Shown here: one piece after another, positions 1 to 32,353 of the stretch
Numbering within the stretch: the first letter of the stretch is position 1
How the letters are laid out: each line of letters opens with the position of its first letter
Source of the DNA: Bacteroidota bacterium
Lineage (GTDB): Bacteria; Bacteroidota; Bacteroidia; AKYH767-A; OLB10
NCBI GenBank assembly: GCA_024638565.1
Contig: JAHEKC010000022.1
Span: 1 to 32,353, forward strand
Length of the DNA: 32,353 nucleotides
Reading direction: 5' to 3'
The notes under the pieces: model-generated
Databases searched by the model: none
Seen by the model: only the letters and a program-made list of their open reading frames with translations
Told to the model about the DNA's origin: nothing
Position numbers and translations under genes: made by a program

Positions 1-1191
1 GGTTGACGGATCCACGGTCCAGGGGCTGTCCAGGTTCACCAGCACGAGATCGGCGGCATAGCCTTCCCGGATGAATCCCCGGTCCCTGACCCTGAAGCAC
101 AGGGCCGGGTGGTGGCATGCTTTTTCGACCAGCTTTTCGAGTGGCATTTTCCCCTGGTGATGCAATTCCAGCAGGGCAACGAGGGCATGCTGCACCAGCG
201 GTCCACCGGAAGGGCAGTTCACGTATGGCATTGCCTTCTCCGCCGCGGTGTGAGGGGCATGGTCCGTGGCCAGTACGTCAATGTGGCCATCGAGCAAACC
301 GCGCAGGACGGCGTCACGGTCGTGCGGCGTCTTTACGGCAGGATTCCATTTAATCCGGGCACCCAGCCGGTCGTAATCCTCATCCGAAAACCACAAATGA
401 TGAACACAGGCTTCCGCGGTGATTCTTTTCTGCTCCAGGGGTAATGCTTCATCGAACAGCGGTATCTCACGGGCAGTTGATATGTGCAATATGTGCAGCC
501 TGGCACCATGTGTGCGCGCCAGGTATATGGCCTGAGTGCTCGAAAGGAAACAGGCCTCGTCGCTGCGAATGGCAGGATGCAGGTGCATGGGTATGTCATC
601 ACCGAATTTACGCCTGTACCTGGCCAGGTTGGTCCGGATGGTGGTTTCATCTTCACAATGTGCGGCAATCAGTAAAGGTGCACCTGCAAACAGGCGCTCC
701 AGGGACTGCTCATCGTCCACCAGCATCTCCCCGGTGGAAGATCCCATGAACACCTTTACGCCGCAAACAGTCTGCGGATCGGTCCGGAGGACTTCATCGA
801 TATTGGTGGACGATACGCCCATATAAAATGAATAGTTGGCAAGTGAATCGCGTGCACCGATTTTATACTTCTCCGCCAGTAGCTCCTGTGTCAGCGTGGG
901 CGGAACCGTATTGGGCATCTCCATGAACGAGGTGATGCCCCCTGCCACGGCCGCCCTGGATTCGGTGTAAACCGTAGCCTTATGTGTCAGGCCGGGTTCA
1001 CGGAAATGTACCTGGTCATCTATCAGGCCCGGCAACAGGTGCAATCCACCGGCATCTATTTCCGCATGGTTTCCCTTTACCCCGAATCCTGTTCCGACCT
1101 TCCCGATCCTCCCGTCCCGGATAAGCACATCCGACGGGTATACCTTTCCCTCGTTGACAAGGGTTGCATTACGAATAATGGTAGTGCTCAA
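1..1191 (-). CDS. pyrC: Dihydroorotase, class I (3' end beyond the window)
   Basis: Converts N-carbamoyl-aspartate to dihydroorotate in cytoplasmic pyrimidine synthesis. The reverse strand stays open for 397 codons to the window edge, so roughly the last 30-50 residues are missing. Visible marks of the amidohydrolase family are the metal-site segment GLIDDQVHFREPG, the segment GVKVFMGSSTG with the lysine that is carboxylated in this family, and ATDHAPH near the C-terminal side of the barrel. The first histidine of the usual HxH pair is glutamine here. I chose a TTG start at 1191 (LSTTIIRNATLV): no ATG lies between it and the in-frame fumC stop, which leaves 24 nt between the genes. It is the last visible gene of the prfB operon. 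Allantoinase is the main alternative, but the motif set favours dihydroorotase. Confidence 0.9.
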   Translation of the reverse strand, partial: MSTTIIRNATLVNEGKVYPSDVLIRDGRIGKVGTGFGVKGNHAEIDAGGLHLLPGLIDDQVHFREPGLTHKATVYTESRAAVAGGITSFMEMPNTVPPTLTQELLAEKYKIGARDSLANYSFYMGVSSTNIDEVLRTDPQTVCGVKVFMGSSTGEMLVDDEQSLERLFAGAPLLIAAHCEDETTIRTNLARYRRKFGDDIPMHLHPAIRSDEACFLSSTQAIYLARTHGARLHILHISTAREIPLFDEALPLEQKRITAEACVHHLWFSDEDYDRLGARIKWNPAVKTPHDRDAVLRGLLDGHIDVLATDHAPHTAAEKAMPYVNCPSGGPLVQHALVALLELHHQGKMPLEKLVEKACHHPALCFRVRDRGFIREGYAADLVLVNLDSPWTVDPST

Positions 1192-1215
1192 CGATTCCGT
1201 GTATTTGGATTTGTG

Positions 1216-2613
1216 TCAGGCGTCTCCGACCATATTTTCGGGGCGGACCCATTCATCAAACTGTTCGGCCGTCACATGCCCGAGTTCAAGTGCCGCTTCC
1301 CGCAAGGTGAGGCCTTTCTGGTGAGCGGCTTGCGCTATTTCCGCGGCCTTGTAATATCCAATTCTGGTATTGAGGGCCGTGATCAGCATCAGGGAGTTAT
1401 TCAGGTGGTTTTTTATTTGTTCCGGTACGGGCTCGATTCCGGTGGCACACCTGTCGTTGAACGAAACACAGGCGTCCCCTATCAGGCGTGCCGACTGCAG
1501 GAAGTTGTCGATCATCACAGGTTTGAAAACATTCAGTTCGAAGTGCCCCATGGCGCCACCCACGTTTATCGCCACATCATTCCCCAGTACCTGGGCAGCC
1601 ACCATGGTCAGGGCTTCACACTGGGTGGGGTTAACTTTCCCCGGCATGATGGACGAGCCCGGTTCATTCGCCGGAATGGCAATCTCCCCGATGCCACAGC
1701 GCGGACCACTGGCCAGCATGCGGATGTCATTCGCGATTTTCATCAGCGAACAGGCCGCCGTTTTGAGTGCCCCATGAGATTCCACAATGGCATCATGCGC
1801 CGCGAGCGCTTCGAACTTATTCGGTGCGGTAACAAACGGAAGACCTGTGATTTCCGCGATCCTTGCGGCTACCTTTACGGCGTATCCGGGCGGGGTATTG
1901 ATCCCGGTTCCCACCGCCGTGCCGCCGAGCGCCAGCTCGGCCAGGTGCGGCAGGGTATTTTCGATGGCCAGGATTCCGTGGTCCAGCTGGCTGACATACC
2001 CTGAAATCTCCTGGCCTAATGTAAGGGGTGTGGCATCCATCAGGTGTGTCCTCCCGATCTTCACCACCTTCCGGTATGCTTCCGCTTTTTGCGCCAGGGT
2101 ATCGCGCAGCTTCCTGATACCCGGCAAGGTTACTTCCTGCAGCATCCTGTAAGCGGCAATGTGCATGGCTGTGGGAAAGGTGTCGTTTGACGACTGCGAT
2201 TTATTCACATCGTCATTAGGAAGTAGTTTCTTCTTTTCGTCCTCCAGGCTGCCGCCGGCCAGCTCATGGGCGCGGTAGGCTACCACTTCGTTGACATTCA
2301 TGTTGGACTGTGTCCCGCTGCCCGTCTGCCAAACCACCAGCGGGAACTGGTCATCGAGTTTCCCTTCCATGATTTCGTCACACACCTTTCCAATCAGCTC
2401 ACATTTATCCGCCGGCAGGACCCCCGCATCCAGGTTCACCATGGCGGCAGCCTTTTTAAGTATTGCAAAGGCCCGGATGACCTCTGCCGGCATTCGGCCG
2501 GTATCGCGGGCAATATTGAAATTCTCGATCGAGCGTTGGGTCTGTGCGCCCCAGTATGCGTTTGCGGGCACCTGAACGGTTCCCATGGTATCCTTTTCCG
2601 TACGATATTTCAT
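1216..2613 (-). CDS. fumC: Fumarate hydratase, class II
   Basis: Interconverts fumarate and malate in the TCA cycle as an oxygen-stable, iron-free homotetramer in the cytoplasm. The 465-residue product has the usual class II length. The superfamily signature [13 protein letters not shown] is at residues 319-331, GSGTQSNMN near 98-105, and the GRTH segment with conserved H190 is intact, so the enzyme looks active. The ATG at 2613 begins [11 protein letters not shown], the usual N-terminus. It lies 18 nt after the ArsC-like gene and 24 nt before pyrC, so the genes are probably co-transcribed. It supplies the step after succinate dehydrogenase, which is encoded about 10 kb away at 12929-16423. 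Aspartase and argininosuccinate lyase are relatives, but overall similarity favours fumarase. Confidence 0.96.
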
Positions 2614-2631
2614 AGTTGATCCTTTAATTCC

Positions 2632-3003
2632 TTACCGCGTTCCTGTCGTTTTGCCGGGTCTGACAAAATCCACCACCGTCGCTGCAGGCCTGCCGATAAT
2701 GGCCTTTTTCCCCATAACCACGATGGGCCTTTCGATCAGCTCAGGGTGGCGGGCAAGCGTGTCGATCCATTGCTTATTGGTCAGCTTTCTGTCTTTGAAC
2801 TTTTCCTTGTAAAGCTTTTCCTTTTTTCTTACGAGTGACTCTGCATCAATGCCGAGCATTTTCAGCAGCCCCCGTATTTCAGCGGCTGAAGGACGCTCCG
2901 TCATATATTCTACTTTCCGAATTTCTTCATCGGTATTATCCCTGATCAGGCCATATGCCGTCCGGCAGGTAGCGCAGGTGTTCTTGAAGTATATCTTTAT
3001 CAT
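2632..3003 (-). CDS. ArsC/Spx-family thioredoxin-fold protein
   Basis: A 123-residue protein of the ArsC/Spx/YffB family. It opens with a beta strand followed by a CATC motif (C10 and C13), then the family's central helices (SAAEIRGLLKMLG and similar) and a late ERPIVV segment containing the conserved arginine and cis-proline region. Family members are either glutathione- or thioredoxin-linked arsenate reductases or Spx-like transcription regulators. The CxxC pair resembles Spx more than classical ArsC, which has a single catalytic cysteine there. No other arsenic gene is nearby, so true arsenate reduction is doubtful. It lies 3 nt after prfB and 18 nt before fumC, so it is embedded in that operon. 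The exact function cannot be read from sequence. Confidence 0.88.
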   Translation of the reverse strand: MIKIYFKNTCATCRTAYGLIRDNTDEEIRKVEYMTERPSAAEIRGLLKMLGIDAESLVRKKEKLYKEKFKDRKLTNKQWIDTLARHPELIERPIVVMGKKAIIGRPAATVVDFVRPGKTTGTR

Positions 3004-3006
3004 GGT

Positions 3007-4096
3007 TTATGCATTTACATCGGAACTCATCAGGAAGGCCTTCATGAATTCGTCCAGGTCTCCGTCCATGACGCCCTGCACGTCGCTTGTTTCATGCCCG
3101 GTACGCAGGTCCTTGACCATCCGGTAGGGCTGGAAGACATAACTCCTGATTTGTGAGCCCCACTCAATTTTTTTCTTGGAGGCTTCCGTGGCCGCCTTTG
3201 CTTCATTACGTTTGCGCAGCTCCAGTTCATAGAGCTGCGATTTAAGCATTTTCATGGCGCGGTCGCGGTTTGCATGTTGCGAACGATCAACCTGGCAGGT
3301 CACCACAATGCCCGTGGGAATATGCTTCAGCTGTACCTTGGTTTCAACCTTGTTTACGTTCTGACCGCCCGCCCCGCCTGAACGCGAAGTTTGAATTTCC
3401 ACATCAGCCTCCGGCACATCGATTTCGATGGTATCATCAATTTCAGGATATGCAAATACGGATGCAAAGGAAGTATGTCGTTTGGCATTTGAATCGAAGG
3501 GCGAGATACGCACCAGTCGATGAACGCCGTTTTCGCTTTTCAGGTATCCATATGCAAAATCGCCCGAGACCTCCAGGGTGACCGATTTAATGCCCGCCAC
3601 ATCGCCGGCCTGGCGGTCAACCTCTGTAACCTTATAGCCCCTGAGTTCGCTCCATCGGATGTACATGCGCATGAGCATTTCCGCCCAGTCGCAGCTTTCC
3701 GTACCCCCGGCACCGCTGTTGATGGTGAGCACGGCATTGAGGCGATCCTCCTCGCCGCTCAGCATGTTCTTGAATTCGAGCTCCTCAAGCGTGGCTATGG
3801 CCTTACGGAACTGGGTTTCCACCTCTTCTTCGGTAGCATCGCCTGTCCCGAGGAATTCATTCAGCACCTCCAGGTCATCCACACATGCCTTGAGTCCCTG
3901 GAATGATTCTGTCCAGGTTTTAATTTGCTTGATGGATTTCAGAATTCCCTCTGCCCGTCCGGGGTCACTCCAAAAGTCGGGGGCATGGGTAAGCTGTTCC
4001 TCTTCTTCGATCTTTAATAGCTTGGCATCGATGTCAAAGATGCCTCCTCAGCGCTTGGGTTCGCGCTCTCAAGTCTTTCAGTTGTTCCTGTGTCAT
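3007..4096 (-). CDS. prfB: Peptide chain release factor 2, expressed by +1 programmed frameshift
   Basis: Terminates translation at UGA and UAA. The gene is split between two frames. A 20-codon ORF starts at ATG 4096 ([14 protein letters not shown]) and stops at TGA 4036-4034. Skipping T4036 after the CTT codon at 4039-4037 gives [15 protein letters not shown] and continues in frame to TAA at 3009-3007, for 362 residues, close to the roughly 365 of E. coli RF2. The RF2 codon-recognition tripeptide SPF falls at about 198-200 and the catalytic GGQ at about 243-245, the same 45-residue spacing as in E. coli. Stopping at the in-frame UGA when RF2 is scarce is the known autoregulation. It is the first gene of the operon with the ArsC-like gene, fumC and pyrC. 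Confidence 0.95.
4033..4048 (-). promoter_or_regulatory. prfB +1 frameshift element (AGGAGG CAT CTT TGA C)
   Basis: Reading the reverse strand, AGGAGG (4048-4043), a three-base spacer, the slippery CTT codon (4039-4037) and TGA followed by C form the canonical RF2 recoding site. The three-base gap between the Shine-Dalgarno-like hexamer and CTT equals that in E. coli prfB. TGA followed by C is a known poor termination context. Both flanking reading frames encode RF2 sequence, which makes a sequencing error unlikely. Confidence 0.95.
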
Positions 4097-4121
4097 AGCT
4101 CGCGCGAAATTAACAATTAGC

Positions 4122-4156
4122 GGACAATCCCAGTGATATGGCTGGCAGGATTGTCC
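4122..4156. repeat. Inverted repeat in the prfB/PNP divergent intergenic region
   Basis: GGACAATCC at 4122-4130 and its exact reverse complement GGATTGTCC at 4148-4156 are separated by 17 nt. The right arm directly abuts the likely -7 box (4157-4164) of the phosphorylase gene. It could be an operator or an RNA hairpin. A 9-bp match with this spacing arises by chance in a window of this size, so only its location makes it notable. Confidence 0.4.
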
Positions 4157-4164
4157 TATTTTTA
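4157..4164 (+). promoter_or_regulatory. Putative -7 box of the PNP gene (TATTTTTA)
   Basis: TATTTTTA fits TAnnTTTG except at the last base. It ends 4 nt before the ATG at 4169, so the transcript would have little or no leader. No clear TTG -33 element lies at the expected distance. Confidence 0.4.
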
Positions 4165-4168
4165 CTGC

Positions 4169-4993
4169 ATGCACAACGCAGGATACGACGCCATCCAGGA
4201 GGCTGTCGCTTTTCTCCAGTCGAAAGGATTCGAGGGCCCCGAAACAGGGCTGATCGTGGGCACCGGCCTCGCAGGCCTTGCCTCCGCTATGGATATTCAA
4301 ACGGAGATTTACTACCAGGACATCCCGCATTTCCCCGTGTCCACGGTTGAATCGCACCTTGGGAAACTGGCATACGGCACCATCGGGGGCCACCGGACTG
4401 TAGCCATGCTGGGGCGCTTTCACCATTACGAGGGATACCCGATGCCGCTTATCGTATTTCCGGTACGGGTGATGAAATTCCTCGGGATCAGGCGGCTGCT
4501 GGTCAGCAATGCCGCCGGGGCCCTCAACCCCGCGTACCGGAAGGGGAGCCTGATGCTGCTGGACGACCATATTAACCTGCTTCCGGCCAATCCGCTTACA
4601 GGACGTAACGACGAACGCATAGGCATACGCTTCCCTGATATGAGCGCACCATACGATGCCGGTCTGTGTACCCGGCTCATGCAAATAGCCAAAGAACAGC
4701 ACATCACCTTACACAAGGGGGTCTATGCCGCCGTTCCGGGTCCGAATCTGGAAACGCGAGCCGAATACCGGTTTCTTAAAACTATTGGTGCTGACGCGGT
4801 GGGCATGAGTACTATTCCCGAAGTTATCGCCGCGAGGCACATGGGGCTTCCATGCGCGGCGGTATCGGTGCTCACGGACGAATGCGATCCTGACAACCTC
4901 GGGGAAACAAGTCTCGAGATGATCCTTGAATCCGCACGCACGGCGGAGAAATCGCTGAACAGCCTTTTCGGTTCCCTTTTCGAATCCCTCTGA
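4169..4993 (+). CDS. Purine-nucleoside phosphorylase, trimeric (class I) family
   Basis: Splits purine nucleosides with phosphate into free base and ribose-1-phosphate in cytoplasmic purine salvage. The start is taken at ATG 4169 (MHNAGYDAIQEAV, 274 residues). The upstream in-frame ATG at 4133 would add WLAGLSYFYC and overlap the predicted promoter. Residues matching the trimeric family include the GTGLAGL phosphate loop near 31-37, GRFHHYEGY (H85 matching human H86), LETRAEY (E195 matching human E201) and VGMSTIPEVIAARH. The stretch GLPCAAVSVLTD aligns without gaps to GLRVFGFSLITN of human PNP, placing D237 where human has N243, the residue selecting 6-oxopurines. It is a single gene divergent from prfB and convergent with the TPR lipoprotein gene. 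Confidence 0.92.
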   Translation: MHNAGYDAIQEAVAFLQSKGFEGPETGLIVGTGLAGLASAMDIQTEIYYQDIPHFPVSTVESHLGKLAYGTIGGHRTVAMLGRFHHYEGYPMPLIVFPVRVMKFLGIRRLLVSNAAGALNPAYRKGSLMLLDDHINLLPANPLTGRNDERIGIRFPDMSAPYDAGLCTRLMQIAKEQHITLHKGVYAAVPGPNLETRAEYRFLKTIGADAVGMSTIPEVIAARHMGLPCAAVSVLTDECDPDNLGETSLEMILESARTAEKSLNSLFGSLFESL

Positions 4994-5051
4994 AAGCGGA
5001 CGCTTATGGATAACTATGATTGCGGCAGGTGCCGCCCCGCCAGGTCGTACC

Positions 5052-6101
5052 TCACTGCACCCTTGCCAGCCCCTGTTGAGCGAGCTCATATCCGGGCCGG
5101 AGGGTCATAGCGCGGGTGTAATCCGATGCCGCGGAAGACGGATTGCCAAGCGCTTCATGGCAAAGACCACGGTTATAGAAAGCTTCTGCATAACTGGAGT
5201 CCGCAGCAATGGCATCGGTATAGTGTTTCACCGCCTGGTCGTATACCTTGAGATATGAATAGTGAAGGTACCCCATGTTGAAATGCGCATGCCGGTGCGA
5301 TGGATTCAGCTGGACAATGCTGGTATAATCCTGCATGGCCAGGTCTAGTTCATCATGCTCCTGATACCAGAGCGCCCTTCCGTACAGGGCCTCCAGGCTT
5401 TCGGGGCGTATGCCGAGTGCACCGGTAAAGTACTCCACGCAGACAGGGTTGTCCGCGGCCGTAAATAACACGCCAAGTTGCATATAGGCATCATAGAATC
5501 CCTCGTCCTGCTCAATCGAACGCTGGAATCGGTTAATGGCTGAAGCGGTATCTCCTGTTTCCTTCAGGATCATACCCTGCATGAACAGGGCACGGGTATC
5601 GGATGGGTCTTTTTCGAGCAGGTACACGGCCTGGTCCATGGCCAGCTGGTATTTCCGGACAATGAAATAGATCTCCGCCAGCTTGCTTCGTGCCTCGCGG
5701 TTATCCTCATCGTAAATAAGGCATTGCTCCAATGCTTGTCGCGCATCATACATCCGGTTGGTGGCAAAGAAGATATCCGATAGCGTCAGGTAAAAGCCCG
5801 GCCGGGTGCTGTCCAGCTTCACCGCTGAAACCATATCGTCCAGGGCCCGCTGGTATTCCTGCCGGCCGATCAGGATCTTTGCACGTTCATGCCGGAGCAC
5901 GGCATTGGCAGGGTCATTTTCGATGCGTGTGGTCAGGTCATCCAGCGTGGCTACGCTATCGCCGGGAAGGCCCCTTTCTCCTGAATCAGTTCCCGGCGTG
6001 CAGGCTGCCATGGTAACCGCGGTGCAGAAAACAGCAAAAAACCAAAACGGGCGGAATGCTGCGGCAGGAGGGTATGGACTCTGGAAGGGCACGGATGCCA
6101 T
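5052..6101 (-). CDS. TPR-repeat lipoprotein, coupled to recA
   Basis: A 349-residue protein with a hydrophobic N-terminus (RPFWFFAVFCTAVTMAAC) ending in a lipobox-like MAAC, so it is probably lipidated on C34 and membrane-anchored. From about residue 52 to the end it is a run of tetratricopeptide repeats of about 34 residues, recognisable by the recurring A-x-x-x-Y/F-x-x-R-x-x-A pattern (for example near AINRFQRSIEQDEGFYDAY and AVKHYTDAIAADSSYAEAF). TPR domains bind other proteins; the partner is unknown. Its ATG (6101-6099) shares one base with the recA TGA (6103-6101), a TGATG arrangement typical of translational coupling. The two are therefore probably one transcript, unexpectedly joining a DNA-repair gene to an envelope protein. 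No specific function can be assigned. Confidence 0.88.
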   Translation of the reverse strand: MASVPFQSPYPPAAAFRPFWFFAVFCTAVTMAACTPGTDSGERGLPGDSVATLDDLTTRIENDPANAVLRHERAKILIGRQEYQRALDDMVSAVKLDSTRPGFYLTLSDIFFATNRMYDARQALEQCLIYDEDNREARSKLAEIYFIVRKYQLAMDQAVYLLEKDPSDTRALFMQGMILKETGDTASAINRFQRSIEQDEGFYDAYMQLGVLFTAADNPVCVEYFTGALGIRPESLEALYGRALWYQEHDELDLAMQDYTSIVQLNPSHRHAHFNMGYLHYSYLKVYDQAVKHYTDAIAADSSYAEAFYNRGLCHEALGNPSSAASDYTRAMTLRPGYELAQQGLARVQ

Positions 6102-7126
6102 CAGACGCTAAGCGCCTCTTTGATCTTCTGTTCGAGCTCTTCGAACAACTCGGGATTATCCGCCAGCAGCTGCTTTACCGAATCCCGGCCCTGGCCCAGC
6201 TTGGTACTTCCGTAACTGAACCATGAACCGCTTTTCTTGATCACATTGGTGTGCACGCCCAGATCGACAATCTCACCGGCTTTGCTTATCCCTTGACCGT
6301 ACATGATGTCGAATTCGGCGAGCTTGAACGGCGGCGCAACCTTATTCTTGACCACCTTGACCCTTGTGCGGTTGCCCACAACCTGGTCTCCCTCCTTGAT
6401 CTGCCCGATGCGCCGGATGTCAAGCCTCACGGATGAATAGAATTTGAGTGCGTTCCCGCCGGTGGTGGTTTCAGGGTTTCCGAACATCACCCCGATCTTC
6501 TCACGAAGCTGGTTGATGAACATGCAGCTGCAACCCGTCCTGTTGATGTTGGCCGTAAGTTTCCGAAGGGCCTGCGACATAAGCCTGGCTTGCAGCCCTA
6601 CCTTGCTTTCGCCCATTTCCCCTTCAATCTCGGCTTTCGGCGTCAGTGCCGCTACCGAATCAATAACGATCATGTCAATGGCACCGGACCGGATGAGGTT
6701 ATCCGTGATTTCAAGCGCCTGCTCCCCGTTATCCGGCTGTGAGATCAGCAGGTCCTCGAGATCAACGCCGAGCTTTTGCGCATAGTGCCTGTCAAAAGCA
6801 TGCTCTGCATCGATGAATGCCGCAATGCCCCCGGCGCGCTGCACGTTGGCAATGGCATGGATCGCCAACGTGGTCTTACCGGACGACTCGGGTCCGTAGA
6901 TCTCGATCACACGTCCGCGCGGAAATCCGCCGATACCCAATGCCATATCCAGTGAAATGGATCCGGTGGGAATGCTGTCCATGGGTTCCGTCACATCATC
7001 TCCCAGGCGCATGATGGTGCCCTTGCCGTATTGCTTCTCCAGCCGGTCTATTGCCAGCTGCAATACTTTTAGTTTTTCCTTGTTTTCCCTGGTGTCTTTC
7101 TTTTCTGCAGTTTCAGTGGTAGCCAT
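6101..7126 (-). CDS. recA: Recombinase RecA
   Basis: The DNA strand-exchange and SOS co-protease ATPase of homologous recombination. The 341-residue product carries Walker A GPESSGKT at residues 78-85, the [21 protein letters not shown] Walker B and loop 1 region, and the loop 2 region with [12 protein letters not shown]. The start ATG at 7126 gives [16 protein letters not shown], a charged N-terminus of normal length, and the C-terminus is short and acidic. It is the first gene of a two-gene unit with the TPR lipoprotein gene. About 50 nt upstream a perfect palindrome overlaps a promoter-like sequence, so repression by a LexA-type regulator is plausible; no lexA is in the window. Confidence 0.98.
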
Positions 7127-7177
7127 TATGATTGGTTTTAATTGTTGCCGAATGATTGTATTACCGTCAAAGCGGAC

Positions 7178-7213
7178 TTACACAAATGTGTAAAAATGTG
7201 CACCAATAAACAA
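7178..7213 (-). promoter_or_regulatory. Candidate recA promoter with overlapping palindromic operator
   Basis: On the reverse strand TTG (7213-7211), a 20-nt gap and CACATTTG (7190-7183) match the Bacteroidetes TTG/TAnnTTTG promoter with one mismatch. Covering the -7 box is the palindrome TTACACATTTGTGTAA (7193-7178), with 7-bp perfect arms around two unpaired bases. A repressor there would block the promoter. The ATG follows 51 nt downstream. Confidence 0.5.
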
Positions 7214-7245
7214 GCTGATGTTGCGTAAATAAACCCGGGGCCGGA

Positions 7246-7437
7246 TCAGTTCAGCTGGAACGGCCGAATGGCCAAATCAGCGGCATCAGGAATTCTGCAG
7301 CTGCACCCGGGATCCCATGTGACTGCGGATTCATCCGGTAACTCCGCAATGTCGCAGGCAAGCAGGTTCAGCTTATGGAGCAGGTGGGAAATCTCCCTCA
7401 CGGATTCCAGCAGGCTGTAGTTTTTTTCCGGGATCAT
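7246..7437 (-). CDS. Small hypothetical protein (63 residues)
   Basis: An ATG-initiated reading frame of 63 residues (MIPEKNYSLLESVREIS) in an otherwise empty 428-base stretch between recA and the PUR-domain gene. The first half, about residues 8-32, could form an amphipathic helix with leucine spacing (SLLESVREISHLLHKLNLL). The second half holds a CSC motif and ends RPFQLN. I do not recognise a family. In favour of a real gene are the ATG, codons resembling the neighbours, and a TATATTTT box at 7475-7468 about 30 nt upstream on the same strand. Against it are its short length and the lack of any family match I can recall. The remaining bases of the gap (7438-7554) show nothing else. Confidence 0.35.
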   Translation of the reverse strand: MIPEKNYSLLESVREISHLLHKLNLLACDIAELPDESAVTWDPGCSCRIPDAADLAIRPFQLN

Positions 7438-7554
7438 TAAAAGGGGCCTTGAAGGGGTGAAGGTAAAAAAATATATGAATTCAATTCAGTGGCCGGGCGC
7501 TAAATTTCGAACGGCAGGCCTAATTTAAGCCTGTATATCACCGATATAGGGCAT

Positions 7555-7956
7555 TCATTTCGAATCTCCGGCGTCGGCATCACCGGTTTTGGGGTCCTTG
7601 GTTTCCGAAGGCGTGTCTCCAAGATCATCATACTCCACATCTGCGAACCGGCTTTTCACGGAGTCCCCGCCGGGTTGTTCAAGAGGCTTCGCATTTTCAC
7701 CAATGTAGCCCACGGCTTCCTTGAAGCCGTCCAGGAACTTATCAAAATCCTCCCGGTACAGGAATATTTTGTGCTTTTCATAGAAAGGCTTTTCGCCTTC
7801 CTTGGTAAATCGTCTTTTGCTTTCGGTAATGGTCAGGTAAAGGTCATTCGATCTGGTGGACTTCACGTCGAAAAAATAAGTCCGCTTACCTGCACGTACC
7901 GCTTTGGAAAAATGCTCTTCCCGTTCCGGGTGATCCGTGTGTTCCTGGTCAGCCAT
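7555..7956 (-). CDS. PUR-domain / DUF3276 nucleic-acid-binding protein
   Basis: A 133-residue protein whose core, about residues 17-83, reads RAGKRTYFFDVKSTRSNDLY, TITESKRRF, HKIFLYREDFDKFLDGF. This is the DUF3276 family, common in Bacteroidota and related to the PUR-alpha fold of the Borrelia DNA/RNA-binding protein BpuR. The tail from about residue 90 is acidic and low-complexity (DVEYDDLGDTPSETKDPKTGDADAGDSK region). I chose ATG 7956 (MADQEHTDHPERE). A longer frame from TTG 7995 is possible, but the -7 box TACATTTG lies inside that extension, so the extension would not be transcribed. Nucleic-acid binding is inferred from the family; target and role are unknown. It is a stand-alone gene with its own promoter. 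Confidence 0.85.
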   Translation of the reverse strand: MADQEHTDHPEREEHFSKAVRAGKRTYFFDVKSTRSNDLYLTITESKRRFTKEGEKPFYEKHKIFLYREDFDKFLDGFKEAVGYIGENAKPLEQPGGDSVKSRFADVEYDDLGDTPSETKDPKTGDADAGDSK

Positions 7957-7983
7957 AATGCTCCCTATCAATGGTATAGGGAA

Positions 7984-7991
7984 CAAATGTA
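7984..7991 (-). promoter_or_regulatory. -7 promoter box of the PUR-domain gene (TACATTTG)
   Basis: TACATTTG matches the Bacteroidetes -7 consensus TAnnTTTG exactly and lies 27 nt before the ATG at 7956. It decides the start, because the alternative TTG at 7995 is upstream of the box. The -33 region is T-rich without a clear TTG. Confidence 0.55.
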
Positions 7992-8082
7992 ACAAAAAGA
8001 TAGTGGAAAAATAATCCTCCCGAAATTCACAACGACCTCATACAGTGCACATTGCGAATCCGGTGGCCACCGTGGTAACCGT

Positions 8083-9117
8083 TCAGTGCTTGAGCAGCTT
8101 CTCCACTATAAAAGTGTCGCCCATCTCAACGGTAAGCAGGTAGATCCCCTTAGGCAGGTGCCTGAGGTCAAGCAGCCCGTTCCGGGATTCTTTTTCCATC
8201 ACGAGCCTGCCCTGGTAATCGGTTATCCTGATCACGGATTGCTGCTGCTCCAGGCCGGAAACCGCCGCGAAGTCGGTAACCGGATTCGGGTAGATGCTGA
8301 TGGCATCCCGGCCAGGCTCGGCTGTGCTGAGGGACTGGCATCCGTTCTCGATCTGCGGTCTGGTCAGGCAGCCGAACCCGTTTCCGCCAATGGATGCGAA
8401 ATTGGTCGGTACGGCAAGAAAATCACAGATGCTCTGGATTACGCACATGGTTAAAAACTTGCAGTTGGCAATCTGCAGCTGCGTGATCGTGGTATGGTCG
8501 ATGTTGTCCAAGCCTGACAGGGTGGTGAGCAGGGTGTCATTCGTGATGGCCATGTAACCACCGAGTGAACTGAGTTTGCCAAGCCCCTGCACACTGGTGA
8601 GCAACGAATTATTGGCCAGTGTGAAATTGCTTCCGACAGTTTCCAGGGAATCCAGTCCGTCGAGGGTGGAAAAAAGGTTGTCGCTGATGTCCAGTTCGCC
8701 ACCCACGCTCGTAATGCCGTTCAGGCCCGTCAGATCAGTGATGTTCGAATTGTACCGTATGCGCAGGTGACTTCCGACAGTGGTGACGTTTTCGAGCCCG
8801 GCAAAGGAGGGCAGACCCGAGTTGTCATTGATCCATAGCTGGGTTCCCACGGATTCCAGCTGCGACAGGGGCGTCAGGTCGGTAATGGCACCTGGCGTGG
8901 CGGGAAAGATGAGCAAATGCCCGGTGATGTTCAGGCAGGTAGGGTAGTTTATCGGGAATGAGTCGATCTGTGACTGCTGGTCAAACGTGATGCCGCTGGG
9001 CAGGCAATTGAACTGGGCGGTGGCAGGGCTGGAAAACGCTGCCAATAGGACAATGCCGAGGAACAGGCCTTTCAAGCCGGATTTTACGCTATGCATGTGT
9101 TGTATTGTTGGCTTCAT
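8083..9117 (-). CDS. Secreted receptor-L-domain-like repeat protein with T9SS type A sorting domain
   Basis: A 344-residue exported protein. A signal peptide (KGLFLGIVLLAAFSSPATAQ) ends near residue 35. Residues of about 70-220 hold leucine-rich-like repeats of 23-25 residues, each with an L-x-x-L-x-S/T-V-G core (SQLESVGTQLWINDN, ENVTTVGSHLRIRYN, NGITSVGGELDISDN, DSLETVGSNFTLANN). This resembles receptor L-domain or bacterial LRR folds. About residues 268-344 form the type A C-terminal sorting domain (SIYPNPVTDFAAV ... ITDYQGRLVMEKES ... LPKGIYLLTVEMG), which directs export across the outer membrane by the Porin secretion system. The product is probably released or attached to the surface. 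A binding or adhesion role is likely, but the ligand is unknown. It is a single gene. Confidence 0.88.
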   Translation of the reverse strand: MKPTIQHMHSVKSGLKGLFLGIVLLAAFSSPATAQFNCLPSGITFDQQSQIDSFPINYPTCLNITGHLLIFPATPGAITDLTPLSQLESVGTQLWINDNSGLPSFAGLENVTTVGSHLRIRYNSNITDLTGLNGITSVGGELDISDNLFSTLDGLDSLETVGSNFTLANNSLLTSVQGLGKLSSLGGYMAITNDTLLTTLSGLDNIDHTTITQLQIANCKFLTMCVIQSICDFLAVPTNFASIGGNGFGCLTRPQIENGCQSLSTAEPGRDAISIYPNPVTDFAAVSGLEQQQSVIRITDYQGRLVMEKESRNGLLDLRHLPKGIYLLTVEMGDTFIVEKLLKH

Positions 9118-9333
9118 AAATTATCTTTTCTGAATAGGTTTCAACTGCCCCCACCCGCCAGGGCGGTCCGCTTCATTATTTAGTACCGGAATCTTTTTGT
9201 ATCCGGGCGGCAAGTATAAGCAATCGCAAGGGTCGTAACCGTTCTTTCCTTCAGGCTGCCGCCGCCAGGCCAAATCAAAAGTACGTAAAAACCCTGTATC
9301 GCAGGCAGGCCGGGCTGCCGCGGCGGAATCCCT

Positions 9334-9341
9334 TATTTTAG
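9334..9341 (+). promoter_or_regulatory. Putative -7 box of ruvB (TATTTTAG)
   Basis: TATTTTAG is near the TAnnTTTG consensus and lies 20 nt before the proposed TTG start of ruvB at 9362. No TTG -33 element is evident. Confidence 0.3.
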
Positions 9342-9361
9342 CAGCTCTTTCCATTCCACCC

Positions 9362-10396
9362 TTGAAAGAATACCTGGATCCCACTCCTGATCATTTATCC
9401 GCCGCCGACCGGGAAGCGGAGCAGACACTGCGCCCCCTGGCATTCCAGGAATTCGAGGGGCAGCCAAAGGTGGTATCCAACCTGCGTGTTTTTGTGGAGG
9501 CTGCCCGCAAGCGTAATGAAGCGCTTGACCATGTCCTGTTGCACGGCCCGCCCGGCCTTGGCAAGACCACCCTCGCCCATATCATTTCACATGCACTGGA
9601 GGCGCCCATGAAGACTTCGTCCGGTCCGGTACTGGACAAGCCCGGCGACCTGGCGGGCCTGCTCACCGGCCTGGAACCGAATGCCGTTTTATTCATTGAT
9701 GAGATACACCGGCTCAACCCGGTAATCGAGGAATACCTTTATTCCGCCATGGAGGACTACCGCATTGATATCATGATTGACAGTGGGCCCAATGCACGGT
9801 CAGTCCAGCTCAAGATAAATCCGTTTACGCTCATCGGCGCCACCACGCGTTCAGGCCTGCTGACCGCGCCGCTCAGGGCCCGGTTCGGCATCACTTCCCG
9901 ACTGGAGTACTACCCGGCATCCATGCTTACCGGCATCGTCAGCCGGTCATGCAAGATCCTCGAAATCGGGATCTCCGGCGAGGCGGCAGAAGAGATTGCC
10001 CGGCGCAGCCGGGGCACCCCAAGGATTGCCAACGCACTGCTTAGGCGTATGCGTGACTTCGCACAGATTAAAGGCGATGGCCGGATCGACATGAAGATTG
10101 CCAGGTACGGACTCCGGGAACTCAATGTAGACACCCACGGCCTCGATGACATGGACAACCGCATCCTGACCACTATTATCGACAAGTTCAAGGGCGGGCC
10201 TGTTGGGCTTAATACCATTGCGACCGCGGTAGGGGAGGAACCCGGAACGATCGAAGAGGTGTACGAGCCATTCCTGATTATGGAAGGGTTCCTGATGCGT
10301 ACGCCCCGCGGGCGGGAGGTTACCCCAAAAGCGTATGCCCACCTGGGCAGGAGTCCTGAAAAACAGCAGGGCTCCCGCAATCTTTTTGACGCCTGA
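9362..10396 (+). CDS. ruvB: Holliday junction branch-migration helicase RuvB
   Basis: The hexameric AAA+ motor that, with RuvA, drives branch migration of Holliday junctions. The 344-residue product shows Walker A GPPGLGKT at residues 62-69, Walker B with FIDEIH at 111-116, sensor 1 LIGATTRSG, the arginine-finger region APLRARFG, and the C-terminal winged helix ([28 protein letters not shown]). I see no ATG start. TTG at 9362 gives [26 protein letters not shown], an N-terminus of normal length; ATT at 9353 is a less likely option. queG follows after 20 nt and is probably co-transcribed. The other Ruv genes are not here. Confidence 0.97.
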
Positions 10397-10416
10397 ACCT
10401 GTTATCCTGCGCTGTG

Positions 10417-11346
10417 ATGCCACTTCAAATTGCCTCGCTCCTCAAGCGGGAAGCGACGCGCCTCGGATTCGATTTTTGCGGAATTTCCAAAGCCCGGTTC
10501 CTGGAGGAAGAGGCGTCACGGCTCGAGCGCTGGCTCGCCCAGGGCATGCACGGCCATATGGCATATATGGCCAATCACTACGACAAGCGGCTGGACCCCC
10601 GCAAGCTGGTGCCCGGTGCACGTTCCGTGATATCCCTTATGATGAACTACTACCCGGGCAAATCCCAGAAGGATCCTGACGCACCCAGGATCTCACGCTA
10701 TGCTTATGGCAAGGACTACCACGGGGTGATCAGGGAAAAGCTCAGGGCCCTGCTGGAATACTTGCGTAAGCATGCAGGATCCGTTGAAGGAAGGGTATTC
10801 GTGGATTCAGCACCTGTGCTCGAACGGGCCTGGGCTGCCCGCAGTGGCCTGGGGTGGATGGGCAAGAATACCAACCTGATCAATCCGAAGACCGGAAGTT
10901 ATTTTTTTCTTGCCGAACTGATCATCGATACCGAGTTACCGGCCGACGGGCCCATGCGAGATTATTGCGGCTCCTGCACCGCATGCATTGATGCCTGTCC
11001 CACCCAGGCCATACAGCCCTACGAGGTCGACGGCAGCAAGTGTATTTCCTATTTCACCATAGAACTGAAAGACGCGCTGCCTGGCGACATGCGGGGTCGT
11101 TTCGATAACTGGGCATTCGGGTGTGATATCTGCCAGGAGGTATGCCCGTGGAACAGGTTTTCAAAGCCCCATGCCAACGAAGGGCTGGAGGCCAATGAGG
11201 CATTGCTGGACATGACAAAAAATGAATGGCATGAAATGACGGAAGACGTATTCGAAAAGGTGTTCCGTGACTCTCCCTTGCAGCGCACCGGTTTTCACGG
11301 CCTGAAACGAAATCTTAAATTTCTTTCCGGCGATAAAGAAAATTAG
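10417..11346 (+). CDS. queG: Epoxyqueuosine reductase QueG
   Basis: Performs the last step of queuosine synthesis in tRNA, reducing epoxyqueuosine with a cobalamin cofactor and two [4Fe-4S] clusters. The 309-residue product (ATG 10417; GTG 10414 is equally possible) carries [24 protein letters not shown] around residues 129-152, including the conserved catalytic Asp. The two ferredoxin-like cysteine sets are [12 protein letters not shown] and CDICQEVCP, with an additional Cys near residue 209. It is shorter than the E. coli enzyme (379 residues) because the C-terminal HEAT-like part is absent, as I recall for many Bacteroidota homologues. It lies 20 nt after ruvB on the same strand; the two functions are not obviously related. 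Confidence 0.95.
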
Positions 11347-11486
11347 ACTGGGCTGTATGCTGTCGGTCCCGGTTTACCGATGAACGGTCACGGCTCCTGA
11401 CATCCTGTTCCATAAATGATTTTGCCGCGCAGCCGCGCACCTTACCTGTGTGCCGCCAGGGAGGCAATGGCGGCCCTGGTCATTCG

Positions 11487-12791
11487 CTAGGCCAGCTCCT
11501 TGTTCTTCTGCATGATCTCTTCGATCTCATCGGCTTCAATCGGAATGCTGGCCATAAGGTCATGCTGGCCGTTTTCGGTTATCAGGATATCATTTTCGAT
11601 CCGTATGCCAAGGTTTTCCCCGGGGATATAGATCCCCGGTTCACACGTAAACACCATTCCGGCCTGCATGGGCTCATATTTATTACCAATGTCATGCACG
11701 TCAAGGCCCAGGAAATGAGACGTCCCATGCATAAAATACTTTTTGTATGACGGCCAGCCAGGGTTCTGGTTCCTGATGTCGTCCTGTTTCAGCAGGCCAA
11801 GGCCAAGCAGTTCCTCCTCCATGAGGTGGCCCACGTCTGCATGATATTTCTCGATGGTATTTCCCGGAACAAGCATTTTGGATGCGGCACGCATCACCCG
11901 CAATACGGCGTTATAAACGTCCTTTTGCCGTGGGGTGAACTTCCCGTTGACCGGAATGCTCCTGGTCAGGTCCGCGGCGTAGTTGGCATAATCGCATCCG
12001 AAGTCCATCAGGATCACATCCCCATCCCTGCATTCTTGGTTGTTATCGTTATAGTGCAGCACGCAGGCATTGGCACCGCTCGCGATGATAGGTTCGTACG
12101 CGTGTCCGGTGCCGCGGTTTCTAATAAACTCATGAATCACTTCTGCCTCGATCTCATATTCGGTTACGCCGGGCGTGACAAACTGCAATACACGACGGAA
12201 CGCCTTGTCTGTGATGTCACAGGCTTCCTGCATCAGCTTGATCTCGGCCTCCGACTTGACGGAACGGAGGGCGGCCATCACAGGTCCGCTGCGCTCATAC
12301 TGGTGAAGGGGATACCTGGCTTTCCATTCGTTGGCGAATCTAAGATCGCGATAAGGCACCTTCCATGCACAGCGATCGTTTTCATTCAGGTTCAGGTAGA
12401 CGTGATCGCAATGATTCATCAGTCCGGGCGCAATGTTTTCAAATTCGTCGAGCCACATGACCGTACGGATGCCGGATTGTGCCCGTGCTTCTTCCACCGT
12501 ATACTTATGGCCTTCCCAGATCGCTATCTTCTCGCTCGTTTCCCGTAGCAGCAGTATTTCCCGGTGCTCAGGCAGCGGGGCATCGGGAAACAGGACCAGG
12601 ATGGTCTGCTCCTGGTCGATACCGGTCAGCCAGAACAGATCTGAGTTTTGCCGGAACCTGAAAGTCTGGTCCCCGTTGCGCGGCATTTCATCGTTTGCAT
12701 GAAAAATTGCCACGGACCGCGGCTTGAGCCTGGAAGTGTACCGCTTCCTGTTTTCGATGAACAGTTCCTTTACGGAAGGAGTATATTTCAT
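11487..12791 (-). CDS. pepP: Xaa-Pro aminopeptidase (aminopeptidase P, M24B)
   Basis: Removes N-terminal residues that precede proline, using two metal ions. The 434-residue product has the aminopeptidase P N-terminal domain (about 1-170, with FRFRQNSDLFWLTG) and the pita-bread catalytic domain. All five expected metal ligands are present: D263 (MDFGCDY), D274 (ADLTRS), H359 (HGTSHFLGLDVHD), E384 (EPGIY) and E399 (RIEND). The ATG at 12791 starts MKYTPSVKELFIENRKRY, the usual N-terminus with no signal peptide, so it is cytoplasmic. A perfect -7 box TACCTTTG precedes it. It is convergent with queG and divergent from the sdh operon. Confidence 0.95.
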   Translation of the reverse strand: MKYTPSVKELFIENRKRYTSRLKPRSVAIFHANDEMPRNGDQTFRFRQNSDLFWLTGIDQEQTILVLFPDAPLPEHREILLLRETSEKIAIWEGHKYTVEEARAQSGIRTVMWLDEFENIAPGLMNHCDHVYLNLNENDRCAWKVPYRDLRFANEWKARYPLHQYERSGPVMAALRSVKSEAEIKLMQEACDITDKAFRRVLQFVTPGVTEYEIEAEVIHEFIRNRGTGHAYEPIIASGANACVLHYNDNNQECRDGDVILMDFGCDYANYAADLTRSIPVNGKFTPRQKDVYNAVLRVMRAASKMLVPGNTIEKYHADVGHLMEEELLGLGLLKQDDIRNQNPGWPSYKKYFMHGTSHFLGLDVHDIGNKYEPMQAGMVFTCEPGIYIPGENLGIRIENDILITENGQHDLMASIPIEADEIEEIMQKNKELA

Positions 12792-12821
12792 GGTCGTCTT
12801 CGTTTATCTCCCAAAGGTAAG

Positions 12822-12829
12822 CGTTACGG
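12822..12829 (-). promoter_or_regulatory. -7 promoter box of pepP (TACCTTTG)
   Basis: TACCTTTG matches TAnnTTTG exactly and ends 30 nt before the pepP ATG at 12791. No TTG -33 is seen at the right distance. It faces away from the sdhC box at 12896-12903. Confidence 0.45.
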
Positions 12830-12895
12830 GCCTATTCACCGGGAACTGCATGTCAAAAATCCGCCCCGGAACAGGCGTGAATCGGGCAATTAGTA

Positions 12896-12903
12896 TAAAT
12901 TTG
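12896..12903 (+). promoter_or_regulatory. -7 promoter box of the sdhCAB operon (TAAATTTG)
   Basis: TAAATTTG matches TAnnTTTG exactly and lies 25 nt before the sdhC ATG at 12929. A TTG -33 element is not visible. Confidence 0.5.
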
Positions 12904-12928
12904 CTCCACTCGGATTTCCCTATCATCA

Positions 12929-13621
12929 ATGTCCTCCCTTTCCAGTCTGTTCAATTCGTCCGTAGGCAAGAAGTTTGCCATGGGCATAACCGGTTTGTTC
13001 CTGGTTTCATTCCTCGTGGTGCATTGCGCCATAAATGCGCTGATCTTCGTTAACGACGGCGGGGAAACATTTAACCGTGCCGCGCATTTCATGAGTACCA
13101 ACATCCTGATCCGGACCATGGAAGTGGTGCTTTTCCTCGGCATCATCTGGCATATCGTGCAGGCCCTTGTACTAACAGGTGCGAACCAGAAAGCGCGTCC
13201 TGTGAAATATGCTGCACCCAATACGGGGTCCGGCAGCGCGTGGTATTCGAGGTGGATGGGCCTGCTGGGAACGCTGATCCTGATCTTTCTCATCCTGCAC
13301 CTTCGTCACTTCTGGGTGGAGTCGCGTTTCACCGGCTTGCACGTGCCAGCCATGATTATAGACGGGGTGCCGCATGACAACCTGTTTGCGGAAATGAAAT
13401 CCGTATTCGCTTCTGGATGGGTAGTGGTCGTATACATCCTTGGAATGATTTCCCTTGCATACCATCTCCTGCACGGGTTCCAGTCCGCGTTCCAGTCGCT
13501 GGGCATTAATCATAAAACCTATACCCCGGTAATCAAAAACGTCGGGATCGCCTTCTCCGTAATCATTCCGCTGGTATTCGCCCTAATGCCCGCGGCGTTC
13601 TATTTCGGAATGATCGAATAA
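12929..13621 (+). CDS. sdhC: Succinate dehydrogenase / fumarate reductase cytochrome b subunit (type B)
   Basis: Anchors the succinate:quinone oxidoreductase in the inner membrane and passes electrons to the quinone pool. The 230-residue protein has five predicted membrane helices, near residues 16-38, 63-83, 111-129, 160-183 and 203-226. Histidines suited to ligate two haems include H32, H75, H124 and H179, one in each of the first four helices. One polypeptide with five helices is the type B arrangement (Bacillus, Wolinella, Bacteroidota), normally linked to menaquinone, and no separate SdhD gene is present. The N-terminus MSSLSSLFNSSVGKKFAMGITG is typical of Bacteroidota b558. It is the first gene of the operon; sdhA begins 79 nt downstream. 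Confidence 0.95.
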   Translation: MSSLSSLFNSSVGKKFAMGITGLFLVSFLVVHCAINALIFVNDGGETFNRAAHFMSTNILIRTMEVVLFLGIIWHIVQALVLTGANQKARPVKYAAPNTGSGSAWYSRWMGLLGTLILIFLILHLRHFWVESRFTGLHVPAMIIDGVPHDNLFAEMKSVFASGWVVVVYILGMISLAYHLLHGFQSAFQSLGINHKTYTPVIKNVGIAFSVIIPLVFALMPAAFYFGMIE

Positions 13622-13700
13622 TAACAAGCCGGCGGAAGGACTGCTGGTAAACTGATATCGCAAACCTGTCAACATATTCAAGCAACCGCATTACGACAGC

Positions 13701-15671
13701 ATGTTAAACGCCAAGATACCGGATGGACCGCTGGAACACAAGTGGGCCTCTTACAGGTCGCGCACACCACTGGTCAATCCATCGAACAAACGCAACCTTG
13801 AAATCGTGGTGGTGGGGGCCGGCCTGGCCGGTGCCTCTGCCGCGGCATCCCTTGCGGAGCTGGGTTACAGGGTAAAGTGCTTTTGCTTCCAGGATTCGGC
13901 CCGGCGTGCACACTCCATTGCTGCACAGGGTGGCATCAATGCAGCAAAAAACTACCAGAACGACGGCGACTCGGTATACCGCCTTTTTTATGATACCATC
14001 AAGGGCGGGGACTACCGCGCAAGGGAAGCAAATGTGTACAGGCTTGCGGAAGTGAGCGCCAACATCATTGACCAGTGCGTGGCACAGGGCGTACCGTTTG
14101 CCCGTGAATATGGTGGCTACCTGAGTAACCGTTCTTTTGGCGGTACACAGGTACAGCGGACCTTTTATGCGGCCGGCCAGACCGGGCAGCAGCTGCTGCT
14201 GGGAGCGTATTCTGCGCTGCAAAGGCAGGTCGGCACGGGTTCGGTGCAGATGTATTCACGTCACGAAATGCTGGATATCGTAATGATTGACGGCAAATGT
14301 CGCGGCATCATTGCACGTGACCTTATTACCGGCAAGCTGGAACGTCACTTCGGCCATGCCGTATTGTTGTGTACCGGCGGGTATGGCAATGTATTCTACC
14401 TCTCTACCAACGCCATGGGCAGCAATGTAACCGCTGCCTGGAAAGCGCATAAGCGCGGGGCCTGGTTCGCCAATCCTTGTTATACGCAAATTCATCCCAC
14501 ATGCATCCCCGTTTCGGGCGACCACCAGAGCAAGCTTACGCTGATGAGTGAATCGCTCCGCAACGATGGCAGAATCTGGGTGCCGAAAAAGAAAGACGAC
14601 AACCGGAAACCGGGCGAGATCCCGGAAGAAGAGCGCGACTACTACCTCGAACGCAGGTATCCCGCATTCGGAAACCTTGTTCCGCGTGACGTGGCCAGCA
14701 GAGCCGCCAAGGAGCGTTGCGATGCCGGGTATGGGGTGGGGGCCAGCAGGATGGCCGTATACCTCGACTTCACCTTTAACATGAAAAGATACGGCACCGT
14801 GGAAGCCAACAAGCAGGGCCTGCGCGACCCATCGGAAGAGGAGATCATGCGCATGGGTAAAGCGGTCGTGGCCGAGAAGTACGGCAACCTTTTCGATATG
14901 TATAAGCAGATCACCGGAGAGGATCCCTACGAGGTGCCCATGCGCATATACCCTGCCGTCCATTATACCATGGGCGGGCTGTGGGTCGATTACAACCTGA
15001 TGACCAACGTGCCGGGGCTGTATGCGCTCGGGGAAGCGAATTTCTCGGATCATGGAGCCAACCGCCTGGGTGCGTCCGCCTTGATGCAGGGTCTCGCCGA
15101 TGGCTATTTCGTGATCCCGTACACGATCGGAAATTACCTGTCTGGCGAAATCCGGACGCCATCCATTTCCACCGGGGAACAGGCTTTCGCGGATGCTGAA
15201 AATAATGTGCGGGATGGGCTCGACAGGCTTACCGGCATTGGTGGAAACCAAACGGTGGATCACTTTCATAAACGGCTGGGTAAGATCATGTGGGACAAGT
15301 GCGGCATGGCGCGCAACAGGGAAGGGCTCGGCAGCGCTATCGGAGAGATCCAGTCGCTGCGCGAGGAATTCTGGAAGGACTTGCGCATCCCCGGTACACA
15401 GCATGAACTGAATCCGGAACTTGAAAAGGCCGCGCGTGTGGCCGATTTTCTCGAATTAGGTGAACTCATGTGTCATGACGCCCTGCATCGTGATGAAAGT
15501 TGCGGCGGCCATTTTCGAGAAGAGTTCCAGACGGAGGAGGGGGAAGCCCTGCGCAACGATGAGCAGTTCGCTTACGTGGCTGCGTGGGGAATGAACGGGA
15601 AGAACTGGGACCTGCACAGGGAAGACCTGAAGTTTGATAATATTAAGATTGCGCAGCGGAGTTATAAGTAG
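13701..15671 (+). CDS. sdhA: Succinate dehydrogenase / fumarate reductase flavoprotein subunit
   Basis: The catalytic subunit that oxidises succinate to fumarate, or the reverse, on the cytoplasmic side of the membrane. The 656-residue protein has the FAD-binding Rossmann segment [20 protein letters not shown] near residues 36-55. The motif [11 protein letters not shown] follows, with H71 as the likely site of covalent FAD attachment. The active-site region has HPTCIP and [11 protein letters not shown], and the FAD-binding C-terminal part has [21 protein letters not shown]. Length and motif spacing match type B enzymes. ATG 13701 ([18 protein letters not shown]) fits the Bacteroidota family N-terminus. 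It sits between sdhC and sdhB, 11 nt before the latter. Direction of use in the cell cannot be told from sequence. Confidence 0.97.
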
Positions 15672-15682
15672 TCTACATCCAT

Positions 15683-16423
15683 ATGAACATTACGATAAAA
15701 GTCTGGCGCCAGAAAAGCAACACCTCCCCGGGTGAATTTAAAATGTATTCTCTTTCCGACGTCTCGCCTGACATGTCCTTTTTGGAAATGTTTGACGTAC
15801 TGAACGAACAGCTGGTCAGGAAAGGAGAGGATCCGGTGGCATTCGACCACGACTGCCGGGAAGGCATTTGCGGCATGTGCAGCATGGTGATAAACGGGCA
15901 GCCTCATGGACCCCTTCGTGGAGTGACCACGTGCCAGCTGCACATGCGGTCATTCAATGACGGTGATACCATTGTCGTGGAGCCGTGGCGTGCAGCCGCG
16001 TTTCCCGTTCTTAAAGACCTGATCGTGGACCGGACCGGATTCGACCGTATTATGTCGACAGGTGGATTCGTCTCCGTTAATACCGGGAATGCGCAGGATG
16101 CGAACACCCTCCTGGTACCGAAGCCGGATGCAGATGAGGCTTTCGGGGCAGCTGCCTGCATAGGCTGCGGGGCATGTGTGGCGGCCTGCAAAAATGCCAG
16201 CGCCATGCTTTTCGTCGCTGCCAAGGTATCCCAACTGGCCCTGCTACCCCAGGGGAAGGTGGAGGCTAAATCGCGCGCGGAACGGATGGTGGCGCAGATG
16301 GACGATGAGGGTTTTGGAAACTGCACCAACACCTACGCGTGCGAAGCGGAATGCCCCAAGGAGATTTCAGTGGAGCATATCGCACGGATGAACCGTGAAT
16401 ACCTGAAGGCCAAGCTTGGCTGA
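15683..16423 (+). CDS. sdhB: Succinate dehydrogenase / fumarate reductase iron-sulfur subunit
   Basis: Carries electrons from the flavoprotein to the cytochrome b. The 246-residue protein has the plant-type [2Fe-2S] motif [20 protein letters not shown] near residues 58-77, with the fourth ligand further on in TTCQLH. The C-terminal ferredoxin-like half has [15 protein letters not shown] and the later [17 protein letters not shown], giving the cysteines for the [4Fe-4S] and [3Fe-4S] clusters. It is the last gene of sdhCAB and ends 6 nt before the convergent acpH stop, with no visible terminator between. Confidence 0.97.
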
Positions 16424-16429
16424 ACAGGA

Positions 16430-17017
16430 TCAGCGTAAGGCGGACAGCTCTTTTTCCACGTAAATGCTGAGGTCCGGAAAAAACAAATCAAACTCCCTGT
16501 TAAAGGCATCGTAGTGTTTTTCCAGGAATTCAGCGGCCAGTTCCATATGTGACCGGAACCGTGTCCGGTTGGCCATGCCTACGAAGACCTCATGCAATCC
16601 CTCGATGGTTCCGTATCCGGTCAGCCAGTCGTACCGGGTCATGTAGCCGAGGAACCTGTTGGTGCGCTCGGGCATTATGCCCGTATAGCCGGAGAGCACT
16701 TCGTACATGCGCTGCGCAAATGCAGGAAGCGGTTCATCCGCAAACCGATGCCATTGACTGGCAAGCAAATGATCGTAATACATATCGGCCACCACTGGTG
16801 CATATTTGCGAAAGACAGGCCGTAACCTTTCCTTGGACAGCAACACAATGGCATGCTGGTCTGTATAGGTGTCAATCTGCCGGTGCAACCTGATCCCCAT
16901 GGCTACCCGCTCGGGGTACGCGGTAAAGTCGCGCCCCTTCACGTGGTCGCCCATGAAATTGCCTGCCATGACCTCTGCATCGTCGCCGGAAAGGAACAGG
17001 TGGGCAAGGTGGTTCAA
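16430..17017 (-). CDS. acpH: Acyl-carrier-protein phosphodiesterase (AcpH family)
   Basis: Predicted to hydrolyse the 4'-phosphopantetheine group from holo-ACP. The 195-residue protein is close in length to E. coli AcpH (193) and shares its main blocks: NHLAHLFLSG at the N-terminus, GNFMGDHVKG near 19-28, GIRLHRQIDTYTD near 41-53, ADMYYDHLLASQWH near 77-90 and HYDAFNREFDLFFPDL near the C-terminus. The conserved His and Asp residues of these blocks are present. It starts 29 nt after the M28 peptidase gene and is probably co-transcribed with it. Family assignment is firm; physiological turnover of the ACP prosthetic group is less well established. Confidence 0.9.
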   Translation of the reverse strand: MNHLAHLFLSGDDAEVMAGNFMGDHVKGRDFTAYPERVAMGIRLHRQIDTYTDQHAIVLLSKERLRPVFRKYAPVVADMYYDHLLASQWHRFADEPLPAFAQRMYEVLSGYTGIMPERTNRFLGYMTRYDWLTGYGTIEGLHEVFVGMANRTRFRSHMELAAEFLEKHYDAFNREFDLFFPDLSIYVEKELSALR

Positions 17018-17046
17018 AACATCAGGGTAATTACGGTGGTCCGGTG

Positions 17047-18315
17047 CTATTCATGTCCGGACAGCCCGTCAGCGAAATCCCGCACAAGCCGGAATACATC
17101 ATCATAATCCGTCAGGGGCAAAGTAGCGGCCACGTCCTTTATATCGTGGTAGTGTGCAACGCCCCCTAACGTGTAGATAAAAAAGGCAGGTACGCCATTT
17201 TCGCTGAACCAGAAATGGTCACTGTTGCGCGCGCGACCGCGCTTCTGCAGGGACTTCACATAGCCCTTGTTCCTGTTGATGGTATCCATCCTGGCGAAAG
17301 CCTTCTTGTATACCGCGCCATTGACCACCATTAGGCCGTCATCCCCTGTGCCAAGCAGGTCCATGTTCACCAGGAATTTCATTTGCGGCAACGGAATTAG
17401 TGGGTTCTTGACATAATACGCAGAGCCCATCAATCCCGCTTCCTCGCCCGCAAAGGCGATAAACAGGGTGGAATAATACGGGCGGTGCAGGTTGTAATGC
17501 GCCGCCAGATTTAGCAACATGCTCACACCGCTTGCATTGTCGTTGGCGCCCGGGAAATAAGTATCCCGTCCCATGCGGCCCAGGTGGTCATAGTGGGCCG
17601 AAAAAACAATGAAAGTATCCGGTTGTGAAGCTCCATTAAACATGCCGATCACATTCTGTGTTCTGTACTTCTTGCAGTACTTGTTCCTGATCCGGACGGT
17701 AATGGCAGCGGCATCGGCAGGAAGGGATGCGCGCAGGATGCGGATGACCGGGTATTTGAATCGCTGCCTTGAAACGGACCAGGTAAGTTTATGCTCCTCG
17801 ATCAGGATTACCCCGGAAGCCCCCTGGGGATCGGTGATCCAAAGATCCATCGCTGCCTTTTCTTCCTCGCTCCTGGATTTGGACTTGTCAATCAGGAGGA
17901 AGCTGTTCTTAAGCTTATCCAATGATCCGCGATAATTGGCGGAGGTGATGGGAAAAATATTATAAGTCCCCTTTTTCTTTCCGGAATGAGGGTCGACCAG
18001 GTAGTCGACTCCGGGTGTGAGTGGCTTCCCGTTAATGCTTACGGCTACATCGCCGGGAAAGGTGTTGACGGAAAACGAAAATGGCTGGAAATAACGATCC
18101 CCCACGGGCTGAAGCTGATGCTTCCGGAATTCTTTCCGCAGGTATTCTGCCGCCCGCAAGTCGCCGCGCTCCACATACCCGCGCCCGTGCATGCCGGGAG
18201 CCGTCATGGTATCGATTACTTCCTTCGCATACCTGATGTCCTGCGCCGTGCCATTGACGGTCGCGCAAAGCAACAGGCCTATGAAGGCCAGCGTGTGCTG
18301 CATCCTGTATTTCAT
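17047..18315 (-). CDS. Secreted M28-family zinc peptidase
   Basis: A predicted exported aminopeptidase. I place the start at ATG 18315, giving a 422-residue protein with a clean signal peptide (MKYRMQHTLAFIGLLLC ... TAQ). The frame is open upstream to 18492, but that extension has no signal features and runs into the dxs promoter region. The M28 zinc ligands are all present: H244 in HYDHLG, D259 in NDNASG, catalytic E291 and ligand E292 in AGEEAGLMGS, D319 in NMDLLG and H390 in the late HYHD. A PA-like or insert domain probably occupies about residues 90-210. It likely acts in the periplasm or outside the cell on peptides. acpH follows after 29 nt. Confidence 0.9.
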   Translation of the reverse strand: MKYRMQHTLAFIGLLLCATVNGTAQDIRYAKEVIDTMTAPGMHGRGYVERGDLRAAEYLRKEFRKHQLQPVGDRYFQPFSFSVNTFPGDVAVSINGKPLTPGVDYLVDPHSGKKKGTYNIFPITSANYRGSLDKLKNSFLLIDKSKSRSEEEKAAMDLWITDPQGASGVILIEEHKLTWSVSRQRFKYPVIRILRASLPADAAAITVRIRNKYCKKYRTQNVIGMFNGASQPDTFIVFSAHYDHLGRMGRDTYFPGANDNASGVSMLLNLAAHYNLHRPYYSTLFIAFAGEEAGLMGSAYYVKNPLIPLPQMKFLVNMDLLGTGDDGLMVVNGAVYKKAFARMDTINRNKGYVKSLQKRGRARNSDHFWFSENGVPAFFIYTLGGVAHYHDIKDVAATLPLTDYDDVFRLVRDFADGLSGHE

Positions 18316-18449
18316 TTGCTCCCCGGCCCGCAGCAGGTTAAACTGGTGTGCATATTGCATGTTATTGTCTTCGGAATAGCCTGATAATATCGGGCAATAT
18401 AATTCGTTTAACCGCTGACGTGCCTTGTACCGGGCTGCTAAATTATTAA

Positions 18450-18483
18450 TTGGTAGCACAATACGCGAAAAGCCGTAAATTTG
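18450..18483 (+). promoter_or_regulatory. dxs promoter (TTG ... TAAATTTG)
   Basis: TTG at 18450-18452 and an exact TAAATTTG -7 box at 18476-18483 are separated by 23 nt, slightly longer than ideal. The dxs ATG follows 15 nt after the box. Confidence 0.55.
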
Positions 18484-18498
18484 TAGAAACACCGTCCA

Positions 18499-20427
18499 AT
18501 GGAATTCCAGGCCGGCCCGCTCTTATCGGGCATCGACAAGCCCGCGGACCTGCGCAAGCTGAATAAAAGCCAGTTAAAGCAGGTTTGCCGCGAGTTACGG
18601 GAGTATATCATTGATGTTGTTTCCGTGAATGGCGGGCATTTCGGTGCCAGCCTGGGTGTGGTGGAAATGACAGTGGCGCTTCATTATGCGTTCAATACGC
18701 CTGATGACCAGCTGGTTTGGGATGTGGGACACCAGGCATACGGACATAAGATCCTGACCGGGCGACGCGGCGTATTTCACACCAACAGGATATACAAGGG
18801 GATCAGCGGTTTTCCGAAACGGTCCGAAAGCGAATACGACACATTCGGGGTGGGCCATTCTTCCACTTCCATCTCTGCCGCGCTCGGCATGGCCGTTGCA
18901 TCCAGGCTAGGAAACAGCAGCGAACGACAGCATGTAGCTGTGATCGGTGATGGCGCCATGACCGCCGGGCTGGCATTCGAGGCGATGAACCATGGCGGCG
19001 TGGAAAACTCGAACCTGCTGGTGGTGCTCAATGACAATTGCATGAGCATAGATCCCAATGTGGGTGCACTCAAGGAATACCTTACCGATATCACGACTTC
19101 ACGCACGTATAACAAGGTCAAGGATGAGGTCTGGAACCTGCTCGGGAAGATTTCGAAATTCGGGCCGAACGCGCAGGCCGTTGCACAAAAGATCGAGATC
19201 GGGATGAAATCGGCGTTGCTGAGGCAAAGCAACCTTTTCGAGTCGCTTCGATTCCGATATTTCGGACCCATTGACGGACATGATGTCAATCACCTGGTGC
19301 AGGTGCTTAGCGACCTGAAGAAGATCCCGGGGCCGAAGATCCTTCATTGTATCACGGTCAAGGGCAAGGGATATGACAAGGCTGAACAGGACCAGACCAG
19401 GTGGCATGCCCCGGGCCTGTTTGACAAGATCTCCGGGGAGATATACAAACCCGGTGACACCGGACCCAGACCACCGAAATACCAGAACGTGTTCGGGCAT
19501 ACCATGGTCGAACTGGCCAAACAGAACGATCGTATTGTGGGAATCACCCCTGCCATGCCATCAGGCTGTTCACTCAACATCATGATGAAGGAAATGCCGG
19601 ACCGGGCCTTCGACGTGGGTATAGCCGAGCAGCATGCTGTCACGTTTTCCGCCGGCCTGGCCACGCAGGGCATGATTCCGTACTGCAATATCTATTCATC
19701 CTTTATGCAGCGAGGATACGACCAGGTAGTGCACGATGTCGCACTGCAAAACCTGCATGTGGTCTTCTGCCTTGACCGGGGGGGCCTGGCGGGCGCCGAC
19801 GGTCCTACGCATCATGGCGTATTCGACTACGCTTACATGCGCTGCCTGCCCAACATGATCGTCAGCGCCCCGATGAACGAAGAAGAGCTGCGCAACCTGA
19901 TGTATAGCGCACAACTGAGCAATACCGGCCCCTTTACGATCCGCTATCCACGCGGTGCGGGGGTCATGGTCGACTGGCGACAGCCGATGCACGAGATTCC
20001 CGTGGGCAGGGGCAGGGTCATACGAGAAGGGGAGGAGGTCGCCGTACTGACTATTGGCCATCCGGGCAACTTCGCGGTTGAAGCCTGTGAAAAGCTGGCG
20101 CTTGAAGGTATTTACCCCGCGCACTACGACCTGCGGTTCGTAAAACCACTGGACGCCGACCTGCTGGATGAGATCTTCCGGAAATTCCGGAAGGTGGTAA
20201 CGGTGGAAGACCATGCACTGCATGGGGGCTTCGGAAGTGCGGTGGTCGAATTCATGGCGGATCACCAGTACAATTCAGCCGTCCGCCGGCTGGGCATTCC
20301 TGACCGGTTTATCGAACACGGGCAGCAAAAGGAGCTATATCAGGAGTGTGGGTTTGACGCACAGGCCATTATGGACGCTATACGACAAATGGTTGATGAA
20401 CCGGTTGTTTCCTACCATTCCGGTTAA
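18499..20427 (+). CDS. dxs: 1-deoxy-D-xylulose-5-phosphate synthase
   Basis: Condenses pyruvate and glyceraldehyde-3-phosphate to DXP, the first step of the MEP isoprenoid pathway and a precursor route for thiamine and pyridoxal. The 642-residue thiamine-diphosphate enzyme shows VWDVGHQAYGHKILTGR near residues 74-90, the GDGAMTAGLAFEAMNH diphosphate/Mg2+ motif near 150-165, NDNCMSIDPNVG, and the transketolase pyrimidine domain with DVGIAEQHAVTFSAGLATQG and DRGGLAGADGPTHHG. The C-terminal transketolase domain (LRFVKPLDADLL) is complete. ATG 18499 (MEFQAGPLLSGIDKPADLRKL) agrees with the promoter just upstream. It appears to be a single-gene unit, since the next gene has its own promoter. Confidence 0.97.
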   Translation: MEFQAGPLLSGIDKPADLRKLNKSQLKQVCRELREYIIDVVSVNGGHFGASLGVVEMTVALHYAFNTPDDQLVWDVGHQAYGHKILTGRRGVFHTNRIYKGISGFPKRSESEYDTFGVGHSSTSISAALGMAVASRLGNSSERQHVAVIGDGAMTAGLAFEAMNHGGVENSNLLVVLNDNCMSIDPNVGALKEYLTDITTSRTYNKVKDEVWNLLGKISKFGPNAQAVAQKIEIGMKSALLRQSNLFESLRFRYFGPIDGHDVNHLVQVLSDLKKIPGPKILHCITVKGKGYDKAEQDQTRWHAPGLFDKISGEIYKPGDTGPRPPKYQNVFGHTMVELAKQNDRIVGITPAMPSGCSLNIMMKEMPDRAFDVGIAEQHAVTFSAGLATQGMIPYCNIYSSFMQRGYDQVVHDVALQNLHVVFCLDRGGLAGADGPTHHGVFDYAYMRCLPNMIVSAPMNEEELRNLMYSAQLSNTGPFTIRYPRGAGVMVDWRQPMHEIPVGRGRVIREGEEVAVLTIGHPGNFAVEACEKLALEGIYPAHYDLRFVKPLDADLLDEIFRKFRKVVTVEDHALHGGFGSAVVEFMADHQYNSAVRRLGIPDRFIEHGQQKELYQECGFDAQAIMDAIRQMVDEPVVSYHSG

Positions 20428-20443
20428 TTTTTTACCCGCTGGC

Positions 20444-20474
20444 TTGAAAATGGGCGGAAATTGAGCTATTTTAG
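20444..20474 (+). promoter_or_regulatory. Promoter of the small secreted protein gene (TTG-N20-TATTTTAG)
   Basis: TTG at 20444-20446 and TATTTTAG at 20467-20474 are spaced by 20 nt, close to the Bacteroidetes consensus. A short inverted repeat (AGCTA/TAGCT) overlaps the -7 box. The ATG lies 36 nt downstream. Confidence 0.5.
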
Positions 20475-20510
20475 CTGCTTACTATATATTGCCGAACTAA
20501 ATTTTATCCC

Positions 20511-20939
20511 ATGAAAAAATCAATCCGCAACGGTATGAGCGCCCTGGTGGGCGTGCTGTTCCTTGCTACCACACTGGCTTTCGGGCAGGGCCATAATAAT
20601 ACCGCCAGCCTGAACGGACAGACCTTTAAACTTGAGCTGACCGATGAGCAGTCAAATGTCAGCCATGACATGATCACCTTCAAGGAAACGTCATTCACCA
20701 GCAATGCCATCAAGAATTCCACTTTTGATGCGACGCGCTACAAGATCACTGAAAAGCCTGATGGCACCTATTCCCTTTTTGCCGAGGCCTATTCGGAATC
20801 AGAAGGCACCATCACCTATAAGGGAATTTTTACCGGGGGGAAGATCGACGGGGCCATGTTTACCGCTAAGCCGGGACAGGCGGTGGTGAAGCGAACATTC
20901 CATGCCGACCTGCGGCAGGGCACCGGCCGAAAGGACTGA
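20511..20939 (+). CDS. Small secreted protein of unknown function
   Basis: A 142-residue protein with a standard signal peptide (MKKSIRNGMSALVGVLFLATTLAFGQ). The mature part of about 116 residues alternates short hydrophobic and charged segments (TFKLELTDEQSNVSHDMITFKETSFTS and TYSLFAEAYSESEGTITYKGIFTGGKIDGAM regions), which reads like a small all-beta domain. It has no cysteines, no lipobox and no T9SS domain, so it is probably periplasmic. I do not recognise the family. It has its own promoter upstream and a strong intrinsic terminator downstream, so it is a self-contained and probably well-expressed transcription unit. Confidence 0.8.
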   Translation: MKKSIRNGMSALVGVLFLATTLAFGQGHNNTASLNGQTFKLELTDEQSNVSHDMITFKETSFTSNAIKNSTFDATRYKITEKPDGTYSLFAEAYSESEGTITYKGIFTGGKIDGAMFTAKPGQAVVKRTFHADLRQGTGRKD

Positions 20940-20964
20940 AAACTTAAAACAAACGAATGGAGTG

Positions 20965-20992
20965 AAGCCGTGCACAACGCACGGCTTTTTTA
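20965..20992 (+). terminator. Rho-independent terminator of the small secreted protein gene
   Basis: Arms AAGCCGTGC (20965-20973) and GCACGGCTT (20979-20987) enclose a 5-nt loop ACAAC and run into six T (20986-20991). The T-tract overlaps the TAA stop codon (20992-20990) of the convergent gene. Confidence 0.9.
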
Positions 20993-22060
20993 TTGGGCTT
21001 CCGCTTGCTTCTCCTTTATGGGATAGTAAACATCCGTCTGCCATTTGGAAGTATCCGGCTCGTGGTCCGGCCGCGTGATATACTCTTCCCATAGGGGCCC
21101 GTTCAGGGTCATGCCGTTTTCTTCCACATATTGGTTCAACGCAGTATGCGCCGCATGAAGGCCTTCATAAGACCCGAAATAATGCGCGACGACGGCGGCA
21201 CTGGCAGGGCGCATTCCGGGCATCACGCGCCCTTCGGCCGTGCCTTCCCCGTCAACGCCCATGCAGGCATCAAACCGCCATGGCTTGATGGAAGGCATCC
21301 AGCTGTCGACCATCTCGGCTTCGTCCTCTTCTGAAGTGATGTAATAAATGGCGAATGGGGCGCCAACGGATTGCAGACCCTGGCTTTCCAGCACTTTCCT
21401 GAGTGCGCTGAAGTTACCCTGGAGCTGGCCGGGCAGGTCCGTCGTATCTACGGTATCCCGGAGGCCGAGAAACCTGAGTTGCGCCACGCGTGTTTCCTCG
21501 ATGACCAGGTCAGGTGTCCGGGCCGGCGGTGGCATTTGTTCAGCCACCGTGCCTAAGGCATCCAGGCCCTCGTTAAAAGTGTTCTCCATGGCACCGGCCA
21601 TCATGAGCCCCATGTACTTGTCTATCATCCCCTCCAGCCTGGAGTCCATGTACCAGGTGATGCGCGTGCGGTCTTCTTCCGGCTCGAAACGAAAGCCGCC
21701 GGTACCGCTGCCTTCTTCATCGAAATCGAGGTCTGTTACTACCAGTTCATTGGGCTTGCTTTCGGAAATGGTGATCTTGCCCGTTCCCAGCTTGCCGGAC
21801 GGACTGACCCAGCTGTATGAAGCCCCTACGCCGGACTCCGGGCCATGATAGGTGATCTGAAGGTCCGGATCCATCTTCAGCCAGGGCGACCAGGCCTCCC
21901 AGTTCTTCAGGTTATTCACCTGCACGAATGCGTTTTCGACCGGCGCATTCACCACCCTGCTGGTTTCCACGTATAGCCTTGACGGCAGAAACAGCGAAAC
22001 GATGTACAGCAATACGACCAAAACGACCAGTACAATGAGGATCTTTTTGATTACGTTCAT
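20990..22060 (-). CDS. Membrane-anchored SRPBCC (START-like) plus GyrI-like domain protein
   Basis: A 356-residue two-domain protein. Residues of about 5-25 are a single membrane helix (KKILIVLVVLVVLLYIVSLFL). Residues of about 30-175 form an SRPBCC/polyketide-cyclase-like domain (VNAPVENAFVQVNNLKNWEAWSPW ... DEEGSGTGGFRFEPEEDRTRITWYMD). Residues of about 180-350 form a GyrI-like or AraC-effector-binding domain (FSALRKVLESQGLQ, PFAIYYI, VVAHYFGSYEGLHAAHTALNQY, GPLWEEYI). Both folds have a ligand pocket, so binding or processing of a small hydrophobic molecule at the inner membrane is a reasonable guess; the substrate is unknown. ATG 22060 gives MNVIKKILIV. It is convergent with the preceding small secreted gene, and its stop lies in that gene's terminator. 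Confidence 0.85.
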   Translation of the reverse strand: MNVIKKILIVLVVLVVLLYIVSLFLPSRLYVETSRVVNAPVENAFVQVNNLKNWEAWSPWLKMDPDLQITYHGPESGVGASYSWVSPSGKLGTGKITISESKPNELVVTDLDFDEEGSGTGGFRFEPEEDRTRITWYMDSRLEGMIDKYMGLMMAGAMENTFNEGLDALGTVAEQMPPPARTPDLVIEETRVAQLRFLGLRDTVDTTDLPGQLQGNFSALRKVLESQGLQSVGAPFAIYYITSEEDEAEMVDSWMPSIKPWRFDACMGVDGEGTAEGRVMPGMRPASAAVVAHYFGSYEGLHAAHTALNQYVEENGMTLNGPLWEEYITRPDHEPDTSKWQTDVYYPIKEKQAEAQ

Positions 22061-22139
22061 GATGTCGGAAGCAGTTGAAGTAAAGATTGACGGTTATGGC
22101 GAATGTAACAAAATATGTCAAGCCGGCCACAGCTTGCAA

Positions 22140-22169
22140 TTGCCATGGCGGTCGTATTTGATAGTTTTA
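22140..22169 (+). promoter_or_regulatory. Promoter of the cysteine-rich lipoprotein gene (TTG-N19-TAGTTTTA)
   Basis: TTG at 22140-22142 and TAGTTTTA at 22162-22169 are spaced by the consensus 19 nt. The ATG at 22177 is only 7 nt after the box, so the mRNA may be leaderless. Confidence 0.55.
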
Positions 22170-22176
22170 CATACCC

Positions 22177-22521
22177 ATGGGCTGGTACCCTTTGATCCTT
22201 TCCGTTTGTTTTTCCGTCGTGCTTAGCTGTAACCGGCAGACGGGCAACGATATTCCGGAATGTATGGCCATAAAAATCGAGGCCATGAAGTCGGTGCCTC
22301 CGGCTGAACCCCGCAGGCAGGTGGTACGATATCTTTACAATGGCCATCCGGTATATTATATAAGCGCCCCATGCTGTGATCGCATGAACGAGTTGTATGA
22401 TGAGCAGTGCAACCTGGTATGCAGTCCTGATGGCGGATTTACAGGCATGGGCGACGGGCGGTGCCCGGAATTCAATCAGCTTAAATCCTCTCCGGTTGTG
22501 ATATGGGAAGATGATCGCTGA
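22177..22521 (+). CDS. Small cysteine-rich lipoprotein (DUF6970-like)
   Basis: A 114-residue protein with a short signal sequence (MGWYPLILSVCFSVVLSC) and a lipobox ending at C18, so probably a lipoprotein. The mature region holds six more cysteines (29, 66, 67, 78, 82, 96), a CCDRMNELYDEQCN stretch, then CSPDGGFTGMGDGRCP. This pattern, with YNGHPVYYI before the CC pair and a final IWEDDR, resembles small Bacteroidota lipoproteins I recall under the name DUF6970; that name is from memory and unverified. The paired cysteines suggest disulfides or metal binding, but no function can be assigned. The trans-sulfuration gene begins 53 nt downstream with a separate -7 box. Confidence 0.75.
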   Translation: MGWYPLILSVCFSVVLSCNRQTGNDIPECMAIKIEAMKSVPPAEPRRQVVRYLYNGHPVYYISAPCCDRMNELYDEQCNLVCSPDGGFTGMGDGRCPEFNQLKSSPVVIWEDDR

Positions 22522-22535
22522 ATGGCTGAATGGCT

Positions 22536-22543
22536 TATTTTTA
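22536..22543 (+). promoter_or_regulatory. Putative -7 box of the trans-sulfuration gene (TATTTTTA)
   Basis: TATTTTTA lies 31 nt before ATG 22575 and inside the longer in-frame extension that would start at 22530, arguing against that longer start. No TTG -33 element is apparent. Confidence 0.35.
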
Positions 22544-22574
22544 CATCCTGCCGAACAAATCAATACAACCCCTG

Positions 22575-23741
22575 ATGAAATTCGCAACCAAAGCTATCCA
22601 TGCCGGGCAGGAGCCCGATCCTGCCACCGGGGCCATCATGACCCCCGTATACCAGACATCGACATACGTCCAGGAGTCCCCCGGCAAACACAAGGGCTAC
22701 ACCTATGCGCGCGGAAAGAACCCCACCCGCACTGCGCTGGAGCGGTGCGTGGCTTCGCTCGAAAATGCGCGGCATGGCCTGTGTTTCAGCAGCGGCATGG
22801 GCGCTTCAGATGCGGTGATCAAGCTGCTCCGGCCGGGTGACGAAGTGATTGCGGGCCGGGATCTTTACGGTGGTACGTACCGGATGTTCCAGCAGGTATT
22901 TGCACACTTTGGCATGGTGTTCCATTATGTTGACATGAGCGACCTTTCACAAGTGGCGGCGAAACTGAATGACCGCACCCGGATGCTTTGGGTCGAAACA
23001 CCCACCAATCCGCTGATGCAAATTGCGGATATTGCCGAATGTGCGAAGCTGGCCGGGCAACATAAGCTGATGCTGGTCGTGGATAACACGTTTGCTTCGC
23101 CTTACCTCCAGAATCCGATCGACCTGGGTGCAGACATTGTCATGCATTCCGTCACCAAGTACATTGCCGGACACAGCGACGTGGTAATGGGCGCCCTGGC
23201 CACAAACGACGACAGCCTGAACGAAAAGCTGGCATTTATCCAGAACTCCTGCGGCGCCGTGCCGGGCCCGATGGACAGCTTCCTGGTGCTCCGCGGGGTG
23301 AAGACCCTTCACCTCCGGATGGAAAGGCACTGTGAAAACGGAAGGGTCATCGCGGAATTTCTACGCCAGCACGAGCGGGTGTCCACCGTAAACTGGCCGG
23401 GCTTCGAAGACCACCCGGGACATGCGGTTGCGAAGAAACAAATGGCCGACTTCGGCGGTATGCTTTCGTTCACGATGCACGGGGACTCCATGGAAGAGGC
23501 CTTTCGCGTGGCATCCGAAACCAGGCTGTTTTCGCTCGCCGAATCGCTGGGAGGCGTGGAGTCGCTGATCGGCCACCCGGCCTCCATGACCCACGGCGCC
23601 ATACCACGGGAAGAACGTGAAAAACACGGCCTGAAAGATTCGCTGTTGCGACTCAGCGTGGGAGTGGAAGATGCAGATGACCTGGTGGAAGACCTGAAAC
23701 ATGCCCTGTCTGTTTCCGTGGCCTCTAACCTCGAAAATTAA
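22575..23741 (+). CDS. Trans-sulfuration PLP enzyme (cystathionine gamma-synthase/gamma-lyase family)
   Basis: A 388-residue pyridoxal-phosphate enzyme of Cys/Met metabolism. The start is ATG 22575 (MKFATKAIHAGQEPDPATGAI), the usual family N-terminus. An extension from 22530 adds MAYFYILPNKS, unlike the family, and contains the predicted promoter. Visible motifs are YTYARGKNPTR near 42-52, SSGMGA at 72-77, DNTFASPYLQNP at 170-181, HSVTKYIAGHSD with the PLP lysine K195, and ESLGGVESLIGHPASMTH near the end. These are shared by cystathionine gamma-synthase, gamma-lyase and methionine gamma-lyase, so I cannot choose among them. ktrA follows after 38 nt, possibly on the same transcript, but without a functional link. 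Confidence 0.93.
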   Translation: MKFATKAIHAGQEPDPATGAIMTPVYQTSTYVQESPGKHKGYTYARGKNPTRTALERCVASLENARHGLCFSSGMGASDAVIKLLRPGDEVIAGRDLYGGTYRMFQQVFAHFGMVFHYVDMSDLSQVAAKLNDRTRMLWVETPTNPLMQIADIAECAKLAGQHKLMLVVDNTFASPYLQNPIDLGADIVMHSVTKYIAGHSDVVMGALATNDDSLNEKLAFIQNSCGAVPGPMDSFLVLRGVKTLHLRMERHCENGRVIAEFLRQHERVSTVNWPGFEDHPGHAVAKKQMADFGGMLSFTMHGDSMEEAFRVASETRLFSLAESLGGVESLIGHPASMTHGAIPREEREKHGLKDSLLRLSVGVEDADDLVEDLKHALSVSVASNLEN

Positions 23742-23779
23742 GCTGCGAACCGCAAACTGCAAACCAAGAAACCACACAC

Positions 23780-24475
23780 ATGGCAGAAAATAAATTCGCC
23801 GTTATCGGCCTCGGACAGTTCGGCACCGCCATCGCCAAGACATTGGCTGCACGCGGAGCCGAGGTGCTGGCAATCGACACCAACGACGACTACGTAGAAG
23901 ACATCAAGGATAATGTGGCCTATGCCGTGACCATGGACGCAACTGACCAGAAGTCGCTGCGGGCCCAGAGCATCCAGGATATGAATGCCGTGGTAGTGGC
24001 CATCGGGGAGAACTTTGATGCCCTGTTGCTTTGCGTGGTGCTGCTCATGGAAATGGAGGTCAAGCGCATCATCGCCCGTGCCAACGGCAAGCACCAGCGG
24101 ATGATCCTCGAGAAGATCGGTATAAAGGAAATCCTGTCACCGGAAAACGATGTGGGGCTTGCCGTGGCGGAAAGGCTTCTCAACCCGACGATCCTCACCA
24201 CGCTCATGTTACCGGATAACTATGAGATTGCGGAGGTGCAAACGCCCCGTACCATGGTCAACAGGAATATCGGGGACATCGGCCTGCGGACGAAGTACAA
24301 CCTGAACCTTATCACTATCAAGCGCTACACAGAAAAACCGGGACCGGAAGTACTGCTGCCGGAACCCCATATTCTTGGCGTGCCATCCCCGGACCTGGTT
24401 CTCCTGGAAACGGATACCATTCTCGTGTTCGGACTGGCCATAGACGTGGAACGATTCATCGAAATCAATAAATAA
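23780..24475 (+). CDS. ktrA: KtrA/TrkA-type RCK regulator of a potassium transporter
   Basis: The cytoplasmic ring-forming subunit that gates a Ktr/Trk potassium transporter in response to nucleotides. The 231-residue protein has an N-terminal RCK_N Rossmann domain starting FAVIGLGQFGTAIAKTLA with the GxGxxG loop near residues 10-15, and D33 and D37 near strand 2. An RCK_C domain occupies about 145-228 (YEIAEVQTPRTMVNRNIGDIGLRTKYNLNLITIKR ... DTILVFGLAIDVERF). The length fits KtrA rather than the duplicated TrkA of E. coli. The membrane partner KtrB/TrkH is not in the window, which is unusual enough to note. It is the last gene before a 305-base gap. Confidence 0.92.
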   Translation: MAENKFAVIGLGQFGTAIAKTLAARGAEVLAIDTNDDYVEDIKDNVAYAVTMDATDQKSLRAQSIQDMNAVVVAIGENFDALLLCVVLLMEMEVKRIIARANGKHQRMILEKIGIKEILSPENDVGLAVAERLLNPTILTTLMLPDNYEIAEVQTPRTMVNRNIGDIGLRTKYNLNLITIKRYTEKPGPEVLLPEPHILGVPSPDLVLLETDTILVFGLAIDVERFIEINK

Positions 24476-24780
24476 GCGTTTCGTTCCCTTGATTGACGGG
24501 GAATCCGGCCATATTATTATTTGTGTCCCGGGATGCGTGGCATCAACAGGCAGAACAGCTATTTGCGAGTCGGTGCGTTTTTGAGCAGGGAGCGTGAAGA
24601 ACTGACACTCCTGCGCCATATTATTGCGCAACGGCCCGACTTATTCCCGAATAAACCAATTGTCGTATTTTTTGCCTCGTTTCCATAAGAAATTGATCCT
24701 GAATGATAATATGAGAGCAGGCAGCTTCGTTTTTTGTAGATTAGCGAAACAAACAACATCTCCTGGGGGTTTTTGATTGT
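24476..24780. other. Intergenic region upstream of the large T9SS gene
   Basis: This 305-base stretch has no clear gene. It holds a 51-codon open frame at 24533-24688 on the + strand (MRGINRQNSYLRVG, ending VVFFASFP) with no recognisable features, probably fortuitous. A TAGATTAG box at 24737-24744, 36 nt before the next ATG, could be a weak -7 element of the downstream gene. I see no terminator after ktrA and no RNA structure I recognise. Confidence 0.4.
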
Positions 24781-27384
24781 ATGAAGAGGCACGCACTCCT
24801 GCTTTTCTGTGCGTTATGGATTCCGGCCATGACATCGGCCACCCACAACAGGGCAGGGGAGATTACGTACAGCCAGGATGCCAATAACCCCCTGCTGTAC
24901 CGTTTTACCGTAGTCACCTATACCAAAACGTCGAGCCAGGCGGACAGGCCGGAGCTCTACGTGTATTGGGGTGACGGAACCGCAGACTCTATCCCGCGCG
25001 TTTCAAAGGTGAGCGTGGGACCCGACATTAGCAAGAACACCTACCTGTGGAACCACCTCTATCCGGGCACTTCCACTTACCTGATCTATTTCGAAGACCC
25101 CAACCGCAACGGTGGTGTCGTGAACATCCCGGGCTCTGTGAATATCCCGTTTTACATCGAGACACAGCTCGTGATCTCGCCGTTCCTGGGATATAACAAT
25201 TCGCCTGTGCTGTTACAGCCTCCGATCGATGACGGAACCATCGGGCATCCGTTCATCCACAACCCAAATGCCTATGACCCTGACGGCGACAGCCTGTCAT
25301 ACGAGCTGATAGAATGCAAGGGGGCGGGCGGCGTTTCCATCCCCGGGTATACCTTTCCCCCGACGCAACAGGGCGGTTCGTTTTCGCTGAACGCCGTCAC
25401 GGGCGACCTGGTCTGGGATTCACCTACCATCGTGGGTGAGTTCAACGTGGCATTCCTGATCAAGGAGTGGCGTAACAAAATTTTGATTGGATACGTGGAA
25501 CGGGATATGCAGATTACCATCGTCCCGTCCAACAACAAGCCGCCTTCCATTGGTGCGCTGAACGATATATGCGTGGAGGCGGGTACGGTTGTAAATTTTA
25601 ACGTGTCGGCCAGTGACCCGGACAATGAATGGGTCACCCTTTCAGCCACAGGCGCGCCTTTTAATTTTACCGGAAGCCCTGCATCCTTCCCCCAGGGGAT
25701 TGCCGGGGTGGGCACCGTGAGCGGTACCTTCAACTGGCAGACCACCTGCGATCATGTGCGCAGGGCCGCTTACCAGGTGGTGTTTACCGCGCGCGACTCG
25801 AACTCGCAGGTAAACCTCGCGGATCTTGAATCCGTGTATATCACCGTGGTGGCACCGGCACCGCAGAACCTGGCCGCCACCCCGCTGGGCAACCAGATAG
25901 ACCTTACCTGGAGTGCATCCGTATGTGACAGCGCAATGGGGTATGACATTTACCGCAGAAACGGTTTTTACGGCTTCACCCCCGGCCCCTGTGAAACGGG
26001 TGTGCCGGCATATACCGGGTACGCGAAGATCGGTACGGTGAACGGACTTAACAATACCGCCTATACCGATGACAACAACGGGGCCGGACTTGTGCACGGC
26101 ATCGATTACTGCTACATGGTGGTGGCATGGTTCGATGACGGTGCGGAAAGTTATGCGTCCGCGGAAGAATGCACGCAATTAAAAAAAGACCTGCCCGTCA
26201 TCACCAATGTTAGTGTGACCACCACGGATATTACAGGTGGCACCATGGAGGTGGCCTGGTCCAAGCCGGCGGAACTGGATACGATCCAGTTTCCAGGACC
26301 GTTCGAGTACCGGCTGTACCGTTCGGACGACTTTACGGGTGGCAACTTCGTATTTGTCGCTTCGTTGCCTGGTCTCGATGACACCACCTTTACCCATACA
26401 GGGACAGACACCGAAACAGGCCCCAACTCGTATCGCGTAGAGCTGCATAACATCGCTAACGGCTATATCGGACAATCCGCTGTCGCCTCCTCGGTCTTCC
26501 TGTCCGTCACCCCCACAGACCGCAGGCTGAACCTGTCATGGAATGAAGTGGTGCCCTGGGCCAATTTCAGCTATGATGTATTCAGGCTGAATGGCGTCAT
26601 GTGGGACTCCATCGGCACAACAACAATCCCGTCCTTCTCCGACTCGGGACTGGTAAACGGGCAGTTGTATTGCTACCATATCAGGAGCGTGGGCGACTAT
26701 TCCGGCTCCGGATTTGTAAGCCCTATCGTCAACCTGTCACAGGAATCGTGTGCCATGCCATTCGATAACGTGCCGCCCTGCCCCATCACCACATTCGATA
26801 CCCTTGCATTCGACTGCCAGGCCGGAGAGGTGACATTCGAATGGGAACATCCCGGTCCGGAATGCGGTAGTGATATCGGATCCTGGCACCTTTATTACAG
26901 CCCGGGCGTGGGTGCGCCCTACTACCTCCTCGCCGTTATCGCCAGTCCCGGGCAGACTACCTATTCATTCACCAGCCTCGACTCCCTGGCGGGGTGCTAT
27001 TACGTTACCGCAGTGGATACCGTGGGAAATGAAAGCGATCCGGGTAACGAGATTTGTTTCGAAAACTGCCCCTTCTACGAACTGCCCAACGTCTTCACGC
27101 CAGATGGCAACGGGAAGAACGACACCTGGCAGCCGTTTCCGTACAGGTTCGTTCAGGAGATCGACCTGGTGGTTTATAACCGCTGGGGCCAGAAGGTTTT
27201 CAGCACGAATGATCCGGATGTGGGCTGGAACGGCCGGCTGAACAATACCGGGGGGGCGCTGCCCGAGGGCGCTTACTTTTATATATGCAAGGTCTATGAA
27301 CGCTACCGGAATGGAATACGCGAAAGGCTGCTTAAGCCCGGATACGTATACATCCTGCGGGGCAGGGGTGCCACCGGCGAATAA
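24781..27384 (+). CDS. Large secreted FN3-repeat protein with gliding-motility-type (T9SS type B) C-terminal domain
   Basis: An 867-residue exported surface or secreted protein. The signal peptide MKRHALLLFCALWIPAMTSA is followed by THNRAGEITYSQ, the start of an N-terminal domain of about 200 residues seen in many Bacteroidota gliding-associated proteins (VYWGDGTADSIPRV; AYDPDGDSLSYELI). A cadherin/putative-Ig-like stretch follows (NKPPSIGALNDICVEAG), then about four fibronectin type III-like modules from roughly 360 to 760 (APQNLAATPLGNQIDLTWSAS; CMPFDNVPPCPITTFDTL). The C-terminus from about residue 770 is the CHU_C domain (NVFTPDGNGKNDTW, VVYNRWGQKVF, GAYFYICKVYER), the signal for T9SS type B export. 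Likely roles are adhesion or surface structure. ribE starts 28 nt after its stop and may share the transcript. Confidence 0.92.
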   Translation: MKRHALLLFCALWIPAMTSATHNRAGEITYSQDANNPLLYRFTVVTYTKTSSQADRPELYVYWGDGTADSIPRVSKVSVGPDISKNTYLWNHLYPGTSTYLIYFEDPNRNGGVVNIPGSVNIPFYIETQLVISPFLGYNNSPVLLQPPIDDGTIGHPFIHNPNAYDPDGDSLSYELIECKGAGGVSIPGYTFPPTQQGGSFSLNAVTGDLVWDSPTIVGEFNVAFLIKEWRNKILIGYVERDMQITIVPSNNKPPSIGALNDICVEAGTVVNFNVSASDPDNEWVTLSATGAPFNFTGSPASFPQGIAGVGTVSGTFNWQTTCDHVRRAAYQVVFTARDSNSQVNLADLESVYITVVAPAPQNLAATPLGNQIDLTWSASVCDSAMGYDIYRRNGFYGFTPGPCETGVPAYTGYAKIGTVNGLNNTAYTDDNNGAGLVHGIDYCYMVVAWFDDGAESYASAEECTQLKKDLPVITNVSVTTTDITGGTMEVAWSKPAELDTIQFPGPFEYRLYRSDDFTGGNFVFVASLPGLDDTTFTHTGTDTETGPNSYRVELHNIANGYIGQSAVASSVFLSVTPTDRRLNLSWNEVVPWANFSYDVFRLNGVMWDSIGTTTIPSFSDSGLVNGQLYCYHIRSVGDYSGSGFVSPIVNLSQESCAMPFDNVPPCPITTFDTLAFDCQAGEVTFEWEHPGPECGSDIGSWHLYYSPGVGAPYYLLAVIASPGQTTYSFTSLDSLAGCYYVTAVDTVGNESDPGNEICFENCPFYELPNVFTPDGNGKNDTWQPFPYRFVQEIDLVVYNRWGQKVFSTNDPDVGWNGRLNNTGGALPEGAYFYICKVYERYRNGIRERLLKPGYVYILRGRGATGE

Positions 27385-27412
27385 CCCGGCAGGCAGCCCT
27401 AAATGACATTGA

Positions 27413-27997
27413 ATGTTCACCGGCATTATTGAAACTACGGGCGAAGTGATCCGGGCCCGGCACACCGGGGGTAACCTGGATCTCGAGATCCGTTCCGCGG
27501 TCTCAGCTACGCTGAAGCCCGGACAAAGCGTCTCCCATAACGGCGTGTGCCTGACAGTGACCGAAATACAGGCAGGCTGTCATCGTGTTACGCTGGTCGA
27601 CGAATCCCTTAAGCGAACGTCGTTTTTGAAATTGAAGGAAGGCAGCCTGGTGAACCTCGAAAGGGCAATGCCCGCGAACGGCAGGCTGGACGGTCACATC
27701 GTGCAGGGGCATGTCGATACGGTGGCACGCTGCACAAAGAAGATGGTGAAGGACGGCAGTACACTTTTTTATTTCAGCCACCCGCATGGCAACGACTTTA
27801 TTACCGTGCAAAAGGGCTCTGTCTGCGTGGATGGCGTCAGCCTGACAGTGGTGGATGCCACGCCGGACAGCTTTTCCGTGGCGCTAATCCCTTATACCCT
27901 TGAACATACATCGTTCTCCCGGCTGAACGAAGGCGACGAGGTGAACCTGGAGTTTGACATCATCGGTAAATATGTCCGCCGGCTGGCGCAAAACTGA
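27413..27997 (+). CDS. ribE: Riboflavin synthase, alpha chain
   Basis: Dismutates two 6,7-dimethyl-8-ribityllumazine molecules to riboflavin in the cytoplasm. The 194-residue protein has the characteristic start MFTGIIETTGEV and two tandem lumazine-binding domains. The first spans about 1-85 (SVSHNGVCLTV, ESLKRTSF); the second about 97-185 (GHIVQGHVDTVA, VCVDGVSLTVVD, IPYTLEHTSFSRL). Length is close to the usual 200-220. It follows the large T9SS gene by 28 nt and ends 6 nt before the stop of the convergent membrane-protein gene. No FMN riboswitch is visible upstream, since that space is inside the previous gene. Confidence 0.96.
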   Translation: MFTGIIETTGEVIRARHTGGNLDLEIRSAVSATLKPGQSVSHNGVCLTVTEIQAGCHRVTLVDESLKRTSFLKLKEGSLVNLERAMPANGRLDGHIVQGHVDTVARCTKKMVKDGSTLFYFSHPHGNDFITVQKGSVCVDGVSLTVVDATPDSFSVALIPYTLEHTSFSRLNEGDEVNLEFDIIGKYVRRLAQN

Positions 27998-28003
27998 TCC
28001 CGG

Positions 28004-29236
28004 TCAGTGGTTAGTGTTCATGAGGATGAAATATACCGTGGTAGCCGCATAGGGCAGGAGCGGGAGTGCGCGTGCGAGGGGTTTGCCTTCATGGTCGAAC
28101 ATTCCGGATCGCGAACCTGCAAGGAACAAAACGGCAACCGCCAGGAAAACAAACGACATCTTTAGCGACAGGAAAAGCGGCCATACAATGCCGGCAGCGG
28201 CAAACAGGCCCGCGTAAAGGAACCCTAGTCTTTTACCCGCTTTCCCGTGGCGAAGTCCTTCGAGTCCATACGCGGCTGCAACGCATAGCGGAACCAGTAA
28301 CGGCATCCACATCCTGTCATAAAGCAAAACGGGGGCGAATCTCTCGAGTGATGTCGTGCCCCACCAGCATGCCGCGGCCATCCACAACAGGTAGGCCTTC
28401 CAGAACCTGGCTGGCCCCTTGCGCATCATGAACAGGCCCGGTATCGCAAGGATCACCAGGAATACATATCCGGGCTGTGCAAGCAGCCATGCCAGCGGCT
28501 CCCAGGTGAGGCGTGACCAGAGTGCCATGCCGGAAAGATGAGGAACAAACACCTCGTTGTGCATGGCTTCCACACTGCGGACTATGAACAGGGCATCACC
28601 TGTAATCCTGTAAAGGATAGCCGAGATGGCGGCGTACGATATGACGAGCCCGCCAAAGAACAGGGACCAGAATGCCTGGTGGCGCTTTTGCATGGCATCG
28701 CGGAGCCAGACGTACAAAAGAAACGGCAGCATGAGCAGGATGATCTCCTTCGCAAAAAAGCCGGTAATAAAAAACAACACACCCTGACCTGCGGGCATGT
28801 AACCATCGCTCCTCCGGAATACACACCATGCCACACAAAACATGAATAGGGAAACGATGATATCGGGAAACAACACGGTGGAATAAATCACCTGTACGAT
28901 GTTCAGTGAAAGAAGTGCGGCCGCCATGACGGCGATGCCGGCATCCCCCCGTGACAACCAGCGGTACAAAAGCAAGATGGTGGCCAGACTGCAGGCGAGC
29001 GCCCACAGCGCCGCGGCACGCGGCATTCCAGTTAGCCGCGTGATCAGGAGTGCCGGCAGGATGACAGTGTATCTCCGGTTCTTAGGACTTTCATTGATCT
29101 GGTAGCTTCCATCCCCGATGCTCCGGGCCACATCCAGGTACACACGGTCGTCTGACCGCGGGACGGGTGGTCCAAGGCCCGCCCAACATGCGGCGTGAAC
29201 GGCCAGGACGAGGACAAGCATATGAATGTTGCGCAT
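28004..29236 (-). CDS. Polytopic membrane protein, GT-C glycosyltransferase-like
   Basis: A 410-residue inner-membrane protein with about ten to eleven hydrophobic helices, from HMLVLVLAVHAACWAGLG at the N-terminus to the final PYAATTVYFILM. The first extracytoplasmic loop reads PPVPRSDDRVYLDVARSIGDGSY, an acidic pair where GT-C enzymes (PMT/ArnT/PIF1 types) carry catalytic Asp residues. A transferase using a polyprenyl-phosphate sugar is therefore plausible but not proven. I start it at ATG 29236 (MRNIHMLVLVLA). The frame is open to 29314, but an exact TAGTTTTG -7 box at 29267-29260 lies within that extension. It is divergent from pabB and convergent with ribE. No other glycan genes are near. 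Confidence 0.75.
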   Translation of the reverse strand: MRNIHMLVLVLAVHAACWAGLGPPVPRSDDRVYLDVARSIGDGSYQINESPKNRRYTVILPALLITRLTGMPRAAALWALACSLATILLLYRWLSRGDAGIAVMAAALLSLNIVQVIYSTVLFPDIIVSLFMFCVAWCVFRRSDGYMPAGQGVLFFITGFFAKEIILLMLPFLLYVWLRDAMQKRHQAFWSLFFGGLVISYAAISAILYRITGDALFIVRSVEAMHNEVFVPHLSGMALWSRLTWEPLAWLLAQPGYVFLVILAIPGLFMMRKGPARFWKAYLLWMAAACWWGTTSLERFAPVLLYDRMWMPLLVPLCVAAAYGLEGLRHGKAGKRLGFLYAGLFAAAGIVWPLFLSLKMSFVFLAVAVLFLAGSRSGMFDHEGKPLARALPLLPYAATTVYFILMNTNH

Positions 29237-29259
29237 GGGGTGAGCCCCTCCGGTTACGA

Positions 29260-29267
29260 CAAAACTA
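29260..29267 (-). promoter_or_regulatory. -7 promoter box of the GT-C-like gene (TAGTTTTG)
   Basis: TAGTTTTG matches TAnnTTTG exactly and lies 23 nt before ATG 29236. Candidate TTG elements upstream are at 16 or 24 nt, neither ideal. The box decides the start, because the longer frame begins upstream of it. Confidence 0.5.
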
Positions 29268-29312
29268 CAACTTGCCCGGCCGGCAAGACTGCAACCCCTA
29301 TCTTCGCTATAC

Positions 29313-30578
29313 ATGAAGGCGGATGTGATCGTAAATCAGGTTATCAGGGCCAGTGACGGGGAGCAACGGCTATGCCTGCTGAACAGCAATACGGGAAAGA
29401 TGCCGTATATGACAACGGGCGGGAAATACGATTTGCTCGCGGGATGGGGTTGCCTGGATGAGATGCCTGCCGGCGGCCTGGCCACGCTGGATGCTTTTTT
29501 AAAATCGAACAGGGGCAAGTGGATGTTCGGCTTCCTGTCGTACGACCTGAAGAACGAAATTGAATCGCTCCGTTCCATGCATGAGGATTTGATCGGGATG
29601 CCGCTGGTACATTTCTTCGTGCCCGCCACGGTACTTACGGTCCGGGGTAACCAAATTCAGCTGCTGGACCAGTCTACCGGAAAATATGCTCCATGGCAGG
29701 AATCCGGTGAAAGCACGCCCCCGGTAACCGCAGATGTGACGCCTGTGAAACTGGAAAAGAAGATCTCCAGGAATCATTACATCGAAACGGTAAACAGGCT
29801 GCAGCACCACATCCGGTACGGCGACATCTATGAAATCAACTACTGCCAGGAATATTTTGCCACGGGCGTATCCATCGATCCCGCGTACACCTACCAGCAG
29901 CTGAATGACCTTTCACCGGCTCCCATGTCCGCTTACTATAGACTGGATGACCGGTATGTGATGTCTTCGAGCCCAGAAAGGTTTATCCGCAAAGAAGGAG
30001 ACAGGCTTTTCTCGCAACCCATCAAGGGCACGGCGCCGCGGGGTGCCGGTGAGCCACAAGACCGCAGGATTGCACACGACCTCCTGCATAGTGAAAAGGA
30101 GCGTGCGGAGAATGTCATGATCGTGGACCTGGTGCGCAATGATCTTTCGCGCGTGGCCCGCAGGAACAGCGTGCACGTGGATGAGCTGTTCGGCATATAT
30201 CCTTTCAGCACGGTACACCAGATGATCTCCACGGTGAGCTGCAGGGTAGAACAAGATACCACCCTTCCGGATGTCATCCGTGCCGCCTTCCCCATGGGCA
30301 GCATGACCGGCGCACCCAAGGTCAGGGCCATGCAGCTAATCGATCAATTTGAAAGCAGCCGGCGCGGGTTGTTCAGCGGGGCACTGGGTTATGTCAGCCC
30401 GGACGGGGATTATGACTTCAGCGTCATGATCCGTACGCTGCTCTACCGCGCGGGCCAGGCCCTGTCCCTCATGACCGGCAGCGCCATCACGGCGGGCTCC
30501 AACCCTGAATCCGAGTACGACGAGTGCCTGCTCAAGGCTGAAGCCACGGCCCGGGCCCTCGGCGGTCGTATCAGCTGA
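29313..30578 (+). CDS. pabB: Aminodeoxychorismate synthase component I
   Basis: Converts chorismate and ammonia to 4-amino-4-deoxychorismate for folate synthesis. The 421-residue chorismate-binding enzyme carries PIKGTAPRG near residues 236-244; lysine in the PIKGT motif is characteristic of PabB, whereas anthranilate synthase TrpE has alanine (PIAGT). Other family marks are GDIYEINYCQ near 170-179, the ENVMIVDLVRNDLSRVA segment, GSMTGAPKVRAMQLID and GSAITAGSNPESEYDECLLKAEA. ATG 29313 begins MKADVIVNQVIRASDG. No trp genes are adjacent and no glutaminase (PabA) or lyase (PabC) lies in the window. It is divergent from the GT-C-like gene, with a weak TATCTTCG box just upstream. Confidence 0.92.
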   Translation: MKADVIVNQVIRASDGEQRLCLLNSNTGKMPYMTTGGKYDLLAGWGCLDEMPAGGLATLDAFLKSNRGKWMFGFLSYDLKNEIESLRSMHEDLIGMPLVHFFVPATVLTVRGNQIQLLDQSTGKYAPWQESGESTPPVTADVTPVKLEKKISRNHYIETVNRLQHHIRYGDIYEINYCQEYFATGVSIDPAYTYQQLNDLSPAPMSAYYRLDDRYVMSSSPERFIRKEGDRLFSQPIKGTAPRGAGEPQDRRIAHDLLHSEKERAENVMIVDLVRNDLSRVARRNSVHVDELFGIYPFSTVHQMISTVSCRVEQDTTLPDVIRAAFPMGSMTGAPKVRAMQLIDQFESSRRGLFSGALGYVSPDGDYDFSVMIRTLLYRAGQALSLMTGSAITAGSNPESEYDECLLKAEATARALGGRIS

Positions 30579-30767
30579 ACGACCCTAATAAGCCTGTTTC
30601 TTTCTGATTTATAATGACTTACGCCGATGGCAGGGGTATGCTCCCCGGCCCTGGAATGTCAATCGAATGTCATTTTGACCCCGGCGGGCAGCGTTACCGG
30701 GTTTGCTGTCATCTTATCTGGGCGATGTCACTGAAAAACAGCGGACATCCGTTTAATTCCTTCAGCC

Positions 30768-32353
30768 ATGGAAAAAGCTCCAATCCAACAATTCGTATTC
30801 AGGTGCCTGGCCGTTAGCTGCCTGCTGCTGGCCCCGCTTTCAGGTTTTGCAGACAAGAACAAGCCGGGTGGCAAGAATCCCAAGGGCCATGCATTGCCCA
30901 CGCCTGCCGCCGCCGGCTGCTCACCTACCACCGCGCAAAACGACCTTGACATCAATAATGTGCGTACCACCATCATGGTGGGCGGCGACTTCTGGTGGGA
31001 CCTGGACGATGCCAAGTACGAGATCCCGATCAACAGCAACAAACACTCGCTCTTTGCCGGTGCCCTGTGGATTGGCGGACTGGACCAGAGCGGGCAGGTG
31101 CTTACCGCCTGTATGACCTACCGGCAGACAGGGAACGATTTCTGGGGTGGCCCCATCGATACTACTAACGCCACCATTACATCTGGAACATGCACTGACT
31201 ATGACAAGCACTTCATCATCACCAAGGAAGAAGTGCAAGCATTTATAGAGGACCCCGGCAGCGCCACCAAGGTGATCAAGGAGTGGCCCGGCAATGGCAA
31301 CTCTTCAATAAATGAGGGCTTCTACCTGGCGCCCTTCGAAGATGTGAACGGCGACGGTATCTACAATTACCTCGACGGCGACTATCCGCGCTATCTCGTG
31401 GCGCCGAATGAATTTCCATCGGACACGATACCCAATACTTCTTTCGAACGCACACAGTGCCAGGAATACCTGTTCGGCGACAAGACCATATGGTGGGTCT
31501 TCAATGACGTGGGCGACAACCACACGGAAACGCTTTCGCAACCCATAGGTCTCGAAATCCGCGCGCAGGCATTCGGGTTCAAGTCGAACGACGAGATCAA
31601 CAACATGACCTTTTACCAGTACCAGGTCATCAACCGGTCCAAAACACGCCTGGACAATACTTTTTTCGGGCAGTGGGTGGACCCTGACCTGGGAAATGCC
31701 GTGGACGATTACGTGGGCTGCGACGTGGCCCGCGGACTGGGCTATTGCTACAACGGTGATGCCGATGATGACGGCACAAACGGCTATGGTATGAACCCGC
31801 CTGCCGTGGGCGTGGACTTCTTCCAGGGACCGCGAGCCGATCTGGGTGACGGCGTGGACAATGACCGCGACGGCTGCGTGGACTGTACCTATTACATCGA
31901 TATCAATAACGATACGACTACCGTCAGTGACAGCATCGTGCCCGAACTGATCATCATGTCCAAGTTCGTTTATTACAACAACGACTTTTCCGTGATCGGC
32001 AACCCGGTTGGCTTTACAGATTTTTACAATTACCTGCAGGGCATCTGGAAGGATGGCCAGCCCATGACTTACGGGGGCGACGGACACCAGGCGAACAACC
32101 CAATATGTAATTTCATGTTCCCGGGCGATACCGACCCGCAGTTCCCCGGCCAGCCATGGACGGAAGTGACTGCCGGCAACGCACCTGAAGACCGGCGGTT
32201 CCTGCAGTCGGCCGGACCCTTCACGCTGGAAGCCGGCGCGGTGAACTACATCACCACGGGCGTGGTATGGGCCCGTGCCGAGAGCGGCGGCCCCGAAGCT
32301 TCCGTGGACCTGGCACGCCTGGCCGACGACAAGGCGCAGGCCCTGTTTGACAA
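30768..32353 (+). CDS. Large secreted protein, N-terminal part (cut by the window edge)
   Basis: The frame from ATG 30768 stays open for 528 codons to the right edge. A signal peptide (FRCLAVSCLLLAPLSGFA) is cleaved near residue 28. The segment DINNVRTTIMVGGDFWWDLDDAKYEIP and HSLFAGALWIGGLDQSGQV near 60-112 recalls a family of very large Bacteroidota proteins that usually end in a T9SS sorting domain; here the C-terminus is outside the window, so this is inference. Three acidic loops resemble calcium sites: DVNGDGIYNYLDGD at 192-205, NGDADDDGTNGYG near 329-341, and DGVDNDRDGCVD near 361-372. Eight or so cysteines are scattered through the mature part. No enzymatic motif is recognised. The 189 bases before it show no clear promoter or terminator. 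Confidence 0.85.
   Translation, partial: MEKAPIQQFVFRCLAVSCLLLAPLSGFADKNKPGGKNPKGHALPTPAAAGCSPTTAQNDLDINNVRTTIMVGGDFWWDLDDAKYEIPINSNKHSLFAGALWIGGLDQSGQVLTACMTYRQTGNDFWGGPIDTTNATITSGTCTDYDKHFIITKEEVQAFIEDPGSATKVIKEWPGNGNSSINEGFYLAPFEDVNGDGIYNYLDGDYPRYLVAPNEFPSDTIPNTSFERTQCQEYLFGDKTIWWVFNDVGDNHTETLSQPIGLEIRAQAFGFKSNDEINNMTFYQYQVINRSKTRLDNTFFGQWVDPDLGNAVDDYVGCDVARGLGYCYNGDADDDGTNGYGMNPPAVGVDFFQGPRADLGDGVDNDRDGCVDCTYYIDINNDTTTVSDSIVPELIIMSKFVYYNNDFSVIGNPVGFTDFYNYLQGIWKDGQPMTYGGDGHQANNPICNFMFPGDTDPQFPGQPWTEVTAGNAPEDRRFLQSAGPFTLEAGAVNYITTGVVWARAESGGPEASVDLARLADDKAQALFD

Follow-up and report, generated by a model that had tools for sequence, protein, structure and literature searches.

A conserved site near a promoter palindrome and a phage-type repressor probably switch on recA after DNA damage in an uncultivated Bacteroidota bacterium

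In the window analysed here (the whole stretch of 32,353 bases), recA is very probably, at roughly 0.85 by our own estimate, an SOS gene repressed by a single S24/CI-type repressor through a site at positions 7152–7170; self-cleavage of that repressor would then lift the repression of recA, of dnaE2 and of its own gene, with the inverted repeat at 7178–7193 being a −7 promoter element that carries chance symmetry. The case is built on what was computed: a motif common to the promoters of the repressor gene, dnaE2 and recA, its conservation, the distance from promoter to operator, and the domains and catalytic residues of the repressor. A sequence-only reading of this DNA had proposed a lineage-specific SOS operator at recA and had placed it on the inverted repeat; the existence of such an operator now seems very likely, at 7152–7170, whilst the inverted repeat is unsupported as that operator.

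Working upstream from recA (341 amino acids; 6101–7126, minus strand; PF00154, E = 2e-140; TIGR02012 above cut-off), we see a −7 element on the same strand, CACATTTG at 7183–7190, which differs from the consensus TAnnTTTG by one mismatch, and 20 nt upstream of it the TTG of a −33 element (7211–7213, within CTTGTTT). The available text of PMC12632263 gives the −7 consensus as TANNTTTGY. It is because CACATTTG is near-consensus and has this TTG at the stated distance that we regard the promoter assignment as a good one; here the earlier description, a near-consensus Bacteroidetes promoter, is borne out. At two further loci (L033 and L037), CTTGTTTTTC is found at the position matching the −33 element of recA. 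A scan for E. coli-type sigma-70 promoters returned one match, which is at chance level and represents a promoter type irrelevant here.

The predicted SOS operator of recA, TTGACGGTAATACAATCAT (7152–7170, minus strand), lies on the downstream side of the −7 element at a distance of about 12 nt, and is composed of one good half-site (ATACAATCA) and one degenerate half-site (TTGACGG). Upstream of the genome's own S24 gene we find TTGATTG-CTATA-CAATCAA, that is, the pattern TTGATTG-N5-CAATCAA. A preset-free dyad scan, covering 256 4-bp half-sites with 13 spacers (0–12), was run on upstream regions from which near-duplicates had been removed (25 of 30 kept for recA, 26 of 30 for the S24 genes of relatives and 68 of 80 for the S24 genes of named loci); TGAT-N9-ATCA came out as the top dyad at recA (8/25 against 0.2 expected) and at the named S24 promoters (22/68 against 0.8), and as second at the S24 promoters of relatives (7/26 against 0.35), just behind GATT-N7-AATC. 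Both dyads belong to a single site.

The bacterium's own genome comprises 3.02 Mb in 165 contigs and is 97.5% complete. Searched with TGATTGTANTACAATCA at up to three mismatches, it holds six places against three for the control: the S24 gene (C35:1742), a dnaE2 gene (C37:14574 and 14551), recA (7153–7169), and C30:3745 and C137:8100, the last two with no clear gene. At two mismatches there are only three places in the 3.02 Mb, lying upstream of the S24 gene, dnaE2 and recA. The dnaE2 product is a DnaE2-like polymerase (PHP plus pol III alpha), and directly upstream of its gene are two operators 23 bp apart (C37:14551–14590; L093). Predicted operators in this genome stand at −88 and −65 for the S24 gene, −48 and −25 for dnaE2, and −44 for recA. 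We also scored sites with a 19-column matrix, the weights of which came from the S24 promoters of other genomes only (71 of 109 promoters were used, near-duplicates and those shorter than 80 nt having been removed and our own left out; 46 gave a site). The recA site scores 18.8 bits, ranking first in the window ahead of a site at 8.9 inside an ORF; the consensus that seeded the matrix had been read by eye from the recA and S24 promoters together.

Amongst the 61 genomes, TGATTGTANTACAATCA at up to one mismatch occurs in 21 places against two for the control: seven at recA, four at S24 genes, one at dinB, three upstream of dnaE2 at no more than about 310 nt, five inside ORFs, and a remaining one about 750 nt from a putative dnaE2. 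With the matrix, 21 of the 36 order genomes and 1 of 16 further members of the class have a recA operator scoring at least 11 (null 1.5%; the recA genes of G040, a fragment, G042 and G058 lie outside these counts), and so do 19 of 30 upstream regions of dinB and 9 of 30 of dnaE2 (null 0.7% for both). For the named S24 loci the figure is 51 of 80, including 17 of the 25 with Bacteroidales-type labels, S24 sets that overlap the matrix training set. Because the genomes are related, none of these counts are independent.

Within the order, the recA operator goes with the presence of the S24 gene (20 of the 28 genomes that have the gene, against 1 of the 8 that lack it; p = 0.005 by Fisher's test); across all 52 genomes the link is weak (p = 0.051). 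For 47 of the 52 the recA upstream region was extracted at the outset, the other five being added by coordinates for this association. Eight of the 28 order genomes with an S24 gene have no recA site scoring at least 11 (G002, G007, G012, G023, G029, G035, G039 and G041). Genus g6 deserves separate mention: all five of its recA promoters that were examined (L035, L036, L038, L039 and L041) are without the operator, although two of these genomes, G012 and G023, encode the repressor, and a contraction of the regulon in this genus is possible.

As to geometry, 22 recA promoters have an operator score of at least 11, and in 13 of them the TTTG of the −7 element lies 15–16 nt before the start of the operator; reckoned from the −7 element, the operator would span roughly +7 to +25. 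Second sites, where present, keep a distance of 23 or 24 bp to the first at the named S24 promoters (43 of 48 second sites) and at those of relatives (17 of 19), and one of 24 bp at recA (8 of 10). Our own genome has paired sites at its S24 and dnaE2 promoters and a single site at recA, where the next best score is −1.6.

The genome contains a single Peptidase_S24 gene (C35:1829–2626), and its product joins an HTH_3 domain of Cro/CI type (PF01381, residues 7–62, E = 1.2e-11) to a Peptidase_S24 domain (residues 134–222, 27.3 bits against a cut-off of 23.3). Residues A115, G116, S153 and K192 are invariant across 22 aligned relatives. An AlphaFold model of the protein is of low confidence (pLDDT 68.6, pTM 0.38); with that limit, its best matches in the PDB are LexA chains, SinR-type HTH structures appearing lower down. 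Compared with the PDB by sequence, the repressor has no match. A canonical LexA can be set aside as SOS repressor here: its winged HTH, LexA_DNA_bind (PF01726), gave no match in this 97.5%-complete genome, positive controls having been detected. The question of whether the genome encodes a lexA, raised with the original proposal, has a two-part answer: the canonical LexA domain is absent, and there is a single S24 repressor, whose HTH is of CI type. A phage source for the repressor was likewise rejected, a scan of viral_contigs giving 31 pattern matches with no relative among them.

A dinB-type polymerase gene lies divergent from, and near, the S24 gene in our own genome, and 28 of 61 genomes show this arrangement (48 of the 61 have an S24 gene). 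Genus g5 includes three genomes, G004, G011 and G016, in which the S24 gene immediately precedes recA and is transcribed in the same direction. Between our own dinB and S24 genes sits a gene for a protein of the 23S rRNA intervening-sequence type (PF05635; C35:1165–1545; L102); this dinB has no operator in the 500 bp upstream of it. The nearest named S24 loci belong to Bacteroidetes metagenome-assembled genomes (MAGs; identity up to 70%), followed by relatives labelled Chitinophagales, Chitinophagaceae or Chitinophaga (59–68%) and others with Bacteroidales-type labels (L162–L207; 55–58%); on these identities we would assign the genome to the class Bacteroidia and to no lower rank.

From these data we infer binding, repression, and RecA-dependent cleavage, release and induction by the S24 repressor, as follows. 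A dimer of the repressor would bind TTGACGGTAATACAATCAT at 7152–7170, immediately past the −7 element, where it would block transcription of recA. On DNA damage, activated RecA filaments would cause the repressor to cleave itself between Ala115 and Gly116, with Ser153 and Lys192 as the putative catalytic dyad, and the cleaved protein would let go of recA, dnaE2 and its own gene.

What, then, of the inverted repeat? At 7178–7193 the sequence reads TTACACAAATGTGTAA on the plus strand and TTACACATTTGTGTAA on the recA strand, and its overlap with the −7 element is probably incidental. It takes the form TTACACA-AA-TGTGTAA, two perfect 7-bp arms around an A-A at positions 8 and 9 that does not pair; with its two central bases unpaired, it amounts to an inverted repeat spaced by 2 nt and not to the perfect 16-mer palindrome it had been called, though the repeat is real and does sit on the recA promoter. 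Across the whole window there are 29 dyads with arms of at least 7 bp and spacers of 0–8, against 28, 24, 20, 13 and 23 in five shuffles, and one dyad with 7-bp arms and a 2-nt spacer, against 0–4 in five shuffles; in the 428-bp intergenic region of recA, at least one such dyad arises in 22% of 500 shuffles. Given the window counts and this shuffle rate, the dyad is unremarkable and no more than chance expectation; most likely it is a chance symmetry decorating the promoter itself.

To read the repeat as the SOS operator, at which a dimeric repressor would sit and shut off recA, as was originally proposed, is not without attraction. It lies on the −7 element, where a bound repressor would exclude polymerase; of 25 non-redundant recA upstream regions, 3 (our own included) carry the reduced dyad TTAC-N8-GTAA against 0.05 expected, with the dyad sitting by inspection on the −7 element; and the centre of the repeat is 24.5 bp from that of the operator, close to the 23–24 bp spacing of paired operators, so that it occupies the place of a would-be second operator. 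Against this, our own genome has no copy beyond the repeat itself at 0–1 mismatch, and the two copies at two mismatches lie inside an ORF (C52) and beside what we take, from its translation, to be trmB (C85), neither near a repair gene. Nor is there any enrichment, whether in our own genome at up to three mismatches (35 places against 44 for the reversed-pattern control) or in the 61 genomes at up to one (30 against 34). Of 34 recA upstream regions of the order, a single one (our own) has it when one mismatch is allowed and 2 have it when two are allowed, and TTAC-N8-GTAA is absent from the S24 promoters of relatives (0/26) and of named loci (0/68). In 12 relatives with the same distance between TTTG and operator, only one to three of the seven arm pairs form in the same register, from which it follows that the −7 element of recA is conserved and the symmetry is not; on the operator matrix, moreover, the repeat scores −11.4. 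We therefore reject it as the SOS operator on the strength of the own-genome and relative searches, in which it does not recur upstream of the SOS repressor or of repair genes, and consider that reading highly improbable. It fails the very tests named with the original proposal, which the site at 7152–7170 passes. The lesson is a practical one: before an eye-catching promoter palindrome is named an operator, it should be compared across relatives.

Somewhat less improbable, yet still unlikely, is that the repeat serves a different regulator of recA, or is of DnaA type, and in either case acts apart from the SOS operator. Its 7-bp arms on the promoter fit such a role, as does TTTTACACA (7187–7195 on the recA strand), which matches TTWTNCACA, the DnaA-box consensus; the repeat is, however, not conserved in relatives, not enriched in the genome and within chance. 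As for the operator motif, GATTG-N5-CAATC might be a promoter or activator element common to repair genes and not a repressor site at all, for which its recurrent distance from TTTG at recA would speak. We think this improbable, since the distance of the motif to the start codon ranges widely (−31 to −243), since within the order the motif tracks the presence of S24, and since it also precedes the gene of the S24 repressor, often as a pair of sites, the published SOS repressors of the phylum being autoregulated according to the available text of PMC8565304. Repression of recA by the S24 protein through 7152–7170 is the reading we prefer.

A precedent for such a repressor exists in the non-canonical LexA of Bacteroidetes described by Sanchez-Osuna et al. 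(2021; PMC8565304), which has a CI-type HTH (PF01381) with S24 and for which self-cleavage is described as involving an Ala-Gly bond together with a Ser-Lys dyad; the available text describes two motif groups, CTAA-N5-TTAG and GGA-N5-TCC (the latter mainly in Flavobacteriaceae), both reported absent from Bacteroidales, together with a diverged site, TTAC-N5-GTAA, in Elizabethkingia anophelis and diverged motifs within the family. With the CTAA-N5-TTAG group as presented there, our system shares the CI-type HTH plus S24, the Ala-Gly and Ser-Lys residues, a site before the repressor's own gene, a regulon that takes in dinB and polymerase genes of dnaE type, an N5-centred dyad and, in some promoters, multiple sites; it differs in its half-site, TGATTG or TGATTA in place of CTAA, and in that the repressor also occurs in loci labelled Bacteroidales. 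Exact CTAA-N5-TTAG is found in none of the 80 named S24 promoters and, in the dyad scan, in 0/25 recA, 1/26 relatives' S24 and 0/68 named S24 upstream regions; exact GGA-N5-TCC is found in 0/80 named S24 promoters, and TTAC-N5-GTAA in 0/25 recA upstream regions. The GGA-N5-TCC group and the E. anophelis site have in common with our case the protein family and the idea of motif drift (PMC8565304); the TTAC…GTAA of the latter outwardly resembles the repeat at 7178–7193, but its gap is 5 nt and not 8. Since diverged motifs are reported in PMC8565304, the mismatch in motif bars membership of either group and not of the wider family. A search of the main text of that paper for ATTG and CAAT did not find GATTG/CAATC, a motif that its Supplementary Table S10 may hold.

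By its domain make-up the S24 system belongs with the non-canonical LexA of Bacteroidetes, and it would appear to work like it; what we predict is an operator motif specific to this lineage, in a type of system already known, beside a palindrome that is ordinary. Canonical LexA has the S24 domain and the SOS role in common with our repressor, and differs in its winged HTH (PF01726), absent here. Lambda CI likewise combines a CI-type HTH with an S24 domain and acts on paired operators, which in lambda are about two helical turns apart; unlike CI, the repressor here is chromosomal and would act on repair genes, with no relative in viral_contigs.

More tentatively, and at somewhat less than even odds, a broad branch of the Bacteroidia, including Bacteroidales-labelled lineages, may run its SOS response with a CI-type S24 protein of a third specificity, TGATT(G/A)-N5-(C/T)AATCA, acting on site pairs fixed at 23–24 bp. 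It is this fixed spacing that suggests two dimers side by side, which could bind cooperatively in the manner of lambda CI and give a switch-like response at the repressor gene, dinB and dnaE2; our own recA, with its one lopsided site, might then be derepressed first. For these uncultivated Bacteroidota we thereby arrive at a predicted operator and a predicted regulon (repressor, dnaE2 and recA, with dinB in relatives). The S24 relatives with Bacteroidales labels, and their sites, fit badly with the absence from Bacteroidales reported in the available text of PMC8565304, if the labels of the MAGs are right.

Either side of recA, two further genes may be noted. Upstream, on the same strand, is a gene for a DUF3276 protein (7555–7995 of the window). 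Downstream, the ATG of a gene for a TPR-repeat protein (5052–6101, minus strand) overlaps the TGA stop codon of recA by one base (6099–6103); because of this overlap the TPR-repeat protein is probably co-expressed with recA, and it may also be under SOS control.
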